From NCBI RefSeq assembly GCF_016820655.1, contig NZ_WSFT01000036.1, positions 124,001 to 188,000 of the forward strand: a DNA stretch of 64,000 bases, read 5' to 3'. Source of the DNA: Anaeromonas frigoriresistens. GTDB lineage: Bacteria > Bacillota > Clostridia > Tissierellales > SIT17. The notes under the pieces were generated by a model that was not told the origin of the DNA, did not search any database, and was given only the letters and a program-made list of their open reading frames with translations. Below are positions 1 through 64,000 of this stretch, in pieces (the first letter of the stretch is position 1; every line of letters starts with the position of its first letter). Made by a program: the position numbers and the translations under genes.

Positions 1-1188
1 AAGCCTGAATTAAAAGGTAATGTTTCAAAAACTGCCCATCCCTATGGATGTAGAGAAGTTGTAAAGAACCAAATAAGATATGTAAAAGACAAAGGAAGAT
101 TTGAAGGCCCTAAGAAAGTGTTAATATTAGGAGCTTCATCAAGTTATGGACTAGCATCCCGTATAGCTTTAGCCTTTGGAGCAGGAGCTGATACAATAGG
201 TCTATCCTATGAAAGAGGGATAGTAAATGAAGAAAAGCTAGCTACTGCAGGATGGTGGAATAATATTTTCTTTAAAGAAGAGGCTGAAAATGAAGGATTA
301 ATTGCTAAGAATTTTATTGGAGATGCATTTTCTGATGATATGAAGGAAAGGGTGATAGAATATATTAAAAAGGAATTTGGAGGTAAAATAGATCTATTGA
401 TATATAGTCTTGCCTCTGGAAGGAGAACAGATCCTAGATCGGGAAATACATACTATTCCGCCCTCAAGCCCATAGGAGAGTCTATTAAAGGATATAATAT
501 TAATATAGAGAAAGAAGAGTTATTTGAACAAGAAGTAGTTTCTGCTACTAAAGAAGAGATAGATAACACAGTCAAGGTAATGGGAGGAGAAGATTGGAGA
601 TGGTGGGTTGAAGCATTACTTAAAGAAGATCTATTAGCAGAAAGATTTAAAACCACACTATTTTCATATATAGGACCAGAGGTTACAGAAGGGTTTTATC
701 GTTCTGGGACATTAGGAAGAGCTAAAAAAGATGCAGAAGAAACTTCAGATAAACTAAATAATTTGTTAAGAGAAAGGGTAAATGGAGAGTCTATCATAAC
801 AGTAAGTAAAGCTGCTACTACAAAAGCTAGTGCTGTAATACCTATTCTTCCTGTGTATGCTTGTTCATTATATAAAGTTATGAATGAAAAAGGGCTACAT
901 GAAACATTGATAATGCATCAATATAGGTTGTTTAACGATATGATCTATGGAGATAAGAGAGAAATAGATGGAGAGGGTAGACTACGTCCTGATTCTTGGG
1001 AGATGAGAGAAGATGTTCAGTCTGAGGTCAAAGATATATTGAAGGATGTTACTCCAGAGAACTTTAAAGATACGACAGCATTTGATGTATTTATGAAGGA
1101 ATTTATGGAATTGAATGGATTTGGAATAGATAATGTGAACTATGAAGAGGATATTAATATAGAGGAGTTAAAGAAGTTCAAACCATAA
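1..1188 (+). CDS. fabV: Trans-2-enoyl-ACP/CoA reductase FabV (5' end outside window)
   Basis: NADH-dependent reduction of trans-2-enoyl thioesters, the last step of the fatty-acid elongation cycle (or crotonyl-CoA reduction in the TER branch). The frame is open from base 1, giving the FabV N-terminal signature KTAHPYGC, so only a few residues are missing and the first internal start at 118 is not the real one. Visible features are the nucleotide-binding loop GASSSYGLASRI and the family's Y-x8-K catalytic pair in YRSGTLGRAKK. About 395 residues are visible, near the usual ~400. The gene is followed by a symmetric terminator shared with the convergent transporter gene. Assignment is firm; the choice between ACP and CoA thioesters is not visible. 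Confidence 0.95.
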   Translation, partial: KPELKGNVSKTAHPYGCREVVKNQIRYVKDKGRFEGPKKVLILGASSSYGLASRIALAFGAGADTIGLSYERGIVNEEKLATAGWWNNIFFKEEAENEGLIAKNFIGDAFSDDMKERVIEYIKKEFGGKIDLLIYSLASGRRTDPRSGNTYYSALKPIGESIKGYNINIEKEELFEQEVVSATKEEIDNTVKVMGGEDWRWWVEALLKEDLLAERFKTTLFSYIGPEVTEGFYRSGTLGRAKKDAEETSDKLNNLLRERVNGESIITVSKAATTKASAVIPILPVYACSLYKVMNEKGLHETLIMHQYRLFNDMIYGDKREIDGEGRLRPDSWEMREDVQSEVKDILKDVTPENFKDTTAFDVFMKEFMELNGFGIDNVNYEEDINIEELKKFKP

Positions 1189-1190
1189 AT

Positions 1191-1220
1191 AAAAAATAAG
1201 GTCCTAGGACCTTATTTTTT
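1191..1220. terminator. Bidirectional terminator between fabV and NSS transporter
   Basis: Perfect palindrome centred on CCTAGG with A-tract and T-tract flanks, sitting between two convergent stop codons. Confidence 0.85.
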
Positions 1221-1227
1221 ATTTATA

Positions 1228-2580
1228 TTAATTAATATTAAGTATAGATTTGATAAAATCCCAATAAGAGCTTATTAATATAATACCTACTGCAACAGGA
1301 ACTACATATTTTATTAAAATACTCCATATACCAGCTAATCTAAATTTCACTCCAGAACTTTCAATTTCTTTAATAGCTTCTTTGGTAGTTAAAACCCAAC
1401 CTACAAATATAGATAATAGGAAAGCTCCAGTTGTAAGAAGGATATTTGAAGCTAATTTATCATATAGATCAAAGAAATTTAGTGATCCTAATACTTTAAA
1501 ATCCCATGCTCCGAGGGATAAAGAAGCAGGTATACCTATTAAAAATATTATTATACCTATGATTATTGCAGATGAAACCCTGCCTTTATTTTTCTCATCC
1601 ACAAAATAGGATACAGCTACTTCTAGCATTGATATTGAAGATGTTATTGCTGCAAATAATACTAAGATAAAGAATAATACAAGGAATAAATTACCCATTG
1701 GCATTGATGCAAATACAGCAGGTAAAATTACAAACATTAAACCTGGGCCTCCTGTAGGCTCAAAACCAAGAGCGAATACTGCTGGTAATATAGCTATACC
1801 TGCTAATATAGCAATTAATGTATCCAATATTGGAATAATAGAAGAAGTAGTTATCAAGTTATCTTTTTTATCTAGATAGCTACCATATGTGACAATTGTA
1901 CCCATTCCAATACTTATAGAGAAGAATACCTGACCTAAAGCATCCATAGCTACATTCATATTAATCTTTGAAAAGTCTGGAACGAATAAGAATTCTACAC
2001 CAGCCATACTTCCCTTTAGACTTAAACTTCTAATTACAATGATAATGATCATTATGAATAATGAGGGCATCATAATTTTAGAAGCTTTTTCAATACCTCC
2101 ACTGATTCCTTTTAATACAATACCAACTGTAATAGCCATAAATAAGAATTGATAAAATAATAATTCCGAGGGAGAATTGAAAAGATTGGCAAGTACACTA
2201 TCTAAAAAATCAGGATTAGTACTATTTAATTGACCGAATAAAGAACTCTTTAAATAGTAGATTACCCATCCCCCAACAGTAGAATAAAAAGATAAAATAA
2301 TGAATCCACAAATTACACCTAATCCTCCTACAAAGGACCATTTTTTGTTGATGCTTTTGTAAGCCCCAAAAACAGATAATTGTGTTCTTCTACCTAAGGT
2401 GATAGCAGCCAACATCAATGGCATACCTATTAAAATTAAAAACAATAGATAAAGCAATACAAAAGCTCCTCCTCCATTCATCCCTGTGTTATAAGGGAAT
2501 TTCCATAGGTTGCCTAGACCTATAGCAGAGCCTGAAGCTGCTAAGATGAAGCCTACATTTGAAGTCCATTTGTCTCTCAC
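1228..2580 (-). CDS. Sodium:neurotransmitter symporter (NSS/SNF) family transporter
   Basis: Integral-membrane Na+-coupled amino-acid symporter of the LeuT fold. The N-terminus shows the TM1 signature GSAIGLGNLWKFPY followed by NGGGAF, and hydrophobic segments run to the C-terminus, consistent with 11-12 helices in 450 residues. The start is GTG, with AGGAGG nine bases upstream. No small subunit follows it, unlike the second NSS gene at 11.3 kb, so this one probably works alone. Substrate cannot be read from the sequence. It is monocistronic, convergent with fabV. Confidence 0.92.
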   Translation of the reverse strand: MRDKWTSNVGFILAASGSAIGLGNLWKFPYNTGMNGGGAFVLLYLLFLILIGMPLMLAAITLGRRTQLSVFGAYKSINKKWSFVGGLGVICGFIILSFYSTVGGWVIYYLKSSLFGQLNSTNPDFLDSVLANLFNSPSELLFYQFLFMAITVGIVLKGISGGIEKASKIMMPSLFIMIIIIVIRSLSLKGSMAGVEFLFVPDFSKINMNVAMDALGQVFFSISIGMGTIVTYGSYLDKKDNLITTSSIIPILDTLIAILAGIAILPAVFALGFEPTGGPGLMFVILPAVFASMPMGNLFLVLFFILVLFAAITSSISMLEVAVSYFVDEKNKGRVSSAIIIGIIIFLIGIPASLSLGAWDFKVLGSLNFFDLYDKLASNILLTTGAFLLSIFVGWVLTTKEAIKEIESSGVKFRLAGIWSILIKYVVPVAVGIILISSYWDFIKSILNIN

Positions 2581-2752
2581 TTAATAAAACCTCCTTTTAT
2601 ATTGATATATATAAAGCCTTACTAATAATATAGATAAGTAAAGCTTGTACATCTTAGGGTAACAAATATAAAAATTCTATATATAATTGCAAGAAAATTA
2701 TTTAATATTAAGTATATAATAATATTGGGGAAATGTTAAGTAAATTTAATAT

Positions 2753-2783
2753 TTAACAAAAAATAAGGAGCCATAGGCTCCCA
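2753..2783 (-). terminator. Terminator of the small coiled-coil gene
   Basis: Read on the minus strand, GGGAGCC-TAT-GGCTCC is followed by TTATTTTTT, just after the stop of the gene at 2799. Confidence 0.75.
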
Positions 2784-2798
2784 TATTTTAAGATTATA

Positions 2799-3011
2799 TT
2801 ATTCTTGATAATTTGATAATGTATCGTTAGCAGATTTTAATGCACTATTTACAGAGTTAAGAGTGTTTTGAATTTTTTGTCTGTTTTGAGGTTTTTCAAC
2901 AGAAGACATAGCTTGATTTAATTCATTAACTGAAGATTGAAGCTGATTAGTAACACCTTGAACTCTTTGTCTAGCATTCTTTCCTGTGTTGTTATTCATA
3001 TTATTTTGCAA
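2799..3011 (-). CDS. Small Gln/Asn-rich helical protein, function unknown
   Basis: A 70-residue polar protein rich in Gln, Asn and Ser, with predicted amphipathic helical character and no membrane segment or Cys in the chosen reading. I place the start at TTG 3011 because GGAGG lies eight bases upstream; an upstream in-frame ATG at 3026 overlaps that ribosome site and would leave it without one. Own terminator follows. The composition resembles small spore or coat-associated proteins of Firmicutes, but there is no recognisable family motif, so no function is assigned. Confidence 0.65.
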   Translation of the reverse strand: MQNNMNNNTGKNARQRVQGVTNQLQSSVNELNQAMSSVEKPQNRQKIQNTLNSVNSALKSANDTLSNYQE

Positions 3012-3196
3012 AATACATACCTCCATTTTATTAGAGTTTTAAATTCAATACTTTCATTGAAAACTACTTTATTATTATGTGTATTATAGAGAATATAATT
3101 CTTAGAATAATTATATTAATAAAGCATATATTAGCATTTATATATTTTTTTGTTATAATCAAAAGTGAATTAAAATTTAAACGGAGGATAAAGAAT

Positions 3197-4063
3197 ATGA
3201 GATATGAAGGAACTGTTTATAGACCACCAAGTGAAGCTAGAAGTTTAATTGTACAAGTTACAATAGGATGTGCTCATAATAATTGTACATTTTGTAGTAT
3301 GTATAAAGATAAAAAATTTAGAATTAGAAAATTAGAAGATATAATAGATGATTTAGATTCTGCAAGAGAATACTATAGAGATATAAAAAGAATATTTTTA
3401 GCAGACGGGGATGCTTTAATATTAAAAATAGAAAATCTTTTGAAAATTTTACAACATATTAAAACTATATTTCCAGAATGTGAAAGAATAGGAATTTATG
3501 CTACACCTAAGGATATATTAAATAAAAGTCTAGATGAACTTAAAACTTTAAAAGAAAATGGACTTGGTATTATGTATATGGGAATAGAATCAGGGAACAA
3601 TGAGATATTATATAAAGTAAAAAAAGGTGTAACTAGTGAATTAATGATTGAAGCAGGAAAAAAAGCAAAAAAATCTGGCATAAAATTATCAGTGACATTG
3701 ATATCAGGTTTAGGAGGAAGAGATAAGATAAAAGAGCATGCCATGGATTCAGCTAGAGTGATAAATGAAATCAAACCTGATTATGTAGGGTTATTGACAT
3801 TGATGTTAGAAGAAGGCACAGAATTATACAATGAGTATAGAGAAGGTGATTTTGATCTTCTCTCTCCTGAAGAAGTGATGATAGAGACAAAAATTTTTAT
3901 AGAAAATCTAAATGTTAATGACTGTGTATTCAGATCCAATCACGCATCAAACTATATATCTCTTAAAGGAGTATTGAATGAAGATAAGAATAGGTTGATA
4001 AAAGAAATAGATGATGCACTAAAAGAGAATATGTATAAACCAGAAGGTTTACGAGGATTATAA
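3197..4063 (+). CDS. Radical SAM protein, function unknown
   Basis: 288-residue radical SAM enzyme. The N-terminal signature VTIGCAHNNCTFC supplies the three Cys for the [4Fe-4S] cluster with CX4CX2C rather than the commonest CX3CX2C spacing. A later YMGIESGN segment matches the SAM-binding strand of the radical SAM barrel. The start is ATG 3197, preceded by CGGAGG; an upstream in-frame start at 3077 adds a hydrophobic AT-rich stretch without a ribosome site. It is a single gene with its own terminator. It resembles the short COG1032-type family common in Clostridia; the substrate is unknown. Confidence 0.85.
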   Translation: MRYEGTVYRPPSEARSLIVQVTIGCAHNNCTFCSMYKDKKFRIRKLEDIIDDLDSAREYYRDIKRIFLADGDALILKIENLLKILQHIKTIFPECERIGIYATPKDILNKSLDELKTLKENGLGIMYMGIESGNNEILYKVKKGVTSELMIEAGKKAKKSGIKLSVTLISGLGGRDKIKEHAMDSARVINEIKPDYVGLLTLMLEEGTELYNEYREGDFDLLSPEEVMIETKIFIENLNVNDCVFRSNHASNYISLKGVLNEDKNRLIKEIDDALKENMYKPEGLRGL

Positions 4064-4099
4064 AAATAGGTAACTACAGTTTTGTAGTTGCCTATTTTT
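4062..4099 (+). terminator. Terminator after radical SAM gene
   Basis: Long stem AAATAGG plus AACTAC paired with GTAGTT and CCTATTTTT, followed by CTTTTT. Confidence 0.85.
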
Positions 4100-4162
4100 C
4101 TTTTTATTAAAAAATAATAAATTCCTATTTAAATACTCTGTAATATAAAATATAACCATTAA

Positions 4163-4177
4163 TGAAAATTATTATCA
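4163..4177 (+). promoter_or_regulatory. Fur/PerR-type box upstream of NADH oxidase
   Basis: TGAAAATTATTATCA matches the 7-1-7 Fur consensus TGATAATNATTATCA at all but one position. It lies about 90 bases before the NADH oxidase start. Predicted from sequence only, so Fur versus PerR control is not distinguished. Confidence 0.45.
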
Positions 4178-4268
4178 TTTAGTGATTATATTTTTTAAAA
4201 AAGGGTATTCTTAATATAAGTATATAAAGATTAATTAAATTCTTAACAATCAAAGGAGTGTTATATAA

Positions 4269-5594
4269 ATGAAAATAGCAATTATAGGATGTACTCATGC
4301 AGGAACAGCAGCTACAGTAAATGCAGCTAAAATGTATCCTGATGCAGAAATTACAGTATATGAAAGAAATGATAATATATCATTTTTATCTTGCGGTATA
4401 GCATTATATGTAGGTGGATTTATAGAAGATCCTCAAGGGTTATTCTACTCATCACCAAAAGAGTTATCCAACCTAGGGGTTAAAACAAAAATGGAACATG
4501 ATGTATTAAATGTTGATACTGATAATAAAACTTTAAAAGTCCGTAACATGAAATCAGGAGAAGAATTCGAAGAAGGTTACGATAAATTAATAGTTACCAC
4601 AGGGTCATGGCCTATAGTACCACCTTTTGAAGGAATAGACTTAGATAACATTCTCTTATCTAAGAACTATAATCATTCAAATACTATTATAGATAGAGCT
4701 AAAGATGCCAAGAATATAGTAGTAATTGGTGCAGGGTATATTGGAGTAGAGCTAGTAGAGGCTTTCCAATTAAACGGAAAAAATGTAACATTAGTAGATA
4801 TGGCTGATAGAATACTAAATAAATATTTAGATAAGGAATATACAGATAAAGCAGAAGAAGCCTTTAAGGAGCATGGAGTTAAACTAGCTTTAGGAGAAAA
4901 GGTTACTAAATTTGAAGGAAATGATGGAAAAGTTTCAAAAGTAGTAACAGATAAAGGTGAATATGAAGCTGACTTAGTAATTTTATGTATTGGATTTAAA
5001 CCTAATACTGATTTACTAAAAGGCCAAGTAGATATGCTAGGCAATGGAGCTATTATAGTAGATGAGCATATGAAAACTAGTAAAGAGGACGTATTTGCAG
5101 CAGGAGATAGCTGTGCAGTAATATACAACCCCACAGGAGAGCATAGATATATACCACTAGCAACAAATGCAGTACGTATGGGTACACTAGCTGCTAAGAA
5201 CTTAGTAGAACCAACTGCTAAATACATGGGTACCCAAGGTACATCTGGTATTAAGATATACAATCACAACATATCTTCATCAGGTTTAACAGAAGAAGCA
5301 GCTAAAGATGCTGGATTAGAGGTGGAAACAGTAACAGTTAAAGATAACTATAGACCAGAATTCATGCCTACTCATGAAGAAGCAACATTAAAGGTAGTAT
5401 ATGAGAAAGGCTCAAGAAGAATAGTAGGAGCTCAGATCATATCTGATGCAGACTTAACACAGCATATGAACACAATGTCAGTGGTAATTCAAAATAAGAT
5501 GACATTAGATGAATTAGCATATACAGATTTCTTTTTCCAACCACATTACAACAAACCATGGAATTTATTGAACTTACCAGGATTACAAGGATAA
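4269..5594 (+). CDS. nox: FAD-dependent NADH oxidase / CoA-disulfide reductase family
   Basis: 441-residue flavoprotein of the pyridine-nucleotide disulfide reductase group. The N-terminal FAD loop reads GCTHAGTAA, the family's single redox Cys is in SFLSCGIAL (about residue 43), the NADH loop is GAGYIGVELVEAF, and the second FAD motif is FAAGDS. This single-Cys arrangement fits water-forming NADH oxidase (Nox) or CoA-disulfide reductase. In an anaerobe its likely role is oxygen removal at NADH expense. A Fur/PerR-like box upstream supports stress or metal control. RBS AAAGGAG precedes ATG 4269. Nox versus CoADR is not settled. Confidence 0.88.
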   Translation: MKIAIIGCTHAGTAATVNAAKMYPDAEITVYERNDNISFLSCGIALYVGGFIEDPQGLFYSSPKELSNLGVKTKMEHDVLNVDTDNKTLKVRNMKSGEEFEEGYDKLIVTTGSWPIVPPFEGIDLDNILLSKNYNHSNTIIDRAKDAKNIVVIGAGYIGVELVEAFQLNGKNVTLVDMADRILNKYLDKEYTDKAEEAFKEHGVKLALGEKVTKFEGNDGKVSKVVTDKGEYEADLVILCIGFKPNTDLLKGQVDMLGNGAIIVDEHMKTSKEDVFAAGDSCAVIYNPTGEHRYIPLATNAVRMGTLAAKNLVEPTAKYMGTQGTSGIKIYNHNISSSGLTEEAAKDAGLEVETVTVKDNYRPEFMPTHEEATLKVVYEKGSRRIVGAQIISDADLTQHMNTMSVVIQNKMTLDELAYTDFFFQPHYNKPWNLLNLPGLQG

Positions 5595-5609
5595 TAGTAT
5601 AGACTATGA

Positions 5610-5633
5610 CCGCCTCTATTGAGGCGGTTTTTT
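5610..5633 (+). terminator. Terminator after nox
   Basis: CCGCCTC-TATT-GAGGCGG followed by seven T. Confidence 0.92.
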
Positions 5634-5788
5634 ATAGCTTTAATAGATATTTTGATCTTATAATAATAGAATTGTAAAGAAATTAGAGCTAATAAACAGA
5701 AAAATTAAATAGAATAAATAGGAATATTATGGTATATTTAAGAATATATGATTTAGTTAAGTAAAATTTAAAAATTAGGGGGAGATAT

Positions 5789-5995
5789 ATGAAAATAGTG
5801 AACAAAACGATAAAGTGGATTATTACTATTATGATATATTTTTTATCAATGTTTTTAATTATAAGAATAATTAATGGAGTTAAACCTAAAATTTTAGTTG
5901 GTATTGCAATAGGTCTAGTAGGAGGACTAGATACATTTATTCTAGACAAGTTAGGACTTTTACCATTTAGGAGACAAGAAGTGGATAATGGATAA
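5789..5995 (+). CDS. Small membrane protein, function unknown
   Basis: 68 residues with two hydrophobic segments (about residues 8-28 and 33-50) and a short charged C-terminus ending FRRQEVDNG. AGGGGGAG precedes ATG 5789. It is first in a run of four tiny membrane-protein genes between 5.8 and 6.9 kb, all on the same strand. No family recognised. Confidence 0.7.
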   Translation: MKIVNKTIKWIITIMIYFLSMFLIIRIINGVKPKILVGIAIGLVGGLDTFILDKLGLLPFRRQEVDNG

Positions 5996-6026
5996 TATTT
6001 AAAATTAACATTCTGGAAGAAGTTAG

Positions 6027-6221
6027 ATGAAGGAAGTAAATAGAAAAAGATTAATTATCTTTATAAAATTATTTATATTATATACAGTTGTACAAATCTG
6101 TCTTATATATTTAGTTTAAAGAGAAATAGAGCTTTTAACAACTATATCGATTACTTTTGGTATGGCAGCTGGCTTAGCTATATTTTATGATTTCTCAATT
6201 AATGATAAGAGGGGCAGTTAG
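6027..6221 (+). pseudogene. Small two-helix membrane protein interrupted by an in-frame TAA
   Basis: From ATG 6027 (GGAAG upstream) the frame reads MKEVNRKRLIIF and a hydrophobic helix, reaches TAA at 6117-6119, then continues without further stops as a second hydrophobic segment (TTISITFGMAAGLAIFYDF) to TAG at 6219. The joined 64-residue product matches its intact neighbours in size and two-helix layout. The stop is TAA, so selenocysteine is excluded. Most likely a nonsense-inactivated gene; a 30-residue single-helix peptide could still be made. Confidence 0.5.
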
Positions 6222-6359
6222 GGTCTCTAGAGAAAAATGAAATTTTCTAAGTAAGTAATAAAATAAATTACATCAAAACATATCATATAACATTATTTTT
6301 CTAGTTAGAAGATGGGACTAGATTTAATAAATCTATATATAAGTACATAAGGAGTAAAA

Positions 6360-6557
6360 ATGAAAAAACTAGCTAAAACACTAAACTCTATGAAAGTACT
6401 AATGATATTAAATACTTTATCTTTTAGTGCACCTACAATGTGGTTATTATTAAATATCTATGATGGTAATACTGAAGATATATTGAGAACTTCAATACTA
6501 TCAATAATTGGAAATATATTTATTATCAGCGGATGGGCAGTGTATTTTAAATGTTAG
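6360..6557 (+). CDS. Small membrane protein, function unknown
   Basis: 65 residues with two hydrophobic segments separated by a short polar loop (NIYDGNTEDILR) and ending VYFKC. Strong RBS AAGGAG ahead of ATG 6360. Part of the tiny-membrane-protein cluster. No family recognised. Confidence 0.7.
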   Translation: MKKLAKTLNSMKVLMILNTLSFSAPTMWLLLNIYDGNTEDILRTSILSIIGNIFIISGWAVYFKC

Positions 6558-6736
6558 CGAGATGAAAACAATTAACTAAAAGGAGAAGTAGAACAGAATA
6601 ATATAGTATATTATAATTTGTTAAATTTTAAATTACATCTAAAATAACTACTTTATAATAGATTTATTTTATAACTAATATTAGAAGGATATATAGGGAG
6701 TTCATTAATATATTTTATGGAGAGTGAGAAAATCAA

Positions 6737-6892
6737 ATGAAAAGGGAAGATATATTATTCATACCTTATCTAGGGTTTTTAGCCTTGATTGCTCCAGAAC
6801 CTTGGATACCTAGAGCTTTAGTTATTTTTGGAGGACTTGAAATATACTTTTTAATTGAAAAGGTATTAATAAAGAGAACTAATACTAAGTAA
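6737..6892 (+). CDS. Short membrane protein, 51 residues
   Basis: ATG 6737 is preceded by GGAGAG and encodes a 51-residue protein with two short hydrophobic stretches (LFIPYLGFLALIAP and IPRALVIFGGLEIYFLI) and a basic tail KRTNTK. A terminator follows the stop directly, which supports a real gene. It was below the length usually scanned. Function unknown. Confidence 0.6.
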   Translation: MKREDILFIPYLGFLALIAPEPWIPRALVIFGGLEIYFLIEKVLIKRTNTK

Positions 6893-6919
6893 TCGTTTCC
6901 CCAGAGACGATTATTTTTT
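6891..6919 (+). terminator. Terminator after the small-membrane-protein cluster
   Basis: AATCGTTTC paired with GAGACGATT, followed by ATTTTTTA. Confidence 0.75.
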
Positions 6920-6991
6920 ATTTCATTAAATTGTTTGAAAATATAGAAAATTGGTATAAATAAATTGACAGAATATTCTGGGAGGGATAAG

Positions 6992-7438
6992 ATGAATATA
7001 TTAGAAGAGATAAAAAAGGAGCATGATCAGTATAGAGATTTATTAGAGGAATTAGCAGATACTGATCGTAGACATACGAATGAAAGAAAAGAAAAGTTTG
7101 AAGAGTTAAGGAGGGAGGTTAAGGCTCATCATGAAGCAGAAGAACATACTTTATTTGAAAGATTACAGAAAGAAGAAGAAGCAAAATTCGAAGTCCTGGA
7201 GTCTATTGAAGAGCATCATGTATTGGAAGATCTTTTAAAGAAGATTGAAGATACTGCAGAAGATGATGAGACTTGGGGACCAAAATTACAAGTATTAAAG
7301 GAAATATTAGAACATCATATGGATGAAGAAGAAGATGAAGTATTTGAAAAATCAAAGGACTTATTATCCGATGATGAATTAGAAAGTCTAAGAGAAGATT
7401 TTGAATCCAAAAAAAGTGAAGAAAAAGATAAAATGTAA
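6992..7438 (+). CDS. Hemerythrin HHE-domain protein
   Basis: 148-residue acidic helical protein with the His/Glu ligand set of a hemerythrin di-iron site: EHDQ near the N-terminus, AHHEAEEHTLF, EEHHVLEDLL and EHHMDEEEDEVF. Such proteins bind oxygen or NO, or handle iron, in anaerobes. I chose ATG 6992, which follows GGGAGGG, over the in-frame start at 6965. The tail is highly charged (KKSEEKDKM). Monocistronic with its own terminator. Physiological ligand not determinable. Confidence 0.9.
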   Translation: MNILEEIKKEHDQYRDLLEELADTDRRHTNERKEKFEELRREVKAHHEAEEHTLFERLQKEEEAKFEVLESIEEHHVLEDLLKKIEDTAEDDETWGPKLQVLKEILEHHMDEEEDEVFEKSKDLLSDDELESLREDFESKKSEEKDKM

Positions 7439-7444
7439 TTAGTG

Positions 7445-7469
7445 AAGTAGTCCCAGGGGGCTACTTTTT
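7445..7469 (+). terminator. Terminator after hemerythrin gene
   Basis: AAGTAGTCCC paired with GGGGCTACTT, then T-tract. Confidence 0.8.
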
Positions 7470-7539
7470 AGTTTGATAAAAAAACCGAAGGAGTGTTAGA
7501 ATAAAGGATAAAATGATAAATGAACAAAGGAGAGATAAA

Positions 7540-8592
7540 ATGCAAAAGATAAATGTGGCAATTATAGGTTTTGGGTTATCCGGTAGAGCTTTTCATGCTC
7601 CTATTATACATAGTATGGATAAATTTAATCTTAAAAAGATATATACAAAGAATCAAAGTTCAAAAGAATTAATAAATGATTTATATAATAGTGTTGAAGT
7701 AGTAGAGGATACAAGTCTAATATTTGAAGATGAAACAATAGACTTAGTTGTAATAGCTACCCCTAATACATTACATTTTGAATTAGCTAAGGAATCATTA
7801 ATATCCGGTAAACATGTAATAGTTGAAAAGCCTTTTACTGTAACTTCAAAGGAAGCTGATCATTTAATAGAAATAGCTAAAAGGGAAGAAAGAGTAATTT
7901 CTGTATATCAAAACAGAAGGTTTGATAGTGATTTTAAGACGATACAAAAGATATTAGATAAAGGTTGGTTGGGGAATTTAGTAGAATATGAAGCACATTT
8001 TGATAGATTTAGAAACTATTTTAAAGATGCATGGAAAGAAAAGGATCTTCCTGGCTCGGGGATAGTATATGATCTAGGAAGTCATTTAATAGATCAAGCA
8101 TTATGTCTATTTGGTTTGCCAAATGAGATATATGGAGATATAAGAAATCAGAGAAAAGGGGCAAGGGTTGAAGATAACTTTGAGATAATATTATATTATA
8201 ATGAATTAAAAGTCACTTTAAAGGCTGGAATGTTAGTAAAAGAAGATTTACCAAGATATATTTTACTAGGAGATAAAGGTTCTTTTATAAAAAGTGGTAT
8301 GGATGTTCAAGAGGGACACTTAAGGGAAGGCAAGTTACCTTTTAAAGAAGTAAACTGGGGTATTGAAGAAGAAAGAAAATGGGGAATAATTAATTCAACA
8401 ATAGATGGTATTAATGTAAGAGGTAAAGTGGAAAGTGAAAAAGGGGATTATAGAGAGTATTATAATAATATCTATGATGCAATAGTTAATGATAAACCTC
8501 TATTAGTAACAGCAGAAGATGGAAGAAATATAATCAAGGTTATAGAATTGGCTATGGAGAGTAATATTAAAAGAAGAAGAGTAAAATTTTAA
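7540..8592 (+). CDS. Gfo/Idh/MocA family NAD(P)-dependent oxidoreductase
   Basis: 350-residue sugar/inositol-type dehydrogenase. An N-terminal Rossmann loop GFGLSGRAFHAPII and the family hallmark EKPFT (here VEKPFTVTSKEAD) are present, with an alpha/beta substrate domain behind containing DLGSHLIDQALCLFG. The GLSGRAFHAP variant is typical of the YdgJ/IolW branch (scyllo-inositol dehydrogenases), but the substrate is uncertain. Start is ATG 7540 with GGAGAG upstream; the ATG 27 bases earlier has weaker spacing. Single gene with a strong terminator. Confidence 0.85.
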   Translation: MQKINVAIIGFGLSGRAFHAPIIHSMDKFNLKKIYTKNQSSKELINDLYNSVEVVEDTSLIFEDETIDLVVIATPNTLHFELAKESLISGKHVIVEKPFTVTSKEADHLIEIAKREERVISVYQNRRFDSDFKTIQKILDKGWLGNLVEYEAHFDRFRNYFKDAWKEKDLPGSGIVYDLGSHLIDQALCLFGLPNEIYGDIRNQRKGARVEDNFEIILYYNELKVTLKAGMLVKEDLPRYILLGDKGSFIKSGMDVQEGHLREGKLPFKEVNWGIEEERKWGIINSTIDGINVRGKVESEKGDYREYYNNIYDAIVNDKPLLVTAEDGRNIIKVIELAMESNIKRRRVKF

Positions 8593-8631
8593 TGGAAATA
8601 ATGTTAAAGAAAAATAAATTGTAAAATATCA

Positions 8632-8664
8632 AAACTCCTCTATACTATATAATATAGAGGAGTT
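8632..8664 (+). terminator. Terminator after Gfo/Idh gene
   Basis: AACTCCTCTATA paired with TATAGAGGAGTT across an AT loop, then CTATT. Confidence 0.75.
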
Positions 8665-8732
8665 TCTATTATAAGAAATTAGGATAAACTATATAATATA
8701 TTGAAATATAAAAATAGAGGATGAGTAAATAA

Positions 8733-10586
8733 ATGAGCTTTTTACCTATATCAAAAAAAGACATGAAAAATAGACAATGGGATCAACTAGATTTTATTAT
8801 TATTTCTGGAGATGCTTACGTGGATCACCCTTCTTTTGGGGCAGCAATAATAGCTAGGGTATTAGAAAGAAGAGGGTATAAAGTAGGTATAATACCTCAA
8901 CCTGATTGGAGAGAAGTGGAGGATTTTAAGAGATTAGGAAAGCCTAGATTAGCTTTTCTTATAACTGGTGGTAATATTGACTCCATGGTAAATCACTATA
9001 CTGTTGCCAAAAGAAGAAGAAAAGAAGACCTTTATTCTCCTGGTGGAGAAAGTGGGTTTCGTCCAGATAGAGCTACTATTGTATATAGTCATAAAGTAAA
9101 AGAAGCTTATAAAGATGTACCTATAATACTAGGAGGTATCGAAGCTAGTTTAAGAAGATTAGCCCATTATGATTATTGGGATGATAATGTAAGAAGATCA
9201 ATACTATTAGACTCTAGAGCAGATTTATTAGTTTATGGAATGGGAGAAAAGCAGATAGTAGAGATAGCAGAAGCTCTAGAAAGTGGAATACCAATAGAAG
9301 AAGTAACTTATATAAAAGGGACTGTTTATAAAACAAAAGATAGAGATAGAGCCTATAAGCCCATAATTTTACCATCCTATGAAGAAATAATAAAAAACAA
9401 GGTAAAATATGCAGAGAGCTTTATGATTCAATATAGAAATATGGATTCAATACAAGGGAAACCTTTGGTAGAACCATATGAAGATAATTATTATATTGTA
9501 CAAAATCCTTCTCAAGAGCCTATAAAGGGAATAGATTTAGACGATATATATAACCTTCCTTACATGAGGGACTATCATCCTATTTATAAGGATAAAGGTG
9601 GTATACCAGCAATAAAGGAAGTGAAATTTAGTATTATTAGTAACAGAGGTTGCTTTGGTAATTGTAATTTCTGTGCTCTAGGCTTTCACCAAGGCAGGGT
9701 TGTCCAGTCAAGAAGTCATGAGTCTATATTAGAAGAAGCAGAGAAAATAGTAGAAGATAAAGATTTTAAAGGATATATTCATGATGTAGGAGGACCTACG
9801 GCTAATTTTAGAAAAAGGGCCTGTAAAAAGCAGGAAAAGTATGGAGTCTGTACAAATAAACAGTGTCTTTTTCCAAATCCTTGTGATCAGTTAGAAATAG
9901 ATCATAGAGACTATCTTAATCTTTTAAAAAGTTTAAGAAAAATGCCTAAAGTAAAGAAGGTATTTATCCGGTCTGGGTTAAGATATGATTATTTAATACA
10001 TGATAAGGATGATACTTTCTTTAAAGAATTATGTGAACATCATATCAGTGGTCAACTTAAGGTAGCTCCAGAGCATATATCCCCAGAAGTGTTAGAAAAA
10101 ATGGGAAAACCTAAAAAGGAAGTATATGAGAAATTTATAAATAAATATGAAAAGGTAAATAAGAACTTAGATATGAATCAATTTGTAGTTCCATACCTAA
10201 TGTCTAGTCATCCAGGGTCTACATTGAAAGAAGCTATTGAATTAGCAGAGTATTTAAGAGATATTGGACACAGGCCAGAACAGGTACAAGATTTTTATCC
10301 TACTCCTGGAACCTTATCTACTTGTATGTATTATACAGAATTAGACCCAAGAACTATGGAAAAAGTATATGTACCTAAGTCTCCTCATGAAAAAGCAATG
10401 CAAAGAGCTTTGATTCAGTATACCTTACCTAGGAATTATAATATCGTCCATGAGGCATTATTAAAGGCGGGTAGAGAAGACTTGATAGGATATGATAAAA
10501 GATCCTTAATAAGACCAAAGAATAATAATAAACAAAAAAATAATAAGAAAAATATCAAAGGAAAGAAAACTGGAAGACGTAGATAA
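8733..10586 (+). CDS. ygiQ: YgiQ-family radical SAM protein
   Basis: 617-residue radical SAM protein. It starts [11 protein letters not shown] and continues [17 protein letters not shown], the conserved YgiQ N-terminal (UPF0313) domain. The cluster motif is in [20 protein letters not shown] (CX3CX2C). A further Cys set lies in [16 protein letters not shown], followed by FPNPC. The C-terminus is a Lys/Asn/Arg-rich disordered tail. The family is widespread and of unknown reaction. Likely monocistronic; a short VKOR-like gene follows 60 bases later without an intervening terminator, so co-transcription is possible. Confidence 0.92.
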
Positions 10587-10660
10587 CGGATAGGTTTCAA
10601 AAAGAGTATTCTATATTATACATTAAAATTTTAAGGAAATTTATATTGGAGCGAAAAATT

Positions 10661-11035
10661 ATGAGAAAAAGATATATAAATATAATAAGAATTTTAACAT
10701 TAATAGGATTAGTAATATCAATTTATTTAGTATATACAGAGCTTTCCAATCCTGGGTTTTGTCCTCCGTTTTTGGGAATACCAGCCTGTAATATTGTTTT
10801 ATTTGGTTTTTCATTAGTTATGTTATCTACATTTATTTCCCATGATAAAGTAGATAAACTATTATTTTTTGTTGGATCTATACCGGGACTTTTGCTAGCT
10901 ATATGGTTTTCATATAATGAGATAGTAGGTTTAAAGGAATGTCCAAGAATTTTTAATATCCCTTTATGTTATGGATCTCTAGTAATATTTGGAGTGATTA
11001 TAATTTTAGGATTGAGAGTAAATAAAAATAAATAA
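10661..11035 (+). CDS. Four-helix membrane protein with duplicated Cys-pair motif (VKOR-like?)
   Basis: 124 residues, about four transmembrane helices. Two similar extracytoplasmic loops each carry a Cys pair: CPPFLGIPAC and CPRIFNIPLC, both followed by a hydrophobic helix. The helix-Cys-loop-helix repeat suggests internal duplication. A four-helix bundle with redox-placed cysteines recalls vitamin-K-epoxide-reductase/DsbB-type disulfide enzymes, but the canonical CxxC is absent, so this is only a resemblance. ATG 10661 chosen because GGAG is nine bases upstream. Confidence 0.7.
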   Translation: MRKRYINIIRILTLIGLVISIYLVYTELSNPGFCPPFLGIPACNIVLFGFSLVMLSTFISHDKVDKLLFFVGSIPGLLLAIWFSYNEIVGLKECPRIFNIPLCYGSLVIFGVIIILGLRVNKNK

Positions 11036-11043
11036 AATTAACT

Positions 11044-11078
11044 AAAACCCCTTTAATTAACGTTAATTAAAGGGGTTT
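11044..11078 (+). terminator. Terminator after VKOR-like gene
   Basis: AAAACCCCTTTAATTAAC paired with GTTAATTAAAGGGGTTTT. Confidence 0.88.
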
Positions 11079-11135
11079 TATTATTGATATACTTTAAGAA
11101 TGTTAAGAAAATTTAAAATTAATACAAAAAAACTA

Positions 11136-11165
11136 TTGAAAAGTGGTATTAAACCATAGTATAAT
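11136..11165 (+). promoter_or_regulatory. Sigma-A promoter of the MetP/MetS-type transporter operon
   Basis: TTGAAA, 18-base spacer, TATAAT. The 312-base gap 11036-11347 holds the preceding terminator, this promoter and a leader of about 180 bases. I see no recognisable riboswitch in the leader and no open frame longer than a few codons. Confidence 0.6.
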
Positions 11166-11347
11166 AAGTTGAAATTGTCAGATTATATTTAATATTCTAA
11201 AAACTGTGTTATTTATTTCACAAGACAATGAAAGGAGGAAATGGAAAGGTAATATTTTTTATTAAGAAAAGGTTTACATTGGAATTATAATTTTATAAGA
11301 CATAACTATGGAATAATGTAAATTTAATTAGAAGGAGCTGATGGGTA

Positions 11348-12868
11348 GTGGAAAACAATGACAGAGGCCAATGGGGGTCGAAGATAGGTTTTATTCTAGC
11401 CGTTGTTGGTTCAGCGGTAGGATTAGGTAATATTTGGAGATATCCTTATCTATTATATTCAAATGGTGGAGGAGCATTCTTAGTACCATACTTTATAGCA
11501 TTATTGACAGCGGGTATACCTCTAGTATTATTAGAGTATGGTTTTGGACATAAATATAGAGGATCATCACCATTATCCTTTGCAAGAGGAAATAGAAAAT
11601 TCGAATGGCTTGGATGGTGGCCAAGTATTACATCATTTATCATTATCACATATTATACTCAAATATTAAGTTGGGCAATAAATTATTTATATTTCTCTTT
11701 TGGACAAACTTGGGGATCAGATACAAATGCATTCTTCTTTAATGATTTCTTGCAAATTAGTAGTAGTCCCTTTGACTTTGGTGGAATGAGATGGCCGATA
11801 TTCTTAGGAATTACTGTTATATGGGCGATAAATTGGTTTGTATCCTATAAAGGAGTTTCTGGTGGTATTGAGAAATTAAATAAAGTTTTAATACCAACAT
11901 TATTTGTAATTATGGTTATAATAGTTATCAGAGGTGTAACATTACCTGGAGCATCAGTAGGTTTAAACAAATTATTTACACCTGATTGGTCTAAAGTAAA
12001 GGATCCAAATGTTTGGATGGATGCTTATGGTCAAGTATTTTTCTCATTAAGTTTAGCTATGGGTATATTAGTTACCTATTCTAGTTATCTTCCAAAGAAA
12101 ACTGATATAAACAATAGTGCATTCATTACTGCTTTTGCAAATAGTGGATTCGAGTTTTTAGCAGCAATTGGAGTATTTGGTATATTAGGATTTATGGCAA
12201 CAAGTCAAAATATTCCTATTGAAGAAGTAGCTAGTCAAGGTATTGGTCTTGCCTTTGTTGTATTCCCTAAAGTTTTCTCATTAATGGGGTCTTTAGGAGT
12301 GGTGTTTGGAATACTATTCTTCCTTTCATTAGTATTTGCAGGATTAACATCAAGTATATCCTTATTAGAAGCATTTACAAGTGCTGTTATAGATAAGTCT
12401 GGTGCTAAAAGAGGAAAAGTAGTTACTATAGTATGTATAGTAGGATATGCAATAAGTGTTCTTTATGCTACGGGAGCAGGATTATACTTCTTAGATATAA
12501 TAGATGCATTTATCAATTCCTTCAGTATTGTAACAGTAGGATTGTTAGAAGCAGTAGTTATTGGATGGATTATTGGTGGAGACAAAATCAGATCTCATAC
12601 TAACTCTATTTCAATATATAGAGTAGGAAAATGGTGGGAGATTATGATTAAGTTTGTGACTCCAGCTATCTTAACTATAATATTAATTACTAAGATAGTT
12701 AATGAAATCAAAACTCCTTATGGTGGAGGAGATTATTCTACTGGTGCTTTAATGCTATTAGGTTGGGGTGTAGTAGGTGCAATAATAGTATTATCTTTCG
12801 TAGTTAAATCCACAAAGTGGAAAAAGGGAATATTAGAAGAGAACATAGAAAATGAGGAGGTGAAGTAG
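11348..12868 (+). CDS. NSS-family sodium-dependent transporter, MetP-type large subunit
   Basis: 506 residues, about 12 transmembrane helices. TM1 signature GSAVGLGNIWRYPYLLYSNGGGAF. GTG start with AAGGAG upstream. It is longer than the other NSS gene in the window, and its stop codon abuts the start of a 36-residue membrane peptide of the MetS type. In Corynebacterium the MetP/MetS pair imports methionine and alanine; the substrate here is inferred to be a small neutral amino acid but is not shown by the sequence. Confidence 0.92.
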   Translation: MENNDRGQWGSKIGFILAVVGSAVGLGNIWRYPYLLYSNGGGAFLVPYFIALLTAGIPLVLLEYGFGHKYRGSSPLSFARGNRKFEWLGWWPSITSFIIITYYTQILSWAINYLYFSFGQTWGSDTNAFFFNDFLQISSSPFDFGGMRWPIFLGITVIWAINWFVSYKGVSGGIEKLNKVLIPTLFVIMVIIVIRGVTLPGASVGLNKLFTPDWSKVKDPNVWMDAYGQVFFSLSLAMGILVTYSSYLPKKTDINNSAFITAFANSGFEFLAAIGVFGILGFMATSQNIPIEEVASQGIGLAFVVFPKVFSLMGSLGVVFGILFFLSLVFAGLTSSISLLEAFTSAVIDKSGAKRGKVVTIVCIVGYAISVLYATGAGLYFLDIIDAFINSFSIVTVGLLEAVVIGWIIGGDKIRSHTNSISIYRVGKWWEIMIKFVTPAILTIILITKIVNEIKTPYGGGDYSTGALMLLGWGVVGAIIVLSFVVKSTKWKKGILEENIENEEVK

Positions 12869-12979
12869 ATGACTGGTACATCTATAGCATTCTTCTTATT
12901 TGGAGCAATATTTCTATGGGGTGGCTTAGCTGTCACTTTAACTATAGCTATAAAAGACGATAAAGAAACTATGATATAA
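12869..12979 (+). CDS. metS: MetS-family small subunit of NSS transporter
   Basis: 36-residue single-helix peptide: MTGTSIAFFLFGAIFL, then WGGLAVTLTIAIK and a charged tail. Its ATG follows the TAG of the large-subunit gene with no gap, and GAGGAGG lies within the end of that gene, so translation is coupled. This is the known layout of MetS-type accessory peptides downstream of NSS transporters, required for activity in the characterised case. It is followed directly by a terminator. Confidence 0.82.
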   Translation: MTGTSIAFFLFGAIFLWGGLAVTLTIAIKDDKETMI

Positions 12980-12984
12980 AAAAT

Positions 12985-13026
12985 AAAAAATCATCATTCT
13001 ATCCTAGGATAGAATGATGATTTTTT
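12985..13026. terminator. Bidirectional terminator between metS and yhdH
   Basis: Long perfect palindrome centred on CCTAGG with A/T flanks, between convergent genes. Confidence 0.9.
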
Positions 13027-13068
13027 ATTGTATTCCAATGGCTAGTGTGTTAATGATATTAACATATC

Positions 13069-14073
13069 TTATTTATCTAGATTAACTATTGTTCTTCCCT
13101 TTAGCTTACCTTCTAGTATTTGATCAATGGAATCACTTAATTCTTCTAAGGATACTTCGTTTACATTTTCATGTAAAGTATCAGTCTTCCAGTCATTAGC
13201 TAATAAGTCCCAGATTTTTAATCTTAAGTCTCTTGGACACTGTACGGAGTCTATGCCATATAATGTAACTCCCCTTAATATGAAGGGATATACAGAGGCA
13301 TCAAATTCATGACCTGCCACGTTACCACAAGTAGTAACACAACCACCATAATTTGTTGTTTTGATAGCAGTTGAAAGGTTATTACCACCAACAGTATCAA
13401 CAACTCCAGCCCACTTTGATTTTAGCATTGGTTTACCAGAGTCATCATCCACTTCTTTTCTATCAATTATATCCTTTGCTCCAATGCTTATAAGCATATC
13501 TTTTTCACTTGCCTTACCTGTGGCTCCGATTACATCATATCCTAACTTGCCTAAGAAAGATACTGCAGTACTACCAACCCCACCTGTAGCTCCAGTAACT
13601 AATATTTCTCCATCTTCAGGCATTACATGACCCATTTGAGTAAGTTTATACACGGATAAAGCAGCGGTAAATCCTGCTGTACCAAATATCATACTTTCTT
13701 TTAGGCTAAGATTTTTAGGTAATTTAACTACCCATTCTGCTGGAACCCTTATATATTGTCCATAACCTCCAGAGGTATTCATACCCAAATCATAACCTGT
13801 AACTAAAACTTCATCACCTTTTTTGAAATTCTCATCTGAACTTTCTATTACTATACCGGAAGCATCGATACCAGGAGTATGAGGATAGTTTCTAGTTACG
13901 CCTTTATTTCCTATAGAGGATAAAGCATCCTTATAATTTAGAGAAGAATACTTAACATTGATTACTACATCTCCCTCAGGAAGGTCATCTATATTTTTAG
14001 TAACTATTTGGCGGGAGAAATTTTTATCTCCCTCTTCTTTTATTAATAATGCTTTAAATTCTAAATTGTCCAT
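13069..14073 (-). CDS. yhdH: YhdH/YhfP-family quinone or acrylyl-CoA reductase
   Basis: 334-residue zinc-independent medium-chain dehydrogenase/reductase. SSLNYKDALSSIGNKG and PHTPGIDASG match the YhdH/AcuI branch, and the NADPH loop is VTGATGGVGSTAVSFLGKLGY. Family members reduce acrylyl-CoA or quinone-like enones. GGAGA is upstream of the ATG at 14073. It is divergent from a MarR regulator; the intergenic palindrome at 14140-14159 could control both directions. Substrate unproven. Confidence 0.88.
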   Translation of the reverse strand: MDNLEFKALLIKEEGDKNFSRQIVTKNIDDLPEGDVVINVKYSSLNYKDALSSIGNKGVTRNYPHTPGIDASGIVIESSDENFKKGDEVLVTGYDLGMNTSGGYGQYIRVPAEWVVKLPKNLSLKESMIFGTAGFTAALSVYKLTQMGHVMPEDGEILVTGATGGVGSTAVSFLGKLGYDVIGATGKASEKDMLISIGAKDIIDRKEVDDDSGKPMLKSKWAGVVDTVGGNNLSTAIKTTNYGGCVTTCGNVAGHEFDASVYPFILRGVTLYGIDSVQCPRDLRLKIWDLLANDWKTDTLHENVNEVSLEELSDSIDQILEGKLKGRTIVNLDK

Positions 14074-14139
14074 TTATATATCTCCTTTCTATTCTAATAG
14101 TATATTTATACCCTTGTATAATATAATTATAAACTTAAA

Positions 14140-14159
14140 ATAGTTTGATGTCAAACTAT
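14140..14159. promoter_or_regulatory. MarR-type operator palindrome
   Basis: ATAGTTTGA-TG-TCAAACTAT, a perfect 9-2-9 inverted repeat in the divergent yhdH/marR gap, immediately upstream of the marR -35 box. Its core resembles FabT-type sites (TTTGA/TCAAA). Target of the adjacent MarR protein is inferred. Confidence 0.6.
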
Positions 14160-14168
14160 ACTTATTTA

Positions 14169-14198
14169 TTGACACTTAAAGAATTGGATGATTATAAT
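14169..14198 (+). promoter_or_regulatory. Promoter of marR-MBL operon
   Basis: TTGACA, 18-base spacer, TATAAT, about 40 bases before the marR start. Confidence 0.7.
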
Positions 14199-14237
14199 AT
14201 AATTAATCTATTCAGAATATACGTAAGGGGTTTAAAT

Positions 14238-14690
14238 ATGAAGGAAAAATATATTGTTTATTTCATAAGTAAAACTAAAAAGAGAATGACTCAATTTATA
14301 GAGGATAAACTGAGAGAAAAAGGTATAAAGGATTTAGTGCCTTCCCATGGAAATATCTTAACTGTTTTATATGAGAATAATGGTAGACTAACTATGAAAG
14401 AGATATCAAGATTAATTGGGAAGGATAAATCTACAGTTACGGCTTTAGTAAACAAACTCTTAAACTTAGAATATATAGAAAAAGAAAAGTCCTTAAAAGA
14501 TAAAAGAGTAACTTATATAACTCTAACAGAAAAAGGAAAAAATATTGAAGAAGTGTTTAAAAGTATTTCCGGAGAAATATATCAAACAGCTTACAAAGGA
14601 TTTTCTGAAGAAGAAAAAGAAATATTTTTACAATTATTGAAAAAGATAAATGATAATTTTAAGAATGCGAAAGAGGAGGAATATTATTAA
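14238..14690 (+). CDS. MarR-family transcriptional regulator
   Basis: 150 residues with a winged helix-turn-helix: LTMKEISRLIGKDKSTVTALVNKLLNLEYIEKEKSLKDKRVTYI is the canonical recognition helix, wing and DKR motif, here broken as separate segments of one domain. ATG 14238 follows AAGGGG; the longer reading from 14145 overlaps the promoter. It probably binds the palindrome at 14140-14159 and autoregulates. The next gene starts directly after its stop, so regulator and hydrolase form an operon. Confidence 0.88.
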   Translation: MKEKYIVYFISKTKKRMTQFIEDKLREKGIKDLVPSHGNILTVLYENNGRLTMKEISRLIGKDKSTVTALVNKLLNLEYIEKEKSLKDKRVTYITLTEKGKNIEEVFKSISGEIYQTAYKGFSEEEKEIFLQLLKKINDNFKNAKEEEYY

Positions 14691-15662
14691 ATGCTAAGAG
14701 AAGTTTATAAAAATATATATCAAAAAGAAATACCCCTTCCTAATAATCCACTGAAAATATTACATAGTTATATAATAGTTTCTGATAAGAGGAATTTAAT
14801 AATAGATACGGGATTTAATAGAGAAGAATGTAGACAAGCCCTTATGTCAGCACTAGATGAACTCAATATAGACTTAAATAAAACTGATTTGTTTATCACT
14901 CACCTTCATTCGGATCATTCTGGATTGGCAGCAGAATTGAATAGAGAAGGGATAAAAGTTTATACAGGAGAGATAGATGGTAAAATCATTAATAATATGA
15001 CCGATGAAAATTACTGGGAGAAGTTTAATGAATATAATAAATTATTTGATTTAGAGAAGTATGATATGTCTTACAAGACTCACCCTGGATATAGATATGC
15101 TCCTAAACATCCTGTGAAGTATGAACCTTTAAAGGAAGGGGATAGACTGACTGTAGGAGAATATTCCTTTGAAATCATTGATATTCCTGGGCATACCCCT
15201 GGACATATAGGATTATATGATAAAGATCATAAAATTTTTTTTGGAGGAGACCATGTACTTAACAGAATAACCCCGAATATTTCTTTTTGGGGCTTTGAAT
15301 ATAATATATTAGATACTTATCTTAAAAGTCTTAAAAAGGTGAAAGAGATGGATATTGACTATATATTTAGTTCTCATAGAAGAATAGTAGAAGCCCATAG
15401 AGAGAGAATAAATGAACTATATAATCATCATGAAGATAGATTGAGAGAAGTAACTGATATAATAAATAAAGATGAAAAAACAGTGAGTGAGGTTGCATCA
15501 GAAATGCATTGGGATTTTAAAGCGGATACATGGGATGATTTTCCTAATCCCCAGAAATGGTTTGCCACAGCAGAAGCTATGAGTCATCTTGAACATTTAG
15601 TATTTATAAATAAAGCGAAAAAAAGAGAAGAAAAAGGAAAATTATACTATATAGCTATTTAG
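14691..15662 (+). CDS. Metallo-beta-lactamase-fold hydrolase
   Basis: 323 residues. The metal motif is FITHLHSDHSG (HxHxDH), with further ligands in DIPGHTPGHIG and GGDHVL and a late SSHR motif. A helical C-terminal region follows. This is the glyoxalase-II-like/YflN-type branch acting on thioesters or lactones. Translation is coupled to marR: stop TAA and start ATG abut, with GAGGAGG upstream. The MarR/YhdH/hydrolase neighbourhood suggests detoxification or fatty-acid-type substrates, which is inference. Confidence 0.88.
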   Translation: MLREVYKNIYQKEIPLPNNPLKILHSYIIVSDKRNLIIDTGFNREECRQALMSALDELNIDLNKTDLFITHLHSDHSGLAAELNREGIKVYTGEIDGKIINNMTDENYWEKFNEYNKLFDLEKYDMSYKTHPGYRYAPKHPVKYEPLKEGDRLTVGEYSFEIIDIPGHTPGHIGLYDKDHKIFFGGDHVLNRITPNISFWGFEYNILDTYLKSLKKVKEMDIDYIFSSHRRIVEAHRERINELYNHHEDRLREVTDIINKDEKTVSEVASEMHWDFKADTWDDFPNPQKWFATAEAMSHLEHLVFINKAKKREEKGKLYYIAI

Positions 15663-15666
15663 CTAT

Positions 15667-15706
15667 AAAAACTATCATATCTATAAAGGCATGATAGTTT
15701 TTATTT
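15667..15706 (+). terminator. Terminator after MBL hydrolase
   Basis: AAAAACTATCAT paired with ATGATAGTTTTT, then ATTTTT. Confidence 0.8.
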
Positions 15707-15781
15707 TTATTATAAAGGGTATTTAATCTATGGTGGAGAATATATTGTATATTGCCTCATTATATCATTAGGGAGGGTTGT

Positions 15782-16819
15782 ATGAAGAAGAAAGGGATTG
15801 CTCTATTTTTAGTTGCATTATTTATAAATAGTATATCTGTAGCTAATATGGCTCAACCTATTCAAGATCCTACTAGTAATGCCATTATATTTAATGATAA
15901 TTCTCAAATTAGTTTAATTGAAGAAACAGTAACCTATGATGTAAAGGATATTAAATTAAATAACGGACATGTTCATGTAGAATATATACTTAAAAATCTT
16001 GAATACATAGAAAAAGATTTTGATGTGATCTTTATAGCCTCATCATTGGAAAGTTCCGAAGTAGAATTGAAGCAAAATGGCGAAAGAATCCAACCTATAG
16101 AAATAAATGAGGATGGACAATTACCACAAAACTGGAATCCTAAACCAAAAGAAAATATAATAGAACCTATAAGTAAAAAGAAACTAAAAAACATTTATTC
16201 AGGAGTTACACAAAAAAGAGATATAACTAGAATAAGGTTTCCCATATCTTTTAAAGAGAATGAAGAAATTAAAGTGGAAGTTTCTTATATTAGTGTAGGA
16301 GGATTTTATAGGAGAGGTGTTATTAACACCATATATTCTCAGCAGTATTATTTAACACCAGCTAAATTTTGGAATGGAGACACAAAGGTCAATTTAGTAG
16401 TAAATCTCCCTGAAAAAAGTGATATGTCATTAAATTCAAATATACCTATGGATAGAGAAAAGAACTCATATACTACTACTTTAGAAGAAATACCTGAATA
16501 TGAATGGATATTTTCCTATGTAAGTAAAGATAATTTATTATTTGATACAAATTATCGAAAAATTCACAATAGATACGTATTAGGGATTACCTTAGTAGTA
16601 ATTTTATTAGGTGTAATTTTACATAAGTTAATAAATAAATATGTAGGCTTTATAATATATTTATTAAGTGTATTATTTTTAGGGAAGTTTATACATTTAT
16701 CCTACGGAGCAACATTTTCTACTATGTTAATAGGATTTTTAATTATACCTATAAGTGGAATTATTATATTAATATATGTAATATTCGAATATTATGAGAG
16801 AAAAAATAAGGAGGAGTAA
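15782..16819 (+). CDS. Exported protein with C-terminal membrane helices, function unknown
   Basis: 345 residues. An N-terminal signal (KKKGIALFLVALFINSISVANMA) leads an extracytoplasmic beta-rich domain of about 240 residues, followed by three transmembrane helices from about residue 262 and a basic tail YERKNKEE. No enzymatic motif is evident. ATG 15782 follows GGGAGGG. The last codons run into the ribosome site of the peptidase gene, one base before its ATG, so the two are co-translated. A membrane-anchored surface or sensor protein is possible, but no family is recognised. Confidence 0.7.
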   Translation: MKKKGIALFLVALFINSISVANMAQPIQDPTSNAIIFNDNSQISLIEETVTYDVKDIKLNNGHVHVEYILKNLEYIEKDFDVIFIASSLESSEVELKQNGERIQPIEINEDGQLPQNWNPKPKENIIEPISKKKLKNIYSGVTQKRDITRIRFPISFKENEEIKVEVSYISVGGFYRRGVINTIYSQQYYLTPAKFWNGDTKVNLVVNLPEKSDMSLNSNIPMDREKNSYTTTLEEIPEYEWIFSYVSKDNLLFDTNYRKIHNRYVLGITLVVILLGVILHKLINKYVGFIIYLLSVLFLGKFIHLSYGATFSTMLIGFLIIPISGIIILIYVIFEYYERKNKEE

Positions 16820-16820
16820 T

Positions 16821-18518
16821 ATGTTAAAATTTAGTGATTACAAATATGAAAGACCCAATATGGAAAGTTTAGAAAAAGGCTTTAATGAATTAATCGAGAA
16901 GTTCAATAGTGCAGATTGTAGTGAGACTCAAAATAGCATTATGAAGGAAATTAATAATTTAAGAAATACATTTGAGACAATGGAGAATTTAGTCCTTATT
17001 AGGCATACTATTGATACTAATGATGAGTTTTATGATAAAGAGAAGGACTTTATGGATGATGCTACACCTACATATCAAGGACTAGTAAGTAAGTTCTATA
17101 AGGCCCTTACTGAGTCTAAGTTTAGAGGGGAATTAGAGAAAAAGTGGGGAAAACAAATATTTAGTATAGCTGATTTACAATTAAAGACCTTTGCACCAGA
17201 AATAATTGAAGACTTAAAGAAAGAAAACAAATTATCTAGTCAGTATACTAAACTTAGAGCATCAGCTAAGATAGAATTTGAAGGGGAAGAAAGAAATCTA
17301 TCTCAAATGGGACCTTTTATGCAATCTAAAGATAGAGAAACTAGAAAAAAGGCTCAAGAAGCTTTCAATAAATTCTTTGAAGAAAATGAAGAAAAGTTTG
17401 ACCAAATTTATGATGAAATGGTGAAAGTTCGTCATAAAATAGCTAAAAAATTAAGATATGAGAATTTTATTCAATTAGGTTATGATAGACTTACTCGAAG
17501 TGATTATAATGCTGAAATGGTAGCCAATTATAGAAAACAAGTATTAGAAGACATCGTTCCTATTGCTAACAAATTAAAAGAAAGACAATTAAATAGATTA
17601 GGATTGGATGATCTTAAATACTATGACGAATCTTTAGAATTCCTTACAGGAAATGCTACTCCAAAGGGTGATCATGATTGGATGATAGAAAATGGCAAAA
17701 AAATGTATAAGGAATTATCTCCAGAAACTGATGAATTCTTTAATTATATGGTGCAGAAAGAATTATTAGATTTAATGGCTAAAAAGGGTAAAGCTGGAGG
17801 AGGTTATTGTACATTCATAGCTGATTACAAATCACCATTTATATTCTCCAATTTTAATGGTACTTCTGATGATGTGGATGTGCTTACTCATGAAGCTGGT
17901 CATGCCTTTCAAGTATATTCAAGTAGAAATTATGAGTTACCAGAGTATGTATGGCCTACATTAGAGGCTTGTGAAATACACTCAATGAGTATGGAGTTTT
18001 TTGCATGGCCATGGATGGAGTCTTTCTTTAAAGAAGATGTAGAGAAATACAAATTTTCTCATCTAAGTGGAGCTTTATTGTTTATACCATATGGTGTAAC
18101 AGTTGATGAATTCCAACATTTTGTTTATGAAAATCCAACAGCAACACCGGAAGAAAGAAAATTAAAGTGGAGAGAAATTGAAAAGAAGTACCTTCCTAAT
18201 AGAGACTATGAAGATAATGATTTCTTAGAAAGGGGAGGATACTGGTTTAGACAAGGACACATCTTTGGAAATCCTTTTTATTATATTGACTATACATTAG
18301 CTCAGGTATGTGCTTTCCAATACTGGGTTAAATCAAGAGAGAATAAAGAAGAAGCATGGAGTAGTTATTTAAAATTATGTCAAGCAGGAGGAAGTAGATC
18401 ATTCTTGGAATTAGTTGAGTTAGCTGAACTTGATAACCCCTTTGAGGATGGAAGTATAGCTAAGATTACTGGGCCAATTGAAGAGTGGCTAAATACTGTA
18501 GAGGATAATAAACTATAA
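16821..18518 (+). CDS. M3-family oligoendopeptidase (PepF-like)
   Basis: 565-residue cytosolic zinc metallopeptidase that trims oligopeptides. The zinc site is LTHEAGHAFQVY (HEXXH), with the third ligand Glu in EACEIHSMSMEFF about 25 residues later, as in M3 enzymes. Start ATG 16821 follows AAGGAGGAG; the earlier in-frame start lies inside the preceding gene. Full length for the family. Confidence 0.93.
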   Translation: MLKFSDYKYERPNMESLEKGFNELIEKFNSADCSETQNSIMKEINNLRNTFETMENLVLIRHTIDTNDEFYDKEKDFMDDATPTYQGLVSKFYKALTESKFRGELEKKWGKQIFSIADLQLKTFAPEIIEDLKKENKLSSQYTKLRASAKIEFEGEERNLSQMGPFMQSKDRETRKKAQEAFNKFFEENEEKFDQIYDEMVKVRHKIAKKLRYENFIQLGYDRLTRSDYNAEMVANYRKQVLEDIVPIANKLKERQLNRLGLDDLKYYDESLEFLTGNATPKGDHDWMIENGKKMYKELSPETDEFFNYMVQKELLDLMAKKGKAGGGYCTFIADYKSPFIFSNFNGTSDDVDVLTHEAGHAFQVYSSRNYELPEYVWPTLEACEIHSMSMEFFAWPWMESFFKEDVEKYKFSHLSGALLFIPYGVTVDEFQHFVYENPTATPEERKLKWREIEKKYLPNRDYEDNDFLERGGYWFRQGHIFGNPFYYIDYTLAQVCAFQYWVKSRENKEEAWSSYLKLCQAGGSRSFLELVELAELDNPFEDGSIAKITGPIEEWLNTVEDNKL

Positions 18519-18527
18519 AAAAAGATT

Positions 18528-18566
18528 GCGGTCTATTGCTTAGGTGAGTAGTAGACCGCTACTTTT
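18528..18566 (+). terminator. Terminator after peptidase gene
   Basis: GCGGTCTA paired with TAGACCGC, short T run. The stem contains the same GGTCTA/TAGACC words as the TetR operator about 70 bases downstream. Confidence 0.6.
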
Positions 18567-18581
18567 ATGTAAAAAAAGCTA

Positions 18582-18611
18582 TTGACATATATTTTGTATT
18601 AAGAGTATAAT
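18582..18611 (+). promoter_or_regulatory. Promoter of TetR-controlled ABC operon
   Basis: TTGACA, 18-base spacer, TATAAT, immediately upstream of the double operator. Confidence 0.8.
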
Positions 18612-18623
18612 TAAATTAAGTCA

Positions 18624-18653
18624 TAGACCGCATGGTCTAGACTGAATAGTCTA
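18624..18653. promoter_or_regulatory. Tandem TetR-type operators
   Basis: Two overlapping palindromes, TAGACC-gcat-GGTCTA and TAGACT-gaat-AGTCTA, start 14 bases apart between the -10 box and the ABC ATPase start. The flanking TCATAGAC and GTCTATGA make the whole block an inverted repeat. Placement just downstream of the promoter fits repression by the TetR encoded at the end of this operon. Confidence 0.7.
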
Positions 18654-18668
18654 TGAGGGGGTTTAATA

Positions 18669-19520
18669 ATGTTTAAAGTTAATGATCTAACATTTAAGTA
18701 TCCTAAGAATAAGGAAAATACAATAAAAGGAATCAGTTTTGAGATAAAAGAAGGGGAAATATTTGGTCTGCTAGGTCCTAGTGGTGTAGGTAAAAGTACT
18801 ACTCAGAAGATACTGACTAAATTATTAAAGGATTATACTGGAGAGGTAACTTATAAAGAAAAGAGATTAAAAGAATATAATAAAGAGTTTTATCAAGAAA
18901 TAGGAGTAGGGTTTGAGATGCCAGTTCACTTTTCTAAACTTACTGCAGAAGAAAATTTGAGTTTTTTTAAGAAATTATATAAATCACAAGCGGATACTGA
19001 TGAATTATTAAAAAGAGTTGGACTATATGAAGATAAAGATAAAAAAGTTAATGAATTTTCTAAAGGTATGAAAACAAGACTTAATTTTGTAAGAGCATTA
19101 ATAAATAATCCAAAGATATTATTTTTAGATGAACCTACTAATGGGCTTGATCCCAAGAATGCTAGAATTATAAAAAATATAATCAAGGAATTTAAGCAAG
19201 ATGGGGGAACTGTTCTTTTGACATCCCATTTAATGAATGATGTGGATGAATTATGTGATAGGGTTGCTTTCATGGCTAATGGTAAAATAGCTGAGATTGA
19301 TACCCCTAAAAATCTTAAGTTAAAGCATGGGCAAAGAAGAGTAGAAATAGAGTATGATGATAAAGAAGTAGTAAAAGACTCTTTTGATTTAGATAATTTA
19401 GGGGGAAATGATGAGTTTATCAATATAGTGAAGACTAAAAAAATAATTACAATTCATAGTAAGGAAACTACTCTTGATGATATATTTATTAAGGTAACAG
19501 GGGTGGTAAAACATGACTAA
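18669..19520 (+). CDS. ABC transporter ATP-binding protein (drug-export type)
   Basis: 283 residues. Walker A GPSGVGKST, signature region EFSKGMKTRLNF and Walker B ILFLDEPTNGLDP, followed by the H-loop LLTSHL. This arrangement is the DrrA/CcmA-like exporter ATPase group. GAGGGGG precedes ATG 18669. It overlaps the first permease gene by eight bases. With two six-helix permeases and a TetR repressor it forms a four-gene export operon, probably induced by its own toxic substrate. Confidence 0.92.
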   Translation: MFKVNDLTFKYPKNKENTIKGISFEIKEGEIFGLLGPSGVGKSTTQKILTKLLKDYTGEVTYKEKRLKEYNKEFYQEIGVGFEMPVHFSKLTAEENLSFFKKLYKSQADTDELLKRVGLYEDKDKKVNEFSKGMKTRLNFVRALINNPKILFLDEPTNGLDPKNARIIKNIIKEFKQDGGTVLLTSHLMNDVDELCDRVAFMANGKIAEIDTPKNLKLKHGQRRVEIEYDDKEVVKDSFDLDNLGGNDEFINIVKTKKIITIHSKETTLDDIFIKVTGVVKHD

Positions 19521-20241
19521 TTTTAAACCACTATTAATTGGAGAGATTCAACGAATGAAGAAGTATAATATTCTAGGTGCAAGTTTAGTAGTTTCTCTGT
19601 TATGGATAGGAGTAATGTATTTTACCAAAATAGATGATGTAACTTCTTTATTTCCATTATTAGTATATTTTGAGGCTATCTCAATGTCGATGTTAATGAT
19701 AGGAGTAACGATGTTTTTTGAAAAACAAGAAGGTGTTATCAAAACCTTGTTAGTATCTCCTATAAGTAAAACAGAATATATTATGGCTAAAACCTTTAGT
19801 AATATAGTATCAAACTTAATAACATTCTTTTTACTTTATGGTTATGCTAGAATATTTAAAGAGGTAGACATAAACATACTTTGGTTTACATTATCAATTA
19901 TATTAATTGCATTTTTCCACTCCTTGATTGGGTTTATATTAACTTATTATTCAAAGGACTTTACTAATTTATTAATTGGGATGATGAAGTATATCTTTGT
20001 ATTAATGATTCCGGTATCGTTACAAGATTTAGGATTTATAAAAAGTGAAGTATTTAATAAAGTATTATATATATTACCCACTAAAGCATCAATGATTTTA
20101 TTAGAAGGATCTAGTGGTGGGGGAGTTGAAAAATGGAAAATATATTTTTCAATAGCATATCTTGTATTAGCATCTATATTAATATATATAGTGGTATCTA
20201 AAAAGTTCGATGAATTTGCTATAAAAGAAAGTGGGGTTTAA
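19513..20241 (+). CDS. ABC exporter permease 1
   Basis: 242 residues, about six transmembrane helices. FEKQEGVIKTLLVSPISKTEYIMAKT is the conserved ABC-2 cytosolic loop. It resembles the permeases of fluoroquinolone-export-type systems, by family resemblance only. It overlaps the ATPase gene at its start, and its stop overlaps the region before the next permease. Confidence 0.85.
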   Translation: MTNFKPLLIGEIQRMKKYNILGASLVVSLLWIGVMYFTKIDDVTSLFPLLVYFEAISMSMLMIGVTMFFEKQEGVIKTLLVSPISKTEYIMAKTFSNIVSNLITFFLLYGYARIFKEVDINILWFTLSIILIAFFHSLIGFILTYYSKDFTNLLIGMMKYIFVLMIPVSLQDLGFIKSEVFNKVLYILPTKASMILLEGSSGGGVEKWKIYFSIAYLVLASILIYIVVSKKFDEFAIKESGV

Positions 20242-20242
20242 T

Positions 20243-20968
20243 ATGTTTAAAAATTTTATAGTAAGTGAATTTAAAAAATGGATTAGAGATTCAATTATGA
20301 AATTTCTTTTATTCTACCCTATAATTTTGGGACTAATAGGGCGATATGCTTTACCTATTATAGCTGAGAACAGTGGGTTTAGTATTGAAAGGTATGCAGA
20401 TTTGATCTTAGTAATATTAACGTTATTCACTCCTCATATTTATGGGGCCTTAATAGGATTTTCTATACTAGATGATAGAGATGATAATATCCTTAGTTCT
20501 ATTAAAGTAACACCTTTAGGGATCAATCAATTCTTATCCTTTAGAATAGCAATGGCCTTTGTGTTATGTTTTTTAGGTACGGTATTTGTTATGTGGTTTT
20601 CTGATGTAGGAGATATATCTATGATTAATATTATATCCTTAGCATTTTTAGCCTCTTTAGCTGCTCCTATGACAGGATTACTTATAAATTCTATTTCATC
20701 TAATAAAATAGAAGGGTTTGCAGTAGTGAAAGGCTCCGGAACTATATTAGCATTCCCAATAATAGCTCTGTTCTTTATAGATAAAAAAGAGTTCTTTTTT
20801 TCTTTTGCTCCTGGATTTTGGCCAGCTAAAGCTATAAGTAGTCTAATTCGAGGTGAAGAATTATTACAATTAAGTTATAGTCAATATTATCTAATTGGTC
20901 TAGTATATGTTATTATATTAAATATATTAGTTTATAATATATTCGTAAGAAAGACTCAACAAGATTAA
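20243..20968 (+). CDS. ABC exporter permease 2
   Basis: 241 residues, about six helices, with an ABC-2-like loop (DDRDDNILSSIKVTPLGINQFLSFR). ATG 20243 is chosen over GTG 20231, which overlaps the ribosome site GTGGGG. It is a paralogue partner of the upstream permease, so the exporter is probably a heterodimer in the membrane. Confidence 0.83.
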   Translation: MFKNFIVSEFKKWIRDSIMKFLLFYPIILGLIGRYALPIIAENSGFSIERYADLILVILTLFTPHIYGALIGFSILDDRDDNILSSIKVTPLGINQFLSFRIAMAFVLCFLGTVFVMWFSDVGDISMINIISLAFLASLAAPMTGLLINSISSNKIEGFAVVKGSGTILAFPIIALFFIDKKEFFFSFAPGFWPAKAISSLIRGEELLQLSYSQYYLIGLVYVIILNILVYNIFVRKTQQD

Positions 20969-20985
20969 TATAGAGGTGAAATAGC

Positions 20986-21588
20986 TTGAGTGAAGATAAA
21001 GAAAAAAGTTTTGAAAGAAAAGAAGAACTAATAAATACTGCTATGAAAGAATTTGGAGAAAAGGGATATAGGAATGCTTCTCTAAATAATATTTTAAAAG
21101 AAGTTGGAATAAGTAAAGGGACATTCTATTATCATTTTAAAAATAAAGAGAGTTTGTATATATACCTTATAAATATGTTAGTTGATAGAAAGATCAAGTT
21201 TTTTGAATATAATATCCCTAAAGAAGCTTATGAGAAAGACTTATTTGAATTATTGAAAGTGTATACTATAGTGGGGATGAAATTTGCCAAAGAAAATCCT
21301 TATATAGCAAGTTTTTCTCAAACTTTAATGAGTAATAGAGATAGCGATATTAATAAAAAAGTAATGAATGACGTTGCAGGAGAAAGACAAGATTATATGG
21401 TAGTTCTTATAAACCGAGCTTATGATAGAGGAGAAATAAGAAACGACTTATCTAGAAATTTTGTAAGTAATTTAATAATTCACTTATTCGCTAATATATA
21501 CGAATTAACGTCTATAGATAAAATAGAAGATTTTGAACCAGCTTTGGAAAATTTAATTAAGTTTTTAAAGAATGGTTTAGCTAAATAA
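20986..21588 (+). CDS. TetR-family repressor of the ABC operon
   Basis: 200 residues. N-terminal HTH: AMKEFGEKGYRNASLNNIL, then EVGISKGTFYYHFKNKESLY, the TetR signature. TTG start with GAGGTG seven bases upstream. The C-terminal ligand domain is helical. As the last gene of the exporter operon it likely autoregulates through the tandem operators at 18624-18653. Confidence 0.9.
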   Translation: MSEDKEKSFERKEELINTAMKEFGEKGYRNASLNNILKEVGISKGTFYYHFKNKESLYIYLINMLVDRKIKFFEYNIPKEAYEKDLFELLKVYTIVGMKFAKENPYIASFSQTLMSNRDSDINKKVMNDVAGERQDYMVVLINRAYDRGEIRNDLSRNFVSNLIIHLFANIYELTSIDKIEDFEPALENLIKFLKNGLAK

Positions 21589-21618
21589 ATAGTTCATCAC
21601 CTAGGTGATGAACTATTT
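21587..21618 (+). terminator. Terminator of ABC/TetR operon
   Basis: AAATAGTTCATCACC paired with GGTGATGAACTATTT. Confidence 0.85.
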
Positions 21619-21667
21619 ATTTATGTTATAGTATAATTGAATTATATAGTGGACGGAGGGAGATAGA

Positions 21668-23437
21668 ATGATAGAAAAGGGAAATGAACTTAATATGATT
21701 TATGAAACTCTAGTGAGAGTATCAAATGCTATAGTTAGTGTAATTAATGTTGACATCACAATAGTAGACAAGAGTCTAAATAGAATAGCCGGAACAGGAA
21801 GATATGTAGATAATATTGGAGAAAAATTAAATGAAAATTGTCTCTTTGCTTATGCTTTAGAAAAGGGAGAAAGTTTTATTATAGAAAACCCCAGATATCA
21901 TGAAGCTTGTACTAGTTGTGAAAATAGATGTAACTGTAAAGAATGGGCTCAGGTATGTTGTCCTATAAAAGTTGATGATAAAATAGAAGGCATTATAGGA
22001 TTAATAGCTTTTAATAAGGAACAGAAAAATATAATTAAGAATAATAAAGATAATCTATTGGAGTTTTTAAATAGAATGGCAGATTTGATATCTTCAAAGG
22101 TAAAGGAAAATAGAAAGAAAGAAGAAATTATACTTATGGCTGAAGAATTGGAGATATTACTAAATTCAATGGACACTGGAGTAGTATCTACAGACGATAG
22201 AGGTAAAATAAAGAGATATAATTCAATAGCTAAAGAAATGTTTAATATAGATGAAAATGATTTTATAGATGTAATAATACAAGATATTCCAATAGTGCAT
22301 ATGAAAAAAAGAAAATGTCAAATTCACAATAAAGAGTTTCAATATATAAATAATGGTAAGAAGTATAGAGCATTTTATAATGTGAAGCCTATAGTTATTG
22401 AAGGAGAGGTTACTGGTTATATATTTACTTTTAATAAAATGAAGGAAATACTGAAGGTGTTTAATGATTTATCCACTACTCATATGGTAACAACTTTTGA
22501 TGACATAATTGGAAATAGTATTGAAATTGAAAAGGTAAAAGAATATGCACGCAATATATCTAAGGGAAATTCTACTGTGTTGATTCAAGGGGAAAGTGGA
22601 ACTGGAAAGGAATTATTTGCTCGTTCAATACACTATCTAAGTGATAGACGAGATAAACCTTTTATAGCTATAAACTGTACGGCAATTCCGGAGAATTTAA
22701 TTGAGAGTGAATTATTTGGATACGAAGAGGGAGCATTTACAGGAGCAAAAAAGGGTGGTAAATTGGGGAAATTTGAACTGGCTCATAAAGGAACTATCTT
22801 TTTAGATGAGATAGGAGATATGCCCTTGAACTTACAAACAAAGCTATTAAGAGTTCTTCAAGAAAATGTTATAGAAAGAGTAGGAGGAAGCAGTATCATT
22901 CCTGTGGATGTAAGAGTTATTACTGCATCAAATAAAATATTAGAAGAGAAGGTTCAGGATAAGGAGTTTAGAGAAGATCTGTTTTATAGATTAAATGTTA
23001 TTCCAATAAATCTTCCTCCCTTAAGAGAAAGAATAGATGATATAGAAATACTATCAAATGATTTTCTTCAGAAATTTAATTATAAACTAAATCGTAATAT
23101 AAAAAAGATAGATAAGTCGGTAATTAATCTTTTTAAAGGGTATAACTGGCCAGGAAATGTAAGAGAGCTTGAAAATGTAGTAGAATATGCAGTGAATATG
23201 TGTGCATCAGATACTATAGAGTTGACTAACCTTCCTAGAAAACTTAAAGAATCAACCACCTATACTAACAAACTAGAAAATAATAACATTATTCCCCTAA
23301 AAGATTTAGAGAAAGCAGAGATTAATAAAGCTTTGATTAAATTCGGTAGAGATAGTGATGGAATTAAACAAGCTGCCAATGAGTTAGGTATAAGTAGAGC
23401 AACTATGTATAGAAAAATAAAAACTTATGGTATATAG
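21668..23437 (+). CDS. Sigma-54-dependent activator with Cys-rich GAF-like sensor and PAS domain (CdsR-like)
   Basis: 589 residues. An N-terminal GAF-like domain (about 1-145) carries a Cys cluster, CTSCENRCNCKEW then CCP. A PAS domain follows (about 155-265), then AAA+ (about 280-510) with Walker A GESGTGKE, sigma-54 contact loop EGAFTGA and R-finger region, and a Fis-type HTH ending SRATMYRKIKTYGI. It lies directly upstream of a -24/-12 promoter and three palindromes, so it almost certainly drives the cysteine desulfidase-ridA operon. In Clostridioides difficile a sigma-54 activator, CdsR, controls cysteine degradation, and I infer equivalent function here. Confidence 0.9.
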   Translation: MIEKGNELNMIYETLVRVSNAIVSVINVDITIVDKSLNRIAGTGRYVDNIGEKLNENCLFAYALEKGESFIIENPRYHEACTSCENRCNCKEWAQVCCPIKVDDKIEGIIGLIAFNKEQKNIIKNNKDNLLEFLNRMADLISSKVKENRKKEEIILMAEELEILLNSMDTGVVSTDDRGKIKRYNSIAKEMFNIDENDFIDVIIQDIPIVHMKKRKCQIHNKEFQYINNGKKYRAFYNVKPIVIEGEVTGYIFTFNKMKEILKVFNDLSTTHMVTTFDDIIGNSIEIEKVKEYARNISKGNSTVLIQGESGTGKELFARSIHYLSDRRDKPFIAINCTAIPENLIESELFGYEEGAFTGAKKGGKLGKFELAHKGTIFLDEIGDMPLNLQTKLLRVLQENVIERVGGSSIIPVDVRVITASNKILEEKVQDKEFREDLFYRLNVIPINLPPLRERIDDIEILSNDFLQKFNYKLNRNIKKIDKSVINLFKGYNWPGNVRELENVVEYAVNMCASDTIELTNLPRKLKESTTYTNKLENNNIIPLKDLEKAEINKALIKFGRDSDGIKQAANELGISRATMYRKIKTYGI

Positions 23438-23441
23438 AAAG

Positions 23442-23506
23442 TCTCAAGTTGAGATAAAAATCTCAATATGAGACTTATTTTTTAGGGTTTTAGTCTCATA
23501 TTGAGA
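23442..23506. promoter_or_regulatory. Three upstream activator palindromes (UAS)
   Basis: TCTCAAGTTGAGA (23442-23454), TCTCAATATGAGA (23461-23473) and TCTCATATTGAGA (23494-23506), all of the form TCTCA-N3-TGAGA. They lie about 35-95 bases upstream of the -24 element, the usual enhancer zone. The second and third copies, with their flanks, are also inverted copies of each other, giving a 17-bp stem that may end transcription of the regulator gene. Confidence 0.8.
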
Positions 23507-23537
23507 TTAACATGACTTGAATCCGCATAAATAGTTA

Positions 23538-23553
23538 TGGCATGAATGTTGCA
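23538..23553 (+). promoter_or_regulatory. Sigma-54 (-24/-12) promoter of cysteine desulfidase operon
   Basis: TGGCATGAATGTTGCA matches the consensus TGGCAC-N5-TTGCA with correct spacing, 45 bases before the start codon. Confidence 0.9.
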
Positions 23554-23597
23554 ATAAATATTAATAAGAAATTAAATACTATAATTAGGGTGATTGT

Positions 23598-24887
23598 ATG
23601 AAATTAGAAAATATGATTATTGATATTTTGAAAGATGAAGTTATACCTGCGATGGGATGTACTGAACCTGTAGCAGTAGCATATGCCTGCGGTAAGACTA
23701 AAGAAATTCATAATAATAAAGAAATAAATATGATAGAGATATTAGTTAGCCCTAATATATATAAAAATGGTTTAGGTGTAGGGGTCCCGAATACAGAAGA
23801 AGTTGGGTTAGATATAGCAGGAGCATTAGGCATAGTTATAGGTAATGGAGATAAAGGACTACAAATCCTTGGAGATGTTAATAAGGGACATGTGGATAAG
23901 GCTCATAGATTAATGGATAAAGATAAGTTTAAAGTTTCTATAAAAGATACAGATAAAAAGATATATATAGAAGTTAATATCAAGTCAGAAAGTCATCAAA
24001 CTAAACTTATAATAGAAGACAAGCATAATGAAATAGTATACATTGAAAAGGGAAGAGATATTCTATATAAAAAAGAAAATAAGTTAGAAAATACCACTGG
24101 AAAAGATTTTAGCTATTTACAAAAACAAAGAATAAAGGATATTATAAAATCAATAGAAGATTTAGATGCTAAACGGTTAGACTTTTTATTGGATGGAATT
24201 TATATGAATGAAAAAATAGCTGCTGCTGGACTAAAGAAAAAACTAGGGATTGGAGTAGGCTATGATATGAAGCAATGGATAAACAAAGGAATATTATCTG
24301 ATGACCTATTGAATAATGCGATGATGCTTACAGCGGCTGGAGCTGATGCTAGAATGTCTGGGATTAATATGCCAGTAATGAGTTCAAATGGAAGTGGAAA
24401 TAATGGACTTACAGCAATACTTCCTATAGTTGCCTATAATAATAAATTTCCACAAAATGAAGAGAAGCTTATAAAGGGATTAGCTATAAGTCATATAATA
24501 AATTGCTATATAAAAAGCTATATTGGAAGACTCTCAGCACTATGTGGATGTGGTGTAGCTGCTGCTACTGGAGCAAGTGCAGCTATAACATGGATAATGG
24601 GGGGAGATTATAAACAGGTAGATGGAGCTATTAAGAATATGATAGCTAATATAAGTGGAATGATATGTGATGGAGCTAAAGGTAGTTGTGCATTAAAGGT
24701 CTCTACATCAGCATCTGTTGCTATTCAATCAGCTCTTTTAGCCATCAATAATACTATAACCTTTGAGAAAAATGGTATCATAGCAGAAACTGCTGAAGAA
24801 ACTATTAAGAACTTAGCATGGATTAGTACAGAAGGAATGGTTAAAACAGATAGAGTTATATTAGATATAATGAAGAATATGGCATAG
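23598..24887 (+). CDS. L-cysteine desulfidase / UPF0597 (CyuA/YhaM) family
   Basis: 429-residue Fe-S enzyme of the UPF0597 family that breaks L-cysteine into pyruvate, ammonia and sulfide. Conserved Cys lie in AMGCTEPVAVAYACG near the N-terminus, in LCGCGVAAATGAS, and in MICDGAKGSCALKVS, the cluster ligands seen in family members. RidA follows 30 bases later, fitting removal of the reactive enamine/imine (2-aminoacrylate) released by cysteine cleavage. Expression is predicted to be sigma-54-dependent through the adjacent Cys-rich activator. The related C. difficile gene is called cdsB. A serine-like substrate cannot be excluded. Confidence 0.88.
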   Translation: MKLENMIIDILKDEVIPAMGCTEPVAVAYACGKTKEIHNNKEINMIEILVSPNIYKNGLGVGVPNTEEVGLDIAGALGIVIGNGDKGLQILGDVNKGHVDKAHRLMDKDKFKVSIKDTDKKIYIEVNIKSESHQTKLIIEDKHNEIVYIEKGRDILYKKENKLENTTGKDFSYLQKQRIKDIIKSIEDLDAKRLDFLLDGIYMNEKIAAAGLKKKLGIGVGYDMKQWINKGILSDDLLNNAMMLTAAGADARMSGINMPVMSSNGSGNNGLTAILPIVAYNNKFPQNEEKLIKGLAISHIINCYIKSYIGRLSALCGCGVAAATGASAAITWIMGGDYKQVDGAIKNMIANISGMICDGAKGSCALKVSTSASVAIQSALLAINNTITFEKNGIIAETAEETIKNLAWISTEGMVKTDRVILDIMKNMA

Positions 24888-24917
24888 CTTTATCTTAAAA
24901 ATAAAGGAGGAATTAAT

Positions 24918-25298
24918 ATGGAAAAAAACATAATATCAACAACGAAGGCACCAGCTGCTATAGGACCTTATTCCCAAGGTATAAAAGCAGGTAATATGGT
25001 ATTTACATCAGGACAATTACCAATGGATCCTGAGACTGGTGAATTAATAACAAAGGATATAAAATCAGAAGCAAGACAATCTTTGAGTAATTTAAAAGCA
25101 GTTTTAGCAGAGGCTGGAGCTACATTAGAAGATGTAGTGAAGGTAACAGTATTTATAAAAGACATGAACCAATTTGGAGATATAAATGAAGTGTATGGAG
25201 AGTTTTTTAACACCCATAAACCAGCAAGAAGTTGCGTAGAAGTAGCAAGACTTCCTAAAGATGCAAATGTAGAGATAGAAGCAATAGCAATAGTATAA
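24918..25298 (+). CDS. ridA: RidA family enamine/imine deaminase
   Basis: 126 residues, full length. N-terminal [19 protein letters not shown] and C-terminal [25 protein letters not shown] match the RidA (YjgF) signature, with the substrate-binding Arg in the latter. It hydrolyses 2-aminoacrylate and similar intermediates, and sits directly after the cysteine desulfidase that would generate one. AAAGGAGG precedes the ATG. Confidence 0.95.
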
Positions 25299-25308
25299 AT
25301 ATCAAAAT

Positions 25309-25331
25309 AACCCTGACTTAAGGTCAGGGTT
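25309..25331. terminator. Bidirectional terminator between ridA and GNAT gene
   Basis: AACCCTGAC-TTAAG-GTCAGGGTT, between convergent genes; its right edge overlaps the stop of the minus-strand gene. Confidence 0.85.
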
Positions 25332-25863
25332 AACTTATTGCTTCCATAGGCTGAATACATTTGGAGAAGAATACTGTACTAATTCCATCGCCACGGTCAT
25401 TTTCAAACATATGGAAGAGAGTATATCCGTAGTTTTGAAGTAATCTCATTTGAGGGAAATTGGAAGACCAAGTTCTTCTAACGATAAAGGGTAAAACCAA
25501 CTCAAAAGGTAATTGTTCTTCTATAAATCTATTAAACCTAGAAGCTATTTTTTGACCTCTGTGTTCTGGGTGAACACATGCTATTTTAACATAATTACAT
25601 GGTGTATATTGAGCAATTAGGTCTTCATAATAGTTGTGATAAAAAATTGAAAAACCTACTAGTTTATCTTTTGAAAAGGCTAGTATAAAATTTGATTTAT
25701 CTGTAAATAATCCTTCGAAATATTTTGTAGGCCCTAAGGGGTTATTTTCTCTAGTGGATAGTGGAGGATAAAAATCTTTATCACACAAGCATAAAAGCTC
25801 CCACATGGTATCCTTAAAGGGTAAAATATCAAATAGATTGTTAATAAATTTTAAAGTTATCAT
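25330..25863 (-). CDS. GNAT-family N-acetyltransferase
   Basis: 177 residues. VKIACVHPEHRGQKIASRFNRF is the acetyl-CoA-binding motif A of GNAT enzymes, followed by a beta strand and a C-terminal segment RLLQNYGYTLFHMFENDRGDG. GAGGTG precedes the ATG. Substrate unknown. Monocistronic, convergent with ridA. Confidence 0.82.
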   Translation of the reverse strand: MITLKFINNLFDILPFKDTMWELLCLCDKDFYPPLSTRENNPLGPTKYFEGLFTDKSNFILAFSKDKLVGFSIFYHNYYEDLIAQYTPCNYVKIACVHPEHRGQKIASRFNRFIEEQLPFELVLPFIVRRTWSSNFPQMRLLQNYGYTLFHMFENDRGDGISTVFFSKCIQPMEAIS

Positions 25864-26022
25864 TATTCACCTCGTCATATTATAATAAATTTTAGAGCTC
25901 CTAAATTTTAATTTAAATACAAATCTAAGAGTCTTAAAAAGATTATACAATATTATTTCTGAAATAACAATATATTAAATTAAATATTTAATATAATAAA
26001 TTTTCTAACAATTTTCGACTAG

Positions 26023-26907
26023 TTATATCGAAATATGGCTATAGAGTTTGTGCCATTTTTCAATAGCTTCTTTCCCATATTTTACACCTTTTTCATAATC
26101 TTTAATTAAAGTTTTACTATCTGTAGTTAGCCTTGTGGTTTCAAAATCATTTGGTGGATTTATCTCTAACACATTTACTTCTTTTGGTGGGTTTCTCATA
26201 AAATCTAAAGATTTTTGATAAACATTAGCTCGTACTTTTATAGACCTAACAAGCTCTGGGTAATTTCTTAATAATAATTTACATAAAGGATATGATTTAC
26301 TTATAGCCATGCTATAATCTACTGGTCTTGAACGAATTACCATTATATTTTTTGCTCCACGATTGTAGGCTTCTATAACTGGTATTGGATCTGCAATCCC
26401 TCCATCTGCATATTTTTTATTATCTATTTTTATATATTTTCTATATACCAAAGGTAATGCACTAGAAGCCTTTAATACATCATTAATATTATCTTTTCTA
26501 GGTTCAATATATTCGGCCTTGCCTGTTTCTATATTAGTAACCCCTATGAGATATTTTCCTTGGAATTCCATTATTTTATCGATGTTAATATCTAATTCTT
26601 TTAAAGAAATATCCCATAGCCAATCTAAATCTAATAGATCCCCTCCTTGAAGAAAACGTGTTAGATTTATAAACTCTGGCTTAGTAGAGTATTTAGTTAT
26701 GACAGTCATATTTCGTCCTTTCATGTGAGCAAGGTAACCTGAGAGGTTAGTTGCTCCAGCAGACACTCCTATGCATAAACTAAAAGGATTAAATCCTTGA
26801 GATATAAAAGTATCTAATACTCCGGCGGCAAATATTCCCCTCATAGCGCCTCCTTCTACTACCAGGGCGCTTAAGTCATTACTTTCATAAGCTTTTCTTT
26901 TTCTCAA
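26023..26907 (-). CDS. Patatin-like phospholipase (RssA-type)
   Basis: About 294 residues. Oxyanion loop EGGAMRGIFAAGVLD, nucleophile elbow IGVSAGATN (GxSxG) and catalytic Asp in YADGGIADPIPV give the Ser-Asp dyad of patatin lipases. It is cytosolic, with no signal peptide. I prefer the TTG at 26907 (AGGGTGA six bases upstream) over the in-frame GTG at 26916, which overlaps that site; the difference is three residues. Likely a lipid acyl hydrolase; substrate not defined. Confidence 0.9.
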   Translation of the reverse strand: MRKRKAYESNDLSALVVEGGAMRGIFAAGVLDTFISQGFNPFSLCIGVSAGATNLSGYLAHMKGRNMTVITKYSTKPEFINLTRFLQGGDLLDLDWLWDISLKELDINIDKIMEFQGKYLIGVTNIETGKAEYIEPRKDNINDVLKASSALPLVYRKYIKIDNKKYADGGIADPIPVIEAYNRGAKNIMVIRSRPVDYSMAISKSYPLCKLLLRNYPELVRSIKVRANVYQKSLDFMRNPPKEVNVLEINPPNDFETTRLTTDSKTLIKDYEKGVKYGKEAIEKWHKLYSHISI

Positions 26908-27054
26908 ATAAATCACCCTAACTTAATATATTATCTCTTACATTTCTATTACATGTCTTAATACATTAATTACCTAATTTACAAAGAAATAATCAAACTA
27001 TATTTTGAAGCTAAATTCATGCTATAATATTCTATGAAAAGGGGGACGAATTCT

Positions 27055-28014
27055 ATGAATATAATAAGTTTTTTAAAACTTGTAGAAATTCAAACTAAAG
27101 TTGCAAGTCAGATTCCTTTCTTATTAGGAACAACCTATGCTTTATATAGGTACAACACTTTTGATTATAAAAATTTTATATTGTTATTTATTTCCTTGTT
27201 ATCTTTTGATATGGCTACTACTGCTATAAATAATTATATTGATTATAAAAAAGCTATAAAAAAACATGGCTTTGGATATGAGACCCATAATGCAATAGTT
27301 AACTATAGGCTTAAAGAAAGTACGGTACAAATAACTATAGGAGTATTGATAACTATAGCCATATCATTTGGTATAGTATTATTCTTAAATACTAATCTAG
27401 TAATTTTATTCTTAGGAGTTTTATCTTTTCTAGTAGGGGTTTTATACTCCTTTGGGCCTATACCAATATCAAGAATGCCTTTAGGGGAAATTTTTTCTGG
27501 GATTTTTATGGGGTTTATTATATCTTTTATTTCTATATATATTCATATATATGATAAAGGTGTAGCTACAATATTATTACAAGGATCTAGTATTCATATT
27601 TCTTTTAATATGGTTGATATAGTAAATATATTTTTAGTATCATTACCGGCGGTAGTAGGAATAGCTAATATAATGTTAGCAAACAATATCTGTGATATAG
27701 ATGATGATATACATAATAAAAGATATACTTTACCTATATATATTGGTAAAGAAAAAGCTTTAAACTTGTTCAAATACTTATACTATATATTATATATGGA
27801 CATAATTGTATTGGTTCTTTTGAGGAGATTACCTTTAGTATCTTTATTGGTATTAATTACTTTTGTTCCAGTAAAGAAAAACATAGATAAATTTTTTCAA
27901 AAACAAACTAAAAAAGATACATTTATAATTGCAGTCAAAAATTTTGTATTGGTTAATATTATTAATATATTTTGCATAATAATTGGCTACATATTAACGG
28001 TTATCTTTGCTTGA
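27055..28014 (+). CDS. UbiA-family prenyltransferase (MenA-like)
   Basis: 319-residue polytopic protein with about eight or nine helices. The two Asp-rich prenyl-diphosphate sites are NNYIDYKKA in the first half and NNICDIDDDIHNKRYTLP in the second, as in MenA (1,4-dihydroxy-2-naphthoate polyprenyltransferase). No other menaquinone gene is in the window, so the acceptor is uncertain. ATG 27055 follows AAGGGGG; the ATG at 27034 overlaps this site. Confidence 0.85.
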   Translation: MNIISFLKLVEIQTKVASQIPFLLGTTYALYRYNTFDYKNFILLFISLLSFDMATTAINNYIDYKKAIKKHGFGYETHNAIVNYRLKESTVQITIGVLITIAISFGIVLFLNTNLVILFLGVLSFLVGVLYSFGPIPISRMPLGEIFSGIFMGFIISFISIYIHIYDKGVATILLQGSSIHISFNMVDIVNIFLVSLPAVVGIANIMLANNICDIDDDIHNKRYTLPIYIGKEKALNLFKYLYYILYMDIIVLVLLRRLPLVSLLVLITFVPVKKNIDKFFQKQTKKDTFIIAVKNFVLVNIINIFCIIIGYILTVIFA

Positions 28015-28101
28015 GTATTTTCTAAAAGGGTAATAATAAGTTATTAATTATGGGGTATAATTCATTTATAATAAATATAGTGATATACGGGGGGGAGTAT
28101 A

Positions 28102-28305
28102 ATGAAAATAGGCTTTAGAAAACCTAGTCTGAAGAAGAGGATCTCATCAAGAACTAGTTTAAAAAGACAAATAGTCCATAGAAGAGGACTAAAGATGCCT
28201 AAAGGAACTGGCTGGATAAGAAATCCTAATAAAGCTGTTTATAATAAAGTGTACAATAAAACGAGCTTTGATATATTTAAAACCTTAAAGAAAATATTTA
28301 AGTAA
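28102..28305 (+). CDS. Small basic protein, function unknown
   Basis: 67 residues, strongly basic (Lys/Arg-rich N-terminal half; KPSLKKRISSRTSLKR), ending FKTLKKIFK. No Cys or membrane helix. RBS GGGGGGGAG ahead of ATG 28102 and a terminator right after the stop support a real gene. The charge suggests nucleic-acid contact, which is only inference. Confidence 0.65.
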   Translation: MKIGFRKPSLKKRISSRTSLKRQIVHRRGLKMPKGTGWIRNPNKAVYNKVYNKTSFDIFKTLKKIFK

Positions 28306-28333
28306 AAGATCAAGGATATCCTTGATCTTTTAC
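28304..28333 (+). terminator. Terminator after small basic gene
   Basis: AAAAGATCAAGGAT paired with ATCCTTGATCTTTT, overlapping the stop codon. Confidence 0.85.
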
Positions 28334-28376
28334 TTTTGTTATAATTAGAATATCAAATAGAATTGGGGGAGAAAAA

Positions 28377-28988
28377 TTGATTAAATACTTTATGGAAGGA
28401 TTTGCATTAGGACTAGCCTATGTAGCACCTATAGGTATGCAAAATATTTATGTAATAAATACAGCAATATCTAGAGGTAAGATAAAGGCTTATCAAGTGG
28501 CTTTTATAACTAGTTTTTTTGATATTACTTTAGCTCTGGCTAGTTTCTTTGGAATGGGAGCATTAATGGTGAAATATGAATTATTAAGAATGATAGTATT
28601 GTTGTTAGGGTCTGTAATGGTTACTTATATAGGAGTAGGACTCATTAGGAGTAAGCCAAATATGGAGAACAAGGTAGATGTTAACAAGACATTATATCAA
28701 GTGATTATAGCTTGTTTTATGGTGACTTGGATAAATCCTCAAGCTATAATAGATGGAACATTGTTATTGGGAGGCTTTAGAGCATCCTTACCGGAAAGTG
28801 CATCAGTGATATTCATAATAGGAGTAGCAGTAGCATCATTATCTTGGTTTATAGGGCTTACGACTGTAGTATCAATATTTAGAAAAAGTTTTAATTATAA
28901 AGTGATAAGGTGGATAAACATAGTCTGTGGAAGCGTAATCATTTATTATGGATTAAAACTTGGATATAGTTTTGTAAAAATAATCTAG
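28377..28988 (+). CDS. LysE/RhtB-family amino-acid exporter
   Basis: 203 residues, about six helices. The N-terminus reads GFALGLAYVAPIGMQNIYVINTAISRG, and WINPQAIIDG is a LysE-type conserved loop. TTG start with GGGGGAG upstream. The family exports basic or other amino acids; the specificity here is not visible. Confidence 0.88.
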   Translation: MIKYFMEGFALGLAYVAPIGMQNIYVINTAISRGKIKAYQVAFITSFFDITLALASFFGMGALMVKYELLRMIVLLLGSVMVTYIGVGLIRSKPNMENKVDVNKTLYQVIIACFMVTWINPQAIIDGTLLLGGFRASLPESASVIFIIGVAVASLSWFIGLTTVVSIFRKSFNYKVIRWINIVCGSVIIYYGLKLGYSFVKII

Positions 28989-29014
28989 TCAAAAAATATT
29001 ATAGGAGGAATAGT

Positions 29015-29263
29015 ATGGAGTTTATATTAGTGCTGATGATATTTCCAGCAATAATAATATTTTTATCAATGATAGCAACACTAATTACGAAGAAATTTTT
29101 TATATTACCAATAATTACTTTTATAACATTTTTAGTATTAACATATACAATATTTAATGACACTTTTTTGATTTGGGTAATAATATATACAGCATTATCA
29201 CTGATAGTAAGTGTATCAACTCTTTTTATAATGAATAAAGAAAATAAGAATAAAGGAAAATAG
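29015..29263 (+). CDS. Small membrane protein, function unknown
   Basis: 82 residues with three hydrophobic stretches (residues 3-20, 27-45, 51-70) and a Lys/Asn-rich tail. AGGAGG precedes ATG 29015. It lies 11 bases upstream of the metallopeptidase gene and is probably co-transcribed with it. Confidence 0.72.
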   Translation: MEFILVLMIFPAIIIFLSMIATLITKKFFILPIITFITFLVLTYTIFNDTFLIWVIIYTALSLIVSVSTLFIMNKENKNKGK

Positions 29264-29274
29264 GATAGAATTCT

Positions 29275-29982
29275 ATGGAATATCAATATAAAAACTATAC
29301 TATTGCATTCGAGATAATATATTCTAAAAGGAAAACCATGGAAATATCCATAAAACCTCCGGGTATTATCAAAGTAAAAGCTCCAAGAAGGTTATCAGAA
29401 GAACAGATAATACAATGGGTTAAGTCTAAATCTGAATGGATAGCTAAAAAAACAAGTGAATTCAAAGATATTGAGCATATGTTAAGAAAGAAAGAATATA
29501 TAAATGGAGAAAAATTTATGTATTTAGGAGAAGAATATCCTCTCGAAATAATCATTGATAAATCCCTTGCAAAGTCAAAGGTAAAGAATCTTAATGATAA
29601 ATTTTATATCCATACTTCTATTAGAGAAGAATATATTATGAATGATGCTATGGAACAATGGTATAGGGAAAGAACGGAAGAGATAATATTGGAGAAGATT
29701 AAATATTATGAAAAATACTTTAATGTAGTTCCCAATAAGATAAAAATTAAAGAACAGAAGAGAATATGGGGAAGTTGCAGTTCTAAAAAAAATCTTAATT
29801 TTAATTGGAGATTATCTATGGCTCCTATATCAGTAATTGAGTATATTGTAGTTCATGAAATGTGTCACCTAATACATATGAATCATTCTAAAAAATTTTG
29901 GAATTTAGTAGGAGATATAATGCCTAATTATAAAGAAAAAAGAGAATGGCTAAAAAAATATAGTGCAACAATTATGTTATAA
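29275..29982 (+). CDS. YgjP/SprT-type M48-like metallopeptidase domain protein
   Basis: 235 residues. The zinc motif is VVHEMCHLIHMNHSKKFW (HExxH plus a distal His), with a preceding KRIWGSCSSKKNLNFNWRL block diagnostic of the YgjP (DUF45) family. The N-terminal half is the strand-rich MEISIKPPGIIKVKAPRRLS region. Cytosolic. Biological substrate unknown. Confidence 0.88.
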   Translation: MEYQYKNYTIAFEIIYSKRKTMEISIKPPGIIKVKAPRRLSEEQIIQWVKSKSEWIAKKTSEFKDIEHMLRKKEYINGEKFMYLGEEYPLEIIIDKSLAKSKVKNLNDKFYIHTSIREEYIMNDAMEQWYRERTEEIILEKIKYYEKYFNVVPNKIKIKEQKRIWGSCSSKKNLNFNWRLSMAPISVIEYIVVHEMCHLIHMNHSKKFWNLVGDIMPNYKEKREWLKKYSATIML

Positions 29983-30010
29983 AAACCTCCTAGGAGGTTT
30001 TTAATTTTTA
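29981..30010 (+). terminator. Terminator after YgjP-like gene
   Basis: AAAAACCTCC-TAGGAGGTTTTT, then AATTTTT. Confidence 0.82.
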
Positions 30011-30101
30011 TTAAAGGAAAATTAACCTTATTTATAGAAATAGATAAATATGTAAATAAGGTTTTTTAGTCTGCCTCTATAATAAGTAACGAAAAGAATA
30101 T

Positions 30102-30266
30102 TTAAGGTTTTTTATGTCCATCTACAATGGCACCTATTATAAGTCCTATGGACGTTCCCATTAAGAACCAAGATATATTAATGTTAATTAATAGGCTAAC
30201 TAATATACCTAATCCTGTACCGATTATAATACCTAATGCAGTGAAGCTAAAACTAGATTTTTTCAT
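30102..30266 (-). CDS. 54-residue glycine-rich membrane protein
   Basis: On the minus strand ATG 30266 (AAAGGA upstream) encodes MKKSSFSFTALGIIIG, a glycine-rich first helix, a second helix (ISWFLMGTSIGLIIGAIVDG) and the tail HKKP. The two glycine-zipper-like helices and the good ribosome site support coding. It fills the otherwise empty gap 30011-30298. No function is assigned. Confidence 0.62.
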   Translation of the reverse strand: MKKSSFSFTALGIIIGTGLGILVSLLININISWFLMGTSIGLIIGAIVDGHKKP

Positions 30267-30349
30267 TTATATCATTCCTTTATAATAAAGATATAGTATT
30301 GCTTCAATTATATCATAAGAATAGTGAAATAGATTTGGAGGGAATCTAT

Positions 30350-30886
30350 GTGAAAAAGAAATCCATGATTTTTGTTGGTTTATTTTTAATTCTTATAATC
30401 ATTCAATTTATATCATCCTATGAAATAATAGAAAAAATTCCTACCGGGAATAATAGAATAGACTATCTTGCTGATAAACATTTGAAGGAAGATACCTTTG
30501 ACAGGCTTTGGGCTTACAAACATACAGGGGATATAAAAGACGTAAGGGGAGATACTTCAAATATCAAAAAGGTAGATGAAGTTAGAGGTTATTTTAATAA
30601 TTTTAATTTAAAACAAGTTAGTAGAGAAAAGTATGGAGATAAGATAGATCATGGTTATCCTGAGTATAATATTAATCTGAAAAATGAGGCTAACTATGAG
30701 GGTATAAGTATAAGGATAATGGATAATCAGTATATAGAAGTAATAGTTGAGATATTTATAGAAGAATATAATAAAAAAGATAAAATTACTAAATATAGTA
30801 ATGAACGAGAGCATCATTACTTTGAAATATTGGATGGTACAGTAGACTATAACTACTTAGATCAAATCATTAAAAGTATTCAATAG
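30350..30886 (+). CDS. Membrane-anchored protein, function unknown
   Basis: 178 residues: one N-terminal transmembrane helix (about residues 5-22), then an extracytoplasmic mixed-charge domain without Cys. Start is GTG 30350, with GGAGGGAA six bases upstream, rather than the in-frame start at 30299. No family recognised. Confidence 0.65.
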   Translation: MKKKSMIFVGLFLILIIIQFISSYEIIEKIPTGNNRIDYLADKHLKEDTFDRLWAYKHTGDIKDVRGDTSNIKKVDEVRGYFNNFNLKQVSREKYGDKIDHGYPEYNINLKNEANYEGISIRIMDNQYIEVIVEIFIEEYNKKDKITKYSNEREHHYFEILDGTVDYNYLDQIIKSIQ

Positions 30887-30990
30887 TAGTTAATTAATTT
30901 TCATATTTAAGGGTATATAAAATGTATCAATGTAATTCGTGAAAGTATAATAATAAAAAAGATATATCACAATATTCTATAAAAGAATTG

Positions 30991-31022
30991 AATCTGAGCT
31001 TAAATGGGCTCAGATTTTGTTT
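30991..31022 (+). terminator. Terminator before CPA2 antiporter
   Basis: AATCTGAGC paired with GCTCAGATT, then TTGTTT. The 167-base gap 30887-31053 shows nothing else. Confidence 0.65.
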
Positions 31023-31053
31023 AATCTAATAAAATAAAGAAGGGAGAAAGTAT

Positions 31054-32232
31054 ATGGAGGCATTTATACAAGTTGCAATAGCTTTTTTAGGGATAGCTAT
31101 TGTAGGAAGAATATCAAAGAAATTGAATAGTTTTTATCCTCCTTTTTATATAGTTGCAGGTATTATTTTAGGCCCATTTGGTTTGGGGTTGGTGAAAAAC
31201 AAAGAGATAATTGAAGTCTTTGCTGATTTAGGAGTTATATTTTTGTTATTTTATTTTGGATTTAAATTTTCTTTTGATAAGCTGATAAATAACAAGAAAT
31301 ATTTTGGTACAGCAGGAATAATAGACTTTATTATAAATTTTAGTATAGGATTAGTTATTGGGAAGTTAATGGGACTAGATTTAATTTTAACAATTGCCGT
31401 AGCTGGACTTATTTATATGAGTAGCTCTGGGATCATTACTAAAACGTTAATTCAATTAGAGGCAATAGATGACCCAGAAGGAGAATTAATAATGGGAATA
31501 ATGATAATTGAAGATCTAGTAATGGTTTTCTTTTTAGTTTTTGTAAGTTCTCTAATAGGATTTCAAGGAGAAATAGAACTGTTGAGTTTAGGTTTCAACA
31601 TATTAATAGCTTTAGTATTTTGTGCTATCTTGATAATTGTTGGATATAAATATTCTCGTTTTTTAGAAAAACTTTTAGATGTAGATTCAAAAGAGATGAG
31701 ATTACTTACTTTCTTAGCGATAGTACTTATAGTAGCTACTATAGGAATGAAACTAGGAGTTTCAGAGGCCTTGGGAGCATTCTTCTTGGGAATGGCTTTT
31801 TCTAGAACCAAAAATAAGGAAGAGGTAAAAAAGCTCACTTTAACATTTAGAGATATATTTGGTAGTTTCTTTTTTTTCTTTTTTGGAATGGAGTTTCAAC
31901 TTAATAATCTAGGATTAAATACTAGTATAGTTTTAATTTCAATTATATTGGCTATAGTAGGTAAATTAATATCTTCTTATATTATATCTAAATTACTACA
32001 ATGCCCTGCAAAGAAAGGTTTGTTTATGGGGTTAGTAATTGTATCTAGAGGGGAATTCTCATTACTCATTGCTGGAATGCTTTCTATGAGTGGGATTGAT
32101 TTTAATACTTTTTCAATCATATTAATATTATCCACATCTTTTTTTAGTACTATTTCTTTTAAAATAATAGATTATTTATGTGATAAAAAAGGTATTTGTA
32201 TAATTCCAAAGGAGTATATCAAATTTAATTAA
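31054..32232 (+). CDS. CPA2-family cation:proton antiporter (Kef-type membrane domain)
   Basis: 392 residues, about 12 helices. The N-terminus (AGIILGPFGLGLV) and the ion-site region (LGVSEALGAFFLGMAFSRT; SRGEFSLLIAGM) match Na+/K+:H+ antiporters. The C-terminal RCK/TrkA-N regulatory domain of KefB/C is absent, so it is a short form. GGGAG precedes ATG 31054. Ion preference unknown. Confidence 0.9.
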   Translation: MEAFIQVAIAFLGIAIVGRISKKLNSFYPPFYIVAGIILGPFGLGLVKNKEIIEVFADLGVIFLLFYFGFKFSFDKLINNKKYFGTAGIIDFIINFSIGLVIGKLMGLDLILTIAVAGLIYMSSSGIITKTLIQLEAIDDPEGELIMGIMIIEDLVMVFFLVFVSSLIGFQGEIELLSLGFNILIALVFCAILIIVGYKYSRFLEKLLDVDSKEMRLLTFLAIVLIVATIGMKLGVSEALGAFFLGMAFSRTKNKEEVKKLTLTFRDIFGSFFFFFFGMEFQLNNLGLNTSIVLISIILAIVGKLISSYIISKLLQCPAKKGLFMGLVIVSRGEFSLLIAGMLSMSGIDFNTFSIILILSTSFFSTISFKIIDYLCDKKGICIIPKEYIKFN

Positions 32233-32265
32233 GTAAGTTATTAATAATAACTTACTTTGTTTTTC
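32231..32265. terminator. Bidirectional terminator between CPA2 and GGDEF genes
   Basis: AAGTAAGTTATT-AAT-AATAACTTACTT. It overlaps both stop codons, which are only eight bases apart. Confidence 0.75.
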
Positions 32266-33713
32266 CCTTGGTCTTTAGACATGTATAAGGCTTTATCTGC
32301 TCTATTAATTAATTCCTTTGGAGTGCTTGTACTACGATTTTTCATAGTAGTCACACCTATACTGATAGTAACATATTCCGATACCTGTGAAGAACTATGA
32401 GGAATTTTAAGATCAGATATTCTCAATCTAATTTCCTCGGCAATATGCATAGCTCCGTTTTTATCAGTAGAAGGTAAAATTATAGCAAATTCTTCACCAC
32501 CATATCTAGCTGCTAAATCTCCTGGTCTTCTTATAGCAGAAGATAATGTTTTAGCAACTTTTTTTAAACATTCATCACCGGCTAGATGACCATATGTATC
32601 ATTATATAATTTGAAGTTATCTATATCTAACATAATAAGTGATAATGAAGATGACATTCTTAAAGATCTATTCCATTCTCTTTCTAAAGTTACATCAAAA
32701 GTTCTTCTGTTAGGGATTCCTGTAAGTCCATCTATTCTAGATAATTCTTTTAACTTTTTTTCTATTAATTTTTTATTAGTAACATCCCTAAGATTCCAAA
32801 ATTGACCCATATATTCATCATCAATAAAGATAGGTATGAAATCCCTTTCTAGTATTTTTCCATTATTTAAATGTAATTCTTCATTAAGGATTATTTTTTT
32901 ATTCTCAACCAATGTATTTATATCATTTATATAATAATCTTTTTTTAGTTTATTATTAGTACTTCTTGCAAATACAATAGACTCAGTACCTATTAAGTCT
33001 TCTGGATTTATATCTAATTCAAATATATTTAGAAACTTTTGATTTACTAAGATTAGCTTTCTATTGATATCTTCAAAGACAATTCCTGAATTTAGATTTT
33101 TTATTAAACTATTTAACTGAGAAGACTTAAATTTTACTTCCTTTAAGTTATCGATATATTTATAGATATAGTCGGCTGTCAAATGTATTAATAGGCCAGC
33201 AATAATAGAGATAAAAAACTGAAGGGGATATATATTAAATACTACTTCCCAATTATTGACGTTTATAGAAAGGGGTACAAAGATAATCAATAAAGATGTT
33301 ATATTCATATAATTTATTTTGATAAAAGTATTTGTTTTAGATTTAGAAATTAGTATTGCTACTAATCCTAATACAATCATAAATATAGATGAGATAAAAG
33401 ATGTTGTAGTAAATCCAAATAGTAACAATCTACCTAATGATATTATGATGGTAGATATAAAAGCAGATGTTGACCCTATATATATTGCAGGTATTAGGAT
33501 GGCTAAATGCCTCAAGTCCATTATGGAATTATTAACTAAAGGTATTGAAAAATGCATAAGTACAATACCTAATAAGCCATAAATAATCCCTAAATAAATT
33601 GATTTTTTACAACTTCCAATGGTATTTTTACTTTCGAACTTGAAATCTATTATAGATGAAAAGAATAAAAACGAAACTATTGATACTATATTAGTAAAAA
33701 AACTATCAATCAA
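32241..33713 (-). CDS. Membrane diguanylate cyclase (5TM sensor-PAS-GGDEF)
   Basis: 490 residues. Five to six N-terminal helices (about 1-190) resemble the 5TMR_LYT sensor module, followed by a PAS domain (about 200-320) and a GGDEF domain with active site ARYGGEEFAII. An RxxD inhibitory site (RPGD) lies five residues before it, so c-di-GMP synthesis with product inhibition is expected. TTG start with GGAGGG six bases upstream. Signal sensed is unknown. Confidence 0.9.
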   Translation of the reverse strand: MIDSFFTNIVSIVSFLFFSSIIDFKFESKNTIGSCKKSIYLGIIYGLLGIVLMHFSIPLVNNSIMDLRHLAILIPAIYIGSTSAFISTIIISLGRLLLFGFTTTSFISSIFMIVLGLVAILISKSKTNTFIKINYMNITSLLIIFVPLSINVNNWEVVFNIYPLQFFISIIAGLLIHLTADYIYKYIDNLKEVKFKSSQLNSLIKNLNSGIVFEDINRKLILVNQKFLNIFELDINPEDLIGTESIVFARSTNNKLKKDYYINDINTLVENKKIILNEELHLNNGKILERDFIPIFIDDEYMGQFWNLRDVTNKKLIEKKLKELSRIDGLTGIPNRRTFDVTLEREWNRSLRMSSSLSLIMLDIDNFKLYNDTYGHLAGDECLKKVAKTLSSAIRRPGDLAARYGGEEFAIILPSTDKNGAMHIAEEIRLRISDLKIPHSSSQVSEYVTISIGVTTMKNRSTSTPKELINRADKALYMSKDQGKNKVSYY

Positions 33714-33909
33714 TTAGATCCCTCCGAATCAAATAACTCTGTTACTATTATATCAAAGGTAGAAGTGTTTGTATCGTAAATAAAATATAAATAGCGACTA
33801 ATTTCCTATTGAAAAAAACTATTTTTCATTGAGATATTAATTTTAGTTAAACAAGTATGACTTATGTATGTCATACTTTTGGTATAATTATAGTAAGAGG
33901 TGATAAAAG

Positions 33910-34509
33910 GTGTATAGATTAATAGCTATAACAGGAGCTGGTATATCTAAGGCTAGCAATATACCAACTTTTATTGAAAAGGGGGATTTAAGAGACAAAT
34001 TAAGTAGAGAATATTTCAATAAAAGTCCAAAAAAATTTTATCAAGCATTGACAGAAATGAAGAAGGCTATCGATATAGCTAAACCTAATGATGGACATAA
34101 AGCATTAGCTGAATATAATATTCCTATAATTACTATGAACATTGATGGTCTTCATGGAAAAGCAGGGAGTAAAAATGTATTAGAAGTTCATGGGAATTTA
34201 GATTTTGTTTATTGTAGAAAATGTAATATAAAGTATCAATTTAATCAAATATTCAAGGAAATAGTATGTGAGAAATGCAACGAAGTATTAGATACTAATG
34301 TAGTTCTATATGGAGATAGTATAAGAGACTATGATAAGGCTATAGACTTGGTACTATCTAGTAATAGAGTCTTGGTGATAGGAACTAGTTTTTATACATC
34401 AACTGTGAATTATTTAGTATCAGTTGCAAAGTCAAAACAAATCCCTATAGATATAATTAATGAATTGGCTGAAACTGAAGTAAGAAAATATCTAGAAAAG
34501 AAATTGTAA
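33910..34509 (+). CDS. Short Sir2-family NAD-dependent protein deacylase
   Basis: 199 residues, shorter than the usual ~240. NAD site TGAGISKASNIPTF, catalytic region TMNIDGLH (TQNID variant) and EVHGN with the catalytic His, and a zinc ribbon CRKC...CEKC are all present. The shortening is mainly in the helical small domain after the first motif. GTG start with AGGTG upstream. Probably a functional sirtuin; substrate unknown. Confidence 0.85.
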   Translation: MYRLIAITGAGISKASNIPTFIEKGDLRDKLSREYFNKSPKKFYQALTEMKKAIDIAKPNDGHKALAEYNIPIITMNIDGLHGKAGSKNVLEVHGNLDFVYCRKCNIKYQFNQIFKEIVCEKCNEVLDTNVVLYGDSIRDYDKAIDLVLSSNRVLVIGTSFYTSTVNYLVSVAKSKQIPIDIINELAETEVRKYLEKKL

Positions 34510-34529
34510 TATAAAAAATATTGGATAAT

Positions 34530-34569
34530 AATAAAAGAGATATAAACCTAGGTTTATATCTCTTTTATT
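34530..34569. terminator. Bidirectional terminator between sirtuin and C39-like genes
   Basis: Long palindrome AAAAGAGATATAAACC-TAGG-TTTATATCTCTTTT, between convergent genes. Confidence 0.85.
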
Positions 34570-35159
34570 ATTATGGCTTGACTACCCATTTGCTCCCATG
34601 CCTTCTTAAAATTTTTAATATCATATTTACTTTCTTTATAATTTTCTAAAGGATCATTGAAATATATATAGTCATCATCATAACCTATCAATACTACAGA
34701 ATGTTCTCTCATAGTTATATTTAGAGGTCCACTAGGTGTAATCCATAATTCCCAATGTTCATTTGAGAGTTCTTTAAATGTATCATTTGTAATAATCCAA
34801 ATTGGAGTATTGTTTGATAGATATTTGAGAATTATATCAAAATTTTTTCTAGTAATATTTATAGCTCTATTATTTGAATACTTATTCGCCAGGTCTAATA
34901 TAGCTGGATAATATACACCTAACCCGGGATTATCGAAAGAATACATATCACCTACAAATCCTTTGTAGGGATTACCAAAATATACTTTCCCATTCTCTTT
35001 TTTATAGGGAGTTTTATCTCTCTTTATTTCTTTTGCTAGAGTTAACTTATCGATATCTACTTCATAATAATTCAAAAGCATAGCCAAGCTAGTAACTTCA
35101 CAGCCCCTAGGTAACTCAGGCATTTGAGATATAAATGGAACATTGATTATTTTTTTCAT
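34554..35159 (-). CDS. C39-like cysteine peptidase
   Basis: About 201 residues. The papain-like C39_2 signature is present: catalytic Cys in ELPRGCEVTSLAMLLNYY, His in REHSVVLIGYDDDYIYFNDPL. No signal peptide is visible, so it may be cytosolic or exported by another route. I use ATG 35159, spaced correctly from AAAGGGTGA; the GTG at 35168 lies inside that site. Target unknown. Confidence 0.82.
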   Translation of the reverse strand: MKKIINVPFISQMPELPRGCEVTSLAMLLNYYEVDIDKLTLAKEIKRDKTPYKKENGKVYFGNPYKGFVGDMYSFDNPGLGVYYPAILDLANKYSNNRAINITRKNFDIILKYLSNNTPIWIITNDTFKELSNEHWELWITPSGPLNITMREHSVVLIGYDDDYIYFNDPLENYKESKYDIKNFKKAWEQMGSQAIIIKEI

Positions 35160-35253
35160 TACACTCACCCTTTATGTTCATATATATTTTTAAAATTATA
35201 TTATAAGAAGAATAAATTTGATAAATACTAAAGAAAAGCATATGGAGGTCACT

Positions 35254-35652
35254 ATGAAAAAGCTTATAATTATTATATCAGTAATTGTACTAATATCTAT
35301 AATATATTTTTCTATGATGAAAGAAGAAAACTCAGTAAAGAATCCTGATTTTGATAAAGTGTTAAGGGTGATAGAATCAGAAATTTATAAGGATCTTAAT
35401 AGAGTGGAAGATAGAGAACAGTATATAAATAGAATTATACAGATGAAAGGAACGGTAGAAGAGGTTGATACGCTAAACAAACAATTAATATTTGAAGCTG
35501 TAGAAGGAAGGATAATAGTTATACTACAAAAGGATCAAGATATCAATGGAATAATGGAAGAGGATCAGATTGTAGTCAGAGGAATAGGCATAATAGATGA
35601 AGAGGATATAAAGACTCTTCGATTGGTTACAAGTATAATAGTGAATAATTAA
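35254..35652 (+). CDS. Membrane-anchored OB-fold-like protein
   Basis: 132 residues: an N-terminal helix (KKLIIIISVIVLISIIYFSM) followed by a beta-rich segment (MKGTVEEVDTLNKQLIF ... DQIVVRGIGIID) that looks like a tRNA_anti-type OB fold. ATG 35254 follows TGGAGG; the longer reading from 35218 lacks a ribosome site. Function unknown. Confidence 0.65.
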   Translation: MKKLIIIISVIVLISIIYFSMMKEENSVKNPDFDKVLRVIESEIYKDLNRVEDREQYINRIIQMKGTVEEVDTLNKQLIFEAVEGRIIVILQKDQDINGIMEEDQIVVRGIGIIDEEDIKTLRLVTSIIVNN

Positions 35653-35780
35653 TAAGTATTATAAAAATATAATGATATATCTATTGTGGTATAATTATAT
35701 TGAAAGATATTAATTGAACTTGATAAAATTATAAAATATGATAGATAAATGATCAATAGTAAATTAAAAGGGGTGAAAAT

Positions 35781-36347
35781 ATGGGAGACGTATTTTTTAA
35801 AAATATCCAAGAAAATCCGGTAATTGCTGCAGTGAACAATTCTGAAAATCTGAAGAAAGCTATAGAGTCCCCATCTAATATAATATTTCTTTTAACGGGT
35901 AATATATTCAATTTATCCTCTATGGTAAATGAAATAAAAAGAAATAATATGGAAGTGTATGTACATATTGATTTAATAGAAGGTTTTTCTAAAGATACTG
36001 TAGCTTTAGATTATATAAATAAGAATATTAAACCAAATGGAATAATAACTACTAAAAGCAATTTGATAAGATATGCTAAAAATATAGGAGTTTTTGCTAT
36101 ACAAAGATTGTTTTTAATAGACTCATTATCACTAGAAACAGGTGTGAACTCAATTAAGGCTATTCGACCGGATGCAGTTGAAATACTTCCTGGTGTAATG
36201 CCTAAAATTACTAAGATAATTCATGAAAAAACTAGCATACCTATAATTACAGGAGGATTAATCTTAGATAAGAACGATGTGATAGAGAGCTTAAAGGCTG
36301 GAGCTATTGGTATATCTACTAGTAAGGAAGATATTTGGTATATGTAG
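35781..36347 (+). CDS. glpP: GlpP glycerol-responsive antiterminator
   Basis: 188 residues. The protein matches the GlpP family: ENPVIAAVNN near the N-terminus, VYVHIDLIEGFSKD, DAVEILPGVMPKI and PIITGGLI, a TIM-barrel-like RNA-binding antiterminator that responds to glycerol-3-phosphate. AAAGGGG precedes ATG 35781. A glpF-glpK operon and a G3P-dehydrogenase-like operon lie 3.5-7.5 kb downstream; the second has a leader with a terminator-like hairpin (43147-43192) as a plausible target. Confidence 0.92.
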   Translation: MGDVFFKNIQENPVIAAVNNSENLKKAIESPSNIIFLLTGNIFNLSSMVNEIKRNNMEVYVHIDLIEGFSKDTVALDYINKNIKPNGIITTKSNLIRYAKNIGVFAIQRLFLIDSLSLETGVNSIKAIRPDAVEILPGVMPKITKIIHEKTSIPIITGGLILDKNDVIESLKAGAIGISTSKEDIWYM

Positions 36348-36447
36348 AACACTAAGAATGTAGACTATCTCTAGAGTATTGAATAATAAGTATAGATTTA
36401 ATGTGTTATGACAATACTTATTAAAAAATCATTCTAGGGGGAATACA

Positions 36448-37086
36448 ATGAGAATACCTAATCATATAGGAATAATACCAGATGGAAATAGAAGATGGGC
36501 AGTTGATCAAGGACTTACAAAGGATAAAGGATATACCCATGGATTAGATCCAGGATTAGAATTATATAAACTATGTAAGGAAACTGGAGTTAAAGAGGTA
36601 ACCTACTATGGATTCACTATGGATAATACCAAAAGACCTTCAAAACAAACTAAAGCCTTTCAAAAGGCTTGTGTAGACGCAGTAAAAATGTTACTAAAAG
36701 AAAATGCAAAACTATTAGTTATAGGAAACAGTGATTCGCCAATGTTTCCTGAAGAATTATTAGAATATACTACTAGAAGAACTATTGGCGAAGGTGGTAT
36801 AAAAGTTAACTTTTTAGTTAATTATGGGTGGCAATGGGATTTAAAGAGTATTATTGAGAGTCAAGAGGAAAAGAATATACATAGTAGAATAAAATCTAAT
36901 GATGTATCCAGAGTAGATTTAATAATTAGGTGGGGTGGAAGAAGGCGGTTGAGTGGATTTTTACCTATTCAGTCGGTATATTCGGACTTTTATGTAATTG
37001 AAGAATATTGGCCAGATTTTAAAAGTGACCATTTTAATCAGGCCCTTAGCTGGTATGATAAACAAGATATAACCTTGGGTGGATAA
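36448..37086 (+). CDS. Divergent short cis-prenyltransferase (UppS-like)
   Basis: 212 residues against ~240-250 for UppS. HIGIIPDGNRRWA retains the catalytic Asp, and NYGWQWDL, RWGGRRRLSGFL and EYWPDF mark the family. Several canonical residues differ: the SENWxRP motif reads MDNTKRP, RTGGExRxSNF reads RWGGRRRLSGF, and the Mg-binding Glu region (AELYF) reads SDFYV. It may be a paralogue with a different chain length or substrate. GGGGG precedes ATG 36448. It lies directly upstream of the arsenic operon but has no obvious link to it. Confidence 0.82.
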   Translation: MRIPNHIGIIPDGNRRWAVDQGLTKDKGYTHGLDPGLELYKLCKETGVKEVTYYGFTMDNTKRPSKQTKAFQKACVDAVKMLLKENAKLLVIGNSDSPMFPEELLEYTTRRTIGEGGIKVNFLVNYGWQWDLKSIIESQEEKNIHSRIKSNDVSRVDLIIRWGGRRRLSGFLPIQSVYSDFYVIEEYWPDFKSDHFNQALSWYDKQDITLGG

Positions 37087-37126
37087 GAATCTAGAATTTA
37101 CTAGGTTCTTATTTTTTTAATACATA

Positions 37127-37155
37127 TTGACACATATCTATATGTATATTATATT
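37127..37155 (+). promoter_or_regulatory. Arsenic operon promoter
   Basis: TTGACA, 17-base spacer, TATATT. Confidence 0.75.
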
Positions 37156-37159
37156 ATAT

Positions 37160-37175
37160 ATAGATGGATATCTAT
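37160..37175. promoter_or_regulatory. ArsR-type operator
   Basis: ATAGAT-GGAT-ATCTAT inverted repeat just downstream of the -10 box and upstream of the arsR start, placed as expected for ArsR autorepression. Related words (CATATCTATATG) lie within the promoter spacer. Confidence 0.55.
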
Positions 37176-37196
37176 GTGATGAGGAAGGGGATTTAT

Positions 37197-37514
37197 ATGG
37201 AAGAAGAAATAAAAATTTTTAAAGCTTTATCAGATAAAAATAGATTGCTTATACTAGATATGTTATCCTGTGGTGAATTATGTGCTTGTGATATTATAGA
37301 GGGACTTAATTTAACTCAGCCTACTGTATCACATCACATGAAGATATTACAAGAATCTAATTTAGTTAATGGAGTTAAGCAAGGTAAGTGGACTATATAT
37401 TCTATAAATAAAGATAATGTAAAGAGATTAACTTCTTTTATAGATGAATTAACATCATACAAAGATAAATGTATATGTAATAGAGTAAAAAGCAGTTGTG
37501 ATATAGAAGACTAA
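37197..37514 (+). CDS. arsR: ArsR-family arsenite-responsive repressor
   Basis: 105 residues. Winged HTH: FKALSDKNRLLILDMLSCGELCACDIIEGLNLTQ, then PTVSHHMKILQESNLV. The As(III)-binding Cys pair is in ELCACDI (ELCVCDL in the prototype), and further Cys lie near the C-terminus (CICN, SCDIED). ATG 37197 follows GAAGGGG; the earlier in-frame ATG overlaps the operator. Arsenite binding is expected to release it from the operator upstream. Confidence 0.95.
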   Translation: MEEEIKIFKALSDKNRLLILDMLSCGELCACDIIEGLNLTQPTVSHHMKILQESNLVNGVKQGKWTIYSINKDNVKRLTSFIDELTSYKDKCICNRVKSSCDIED

Positions 37515-37531
37515 AAGAAGGGGTGCTTTTT

Positions 37532-37825
37532 ATGAAGATTACTATAGAAAATGATGCATTAAAATTTATTAAAGACAAAGGTGGATTTGCCACTATAAGA
37601 CACAGTCAGAAAGGTTGATGTCATACTGGCTCAGTAGATGTACCCACTATACATTTAGGGGAGCCAAAGAGTAGTCTGGAAGACTATATAAAGAAGGAAG
37701 AAAAGGGAGTAATTATATACATTATTAAAAATATAAAATTATCTAATAATGAAATAAAGATAAGTCTATCTAAGCTTTTTAAATGGAAGAAACTTAGTAT
37801 AGAAGGGGCGTTAGTAAATAAATAA
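37532..37825 (+). CDS. Probable selenoprotein in arsenic operon (CC/Se-motif, HesB-like)
   Basis: ATG 37532 (GAAGGGG upstream) opens a frame with one internal TGA at 37616-37618, then reads on to TAA at 37823. The full product is 97 residues, MKITIENDALKFIKDKG at the N-terminus and HSQKG-U-CHTGSVDVP around the UGA, where U is selenocysteine 29, directly followed by Cys 30. Sec-Cys replacing Cys-Cys is the pattern of the small CC/Se-motif family, and the N-terminus recalls HesB/IscA-like proteins. Stem-loops lie just after the UGA. It sits between arsR and acr3 on the same strand with 17- and 14-base gaps. A thiol/selenol role with arsenic, selenite or cluster chemistry is inferred. Alternative: a nonsense mutation yielding a 28-residue fragment. 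Confidence 0.8.
37619..37665 (+). promoter_or_regulatory. Candidate bacterial SECIS element
   Basis: Two alternative hairpins follow the UGA. One has stem ACTG/CAGT with loop GCT, extended by CAT/ATG over a two-base bulge. The other is an eight-pair stem TAGATGTA/TACATTTA with loop CCCACTA. The first has a G at the start of its loop, as bacterial SECIS elements do, but lies closer to the UGA than typical. Neither has been tested by folding software. Confidence 0.4.
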
Positions 37826-37839
37826 TTAGGAGGGATATT

Positions 37840-38880
37840 ATGTCAGAGAATAAAAATGGAGGATTAGATTTTTTTAGTAGATACTTAACAGTATGGGTAG
37901 CAGCATGTATTGTTATAGGAGTATTAGTTGGTCAATTCATTCCTGCAGCACCAGAATTTTTAAGTAAATTCGAATATGCAAAGGTGTCAATTCCAGTAGC
38001 TATATTAATATGGCTTATGATATATCCAATGATGCTAAAAATTGATTTTTCTAGTATAGTAGAAGCTACCAAAAAACCAAAGGGATTAATAATAACATCA
38101 GTAACTAATTGGTTAATAAAACCCTTTACTATGTATTTAATAGCTGCATTTTTCTTGAAAGTAGTTTTTAAATCATTAATACCTGTAGATTTAGCATCAG
38201 AATATTTAGCAGGGGCTATATTGCTAGGAGCTGCTCCTTGTACTGCCATGGTTTTTGTATGGAGTCATTTAACTGATGGAGATCCTGCATACACTTTAGT
38301 TCAAGTAGCAGTAAATGATTTGATATTACTTGTAGCATTCACACCAATAGTTGCCTTTTTATTAGGTGTTAGTGATGTAGTTGTACCTTATGATACTCTA
38401 TTCTTATCAGTAATATTATTTGTGGTGATTCCACTATTAGCAGGATATTTATCAAGAAAATATATAATAAAGAGTAAAGGCTTAGATTACTTTGAAAATG
38501 TATTTCTAAAGAAATTTGATAATGTTACTATTATAGGTTTATTATTAACATTAGTAATAATATTCTCTTTCCAAGGAGAAGTGATAATTAATAATCCTTT
38601 ACACATTATATTAATAGCAATTCCTTTAATAATTCAGACTTTTCTTATATTTGGGATCGCCTATGGATGGGCTAAAGCATGGAAATTACCTCATAATATC
38701 GCTGCACCAGGGTCTATGATAGGAGCAAGTAATTTCTTTGAACTAGCAGTTGCGGTAGCTATCTCACTATTTGGGTTACAATCAGGAGCTGCTTTAGCCA
38801 CAGTAGTAGGGGTCCTGGTAGAAGTACCATTGATGCTTACATTAGTTAAAATAGCAAATAAAACTAGACATTGGTTTTAA
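37840..38880 (+). CDS. acr3: Arsenite efflux permease ACR3
   Basis: 346 residues, ten helices. The family motif with the essential Cys is LGAAPCTAMVFVWSHLTDGD, and the N-terminus FFSRYLTVWVAACIVIGVLVGQF matches ACR3 (BASS superfamily). It exports arsenite using the proton-motive force. GGAGGG precedes ATG 37840. Part of arsR-selenoprotein-acr3-arsC. Confidence 0.95.
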   Translation: MSENKNGGLDFFSRYLTVWVAACIVIGVLVGQFIPAAPEFLSKFEYAKVSIPVAILIWLMIYPMMLKIDFSSIVEATKKPKGLIITSVTNWLIKPFTMYLIAAFFLKVVFKSLIPVDLASEYLAGAILLGAAPCTAMVFVWSHLTDGDPAYTLVQVAVNDLILLVAFTPIVAFLLGVSDVVVPYDTLFLSVILFVVIPLLAGYLSRKYIIKSKGLDYFENVFLKKFDNVTIIGLLLTLVIIFSFQGEVIINNPLHIILIAIPLIIQTFLIFGIAYGWAKAWKLPHNIAAPGSMIGASNFFELAVAVAISLFGLQSGAALATVVGVLVEVPLMLTLVKIANKTRHWF

Positions 38881-38909
38881 ATAAGATAAAGTTATTAGGA
38901 GGAAAATAT

Positions 38910-39311
38910 ATGAAAAAGAAAGTAGCATTTGTATGTGTTCATAATTCCTGTAGATCACAAATGGCTGAAGGATGGGCAAAAAAAATAGGTAGTGATGTTA
39001 TAGAGGCTTATTCAGCAGGAACAGAAGAATATCCAGAAGTAAAACCTAAAGCTGTTGAGGTAATGGAAGAAGCAGGAGTAGATATGAGTAGCCATCATCC
39101 AAAGTTATTATCTGATATTCCTGAAGAAATTGATATTTTAATTACTATGGGATGTAATGTAGTTTGTCCTTATGTACCTAATAGTCATAGTGAAGATTGG
39201 GGATTAGAAGATCCTTCTGGGGGACCTATTGAAGGATTTAAAGAAACTAGGGATATAATCAAAGAGAAGGTAGAAGATTTAATTAAGAGAATAGAAAAAG
39301 AAGAATTATAA
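38910..39311 (+). CDS. arsC: Thioredoxin-coupled arsenate reductase ArsC
   Basis: 133 residues of the low-molecular-weight phosphatase fold. The P-loop VCVHNSCRSQMAEGW carries the catalytic Cys 10, and MGCNVVCPYVP carries the Cys pair that completes the disulfide relay in the Staphylococcus-type enzyme. It reduces arsenate to arsenite for export by ACR3. ATG 38910 follows TAGGAGG; the start at 38871 overlaps the acr3 end. Confidence 0.95.
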   Translation: MKKKVAFVCVHNSCRSQMAEGWAKKIGSDVIEAYSAGTEEYPEVKPKAVEVMEEAGVDMSSHHPKLLSDIPEEIDILITMGCNVVCPYVPNSHSEDWGLEDPSGGPIEGFKETRDIIKEKVEDLIKRIEKEEL

Positions 39312-39314
39312 TAT

Positions 39315-39338
39315 AAGAGCCTTCGGGCTCTTTTTTAT
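39315..39338 (+). terminator. Terminator of arsenic operon
   Basis: AAGAGCC-TTCG-GGCTCTT followed by TTTTATT. Confidence 0.92.
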
Positions 39339-39429
39339 TGTCTAGGAAGGTTAACTTAATAGAATCTCTAAACTATTGTTAATACTAAATTTTAATACTG
39401 AAGGAAATATTAGAAGATAATAAAAAAGA

Positions 39430-39606
39430 GGGGGTGTGGGGGATGAAATCCCCTGCCGTATTAGGGGGATGCTCAGGTGCACGTACTATGCACCGTCGAA
39501 AGGGACCTAGGGTCCCTTATGAGTAGAGAACCCAAATCTCTGATTTGGTGTGAATCACTTAGTTTCTTCATCAGCGAAGCGGACATGTTTCAAGTCCGCC
39601 TTTTTT
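39430..39606 (+). ncRNA. Structured non-coding RNA (raiA/SolB-like candidate)
   Basis: About 180 GC-richer bases without an open frame, inside AT-rich flanks. Stems in order: GGGGAT-GAA-ATCCCC, GGTGCA/TGCACC (39477-39495), AAGGGACC/GGTCCCTT (39500-39518), CCAAATC-TCT-GATTTGG (39532-39548), CTTC/GAAG, and a final GCGGAC/GTCCGC hairpin followed by six T. The many short perfect stems, single-stranded purine linkers (GAGTAGAGAACC) and intrinsic terminator are those of an independent transcript. Length and the GCCGTATTAGGGGGATGCTC block remind me of the raiA motif (SolB in Clostridium acetobutylicum); that identity is a recollection, not a search result. Confidence 0.7.
39577..39606 (+). terminator. 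Terminator of the structured RNA
   Basis: GCGGAC paired with GTCCGC, then CTTTTTT. Confidence 0.85.
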
Positions 39607-39608
39607 AT

Positions 39609-39654
39609 TGCTAAAAATTATCAAGAATAGAAAAAAGTTTGATGATTTTTAGCA
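39609..39654. promoter_or_regulatory. Inverted repeat, probable enhancer (UAS) for glpFK
   Basis: TGCTAAAAATTATCA (39609-39623) and TGATGATTTTTAGCA (39640-39654) are inverted copies matching at 14 of 15 positions. They lie 54-100 bases upstream of the -24 element, the usual position for sigma-54 activator sites. Confidence 0.6.
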
Positions 39655-39707
39655 TACATAACTTTATAATATGTAAAAATGGACTGAAAATAGAGATTCA
39701 TCAGCTT

Positions 39708-39723
39708 TGGCATATCCCTTGCA
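39708..39723 (+). promoter_or_regulatory. Sigma-54 (-24/-12) promoter of glpF-glpK
   Basis: TGGCATATCCCTTGCA has the same 5-6-5 layout and the same TGGCAT/TTGCA words as the promoter at 23538. It leaves a leader of about 115 bases before glpF. Confidence 0.8.
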
Positions 39724-39734
39724 ATATTGAATAA

Positions 39735-39850
39735 TAAATAAAAAAATATGGAGGTGAATCTTAGGAATATTTAGTTTGGACAATACATATGTATTAATAG
39801 ATAGGTTGTCCAAGGGGATGAACTAATACTATTTTATAGGAGGGGTAAAT
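39735..39850 (+). other. glpF 5' leader
   Basis: The leader contains TTGGACAA (39776-39783) paired with TTGTCCAA (39806-39813), with TACATATGTA in the loop, and GGTGAATCTT (39753), which could pair with GAGATTCATC upstream of the promoter only at DNA level. No T-run follows the hairpin, so it is not an ordinary terminator. Confidence 0.4.
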
Positions 39851-40579
39851 ATGTCAAACATGGCTATGTATTTAGCGGAATTTTTAGGCACATTGATTCT
39901 TGTTTTATTAGGTGATGGTGTAGTAGCAAACGTAGTTCTTAAAAGAAGTAAAGGTGAAAACAGCGGTTGGATAGTTATAGCTACAGGGTGGGGTTTAGCA
40001 GTAGCTATGGCTGTATATGTAACTGGTTGGGTAAGTGGAGCTCATATTAATCCAGCTGTTACATTAGGATTGGCTGCAATTGGAGATTTTTCATGGGATT
40101 TAGTACCAGGATTTATATTAGCACAAATAATAGGAGCATTCTGTGGTGCAATACTTGTTTATTTATCTTATAAGAGACATTTTGATGAGACAACAGATAA
40201 AGATGGTAAGCTTGGAGTATTCTGTACAGCACCTGGAATAAGAGATATAAAATGGAATGTTATAACTGAAATTATAGGTACAGCTATGTTATTAATAGGA
40301 GTATTAGGTATAGGCAATAGCAATAATAATGCAGGAGCAATAGGAGCATTATTAGTAGGTTTCCTTGTATGGTCTATAGGTTTAAGTTTAGGAGGTCCCA
40401 CTGGATATGCTATAAATCCAGCTAGAGACCTGGGTCCAAGAATTGCCCATGCATTATTACCAATAAGAGATAAAAGAGATTCTGACTGGGGATATGCTTG
40501 GGTACCTGTAATAGCACCTATAATTGGAGGAATATTAGGAGCATTTGTATATAAATTCTTTTTAAATATGTGGATATAA
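39851..40579 (+). CDS. glpF: Glycerol facilitator (aquaglyceroporin)
   Basis: 242 residues, six helices plus two half-helices. The two NPA boxes are SGAHINPAVTLG and GYAINPARDLGPR; the Asp after the second NPAR is the aquaglyceroporin mark. It admits glycerol by diffusion. AGGAGGGG precedes the ATG. First gene of the glpF-glpK operon behind a -24/-12 promoter. Confidence 0.96.
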   Translation: MSNMAMYLAEFLGTLILVLLGDGVVANVVLKRSKGENSGWIVIATGWGLAVAMAVYVTGWVSGAHINPAVTLGLAAIGDFSWDLVPGFILAQIIGAFCGAILVYLSYKRHFDETTDKDGKLGVFCTAPGIRDIKWNVITEIIGTAMLLIGVLGIGNSNNNAGAIGALLVGFLVWSIGLSLGGPTGYAINPARDLGPRIAHALLPIRDKRDSDWGYAWVPVIAPIIGGILGAFVYKFFLNMWI

Positions 40580-40618
40580 TAAAACTAATGTATAATAAAT
40601 AATAAGGGGGAATAGTAA

Positions 40619-42121
<1,503 letters not shown>

Positions 42122-42140
42122 TAATATAACATATAAGTAT

Positions 42141-42180
42141 AAAAAATAATCATCCATCATATGATGGATGATTATTTTTT
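42141..42180. terminator. Bidirectional terminator after glpK
   Basis: AATAATCATCCATCAT paired with ATGATGGATGATTATT plus A/T flanks, between convergent genes. Confidence 0.9.
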
Positions 42181-42184
42181 ATAC

Positions 42185-42904
42185 TTATATAGTCCATTGA
42201 CCATGAACTATTCCAATTAAATGCCAAGTATTATCTTTTTGTTTAAATACTAATCTAAGACTTTGCCAGTCCATGCCTTGGGCTTGGGTATCTGAACCAG
42301 TAAAGTGAAACTCGATGAAATGACTATCAGGATAAATATCTTTAATATTATCTAAAGTGTTCCCTTCTCCTATTGGTACATTGTTCCCTATTATTTCTGG
42401 GTTTATAAAATCTTTATTATAAATAAACTCCTCGTAATATCCTTTAAATGTTAATTCTATAGGGTTTCCTGAACCATCATAATTACCCCACTTATATTCA
42501 GTAGAATTATCCCAAAGTTTGGCTACATCTTCTTTTGAAAACATCTTATCATTATCCTTATCTACATTAAAATATGGGCTAAATCTAAGGCCCTCTTCAG
42601 GATGTACATAAGAGGATAATTGATCTGTATTTTTTTCTTTAATGACTTTCATTACTTCAATTGACTTCGATATTATGTTATCTTTTTCATTATTGGTTTT
42701 CGATTCATCTAAGGTAGTTTGTAACTTTTGATTTTGTTTTTTTAATTCATCAATCTTTTGTTGTTTGGATTCTATCTCCTCTTCGAGATTTGATATTTCT
42801 TCTTGTGAACTATTATTTTCATCATTATTAGTAGATGTACATCCTGATAGAAGAATGACAAGTATTAATATGCTTATTGTGATATACATGTTTCTTTTTG
42901 TCAT
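42185..42904 (-). CDS. Lipoprotein with coiled coil, function unknown
   Basis: 239 residues. Signal peptide with lipobox ILLSGC, then an acidic Asn/Ser linker, a coiled coil (about residues 35-70, SNLEEEIESKQQKIDELKKQ) and a globular C-terminal domain (HPEEGLRFSPYFN ... SLRLVFKQKDNTWHLIGIVHGQWTI) of the NTF2-like kind, by shape only. ATG 42904 follows AAGGAGAG; the extended reading from 43009 lacks a ribosome site. Surface-anchored. Role unknown. Confidence 0.75.
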   Translation of the reverse strand: MTKRNMYITISILILVILLSGCTSTNNDENNSSQEEISNLEEEIESKQQKIDELKKQNQKLQTTLDESKTNNEKDNIISKSIEVMKVIKEKNTDQLSSYVHPEEGLRFSPYFNVDKDNDKMFSKEDVAKLWDNSTEYKWGNYDGSGNPIELTFKGYYEEFIYNKDFINPEIIGNNVPIGEGNTLDNIKDIYPDSHFIEFHFTGSDTQAQGMDWQSLRLVFKQKDNTWHLIGIVHGQWTI

Positions 42905-43079
42905 AAAACACTCTCCTTTTGAATTAAATATTATGTAGTTTAAAGCACAGCTTTCTTGATTCTTATTAAGAATCGATTTTATAACCCTCTTATATATTTG
43001 TATACCCAAGTAATAATCAATAAAATTTTTAATAAAATTAACAAAAAAAGCTTATAATCATTCAATACAATAATCATAA

Positions 43080-43108
43080 TTGCATATAGATATATCATAG
43101 AATATAAT
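43080..43108 (+). promoter_or_regulatory. Sigma-A promoter of G3P dehydrogenase-like operon
   Basis: TTGCAT, 17-base spacer, TATAAT. Transcripts would start near 43115 and include the hairpin at 43147. Confidence 0.7.
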
Positions 43109-43146
43109 ATAAGTAACAACTAAATATTGGCCGGAGAATAAGGAGA

Positions 43147-43198
43147 GCCACATTAATCAGAACCTATGGAAGTAGGTCTTGGTTGATGTGGCATTTTT
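43147..43198 (+). promoter_or_regulatory. Leader terminator hairpin, probable GlpP antitermination site
   Basis: GCCACATTAATCA pairs over 13 positions with TGGTTGATGTGGC (two or three G-T pairs), the inner ACCTA/TAGGT extends the stem, and ATTTTT follows. It lies between the promoter and the first gene of the operon, with the ribosome site AAGGAGGAG only 13 bases beyond. This is the geometry of a conditional terminator, and a GlpP antiterminator is encoded in the same window. Confidence 0.65.
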
Positions 43199-43221
43199 AT
43201 ATCCAAAAGGAGGAGAATAGA

Positions 43222-44682
43222 ATGTATGATGTTACGATAATAGGTGCGGGAGTAATAGGAACTTTCATTGCAAGAGAATTATCTAAATATCAAATGAAAA
43301 TTCTACTTTTAGATAAGGAAAACGATATTTCAAAAGGCGCTACAAGAGCAAATAGTGCTATTATTCATGGAGGGTATGATGCAAAAACTGGAACATTAAT
43401 GGCAAAGTTTAATGCCTTAGGAAATCCCATGTTTGATAAGATTTGCGATGAATTAAAAGTGCCTTTTAAAAGGGTGGGCTCATTAGTAGTGGCTTTTGAC
43501 AATGAGGACATGGAAACTATCAATAAGTTATATGAAAGAGGAGTTGAAAATGGAATCCCGGATGTTGAGATACTTTTAGGATCGGAAATTAAGAAAATGG
43601 AACCAAACATCAGCAGGAAAATAATAGGAGGACTGTATTCTAAAACTGCCGGTATAATAGGGCCTTGGGAATTAGCAATTGCTCTTGCAGAAAATGCCAT
43701 GGAAAATGGTGTAGAACTCTCATTAAATACTGAGGTACAAGATGTACAAAAAAATGAAGGTAATTATAGATTAATATCTAACAAAGGGCAAATTGATACC
43801 AAATATGTAATCAACTGTGCGGGAATATATGCGGATAAAATAAATAACATGGTATCCAAAGAATCCTTTACAATAACACCTAGGCGAGGAGAGTACTATG
43901 TATTAGATAAGGGTATTGGAGTAGATTTTATGAGTACAGTGATATTCCAGTGTCCTACAAAACTGGGTAAGGGAATATTATTAGCTCCTACTGTTCATGG
44001 AAACATGCTGATAGGACCTAATGCTGAAAATATTCAGGATAAAGAGGGTATTCAAACAACTTATGAAGGATTGGAGTTTATTAAAAATACCTCTAATAAA
44101 AGTTCTGAAGATATTCCTTTTAACAAAAACATTAGAACTTTTGCTGGACTAAGAGCTCATCCAAGTACAGGAGACTTCATTATAGGAGAAGTAGAAGATG
44201 CTAAAGGTTTTATAAATGTAGCAGGAATTAAATCCCCAGGTCTATCTTCATCTCCAGCTATTGCTGAATATGTAGTCAATTTATTATTAGAATCAATAGA
44301 AAATTTTAATTTAAAAGAAGATTTTAATCCTTATAGGCAAAAACCTATAGTTTTTATGGAATTAAATGATAGGGGAAAAAATGAATTAATTAATAGAGAT
44401 GATAGATATGGAAGAATTATTTGTAGATGTGAGATGATTACTGAGGGAGAGATTGTAGATACAATTAAAAGACCTGGAGGAGCTACTACAGTAGATGGTA
44501 TAAAACGTAGAGTTAGACCAGGGGCTGGAAGATGTCAAGGGGCTTTTTGTGGACCTAGAATAGTTGAAATTTTGGCTCGAGAACTAGATAAGGATCCTGA
44601 GCAAGTGCTAAAGGATGGGGAAGGATCAAATATATTGATAGGTGAAACGAATAAAGGTAAATTAGCCTATGGGGAGGTGTAA
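43222..44682 (+). CDS. FAD-dependent G3P dehydrogenase-like oxidoreductase with C-terminal BFD [2Fe-2S] domain
   Basis: 486 residues. N-terminal FAD loop IIGAGVIGTFIARELSKYQ, DAO-type oxidase fold (EFFITPRRGEYYVLD-like region; GLRAHPSTGDFIIGE), and a C-terminal Cys-rich BFD domain with CRCE and GRCQGAFCGPR. Start ATG 43222 follows AAGGAGGAG; the start at 43183 lies in the leader hairpin. Family members in Thermotoga and Clostridia sit with glpF/glpK/glpP and are taken as anaerobic G3P dehydrogenase subunits. First of three tightly spaced genes. Confidence 0.9.
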   Translation: MYDVTIIGAGVIGTFIARELSKYQMKILLLDKENDISKGATRANSAIIHGGYDAKTGTLMAKFNALGNPMFDKICDELKVPFKRVGSLVVAFDNEDMETINKLYERGVENGIPDVEILLGSEIKKMEPNISRKIIGGLYSKTAGIIGPWELAIALAENAMENGVELSLNTEVQDVQKNEGNYRLISNKGQIDTKYVINCAGIYADKINNMVSKESFTITPRRGEYYVLDKGIGVDFMSTVIFQCPTKLGKGILLAPTVHGNMLIGPNAENIQDKEGIQTTYEGLEFIKNTSNKSSEDIPFNKNIRTFAGLRAHPSTGDFIIGEVEDAKGFINVAGIKSPGLSSSPAIAEYVVNLLLESIENFNLKEDFNPYRQKPIVFMELNDRGKNELINRDDRYGRIICRCEMITEGEIVDTIKRPGGATTVDGIKRRVRPGAGRCQGAFCGPRIVEILARELDKDPEQVLKDGEGSNILIGETNKGKLAYGEV

Positions 44683-44684
44683 AA

Positions 44685-45947
44685 ATGATTAATTATGACA
44701 TTGTAGTAATTGGAGGAGGTCCTGCTGGATTAGCGGCTGCAATAGAGGCTAGAAAAAATGGAATAGAAAGTATTTTGGTTATAGAAAGAGATAGAGAGTT
44801 AGGTGGAATATTACAACAGTGTATTCACAACGGATTTGGTCTTCATGAATTTAATGAAGAATTAACAGGACCAGAATATGCTGATAGATTTATTAAAGAA
44901 CTAGAAGATATGGGAATAGACTATAAGATTGATACTATGGTATTACATGTAGATAATAAAAAAAATATTAAAGCAATAAATTCTAATGATGGATTTATGG
45001 AAATATCAACTAAAGCTATAATTTTATCTATGGGCTGTAGAGAGAGAACTAGAGGTGCATTAGCAATACCCGGGAGCAGGCCTGCTGGCATATTAACAGC
45101 TGGTACTGCCCAAAGATATATAAATATGGAAGGTTACATGGTTGGTAAAAAAGCATTTATATTAGGTTCAGGGGATATAGGTCTTATAATGGCAAGAAGA
45201 TTAACTTTAGAAGGGGCTAAAGTATTAGGCGTAGCGGAAATAATGCCCTATTCAGGAGGATTAACTAGAAATATAGTTCAATGTTTAGAGGATTACGATA
45301 TTCCACTATTTTTAAGTCATACCATTATAGATATAAAAGGGAAAGATAGGTTAGAAGGAGTATGGGTGGCTGAAGTAGATGATAAAAGGATACCTATTAA
45401 AGGTACAGAGAAGTACTATGAATGTGATACTTTACTACTTTCAGTAGGTTTAATACCAGAAAATGAATTATCTAATAACTTAGGAATTAAGATGGATAGT
45501 AGGACTCAGGGACCTATAGTGAATGAATCAATGGAAACAACGATTTCAGGGATATTTGCCTGTGGAAATGTAGTCCATGTCCATGATTTGGTGGATTATG
45601 TAACGGAAGAAAGTAGAAGAGCTGGAAAATTTGCTGCTAAATATGTTAAGGGTCTTATTAAAAACTCAGAAAATATAGTTAAAACTAATTCAGGGACTGG
45701 TATAGGGTATATAGTACCTCAAATCATACGAATAGAAAATATTGATAAAAAATTAAAACTATTTATGAGGGTTACAGATGTATACACCAATATAAAACTT
45801 ATTATTAAAGCAGATGAAAATGTAATATCTCAACAGAAAAAGAAACAACTAAATCCAGGAGAGATGGAAATGGTTAATATACCTTTAGATAAAATACCTT
45901 CTGATATAGCAAAGATTACAGTAGAATTAGTAAAGGAAGGTGAGTAA
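44685..45947 (+). CDS. NAD(P)/FAD-dependent oxidoreductase (second subunit of G3P dehydrogenase-like complex)
   Basis: 420 residues. FAD loop VIGGGPAGLAAAIEARKNG, a CIHNGFGLHEF motif, NAD(P) loop ILGSGDIGLIMARRL, and FACGNVVHVHDLVDYVTEES near the C-terminus. It starts two bases after the preceding stop and shares a base with the next start, so the three subunits are translationally coupled. Likely passes electrons from G3P oxidation to NAD or an Fe-S carrier. Confidence 0.9.
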   Translation: MINYDIVVIGGGPAGLAAAIEARKNGIESILVIERDRELGGILQQCIHNGFGLHEFNEELTGPEYADRFIKELEDMGIDYKIDTMVLHVDNKKNIKAINSNDGFMEISTKAIILSMGCRERTRGALAIPGSRPAGILTAGTAQRYINMEGYMVGKKAFILGSGDIGLIMARRLTLEGAKVLGVAEIMPYSGGLTRNIVQCLEDYDIPLFLSHTIIDIKGKDRLEGVWVAEVDDKRIPIKGTEKYYECDTLLLSVGLIPENELSNNLGIKMDSRTQGPIVNESMETTISGIFACGNVVHVHDLVDYVTEESRRAGKFAAKYVKGLIKNSENIVKTNSGTGIGYIVPQIIRIENIDKKLKLFMRVTDVYTNIKLIIKADENVISQQKKKQLNPGEMEMVNIPLDKIPSDIAKITVELVKEGE

Positions 45948-46312
45948 TGTTGAGAAAAGAAATTACTTGTATCGTATGTCCTATAGGTTGTAGACTATTA
46001 GTAGAAAAAGATGATAAGGAGGAATTGGGTTATAAAGTATCAGGGAATAAGTGTACAAGAGGAGAAGATTATGGAATAAAGGAAATGACTAATCCTACAA
46101 GAGTTATAACATCTACTGTAAAAGTATTGAATGGTTTACTTCCTAGAGTTCCTATAAAAACTGATGGACCAGTACCTAAAGATAAAATATTTAAATGTAT
46201 GGAAGAGATAGATAAAGTGGTTATAGAAGCTCCAATAAATATTGGAGATATCATAATATTAGATATATTAAACACAGGAGTAAATGTAGTTGCCACAAGA
46301 GATATGAAATGA
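45947..46312 (+). CDS. DUF1667 iron-sulfur protein
   Basis: 121 residues. CIVCPIGCRLLVEK followed by a fourth Cys in GNKCTRGEDYG forms a CX2CX3C plus Cys set fit for an Fe-S cluster. DUF1667 proteins travel with the two flavoproteins upstream in glp loci and are presumed to be the electron-transfer subunit. TTG or ATG at the start overlaps the preceding stop. Confidence 0.88.
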   Translation: MLRKEITCIVCPIGCRLLVEKDDKEELGYKVSGNKCTRGEDYGIKEMTNPTRVITSTVKVLNGLLPRVPIKTDGPVPKDKIFKCMEEIDKVVIEAPINIGDIIILDILNTGVNVVATRDMK

Positions 46313-46328
46313 TAGGGAGAGGGGTTAT

Positions 46329-47399
46329 ATGAAGGTAGTGACAATGAATTCGAAGTCAAAAGATAATATAATAAGCTACCCTAGACAGTATAAAATATAT
46401 AATAAACCCTCCGAAAAAATTATATTAGATGAACCCTTTTCTTCAATAATTGGAGAAAGTTATAGGATGAAAAAGTTGCTTTATAGGGCACAAAAAGCAT
46501 CTAAGACTCCAACTACAGTATTAATTACAGGTGAAAGCGGCACAGGAAAAGAACTAGTAGCAAAGGCTATACATAATAATAGTCATAGAAAAGAAAAAAA
46601 CTTTGTGGCAATTAATTGTGGTGCTATACCAAAAGATTTAATAGAATCAGAATTATTTGGTCATGAAAAAGGAGCCTTTACAGGGGCATTAGAAAAGAAG
46701 ATAGGAAAATTTGAGTATGCTAATGAAGGGACAATATTTTTAGATGAAATAGGAGACTTGCCCTATTCTATGCAAAGTAAACTTTTGAGAGTAATACAAG
46801 AAAAGGAAATTGAAAGGGTAGGGAGCAACAAAAAGATCAGTATTGATGCTAGACTACTAGCGGCTACAAATAGAGACTTATTAGATATGGTTAAGAATGG
46901 ACAGTTCCGAGAGGATTTATATTATAGATTAAATGTAATACCCTTAGAATTACCTCCCCTAAGAGATAGAAAAGAGGATATTCCTGTACTAATTGATTAT
47001 TTTAATAAAAAAATAGCTAAAAAATTATATTTAAATTTAGCAGTATTTACCGATGATGCTAAGGAATATTTACAGAACTATAGCTGGCCTGGGAATGTGA
47101 GAGAGTTAGAAAATGTTATGGAAAGATTGATTGTGCTATCCCAAGGAGTAGAGATTGATATTATAGATTTACCTCAAAATATATTTGAAGAATATAGCGG
47201 AGGAAAATTATACAATGGTGACATATTATTGATAAACTGTAATGGAGAAAATGATATTGCCACATGGGAAGAATATGAAAAAGATATAATAAAAGCAGCT
47301 TTACTAAGATATAGAAGCTTTAATGCAGCAGGTAAAGCTTTAGGAATAACTCATAGTACTGTGGCAAATAAAGCTAGAAAATACAATATAGTATTATAA
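46329..47399 (+). CDS. Sigma-54-dependent activator lacking a sensor domain
   Basis: 356 residues. About 40 N-terminal residues without a recognisable input domain precede an AAA+ domain with Walker A GESGTGKE, HEKGAFTGALEKK (sigma-54 contact), and LDEIGDLPYSMQSKLLRV (Walker B), then a linker and Fis-type HTH ending GITHSTVANKARKYNIVL. It starts 16 bases after DUF1667 with GGGAGAGGGG, so it is in the glp dehydrogenase operon. The -24/-12 promoter and inverted repeat before glpF are its most likely target. Confidence 0.9.
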   Translation: MKVVTMNSKSKDNIISYPRQYKIYNKPSEKIILDEPFSSIIGESYRMKKLLYRAQKASKTPTTVLITGESGTGKELVAKAIHNNSHRKEKNFVAINCGAIPKDLIESELFGHEKGAFTGALEKKIGKFEYANEGTIFLDEIGDLPYSMQSKLLRVIQEKEIERVGSNKKISIDARLLAATNRDLLDMVKNGQFREDLYYRLNVIPLELPPLRDRKEDIPVLIDYFNKKIAKKLYLNLAVFTDDAKEYLQNYSWPGNVRELENVMERLIVLSQGVEIDIIDLPQNIFEEYSGGKLYNGDILLINCNGENDIATWEEYEKDIIKAALLRYRSFNAAGKALGITHSTVANKARKYNIVL

Positions 47400-47403
47400 G
47401 TGT

Positions 47404-47430
47404 AGAATCCCCATGGATGGGGATTTTCTA
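47404..47430 (+). terminator. Terminator of G3P dehydrogenase-like operon
   Basis: AGAATCCCC-ATGG-ATGGGGATTTTCT. Confidence 0.78.
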
Positions 47431-47538
47431 TTTGTATAAGTGATATAATATTGGTATAGATATTATTAATCTTTTTAATAATAGTCTTTTGTGGTATTAT
47501 ATGACTTAATAAGGATTTAGAGATGAGAGGAGAAAAAT

Positions 47539-48300
47539 ATGAAGGATGTAGTTCAGTCGGTGGATAGAGCATTATCTATAATAGAAGTTTTATCTGATTA
47601 TGAAGAGGGTTTAGGGATTACAGAAATTAGTGGCAAAATTAATTTGCATAAAAGTACTGTTTATAGACTATTATCTACTTTAATATATAAAGGTTATGTA
47701 AGACAAGACGATAAAAATAATAAGTATAAATTATCATTAAAATTGTTTGAGTTAGGAAATAAAAAGATAGAAAACACAGACATACTAATTATAGCAAAAC
47801 CTTACTTAAAAGATCTTATGGAAGAAGTGAATGAAGTTGTACATTTAGTATTATTAGAGGGTGAAGATATAGTCTACATAGATAAGGTTGAATCTCATAA
47901 TACAATAAGAATGCATTCTAATATTGGAAAGAGAACTCCGGCTTATTGTACTTCTGTGGGAAAATCGATAATGGCTTACTTTCCTGAAAACAAGGTTAAA
48001 GAAATATGGGACAATAGCGATATAAAAAATCTTACAGAATATACAATTACAGATTTTAATGAATTTAAGGAAGAACTTAAAAAAGTTAAAAGAGTCAATT
48101 ATGCTATAGATGATGAAGAAAATGAATTAGGTGTAAGATGTATAGGGGCTCCCGTGTTTGACTATAAAGGTGAACCAGTGGCAGCCATTAGTATATCTGG
48201 ACCTACAATAAGAGTTACAAAGGATAGAGTAGAAGAAATATCTCAAGAAGTAATTAAATATAGTAAAATGATTTCAAAAGAACTCGGTTATAAAGAATAA
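47539..48300 (+). CDS. kdgR: IclR-family regulator (KdgR-like)
   Basis: 253 residues. N-terminal wHTH: SVDRALSIIEVLSDYEEGLGITEIS and NLHKSTVYRLLSTLIYKGYVRQD; C-terminal effector domain with GKRTPAYCTSVGKSIMAYF and GVRCIGAPVFDYKGEPVAAISISGP. Divergence-free neighbour of eda and kdgK. IclR proteins of the KdgR type sense KDG or KDPG. GAAAC/GTTTC palindromes in the promoter of the next gene match KdgR-type operators. RBS GAGGAG. Confidence 0.88.
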   Translation: MKDVVQSVDRALSIIEVLSDYEEGLGITEISGKINLHKSTVYRLLSTLIYKGYVRQDDKNNKYKLSLKLFELGNKKIENTDILIIAKPYLKDLMEEVNEVVHLVLLEGEDIVYIDKVESHNTIRMHSNIGKRTPAYCTSVGKSIMAYFPENKVKEIWDNSDIKNLTEYTITDFNEFKEELKKVKRVNYAIDDEENELGVRCIGAPVFDYKGEPVAAISISGPTIRVTKDRVEEISQEVIKYSKMISKELGYKE

Positions 48301-48318
48301 TATAACCGGGTTCTTTAA
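48277..48318 (+). terminator. Terminator of kdgR
   Basis: AAAGAACTCGGTTATA paired with TATAACCGGGTTCTTT. The 5' arm is inside the last kdgR codons. Confidence 0.72.
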
Positions 48319-48425
48319 TTTTTAAAGAATATATAATGTTTTAAGTAATTATTAGAATTTACGAGTAACAGTTAGAATTATAGAGGTAAATTAATCTTAT
48401 GGTCTTTTTTGATAAAAATGAAGTT

Positions 48426-48454
48426 TTGCCATAAGAAACTATGTTTTGTATAAT
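48426..48454 (+). promoter_or_regulatory. Promoter of eda-kdgK operon
   Basis: TTGCCA, exactly 17 bases, TATAAT. One operator sits in the spacer and another begins right after the -10 box. Confidence 0.85.
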
Positions 48455-48481
48455 GAAACCATGGTTTATAATACGAAACAT
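48435..48481. promoter_or_regulatory. KdgR-type operators
   Basis: GAAACTATGTTTT (48435-48447), GAAACCATGGTTT (48455-48467) and a half site GAAACAT (48475-48481), 20 bases apart in phase. They match the KdgR pattern GAAAC-N3-GTTTC loosely at the first and second. Occupancy would cover the promoter, so repression is predicted. Confidence 0.7.
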
Positions 48482-48497
48482 AATAGGAGGCAGTTGA

Positions 48498-49142
48498 ATG
48501 ATTCCAAAGTATAATACTTTAAATAGAATATCAGAAACAGGGGTTGTTGCAGTAGTTCGTGCTGAAAACTCTAAACAAGCAGAAAATATAGCAAAAGCAT
48601 GTATTGATGGTGGTATACCAGCGATAGAGATCACCTTTACTGTTCCAGGTGCAGATGATGTAATTAAGTCTTTAAAGAGCAAATTTTCAGAAGAAGAATT
48701 AATAGTAGGGGCAGGAACAGTATTAGATAGTGAAACTGCTAGAATAGCGATATTAGCAGGAGCAAAATACATTGTTAGTCCTTCCTTCAATGAAGAAACA
48801 GCTAAATTATGCAATAGATATCAAATACCTTACATGCCGGGCTGTATGACAATCACAGAGATAGTTAAGGCTATGGAGTCTGGAGCTGACATAATAAAGG
48901 TATTCCCTGGAAGTGCTTATGGACCAAGTATAATAAAAGCTATTAAAGGACCTATTCCTCAAGCGGTGCTTATGCCTACTGGAGGAGTAGATTTAGATAA
49001 TGTAGGGGAATGGATTAAGAATGGATGTGTGGCTGTAGGTGTGGGTGGCCAATTAACTGGTGGAGCTAAAACAGGAGATTATGAAAAAGTGACAGAGACT
49101 GCTAAAAAATTTGTTGAACAAGTAAAAAAAGCTAGAGCATAG
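48498..49142 (+). CDS. eda: KDPG/KHG aldolase
   Basis: 214 residues. VVAVVRAENSKQAENIAKACIDGGIPAIEITF (with catalytic-site Glu), GAGTVLD, and SGADIIKVFPGSAYGP with the Schiff-base Lys are class I 2-keto-3-deoxy-6-phosphogluconate aldolase signatures. It cleaves KDPG to pyruvate and glyceraldehyde-3-phosphate. AGGAGG precedes ATG 48498; kdgK follows 12 bases later. Confidence 0.95.
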   Translation: MIPKYNTLNRISETGVVAVVRAENSKQAENIAKACIDGGIPAIEITFTVPGADDVIKSLKSKFSEEELIVGAGTVLDSETARIAILAGAKYIVSPSFNEETAKLCNRYQIPYMPGCMTITEIVKAMESGADIIKVFPGSAYGPSIIKAIKGPIPQAVLMPTGGVDLDNVGEWIKNGCVAVGVGGQLTGGAKTGDYEKVTETAKKFVEQVKKARA

Positions 49143-49154
49143 GAGGAATTTAAA

Positions 49155-50180
49155 ATGAGTAAAAAAGTAGTTACTATGGGAGAGATAATGTTAAGATTAT
49201 CCACTCCAGGATATAAAAGATTTAATCAAGCAGAGAAATTTGACGTAACATATGGTGGAGGAGAGGCAAATGTTGCTGTATCCTTAGCAAATTATGGATT
49301 AGATCCATATTTTGTATCAAAATTACCAGGGAATCCTATTGGACAAAGTGCAGTTAATCACTTAAGAAGATTTGGAGTAAACACTGATTACATTTCTCGT
49401 GGTGGAGAAAGAGTAGGTATATATTACTTAGAGGCAGGAGCTTCTATGAGACCATCAAAGGTTGTATATGATAGAGCAAATTCTGCTATAGCAGAAGCAA
49501 CTTTAGAAGATTTTGATTTTGATAGTATTTTTGAAGGTGCAGAATGGTTCCATTTTAGTGGAATAACTCCTGCATTAAGCAAGGAAGCTGCTAAATTAAC
49601 TGAAGAAGCTTTAAAGGCAGCTAAAAAACATAATGTAACGGTTAGTGTGGATCTAAACTACCGTAAAAAACTTTGGACTCCAGAAGAGGCTAAAGAAACA
49701 ATGTCAAGATTAATGGAATATGTAGATGTATGCATAGGAAATGAAGAAGATGCAGAAAAAACTCTTGGATTTAAACCAGGAGAAACAGATGTGACAAAAG
49801 GCGAATTAGAGCTTGATGGTTATAAGAGTATATTCAAACAAATGAAAGAGAAATTTAATTTTAAATATGTAGTTACTACATTAAGAGAAAGTTACTCTGC
49901 ATCTGATAATGGATGGTCTGCGTTGATTTATGATGGAAATGAATTCTATCATTCAAGAAAGTATGATATTAGAATAGTAGATAGAGTAGGTGGAGGAGAT
50001 TCATTTGCTGGAGGACTAATATATAGTTTAGTTGATGGAAAAGATTTTAAAGATGCCTTAGAGTTTGCAGTAGCAGCATCTGCTATGAAACATACTATTT
50101 CTGGGGACTTTAACTTAGTTTCTGTGGATGAGGTTATGACCTTAGTAAATGGAGATGCTTCTGGAAGAGTTCAAAGATAA
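49155..50180 (+). CDS. kdgK: 2-keto-3-deoxygluconate kinase
   Basis: 341 residues, PfkB ribokinase family. N-terminal MGEIMLRLSTPGYKRFNQAEKFD with YGGGEANVAVSLA, and C-terminal signature DRVGGGDSFAGGLIYSL with catalytic Asp. Phosphorylates KDG to KDPG, the substrate of the aldolase encoded just upstream. GGAGG precedes ATG 49155. Confidence 0.94.
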   Translation: MSKKVVTMGEIMLRLSTPGYKRFNQAEKFDVTYGGGEANVAVSLANYGLDPYFVSKLPGNPIGQSAVNHLRRFGVNTDYISRGGERVGIYYLEAGASMRPSKVVYDRANSAIAEATLEDFDFDSIFEGAEWFHFSGITPALSKEAAKLTEEALKAAKKHNVTVSVDLNYRKKLWTPEEAKETMSRLMEYVDVCIGNEEDAEKTLGFKPGETDVTKGELELDGYKSIFKQMKEKFNFKYVVTTLRESYSASDNGWSALIYDGNEFYHSRKYDIRIVDRVGGGDSFAGGLIYSLVDGKDFKDALEFAVAASAMKHTISGDFNLVSVDEVMTLVNGDASGRVQR

Positions 50181-50213
50181 TAAATAAGTCAATTTAATAT
50201 CCTTAATATATTT

Positions 50214-50243
50214 GGAGTAGATTTTAATCTACTCCTTTTTTTA
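50214..50243 (+). terminator. Terminator of eda-kdgK
   Basis: GGAGTAGATT-TTAATCTACTCC, then TTTTTTT. Confidence 0.88.
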
Positions 50244-50290
50244 TGGTAAAATAAATTCGAGAGAAGTATTGATCTTAAGGAGTAGATAAT

Positions 50291-50983
50291 ATGATAAAGA
50301 AAAATGTAAGTCAAGTAGTATTTGATACGATAGAAGGAAAGATAATAAGTGGAGAGTGGAAATCGGGGACTAAGATAACTTCAGAACCTCAATTAGCTAA
50401 AGAATTGCAAGTTAGCAGAATGTCAGTAAGAGAAGCTATAGAAAAATTGGTTGCATTAGGAATATTAACAAAGAAAAGAGGAGAAGGTACCTTTGTAAAT
50501 GAATTAAAGCCTTCCGTATATTTAAATAGCTTAATACCAATGATTACATTAGATAGGGATGATTTTTTAGAGATTCTAGAATTTAGACTTATAGTTGAGG
50601 TGGAAAGTATAAGACTTTTTGTGAAGAAAGCTAATAACCAAGATATCATAGAATTGAGAAAATATTATGATGAGATGGTAAAGTATAAAGATGATCCAGT
50701 GAAATTTGCAGAATCTGATACTAGTTTTCATATGAAAATAGCTGAAGGAACAAAAAACTCATTGATTAAAAAAGTTAACTCAGTTTTAAAGAAATTATTA
50801 GATTATCATCAACAGGGACTATATGAAAATCTAGGACCTAAGGGAGGACTTATAGAACATAAAAAAATTTTAGAATCTATAGAAAAAAGAGATGAAGAAT
50901 TAAGTGTATTATTTATGAAGCGGCATATAGAAAGAACAATTAATGATTTATATAAAATCAGAGAACAAAAAAAAGAAGGTTGA
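50291..50983 (+). CDS. GntR-family (FadR subfamily) regulator
   Basis: 230 residues. N-terminal wHTH: GEWKSGTKITSEPQLAKELQVSRMSVREAIEKLVALGILTKKRGEGTFV, split here only by reading; the C-terminal FCD helical domain contains the metal-ligand Asp/His pattern (ESDTSFHMKIAEGT ... LIEHKKILESI). FadR-subfamily members govern sugar-acid and organic-acid operons. It lies between kdgK and the dehydratase-permease pair, and TGTCAGACA palindromes in the next promoter fit its type. The stop codon is inside its terminator stem. Confidence 0.9.
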   Translation: MIKKNVSQVVFDTIEGKIISGEWKSGTKITSEPQLAKELQVSRMSVREAIEKLVALGILTKKRGEGTFVNELKPSVYLNSLIPMITLDRDDFLEILEFRLIVEVESIRLFVKKANNQDIIELRKYYDEMVKYKDDPVKFAESDTSFHMKIAEGTKNSLIKKVNSVLKKLLDYHQQGLYENLGPKGGLIEHKKILESIEKRDEELSVLFMKRHIERTINDLYKIREQKKEG

Positions 50984-50999
50984 TCAACCTTCTTTTTTT
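50971..50999 (+). terminator. Terminator of gntR
   Basis: AAGAAGGTTGATCAACCTTCTT followed by a T-tract, given here as two arms AAGAAGGTT and AACCTTCTT around GATC. Confidence 0.88.
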
Positions 51000-51029
51000 A
51001 TATATGTTTCATAATATGAAACATATATA
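50999..51029. promoter_or_regulatory. 31-base palindrome with TTTC/GAAA core (KdgR-like site)
   Basis: Perfect inverted repeat around ATGTTTCAT-AAT-ATGAAACAT. The GTTTC/GAAAC words match the operators of the eda promoter, but in the opposite arm order. It lies directly upstream of the -35 box. Confidence 0.6.
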
Positions 51030-51048
51030 TTACGATGTGAAAAAATCC

Positions 51049-51077
51049 TTGACGATAAAAAACACATCTTGTATAAT
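51049..51077 (+). promoter_or_regulatory. Promoter of dehydratase-permease operon
   Basis: TTGACG, 17-base spacer, TATAAT. Confidence 0.85.
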
Positions 51078-51082
51078 GTAGA

Positions 51083-51091
51083 TGTCAGACA
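51083..51091. promoter_or_regulatory. GntR/FadR-type operator
   Basis: TGTCAGACA, a 4-1-4 palindrome of FadR-subfamily type, just after the -10 box. A related half site ATCAGACAA lies at 51169-51177. Confidence 0.6.
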
Positions 51092-51204
51092 AGTGAAAAT
51101 GTTTTCTTGAGATTTTTTGTATTGAAACTGTAATTTAAAGAATGGTATAACTGAAAATAACAAAATACATCAGACAACTGCAGAGAAATTATGAGGTGAT
51201 AATT

Positions 51205-52923
51205 GTGTTAAAAAGTCAAGAGCTAAGAAAAAAGGCTCCTGAAATGGATCCGTTAAAAATAGGTATGGGATGGAAAATAGAAGATTTATCAAAACCCCAA
51301 GTAATTATAGAAAGTACTTATGGGAATAGTCATCCTGGGAGTTCGCATTTAGATTTATTTGTAGAGGCTGCATATAAAGGAATAGAAGAAAAAGGTGGCA
51401 AACCTGCGAGGTTCTTTGCTACAGATATATGTGATGGTCAAGCTCAAGGTCATGATGGAATGAATTATTCCCTGCCATCTAGAGAGTTTATAGCAAATAT
51501 GATAGAGATACATATAGGTGCTACTCCCTATGATGCAGGAGTATTTATAGCTAGTTGTGATAAAGGAATGCCAGCTCATTTAATGGCAATTGCTAGAATG
51601 AATATACCATCAGTAGTTGTTACAGGTGGAATAATGAAAGCTGGACCAAATATGCTAACATTGGAACAAATAGGAACTTACAGTGCCAAGTATGAAAGGA
51701 AAGAAATAACAGATGAGGAGTTCACATATTTTAAACATAATGCCTGTCCTTCTTGTGGAGCATGTTCTTTTATGGGTACAGCATCAACTATGCAAATAAT
51801 GGCAGAAGCATTAGGGTTAGCATTGCCGGGAACCTCTTTGATGCCAGCTACAGCTGAAGAACTAAAAGAAATGGCTGAAAAAGCAGGTAATCATGCTATG
51901 AAATTAGTAGATATGGATCTAAAACCTTCAGACATATTAACTAAAGAAGCTTTTGAAAATGCAATAATGGTACATGCTGCAATAGCTGGATCTACTAATT
52001 CTTTATTACATATTCCAGCTATTTCTAGAGAATTAGGAATTGAAATAGAACCCAATTTATTTGATGAGATCCATAGAAAAATACCATGGTTACTAAATGT
52101 AAGACCTAGTGGATTGTACCCAGGAGAATATTTCTGGTATGCTGGTGGAGTTCCAGCCATTATGGAAGAAATAAGAGAACACCTTCATTTGGATGTCATG
52201 ACAGTTACGGGTAAAACCTTAAAGGAAAACTTAAATGAATTAAAGGATAATGGATACTATGAAAAATGTTATAAATACTTAGATAAATTAAATGTTAAGA
52301 AAGAAGAAATAATAAAAACTAAAGATAAACCTCTTCAAGAACAAGGAGCAGTGGCTATATTAAAAGGGAATATTGCACCAGAAGGAGCAGTAACTAAACA
52401 TTCCGCTATATCAAAGGATATGCATCAAGTTACTCTTATAGCTAAGGTTTTTGATAGAGAAGAAGATGCGATGGAGGCTGTACTAAATAAAGATATTAAA
52501 CCAGGAAATGCTGTATTTATAAGGTATGAAGGCCCAAAAGGGTCTGGAATGCCAGAAATGTTTTATACAACTGAGGCGATAGCTTCCGATGAAGAATTGA
52601 TATCAACTACAGCCCTTATTACTGATGGAAGATTCTCAGGAGCTACAAGGGGACCTGCTATAGGTCATGTTTCTCCAGAAGCTAGTGAGGGAGGTCCTAT
52701 AGCCCTAGTAGAAGATGGGGATTTAATAAGAATAGATATTCCTAATAGATCAATTAATCTTATAGGGATTGATAGAGAAGAAAAGACTGGTGAAGAGATA
52801 AAAGATATATTAGAAACTAGAAAAAATGATTGGATGAAACCTGAACCTAAATTTAAAACTGGAGTAATGGGACTTTATACAAGATTAGCAGTATCACCTA
52901 TGAAGGGTGGATATATGGGATAG
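51205..52923 (+). CDS. IlvD/Edd-family dehydratase (probable sugar-acid dehydratase)
   Basis: 572 residues. Cluster Cys lie in TDICDGQAQGHDGMNYSLPSRE, SCDKGMPAHLMA and CPSCGACSFMGTASTMQ. GTG 51205 has GAGGTG six bases upstream; the GTG at 51196 overlaps it. The family includes dihydroxyacid dehydratase (IlvD), 6-phosphogluconate dehydratase (Edd) and sugar-acid dehydratases. With KDG kinase, KDPG aldolase and a gluconate-type permease next to it, and no other branched-chain amino-acid genes, dehydration of gluconate or a related aldonate to KDG is most likely. Confidence 0.85.
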   Translation: MLKSQELRKKAPEMDPLKIGMGWKIEDLSKPQVIIESTYGNSHPGSSHLDLFVEAAYKGIEEKGGKPARFFATDICDGQAQGHDGMNYSLPSREFIANMIEIHIGATPYDAGVFIASCDKGMPAHLMAIARMNIPSVVVTGGIMKAGPNMLTLEQIGTYSAKYERKEITDEEFTYFKHNACPSCGACSFMGTASTMQIMAEALGLALPGTSLMPATAEELKEMAEKAGNHAMKLVDMDLKPSDILTKEAFENAIMVHAAIAGSTNSLLHIPAISRELGIEIEPNLFDEIHRKIPWLLNVRPSGLYPGEYFWYAGGVPAIMEEIREHLHLDVMTVTGKTLKENLNELKDNGYYEKCYKYLDKLNVKKEEIIKTKDKPLQEQGAVAILKGNIAPEGAVTKHSAISKDMHQVTLIAKVFDREEDAMEAVLNKDIKPGNAVFIRYEGPKGSGMPEMFYTTEAIASDEELISTTALITDGRFSGATRGPAIGHVSPEASEGGPIALVEDGDLIRIDIPNRSINLIGIDREEKTGEEIKDILETRKNDWMKPEPKFKTGVMGLYTRLAVSPMKGGYMG

Positions 52924-52975
52924 TTTCCCTGTGTCTTCTTAGAGTTACAAATAAAAATTAAAGGGGAGAAAAAAC

Positions 52976-54337
52976 ATGTCACAAACAGGATTGATATTAG
53001 TAACATTGGCATCAATAGGAATTTTATTATTTCTAGTATTAAAATTAAAAATACAAGCATTTATATCACTATTAATAACTAGTATGTTTGTTGGTATTGC
53101 AACTGGAATGCCGTTAAATGAAATTATTAGTAGTATTCAAAATGGAATGGGGGGCACCCTAGGATTTGTTGCAACAGTTGTTGGACTAGGTGCTATTTTT
53201 GGACAGATATTAGAAGCCTCAGGGGGAGCAGAGTCTTTAGCCAGTGCATTAATTAAGAAGTTTGGTAAGGAGAAGGCTTCATGGGCTTTAGTTTTAGCTG
53301 GTTTTTTAGTAGCTATACCGGTATTTTTTGATGTTGGATTTATTATTTTAGTACCAATAGTTTATGCTTTATCCAAAGATACAAAAAAATCAGTATTACA
53401 TTATGGGATACCCTTACTTGCTGGTTTGGCAGTTACTCATAGTTTTATACCGCCAACACCAGGTCCAGTAGCGGTAGCAGAAATAGTTGGTGCAGACTTA
53501 GGATGGGTTATACTTTTTGGTGCTATAGTAGGTGTACCTACAGCAATAATAGCTGGTCCTATATTTGGTAAATATATAGGGGAAAAAATACACTTAGATC
53601 CTCCAGAATACATGATAAAAGATGCAGATGAAATGAAGAAAGATATTAAGGAACTACCTTCTTTTGGACTGATAACAAGCATAATAGGAGTACCATTAGT
53701 TTTGATTTTATTAAATACATTAACAGACGTATTAACAAAGAAAGGTATCATAGATGAAGGGCTTTTTGTGGAAATATTAGGTTTCTTAGGTCACCCCTTT
53801 GTAGCTCTTACAATAGCAACTTTATTGGCAGTATACTTATTAGGAACTAAAAGAGGATTTACAAAAGATGAGTTATTAGAACTTAGTACAAAAGCATTGG
53901 GACCGGCGGGATTAATTATACTAGTGACGGGTGCTGGTGGTGTATTTAAACAAATGCTTATAGATAGTGGTGTTGGTAATATGTTAGCTGATAATATTTC
54001 AAACTCTAGCTTACCACCAATTATTCTTGCATATATTCTAGCTGTAGTAGTAAGAATTACTCAAGGTTCAGCTACAGTATCTATGATAACAGCTGCAGGT
54101 ATAATGGCACCAGTTATGGAAGCCTTTAACTTAGGAGGTCCAGACAGAGGACTTATAGTTATTGCTATTGCAGCAGGGGCTACAATATTATCTCATGTTA
54201 ATGATAGTGGATTCTGGCTAGTAGGAAGGTACTTTGGTATGACCGAAGAACAAACTCTTAAATCCTGGACAATGATGGAAACTATTATATCGGTAGTTGG
54301 TTTTGCTATAGCTCTTATATTAAGTTTCATATTCTAA
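52976..54337 (+). CDS. GntP-family gluconate/aldonate permease
   Basis: 453 residues, about 12-14 helices. GVATGMPLNEIISSIQNGMGGTLGFVATVVGLGAIFGQILE and FIPPTPGPVAVAEI (split motifs of one protein) are GntP signatures. Proton-coupled uptake of gluconate or a similar sugar acid, feeding the dehydratase upstream. GGGGAG precedes ATG 52976. Confidence 0.9.
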   Translation: MSQTGLILVTLASIGILLFLVLKLKIQAFISLLITSMFVGIATGMPLNEIISSIQNGMGGTLGFVATVVGLGAIFGQILEASGGAESLASALIKKFGKEKASWALVLAGFLVAIPVFFDVGFIILVPIVYALSKDTKKSVLHYGIPLLAGLAVTHSFIPPTPGPVAVAEIVGADLGWVILFGAIVGVPTAIIAGPIFGKYIGEKIHLDPPEYMIKDADEMKKDIKELPSFGLITSIIGVPLVLILLNTLTDVLTKKGIIDEGLFVEILGFLGHPFVALTIATLLAVYLLGTKRGFTKDELLELSTKALGPAGLIILVTGAGGVFKQMLIDSGVGNMLADNISNSSLPPIILAYILAVVVRITQGSATVSMITAAGIMAPVMEAFNLGGPDRGLIVIAIAAGATILSHVNDSGFWLVGRYFGMTEEQTLKSWTMMETIISVVGFAIALILSFIF

Positions 54338-54350
54338 ATAAAATATAAAA

Positions 54351-54385
54351 AATAAAAGAACCCTTAAGGGTTCTTTTATTTTTTG
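54351..54385 (+). terminator. Terminator of dehydratase-permease operon
   Basis: AATAAAAGAACCC-TTAA-GGGTTCTTTTATT, then TTTTG. Confidence 0.9.
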
Positions 54386-54657
54386 AAGAGAGTGGGGGAA
54401 TTACTGGCTACTATACTAATTCAGTCAAGGATATCAGGAAAATGGTAGCCTATATATTATCAATATTGTTAATTTCAACTTTATATATATATGATAACAT
54501 TTATATTTTTATCTTATGTTAAGATTGTGTGAAGTGTTATCAAAATCTATATTAACAGTTTATAAATTACTGAAATTAACAGAAGTATGTTATAAAAGCA
54601 TAATATAAATGGCATATGCTATTTATATAGTTATAAAATATTAAAGGGTAAGATTAA
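54386..54657. other. AT-rich intergenic region without recognised genes
   Basis: No credible open frame, and the hairpin GGCTAC/GTAGCC at about 54406-54450 has no T-tail. It precedes decayed genes and may itself be degraded coding sequence. Confidence 0.5.
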
Positions 54658-54990
54658 TGGAGAAAGTACAACATATCAATTCTATTATAAAGAGAAGAGG
54701 GGGTATAAGTTAACTAATCAAAGAAAGTCTATACTAAATATTTTAATTAACTTTTAAAAGCATATAATGGTTTCAGATATATACAAAAAGGTAAAAAATA
54801 AAGGTATAGGCTTAGCCACTATATATAGAACTTTAGAATTATTTGAAGAAATAATGATAATTAAAAAGATAAACATTGATGGGAAAATATACTATGAGAT
54901 GAAAATTTTTAATGGAGATCCTTTACATATTCATTTTCTATGCAGGAAATGTGGTAGTGTAATAGACATTAATAATGATATAATATACTT
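54658..54990 (+). pseudogene. Fur-family regulator pseudogene
   Basis: ATG 54658 (AAAGGG upstream) reads MEKVQHINSIIKRRG, then shifts frame at a run of five G (54699-54703) and continues GYKLTNQRKSILNILINF in the next frame. A TAA follows at 54755-54757, then KHIMVSDIYKKVKNKGIGLATIYRTLELFEE and HIHFLCRKCGSVIDINND. This is the Fur DNA-binding domain and the first Cys pair, with one frameshift and one nonsense mutation. The dimerisation domain and second Cys pair are gone; the frame runs straight into a DUF134 fragment. Confidence 0.85.
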
Positions 54991-54997
54991 TGAAATT

Positions 54998-55349
54998 AAA
55001 AAATATAGAAAAGTAGGATTTTTACCTAAAGTTAATCATTTCGGCCCTTTAGGTGTAGGAAAATGTAATATAGAGAGTTTAAATTTAAAAATCGAAGAAT
55101 TAGAAGCTATAAGACTTAAAGATATATAAAGTTTGTCTCAAGAAGAATGTGGGAAAAAGAATAATCATTGAAGGTGGACATTATAGACATTCTAAGTGTA
55201 AATATAGATGTACCCTGTGCGGTAATTCTTACCATATTGATTTTAAAAATGACGAGGCTAATTGCCCAGAATGCGGATCTGAAAAGGTTAAGTGTAAAAA
55301 GAATCTAGAAGTTTGCAGAAAATTTTGTAAAAAACCTCTTGACAAATAA
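54998..55349 (+). pseudogene. DUF134-family protein pseudogene, fused to Fur remnant
   Basis: In the Fur frame the sequence becomes KKYRKVGFLPKVNHFGPLG, then NLKIEELEAIRLKDI, a stop, and SLSQEECGKK: the start of a DUF134 protein with an in-frame TAA at 55127. The HTH that should follow is missing, and a second frame (GTG 55149) continues GKRIIIEGGHYRHSKCKYRC plus a zinc ribbon CTLCG...CPECG and further Cys. That block is the segment after the HTH in DUF134 proteins. So the gene has lost its true N-terminus, an internal segment and its frame. The 66-residue zinc-ribbon piece could still be translated. Confidence 0.75.
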
Positions 55350-55394
55350 TAAGATATAAAATAATATGTATACAAATCAAAAAACGTTATATAA

Positions 55395-55676
55395 AAAGCG
55401 TTGATGAGAAATAGTAAGGATATTATATTCTTTTACAGAGAGTACCCGGTTGCTGAGAGGGACATTAGAAAATATTCTGAACACATCTCTGAGCTAGACG
55501 TCGAATCCTTTTGGTAGTAGGTCGTCTTCGGTTTCCTGCACCCGTTATAGTGCTAGAGTATAAGCATTTGCCGTACTCGATAAGGTTGATACTGTAAAGT
55601 GTCGATGAATTTAGAGGTGGGACCACGAGATTAATACCCTCGTCCTCTAGCTTAGGCTAGAGGACGGGGTTTTTTT
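55395..55676 (+). promoter_or_regulatory. T-box riboswitch, histidine type
   Basis: Stem I carries AGAGAGT and GGTTGCTGAGAGG, and the 3' side reads CTGAACACATCTCTGAGC, placing specifier codon CAC (His) at 55482-55484. The antiterminator bulge region GAGGTGGGACCACGAG is at 55614-55629; the base that pairs with the tRNA discriminator is G, as needed for C73, which is characteristic of bacterial tRNA-His. A terminator stem of about 15 pairs with a T-tract ends at 55676. Uncharged tRNA-His should switch on the ABC importer downstream. Confidence 0.9.
55637..55676 (+). terminator. T-box terminator hairpin
   Basis: CCTCGTCCTCTAGC-TTAG-GCTAGAGGACGGGG followed by seven T. Confidence 0.92.
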
Positions 55677-55754
55677 ATATATTAAATCTTTTGCGCAGAA
55701 GATTGTATTAAAAGGAATTCCTTATTTAAAATATGAATATAAGGAGAGGTTAAA

Positions 55755-56564
55755 ATGAAAAAAATATTAGTAATAGCATTATTATTAATGATGAGTTTAG
55801 GAGTATTTGCAGGGTGTGAAAATAATAAAGAAACAAGTGGTGATAGTTTTTCAGATATAAAGGAAAGAGGATATATAGTAATGGGTTTAGATGATACCTT
55901 TGCTCCTATGGGCTTTAGAGATGATTCGGGAGATATAGTAGGCTTTGATGTAGATTTGGCAAAAGAAGCCTTTGGGAAAATGGATTTAGAATTAAAACTA
56001 CAGCCTATTGATTGGTCAATGAAAGAGACGGAGTTGAACTCTGGAAATATTGATTTAATCTGGAATGGTTATACCATTACAGAGGAAAGACAAGAAAAAG
56101 TTTCTTTTACTAATCCTTATTTAGCTAATAGGCAAGTGATTATTACTCTTAAAGATTCAGGTATTAATTCAAAAAAAAAGTTAGAAGATAAAAAAGTAGC
56201 AGCTCAAATGGGCTCTAGTTCAGTAGATGCAATAAATAATTTTCCAGACCTAGTATCTTCCTTTGATGGAGGAGAACCTATAGTATTTGATACAAATAAT
56301 GAAGCCTTTATGGATTTAGAAGCAGGTAGAGTTGATGCAGTAGTAGCGGATGAAATACTAGCAAGGTATTATATCAGCAAAAGAGGAAAAGAAAAATTTA
56401 ATGTGGCTGATGAAGATTTTGGCAAAGAAGAATATGGAATAGGTTTAAGAAAAGAGGATAAAGAGTTTCTTAAAGAATTAAATTCTACCCTAGATGAATT
56501 AAAGAAAAGTAATAAGGGGCAGGAGATATCAAGAAAATGGTTTGGAGAAAATATATTGAGATAG
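55755..56564 (+). CDS. Amino-acid ABC transporter substrate-binding lipoprotein (histidine type)
   Basis: 269 residues. Signal peptide with lipobox GVFAGC, then the SBP_bac_3 domain: YIVMGLDDTFAPMGFRDDSGDIVGFDVDLAKEAFGKM, a family hallmark here given only as a region. It binds a polar amino acid outside the cell. AGGAGAGG precedes ATG 55755. The upstream His T-box indicates histidine as the substrate (HisXYZ-type system). Confidence 0.92.
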   Translation: MKKILVIALLLMMSLGVFAGCENNKETSGDSFSDIKERGYIVMGLDDTFAPMGFRDDSGDIVGFDVDLAKEAFGKMDLELKLQPIDWSMKETELNSGNIDLIWNGYTITEERQEKVSFTNPYLANRQVIITLKDSGINSKKKLEDKKVAAQMGSSSVDAINNFPDLVSSFDGGEPIVFDTNNEAFMDLEAGRVDAVVADEILARYYISKRGKEKFNVADEDFGKEEYGIGLRKEDKEFLKELNSTLDELKKSNKGQEISRKWFGENILR

Positions 56565-56576
56565 TAGGTGGAAAAT

Positions 56577-57218
56577 ATGCAAGATGTCTATAATGTTTTA
56601 CCTTCTCTGTTAGAGGGATTAATAAATACAATTAAAATATTTTTATTAACATTGTCACTATCTATACCTTTAGGGATAATAACAGCCTTAATACGCTTAT
56701 CTAGTAAGAAAGGGTTAGAGATTACAGTTAGATTATATATTTGGATAATGAGGGGTACGCCCCTCTTGCTCCAAATAGTGTTTATTTATTTTGGGCTTCC
56801 TATTATCGGTGTTAGTCTTAATAGGTTCACAGCTGTGATAATAGCTTTTGTCATAAACTATGGAGCATATTTTGCAGAAATTTTCAGGAGTGGTATTTCA
56901 TCTATAGATAAGGGGCAGTATGAAGGAGCTAGAGTATTAGGACTTAACCCCATACAAACCTTTAGAAGGATTATACTTCCTCAAACAGTGAAAAGAGTTC
57001 TACCTCCAGTTGCCAATGAGACAATCACATTAGTAAAGGACACAGCCTTAGTATATGTGGTAGGTATAGGAGAACTTTTAAGAGCTGCAAAAATAGCTTC
57101 TAATAGAGATGCTACTTTGATTCCTTTAGTTACGGCAGCCCTTATGTATCTTATATTAACTGCTATTTTGAGCAAAGTATTTGGTAGATATGAAGAAAAA
57201 TATGCTTATTATAGATAG
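56577..57218 (+). CDS. Amino-acid ABC transporter permease
   Basis: 213 residues, about five helices. The EAA loop is EGARVLGLNPIQTFRRIILPQ, typical of HisMQ/GlnP permeases. ATG 56577 is spaced correctly from AGGTGG; the GTG at 56568 is inside that site. Works with the binding protein and ATPase on each side. Confidence 0.93.
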   Translation: MQDVYNVLPSLLEGLINTIKIFLLTLSLSIPLGIITALIRLSSKKGLEITVRLYIWIMRGTPLLLQIVFIYFGLPIIGVSLNRFTAVIIAFVINYGAYFAEIFRSGISSIDKGQYEGARVLGLNPIQTFRRIILPQTVKRVLPPVANETITLVKDTALVYVVGIGELLRAAKIASNRDATLIPLVTAALMYLILTAILSKVFGRYEEKYAYYR

Positions 57219-57227
57219 GAGGTTAAA

Positions 57228-57968
57228 ATGATTTTAGAAGTTAAAAATTTAAAGAAATCTTTTGAAAATAATTTGGTGTTAAATGATGTTTCTTTTACCA
57301 TAAATCAAGGAGAAATAGTAACGGTTATAGGACCATCTGGAGCAGGGAAAACCACTTTGCTTAGGTGTATTAATGGATTGGAAGATGTTGATAAGGGTGA
57401 AATACAAATAACTAATAAGTGCTTAGTAAAGAAATATCAATCTGACTATAGGGCTAAAGGAAAGGAACTAATAGAGATAAGAAAAAATATAGGCATGGTA
57501 TTTCAAAATTTCAACCTGTTTCCTCATATGTCAGTATTAGAGAATATTATTGAAGCTCCAATGAAAGTATATAATAGGAATGAAAAAGATACTATTGAAG
57601 AAGCTTACGATGTGTTATATAAATTAGGGATAAAGGACAAGGCTAATAATTATCCTTATGAATTATCTGGTGGTCAAAAACAAAGGGTTGCTATTGCCAG
57701 AGCCCTTATATTAGATCCAAGATTATTATCCTTTGATGAACCCACATCTGCATTAGATCCTGAACTTAGATTAGAAGTGGCATCTATAATTAAATCTTTA
57801 GTTACTAAAGAAAGGGCTGTGTTAATAATAACTCATGATATGGAGTTTGCTAAAAGAGTATCTACTAGAATAATATTTATGGATAAAGGATATATAGTTA
57901 AGGATGATAATATGAATAATTATTTTAATAGTACTGATAATAAAAGAATTATAGAATTCATAAGATAA
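57228..57968 (+). CDS. Amino-acid ABC transporter ATP-binding protein
   Basis: 246 residues. Walker A GPSGAGKTT, Q-loop VFQNFNLFPHM, signature ELSGGQKQRVAIARAL, Walker B LLSFDEPTSALDP and H-loop ITHDMEFAKRV, all as in the GlnQ/HisP group. AGGAGG precedes the ATG. Last gene of the T-box-controlled importer. Confidence 0.95.
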   Translation: MILEVKNLKKSFENNLVLNDVSFTINQGEIVTVIGPSGAGKTTLLRCINGLEDVDKGEIQITNKCLVKKYQSDYRAKGKELIEIRKNIGMVFQNFNLFPHMSVLENIIEAPMKVYNRNEKDTIEEAYDVLYKLGIKDKANNYPYELSGGQKQRVAIARALILDPRLLSFDEPTSALDPELRLEVASIIKSLVTKERAVLIITHDMEFAKRVSTRIIFMDKGYIVKDDNMNNYFNSTDNKRIIEFIR

Positions 57969-58070
57969 GGACAATTTTTATAAATATATGATTAGTAATA
58001 TCTTCAATACTATTTAGAATAGGTTTAGATTTATTGATTTTTAAAATAACAATTTTAAAATAATAATTAT

Positions 58071-58100
58071 ATATAGCATACTAGTATGCTATATTTTTTT
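58071..58100 (+). terminator. Terminator after importer operon
   Basis: ATATAGCATA-CTAG-TATGCTATAT then TTTTTT. Confidence 0.88.
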
Positions 58101-58163
58101 AGTTTATAATGTAGGATAGAGGGGAAATGATTTTATATTTTATTAAATTGGGGGATGTATAAC

Positions 58164-59099
58164 ATGACAAAACAATTAAAGGCAGATATAGCACTGCTAT
58201 TAGTCACAATAGGTTGGGGAGCGTCATTTATTTTAACTAAAAATTCATTAGCAGAACTACCTACATATAATTTTCTAGCTATTAGATTTTTTCTAGCCTT
58301 TTTTATATCAACAGCTATATATTATAAAAGAATGATAAGAATAGATAAGGATACTTTAAAATATGGACTTATATTAGGTGTATTGCTATATGCCCATTAT
58401 GCTTTCCAAACAGTAGGATTAAATTATACTACAGCTTCAAAATCAGCATTTATTACTGGATTAAATGTAATACTAGTTCCTATTTTTTCGGCTGTATTAT
58501 TAAAAAATATTCCTGATAAAAAAGTTAGAATAAGTGCTACTTTAGCTATGATAGGCTTGGCACTACTTACGCTGAATCAAAAACTTGGTGGGATAAATAT
58601 AGGAGATATTTATACCCTTATATGTGCAGTATTATTTGCTTTTTATATAATACTAGTAGGAAAATATACAAAAGATGTAGACTCTGTAAGTATGGCTATA
58701 ATTCAATTAGGATTAGTAGGTTTATTTAGTACTATAACTTCTTTTGTGTTAAAGGAAAATCTAACCTTAACTGTAAGTGTTGGAGGGTGGATTAATATTA
58801 CTATTTTAGCAGTAGTGTGTACATCAGGAGCCTTTATTGTACAAAGTGTAGCCCAGAAATTTACAACTCCTAATCATACAGCCCTTATATACACAGGAGA
58901 GCCTGTATTTGCTGGGGTCTTTGGATTTTTGTTTTATGGAGAGAGGTTAGGAATAAAGGGAACTTTGGGAGCTTTATTGATAGTAAGCGGTATGTTAATG
59001 GCTGAAGTAGATTTTAAAAAGATATTTAGCAAAAATAAGAAAAATGAATCAACTGAATCAAATGAATCAACTGAATCAAATGAATTAACTGAAGGATAG
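58164..59099 (+). CDS. DMT/EamA-family transporter with repeat tail
   Basis: 311 residues, ten helices in two EamA repeats (IGWGASFILTKNSLAELP and the second-half VQSVAQKFTTPNHTALIYTGEPVFAGVFG). ATG 58164 follows GGGGG. The C-terminus past the last helix is a Lys-rich stretch ending in tandem NESTES units encoded by an 18-base repeat. Substrate unknown. Confidence 0.88.
   Translation: MTKQLKADIALLLVTIGWGASFILTKNSLAELPTYNFLAIRFFLAFFISTAIYYKRMIRIDKDTLKYGLILGVLLYAHYAFQTVGLNYTTASKSAFITGLNVILVPIFSAVLLKNIPDKKVRISATLAMIGLALLTLNQKLGGINIGDIYTLICAVLFAFYIILVGKYTKDVDSVSMAIIQLGLVGLFSTITSFVLKENLTLTVSVGGWINITILAVVCTSGAFIVQSVAQKFTTPNHTALIYTGEPVFAGVFGFLFYGERLGIKGTLGALLIVSGMLMAEVDFKKIFSKNKKNESTESNESTESNELTEG
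59042..59094 (+). repeat. 18-base tandem repeat in the DMT transporter tail
   Basis: Unit AATGAATCAACTGAATCA repeated almost three times in frame, encoding NESTES; the third copy has one change (AATTAA for the AATCAA). It ends at the terminator stem. Confidence 0.9.
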
Positions 59100-59117
59100 A
59101 ATATCTATCCTTTTTTT
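59092..59117 (+). terminator. Terminator after DMT transporter
   Basis: AAGGATAGA-ATA-TCTATCC then seven T; overlaps the stop codon. Confidence 0.85.
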
Positions 59118-59231
59118 GTGGATTCATATAGAACTTTTATTAACTATAAGTATATATATATTGTTATAAAATATGAAAAAAATCCATATATAAATCAAAC
59201 AAAACTAATACAACCATTGGAATTATCGCAT

Positions 59232-59261
59232 AATATTTGTTTAATATATTAAACAAATATT
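59232..59261. promoter_or_regulatory. 30-base palindrome upstream of speA, possible operator
   Basis: Perfect inverted repeat AATATTTGTTTAATA / TATTAAACAAATATT directly before the -35 box. No T-run suited to termination follows, since the sequence continues into the promoter. No regulator gene is adjacent. Confidence 0.5.
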
Positions 59262-59264
59262 TTA

Positions 59265-59293
59265 TTGACACTAATCATATAATGTTATATATT
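59265..59293 (+). promoter_or_regulatory. Promoter of spe operon
   Basis: TTGACA, 17-base spacer, TATATT. Confidence 0.7.
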
Positions 59294-59340
59294 AATAAAG
59301 GAAATATTTCGTTGATTTTTTGGAAAGGGGAGAGATGCAG

Positions 59341-60786
59341 ATGAAAGAACAATTTAAGACCCCATTATTGGATGCTTTAAAAGCATATCATAAGCGTGAA
59401 GTTATTCCTTTTGACGTTCCTGGTCATAAGCATGGAAAGGGTATAAAGGAACTAACGGAGTTTTTTGGAGAAAAAATAATGCAAGTTGATGTTAATTCTA
59501 TGAAACCTTTAGATAATATAAGTAATCCCATAGGAGTTATAAAAGAAGCTGAAGATTTAATGGCTAAGGCCTATGGAACTGATCATGCTTATTTTTTAGT
59601 TAATGGGACTACTAGTGCTGTTCAAGCTATGATAATGAGCGTATTAAATCCTAATGAAAAAATATTAATGCCTAGAAATGCTCATAAATCAGCAATAAAT
59701 GCATTAATATTAAGTGGAGCTATTCCGGTATATTTACAACCAGAAATAGATGATAATTTAGGTTTTGCAGTAAGCGTAAGTGTAGAAGGTATAAAAGAAG
59801 CTTTAGATCAAAATGAAGATATAAAAGCAGTGTTTTTAATGAATCCTACCTATTATGGAACAGTATCTGATTTAAAAGAGATAGTGAAAATTTGCCATGA
59901 TAGAGATATACCATTATTAATTGATGAAGCTCATGGAGCTCACTTTAAATTTCATGAAGATTTACCTTTAAGTGGAGCTGAAATTGGTGCAGATATGGTA
60001 GCTGTAAGTTTGCATAAGACAGGAGGAGCATTAACTCAAAGCTCAGCCCTATTAGTGAATGATGGATATCTAGATAAAAATAGAATTAGACATATAATAA
60101 ATCTTACTCAAACAACTAGCGCAAGTTATTTACTAATGACTAGTTTAGATGTATGTAGAAAAAACCTTATGGTGAATGGGCAAGAAATATTAACTGAAGT
60201 AATAGAATTAGTTGAAGATGCTAGAATACGTATTAATAAGATAGATGGACTTTATGCCTTTGGTAAAGAGGTAATAGGTAAGAATTCGGTGATAGACTTT
60301 GATGTTACTAAGTTAGGTGTAAATGTAACAGGAATAGGTCTTACTGGATTAAAAGCATATGACATACTGAGAGATGAATATAATATACAGGTAGAATTAG
60401 GAGATATGTATAATATATTAGCTATAGTAAGTTTAGGAGACTCAAAGGAATCCTTAAATGCTCTAGTAGAAGCACTAGAAGATATGGCTGATAAATATAG
60501 AGATAGAAGTAAAAAGGTGTTGAAGGTATCCCTTAAAAATCCTGAAGTGGTGGTAAGTCCAAGAGAGGCTTTTTATTCAAAGACAGTAAGTTTACCTATT
60601 AAAGATGCAATTGGTAAGATTAGTGGAGAAGCAGTAATGGCCTATCCGCCAGGAATACCGATTATTTCTCAAGGGGAAAGAATAACACAAGATACTATAC
60701 AATATATAGAGTTATTGAAATCTCAGGAAAGTATGCTCACTGGAACCAAAGATCCTTATGTAAATAATATTGAGGTTTTGATATAA
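59341..60786 (+). CDS. speA: Arginine decarboxylase (Orn/Lys/Arg decarboxylase class III fold)
   Basis: 481 residues, PLP enzyme of the short Bacillus SpeA type. FDVPGHKHGKG, DEAHGAHFKFH and the PLP-Lys motif SLHKTGGALTQSS are visible. It makes agmatine from arginine, the first step of this operon's route to putrescine. ATG 59341 is eight bases from AAGGGGAG; the ATG at 59335 is too close to it. Ornithine or lysine activity cannot be excluded, but the agmatinase downstream favours arginine. Confidence 0.92.
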   Translation: MKEQFKTPLLDALKAYHKREVIPFDVPGHKHGKGIKELTEFFGEKIMQVDVNSMKPLDNISNPIGVIKEAEDLMAKAYGTDHAYFLVNGTTSAVQAMIMSVLNPNEKILMPRNAHKSAINALILSGAIPVYLQPEIDDNLGFAVSVSVEGIKEALDQNEDIKAVFLMNPTYYGTVSDLKEIVKICHDRDIPLLIDEAHGAHFKFHEDLPLSGAEIGADMVAVSLHKTGGALTQSSALLVNDGYLDKNRIRHIINLTQTTSASYLLMTSLDVCRKNLMVNGQEILTEVIELVEDARIRINKIDGLYAFGKEVIGKNSVIDFDVTKLGVNVTGIGLTGLKAYDILRDEYNIQVELGDMYNILAIVSLGDSKESLNALVEALEDMADKYRDRSKKVLKVSLKNPEVVVSPREAFYSKTVSLPIKDAIGKISGEAVMAYPPGIPIISQGERITQDTIQYIELLKSQESMLTGTKDPYVNNIEVLI

Positions 60787-60861
60787 ATTTTTTTGTCAGT
60801 TAGTTTAGTATATATAAATAAATTATTTAAAAAATATAAACAATTTGTGGAGGTATGAAAA

Positions 60862-61296
60862 ATGAAAATAGAACAATTAGGCAGACACATTTTAGTTGAA
60901 TTTTACAACTGTGATAAAGAAATACTAAATGATCATGGGTTAATTGAAGAATATATGAAAAATGCAGCAATAGAAGCAAAAGCAACAATAGTTCAAAGTG
61001 CATTTCACATGTTTAATCCTTGGGGAGTGAGTGGAGCTGTTATAATTCAAGAATCCCATCTTACTATTCATACATGGCCAGAATATGGATATGCAGCAGT
61101 AGATTTATTTACTTGTGGAGATACAGTTGATCCATGGGTAGCCTTTGATTATTTAAAGAAAACACTTAAAAGTGATAAAACAGAGACTACAGAAGTAGTA
61201 AGAGGAGAAGCTGGTAGAATAAGACATTTCTCTCCTGAAAAATATGATCAAATACATTTCAAACCAGTAGAAGAACAAGAGAAGAAGTGCGTATAA
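60862..61296 (+). CDS. speD: S-adenosylmethionine decarboxylase proenzyme
   Basis: 144 residues, class 1B. The self-cleavage site is [21 protein letters not shown], cutting before Ser 65 to give the pyruvoyl group; His 70 and Cys 85 (LFTCG) complete the active site. Supplies decarboxylated SAM for the spermidine synthase encoded next. GGAGG precedes the ATG. Confidence 0.96.
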
Positions 61297-61314
61297 GTTT
61301 TGGAGGTGTAAATC

Positions 61315-62163
61315 ATGGAATTTTGGTATACAGAAGATCACACTGATGAGGTAAAATTTTCAATAAAAGTTGATAAGCATATATACTCAGAAAACAGCGA
61401 TTTTCAAAGATTAGATATTTTTGAAAGTAAAGAGTTTGGTAGATTTTTAACCCTAGATGGTCTTATGATGGTAAATGAGAAAGATGAATTTATTTATCAT
61501 GATATGATTTCTCATGTTTCCATGGCAGTAAATACTAATATAAAGAAGGTTTTAGTTATAGGTGGAGGAGATGGAGGAACAGTAAGGGAGTTAACAAGGT
61601 ATAAAACCATTGAAAAAATAGATATGGTAGAGATTGATGAATTAGTAGTTAGAGCCTCTCAAAAATATCTTCATTATACAGCATGTAAATTAGAGGATGA
61701 GAGAGTAAATCTATACTTTGAAGACGGAATAGAATTTGTTAAAGGGAAAGAATCTGAGTATGATTTAATTATAGTTGACTCTACAGACCCTATTGGTCCT
61801 GGAGAAGGTCTATTTACTACAGAGTTCTATACTAATTGCTATAAGGCATTATCAGAAGAGGGGATCCTTATAAATCAGAATGAAAGTGCATACTATGAAA
61901 CTAATGCAAGAGAAGCTAAAAGAGCTCATAATAAAATTAAAAATATATTTCCTATAGCTATGGCTTACCAATATCATATACCAACTTACCCAGCAGGTCA
62001 CTGGTTGTTTGGATTTGCCTCTAAAGCGTTACATCCAATTGATGACTTAAAGGCAGAGGATTGGAATAGTCTAGGACTTAAAACTAAATATTATAATACT
62101 GAACTTCATAAGGGGGCTTTTGGGTTACCGAACTATATCAAGGAGTTGTTAGAAAGTGAATAA
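61315..62163 (+). CDS. speE: Spermidine synthase
   Basis: 282 residues. DGLMMVNEKDEFIYHDMISH, GGGDGGTVRELTRY and VDSTDPIGPGEGLFT are SpeE signatures, with the catalytic Asp in the last. Transfers aminopropyl from decarboxylated SAM to putrescine. GGAGG precedes the ATG. Its end overlaps the start of speB by eight bases. Confidence 0.96.
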   Translation: MEFWYTEDHTDEVKFSIKVDKHIYSENSDFQRLDIFESKEFGRFLTLDGLMMVNEKDEFIYHDMISHVSMAVNTNIKKVLVIGGGDGGTVRELTRYKTIEKIDMVEIDELVVRASQKYLHYTACKLEDERVNLYFEDGIEFVKGKESEYDLIIVDSTDPIGPGEGLFTTEFYTNCYKALSEEGILINQNESAYYETNAREAKRAHNKIKNIFPIAMAYQYHIPTYPAGHWLFGFASKALHPIDDLKAEDWNSLGLKTKYYNTELHKGAFGLPNYIKELLESE

Positions 62164-63001
62164 AAATATAAGTACTTTTATTGGCTTTGATTCAGAATAT
62201 GAAGAGGCAGATATAGTAGTATTTGGAAGTCCATTTGATGGAACAACTTCTTTTAGGCCGGGAACTAGATTTGCTCCAGAGGCAATGAGGAGAGATTCTT
62301 ACGGGTTAGAAACATATTCTCCTTACCAAGATAAGGATTTGGAGGATTATAAGATATATGATGGTGGAGATTTAGATTTTCCTTTTGGAAATCCTATAAA
62401 AACATTAAATATTATTGAAGAATATACTAAAAAAGTAGTTAATGAAAATAAAATACCCCTAATGATTGGTGGGGAACATTTAGTGTCCTTACCTGCTATA
62501 AAGGCAGTTTATAATAAATATAGTGATCTATGTATTATACATTTTGATGCCCATGCAGATTTAAGGGAAGATTATTTAGGAGAGAAACTGTCTCATGCTA
62601 CAGTTATGAGAAGAGTGTGGGATTTTGTAGGAGATAATAAAATTTTTCAATTCGGAATAAGGTCTGGAGAAAAAGAAGAATTTAACTGGTCTAAAGATCA
62701 TACTACCTTAAATAAATTTAACCTAGAAGGATTAGATCAAGTTCTAGAAGTTATAGGAGATAAGCCTGTATATATAACAATAGATTTAGATATATTAGAT
62801 CCATCAATTTTTCCTGGAACTGGAACAATTGAACCGGGAGGAGTATCCTTTAATGAACTTTTAAGAGGGATAACAAAGTTAAGTAAATTAAATATTGTTG
62901 GAGCTGATATAGTAGAACTTTCACCCCATTATGATAACAGTGGTACATCTACAGCTGTAGCATGTAAAGTTCTTAGAGAGTTGGCTTTAGTTATAAAATA
63001 G
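62156..63001 (+). CDS. speB: Agmatinase
   Basis: 281 residues of the ureohydrolase family. Metal ligands in GGEHLVSLP, HFDAHADLRED and TIDLDILDPS, the expected binuclear Mn set. It converts agmatine to putrescine plus urea, so SpeA-SpeB-SpeD-SpeE form a complete arginine-to-spermidine pathway in one operon. GTG start inside the end of speE, with AAGGAG upstream. Confidence 0.94.
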   Translation: MNKNISTFIGFDSEYEEADIVVFGSPFDGTTSFRPGTRFAPEAMRRDSYGLETYSPYQDKDLEDYKIYDGGDLDFPFGNPIKTLNIIEEYTKKVVNENKIPLMIGGEHLVSLPAIKAVYNKYSDLCIIHFDAHADLREDYLGEKLSHATVMRRVWDFVGDNKIFQFGIRSGEKEEFNWSKDHTTLNKFNLEGLDQVLEVIGDKPVYITIDLDILDPSIFPGTGTIEPGGVSFNELLRGITKLSKLNIVGADIVELSPHYDNSGTSTAVACKVLRELALVIK

Positions 63002-63025
63002 AACAGAATATTCTGTTCTATTTTT
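62996..63025 (+). terminator. Terminator of spe operon
   Basis: AAATAGAACAG-AATATT-CTGTTCTATTT, then TT. Confidence 0.88.
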
Positions 63026-63126
63026 CATACTATATATTATTAATCATGACTTATATTCGACTTATTATGAACTATATTATATAATATATATGTATAATTC
63101 GATTTTATTTCATTGGAGGGGTATAG

Positions 63127-64000
63127 ATGATTTATGATGTAATTATTGTAGGGGCGGGTCCTTCTGGGATATTTACTGCACTAGAATTAATAAGAAAAGG
63201 TTATGATAAAAAAATATTATTAATTGAAAAGGGAACTAGAATTGAAAAGAGGAATTGTCCTAAAGATCAGATTTTAGAATGTGTTTCTTGTAAACCTTAC
63301 TGCCATATAACTACGGGATTTTCAGGAGCTGGAGCATTCTCTGATGGAAAACTATCTTTAAGTTATGAAGTTGGAGGAGACTTACCAAACCTTATTGGCA
63401 ATAGAGTAGCCCAAGAAATGATAAACTATACCGACGATATATATTTAGAATTTGGTGCAGATTCCAAGGTTGAAGGATTAGAAAACAATGAAGCCATTAA
63501 AGAGATAAGAAGAAAATCTATTGAAGCAGGATTGAAATTAGTGGACTGTCCTATTAGACATCTTGGTACAGAAAAAGCTCAAGAAATATACTATAAAATA
63601 CAAGAATATTTAATAAAAAATGGTGTAGAAATAAGATTTAACACACTTGTAGAAGATTTAATAATAGAAAATAATACTATTAAAGGAATAATGACAATAG
63701 ACTCTACTAGAAAAAAAGAAAGAGAAGAAATATTATCTAATAAAGTAATAATATCTACTGGTAGAAAAGGGGCAGATTGGTTAAAACGTATGTGTATAAA
63801 CCACGAAATTAATCATAGTTCTGGTACTGTAGATATTGGAGTAAGAGTAGAAGTAAGAAATGAAGTGATGGAAAAAGTTAATAATGTATTATATGAATCA
63901 AAATTGATAGGTTATCCTGCGCCTTTTAGAAATAAGGTAAGAACCTTCTGCCAAAATCCAGGTGGATTTGTAAGTCAAGAAAATTATGATGATGATTTAG
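63127..64000 (+). CDS. FAD-dependent dehydrogenase, COG2509 type (3' end outside window)
   Basis: At least 291 residues, truncated by the window edge. FAD loop VGAGPSGIFTALELIRKG, a Cys-rich segment CPKDQILECVSCKPYC, and GFSGAGAFSDGKLSLSYEVGGDL, all typical of the COG2509 family of uncharacterised FAD dehydrogenases. The later STGRKGADWLKRM segment closes the FAD fold. GGAGGGG precedes ATG 63127. No function beyond flavoprotein can be assigned. Confidence 0.85.
   Translation, partial: MIYDVIIVGAGPSGIFTALELIRKGYDKKILLIEKGTRIEKRNCPKDQILECVSCKPYCHITTGFSGAGAFSDGKLSLSYEVGGDLPNLIGNRVAQEMINYTDDIYLEFGADSKVEGLENNEAIKEIRRKSIEAGLKLVDCPIRHLGTEKAQEIYYKIQEYLIKNGVEIRFNTLVEDLIIENNTIKGIMTIDSTRKKEREEILSNKVIISTGRKGADWLKRMCINHEINHSSGTVDIGVRVEVRNEVMEKVNNVLYESKLIGYPAPFRNKVRTFCQNPGGFVSQENYDDDL

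Follow-up and report, generated by a model that had tools for sequence, protein, structure and literature searches.

A CC/Se motif family selenoprotein gene between arsR and acr3 and its possible role as an arsenite carrier

In the stretch of DNA analysed here (64,000 nucleotides, hereafter the window), an arsenic resistance operon leaves an interval between its regulator and its exporter in which translation table 11 lists no open reading frame of at least 60 amino acids on either strand. Does this interval hold a gene, and if so, what might its product contribute to arsenic resistance? A preliminary description of the sequence had proposed a selenoprotein gene that standard callers would miss: a 97-residue frame, broken only by a UGA with Cys as the very next codon (U29-C30), which fills the operon gap behind a good ribosome site. 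Translation bears out this frame, which runs from an ATG at 37532 to a TAA at 37823−37825 with a single in-frame TGA, after which 68 residues follow without a stop, counting Cys30. Spacers of 17 nt and 14 nt separate the gene from the arsR stop (37514) and the acr3 start (37840), respectively, and a GAAGGGG run is located 5' of its ATG. The arsenic-operon setting is likewise upheld by the profile matches of arsR, acr3 and arsC around it. The features of this region are as follows.

37127..37155, + strand: promoter-like TTGACA-17-TATATT 5' of arsR (11/12 consensus; promoter-like sites in the region number 17, against 16.6 in shuffles)
37197..37514, + strand: arsR, ArsR/SmtB metalloregulator (NF033788, 93.8 bits, cut-off 55), with an alternative upstream in-frame ATG at 37164
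37532..37825, + strand: predicted CC/Se motif family selenoprotein gene, 97 aa, Sec29-Cys30 (NF041239, 77.1 bits, cut-off 40)
37616..37618, + strand: in-frame UGA, codon 29, predicted selenocysteine (site alignment, selection past the UGA)
37619..37621, + strand: Cys30 (TGT), direct neighbour of Sec29 (translation, motif count)
37627..37666, + strand: two-helix hairpin directly 3' of the UGA, a candidate SECIS without the expected early G in the apical loop
37840..38880, + strand: acr3, ACR3 family arsenite efflux transporter (TIGR00832, 392 bits, cut-off 282.8)
38910..39311, + strand: arsC, LMW-phosphatase-type arsenate reductase (PF01451, 81.6 bits, cut-off 23.2; three arsenate reductase models also match, all under their curated cut-offs)
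39315..39332, + strand: intrinsic-terminator-like hairpin 3' of arsC

Just past the operon, at 39422−39506 of the window, lies a Clostridiales-2 RNA (RF02937, 72 bits), followed at 39851−42121 by genes judged by eye to be aquaglyceroporin-like and glycerol-kinase-like, in an order that is identical at locus L072 of the same genus. A T-box leader (RF00230, 105.9 bits) was found further along the window, at 55392−55650.

Family membership and decoding of the UGA

The window protein matches the NCBIfam model NF041239 (Moor_selen_rel, "CC/Se motif family (seleno)protein") over model positions 1−91 of 91, and the Cys/Sec pair at the motif of this model is present as U29-C30. In Table 1 of a 2026 review (PMC13188914) the CC/Se family appears among the high-confidence selenoprotein predictions, and the model match together with this listing makes the window gene a member of a catalogued family. 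The representative given in the review has the motif CxxU, whereas in the window protein U and C stand directly side by side with His as the next residue, and the gene lies in an arsenic operon; the parts of the review consulted name neither a function nor an operon for the family. The family itself is therefore already known, and it is the arsenic link that is apparently new: among the open PMC literature matches listed (titles and abstract starts), there was no matching case for a link between a selenoprotein and an ars operon, for the CC/Se family or for adjacent or tandem Sec.

We examined 136 family members including the window, namely those in the fetched loci, which were chosen from the matches by score and by hand; a first, smaller member set held 117 aligned sequences. 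Tblastn with the window protein as sole query found no relatives on plasmids. Relatives of the close clade to which the window belongs (GUCHxG, see below) were not found in the viral contigs searched.

The preliminary description had staked its proposal on the genes for selenocysteine insertion and on the behaviour of homologues, and on both points it holds. SelA (639.9 bits), SelB (364.2 bits), SelD (400.7 bits) and tRNA-Sec (72.5 bits) are all in the genome over their cut-offs, with the best match to each on contig C52, and the SelD gene itself carries one in-frame TGA. Homologues that end at residue 28, which had been named as a ground for abandoning the proposal, are not what was found; homologues run on past the site, conservation beyond the UGA is strong, and the site holds UGA or Cys. 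Homologues in four further genomes match the window gene in the codon position of the UGA and in their location within the operon, so that all five close members (5/5, the window included) share both.

The same picture extends to the wider family, in which UGA and Cys interchange at one conserved site. UGA is present in 95 of the 136 members and absent from 41; of the 105 UGA codons read, positions being counted inside the matched domain only, just one, that of L068, lies beyond residue 50. In the 117 aligned members, UGA codons inside the matched domain are confined to the motif region, the exception again being L068, where the codon stands at the very end and is probably the real stop. A directly adjacent pair is formed as CC in 36 members, UC in 30, CU in 13 and UU in nine, and 48 members have no such pair.

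Selection on the frame was measured against L072, the nearest homologue, which comes from the same genus: dN is 0.11 and dS 0.92 past the UGA, as compared with 0.18 and 0.82 before it. Identity to the window protein past the UGA is 49/63 for L072, 34/63 for both L073 and L051, and 31/63 for L149. An open frame arising by chance is ruled out by these homologues and by the selection past the UGA.

For the SECIS element, we compared folding of the RNA just 3' of the UGA with shuffled sequences. Over the 95 UGA members this RNA has a mean z of −1.08 against mononucleotide shuffles, while three other positions in the same genes are less stable (z −0.17 to −0.30; p 9e-11), as is the motif position in 34 CC members (z −0.34; p 0.002). 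The published bSECIS model, as given in PMC13188914, is fitted by 71 of the 95 UGA members, where mononucleotide shuffles lead to an expectation of 30.5. The window hairpin has an energy of −15.7 kcal/mol and a dinucleotide z of −1.64, with 13 of 200 shuffles as stable, which is a weak signal because, of two stretches of this gene taken as controls, one reaches −1.11 (the other gives +1.01); the corresponding hairpin of L051 has a dinucleotide z of −4.50. The window hairpin agrees only in part with the published model: the early loop G is absent and nothing fits within 3 kcal/mol of the optimum. One of the five close members fits the model, and the window structure pairs in 80% of the cells of the clade alignment, with covariation over these five members no better than in shuffles. 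For the family as a whole the SECIS evidence is thus suggestive, and for the window gene it is weak.

These last two results, the misfit of the window to the bSECIS model and the covariation, speak for a reading in which translation really ends at the UGA and the downstream frame is either a decayed leftover or a unit of its own. The excess of dS over dN past the UGA, the position of the UGA at the motif and within the matched domain across relatives, and the presence of Sec genes in the genome argue against it so strongly that we consider it exceedingly improbable. From the frame, the selection, the UGA/Cys interchange and the Sec genes we infer that selenocysteine would be inserted at UGA29, and that the window gene is almost certainly a genuine selenoprotein gene of the CC/Se motif family.

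Arsenic genes around family members

Five members with the motif GUCHxG were found (the window, L072, L073, L051 and L149), and all five are accompanied by arsR, acr3 and arsC. The gene order is arsR-gene-acr3-arsC in the window and L072, arsR-gene-arsC-acr3 in L149, and arsR-gene-arsC-acr3-arsD-arsA-arsA in L073 and L051. When the clade alignment was used as the query, members scored at least 122 bits and the next matches at most 61, a gap which indicates that the GUCHxG clade is rare.

Across the family, genes for Acr3, ArsC, ArsD or ArsA were found within 4.5 kb of 19 of the 136 members including the window, always on the same strand, and 117 of the 136 have none of the searched arsenic genes within that distance. 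Acr3 is near 18 of the 19 arsenic-linked members, two of which share locus L162; four distant Acr3 matches score over the TIGR00832 cut-off. We also conducted a census at the level of the class, in which 391 genomes, sampled evenly out of a larger group, contributed 59 family rows at E ≤0.001, some of them under the curated cut-off, and 88 acr3 rows over cut-off. Eight of these 59 family rows have an acr3 gene over cut-off no more than 5 kb away, compared with 0.17 expected from genome sizes (Poisson 1.7e-11, kinship ignored); one further row, G223:C29, adjoins acr3 fragments under cut-off and was excluded from this count. The family is carried by 37 of the genomes, and 26 of these 37 have acr3 over cut-off.

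A directly adjacent Cys/Sec pair is present in 19/19 arsenic-linked members and in 69/117 of the others (Fisher 1.5e-4, a contrast that relatedness inflates), so that arsenic operons are not the only setting of the pair. On a quick tree (136 rows, 92 columns, many open forks), 17 of the 19 arsenic-linked members fall in one part of 31 rows (SH-aLRT 92, midpoint root), comprising 5/5 of the GUCHxG clade, 6/7 of a GUU clade, 4/4 of a Cys-Cys clade and two more. The arsenic label changes 8 times on this tree, against 18.1 in shuffles, and at least 3 of these changes are forced by the starred branches.

Six of the nine UU members, in which two UGA codons stand in tandem, are arsenic-linked. These UGA-UGA genes lie in Acr3 operons at L064:4989−5261, L067:4935−5216, L068:4980−5252, L069:4977−5255, L070:4977−5255 and L071:4935−5213, and five of the six are under the NF041239 cut-off. 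All six have Acr3, and no window-like ArsC was found within 4.5 kb in the DNA examined. A phosphoesterase-like ORF (named by eye) adjoins the UGA-UGA gene in L068−L071.

Other neighbourhoods were also observed. In L157 (4157−5267) a Cys-Cys member adjoins an arsenite methyltransferase gene that has an in-frame TGA (NF008823, 339.3 bits, cut-off 263). Two or three family genes are clustered per locus in L161 (4951−8684) and also in L126, L160, L186, L188 and L211. In L066, L074, L213 and L214 family members adjoin feoB-like ORFs, with feoA-like ones in some (by eye).

The gene is missing from two other species of the same genus. Genomes G002 and G003 have arsR, acr3 and arsC, and genome profile searches found no CC/Se family match in either. 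At their loci (L229 and L230) the arsR-acr3 interval is occupied by a permease and an MTH895/ArsE-family thioredoxin-like protein. The permease, scanned in L229, resembles the SO_0444 and SaoE exporters under both cut-offs, and the thioredoxin-like protein is over its cut-off (TIGR00412). This protein thus shares the arsR-acr3 position with the window protein but is a CxxC thioredoxin-like protein of a separate family.

Candidate roles of the Sec-Cys protein

To what kind of protein does the family belong? Alone, the window protein matches no IscA/HesB model at E ≤1 in Pfam and NCBIfam scans, and a search by sequence for a related solved structure returned two weak matches, with E values of 0.076 and 0.15. 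Family profiles reach further. We built an alignment of 74 members, hand-picked from 124 filtered sequences (the window and 123 others) with the arsenic-linked clades kept. Compared by hhalign with 10 HesB-like selenoproteins, it gave a probability of 95.55 and an E of 1.3e-8, and the first motif position was paired with the HesB-like Sec. Individually, 26 of the 74 members match PF01521 (Fe-S_biosyn) at E ≤0.1 (best 1.3e-5), three match NF038090 (IscA_HesB_Se), and the SufA and ErpA models are matched by one member each. An AlphaFold2 model predicted from two sequences (pLDDT 70.3, pTM 0.60) led in Foldseek to IscA/SufA in 6 of the top 9 rows, the best E being 3.6e-3 and none ≤0.001, and its structural match to IscA covers 76 aligned residues at Z 7.1 and rmsd 2.7. 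As a Z below 8 can reflect a mere common arrangement, the fold assignment rests on profile and model together; these point to a protein that probably has a remote IscA/HesB-like fold, with its Sec-Cys pair in the loop of the HesB-like Sec.

We propose that, by means of its selenol and thiol, the window protein carries or buffers As(III) for Acr3, a reading to which we give nearly an even chance. With UGA29 read as selenocysteine, the full 97-residue Sec-Cys protein would be made; As(III), arising as the product of ArsC or from uptake, would be bound by the adjacent selenolate and thiolate, and would then be buffered or handed to Acr3. In favour of this role are the arsenic genes beside all five GUCHxG members, the excess of family genes close to acr3 in the class census, and the adjacent pair retained by every arsenic-linked member. 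Arsenite is a likelier ligand than arsenate, since Acr3 is near 18 of the 19 arsenic-linked members and the arsenic-linked UU members have no window-like ArsC within 4.5 kb in the DNA examined.

Such an action would be ArsD-like without homology to ArsD. In ArsD, adjacent cysteines bind As(III). The window protein resembles it in its two directly adjacent chalcogens and in being encoded in an ars operon, and the ArsD proteins of L051 and L073 have a CC pair; it differs in that no ArsD model is among its NCBIfam matches at E ≤1, and in that both genes co-occur in two operons. This co-occurrence, in two of the five GUCHxG operons (L073 and L051), we count against a carrier role. Three further points weigh against it: 117 of the 136 members have none of the searched arsenic genes within 4.5 kb, adjacent pairs are also present in 69 of these 117, and two species of the genus lack the gene and carry in its place a permease and an ArsE-family protein, which could hint at redox.

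Extended to the family, the proposal would be that a branch of small IscA-like proteins took on the carriage of arsenite, using directly adjacent Sec-Cys, Cys-Cys and even UGA-UGA Sec-Sec pairs, giving selenoprotein metallochaperones that exploit the As-Se bond; this broader view is possible but somewhat more doubtful. A catalogued family to which our sources assign no function would thereby gain a concrete role in As(III) binding and delivery. If true, selenium would be tied to arsenic resistance and the IscA-like fold extended beyond Fe-S work, and the UGA-UGA members would offer a sharp test case for two consecutive Sec insertions.

The best-surviving alternative is that the protein is a redox partner, whose Sec-Cys selenol-thiol pair recycles ArsC or reduces arsenicals via a selenenylsulfide. 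Directly adjacent pairs are unusual in thiol-disulfide exchange, among the listed matches of the predicted fold the leading ones are IscA/SufA and not thioredoxin, and the six arsenic-linked UU members are without a window-like ArsC nearby. For this alternative, arsC accompanies all five close members, and most uncharacterised selenoproteins are likely to be redox proteins according to PMC13188914. The ArsE-family protein that, with a permease, fills the arsR-acr3 interval of two sister species also makes a redox role more open. On balance we regard it as rather unlikely.

A carrier of iron or Fe-S clusters related to IscA/HesB, guarding or repairing clusters under arsenic stress, would agree with the remote profile and fold matches to IscA, SufA and HesB. 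The cluster site of IscA is formed by three cysteines, with a C-terminal CGC motif. The window protein, with C30 as its sole Cys besides Sec29, has no such site, and it differs from the HesB-like selenoproteins (TIGR01911) and from PF01521 in lacking both the GUxGP motif and the C-terminal cysteines. The preliminary description had hinted at an Fe-S role like that of HesB/IscA: the kinship is in line with the profile and fold matches, and the Fe-S role, with one Cys besides Sec, is not favoured and seems improbable. Arsenic and selenium do interact chemically, and a protein that carries selenide or deals with selenite might share only its regulation with the arsenic genes, but 41 of the 136 members are without an in-frame UGA and the gene stands beside acr3 while the sel genes are elsewhere, on contig C52, which makes such a role very improbable.

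Elsewhere in the same genome, at C5:51893−52141 (L239:1501−1749), a HesB-like gene carries an in-frame TGA; it scores 52.8 bits, under the TIGR01911 cut-off of 66.35.
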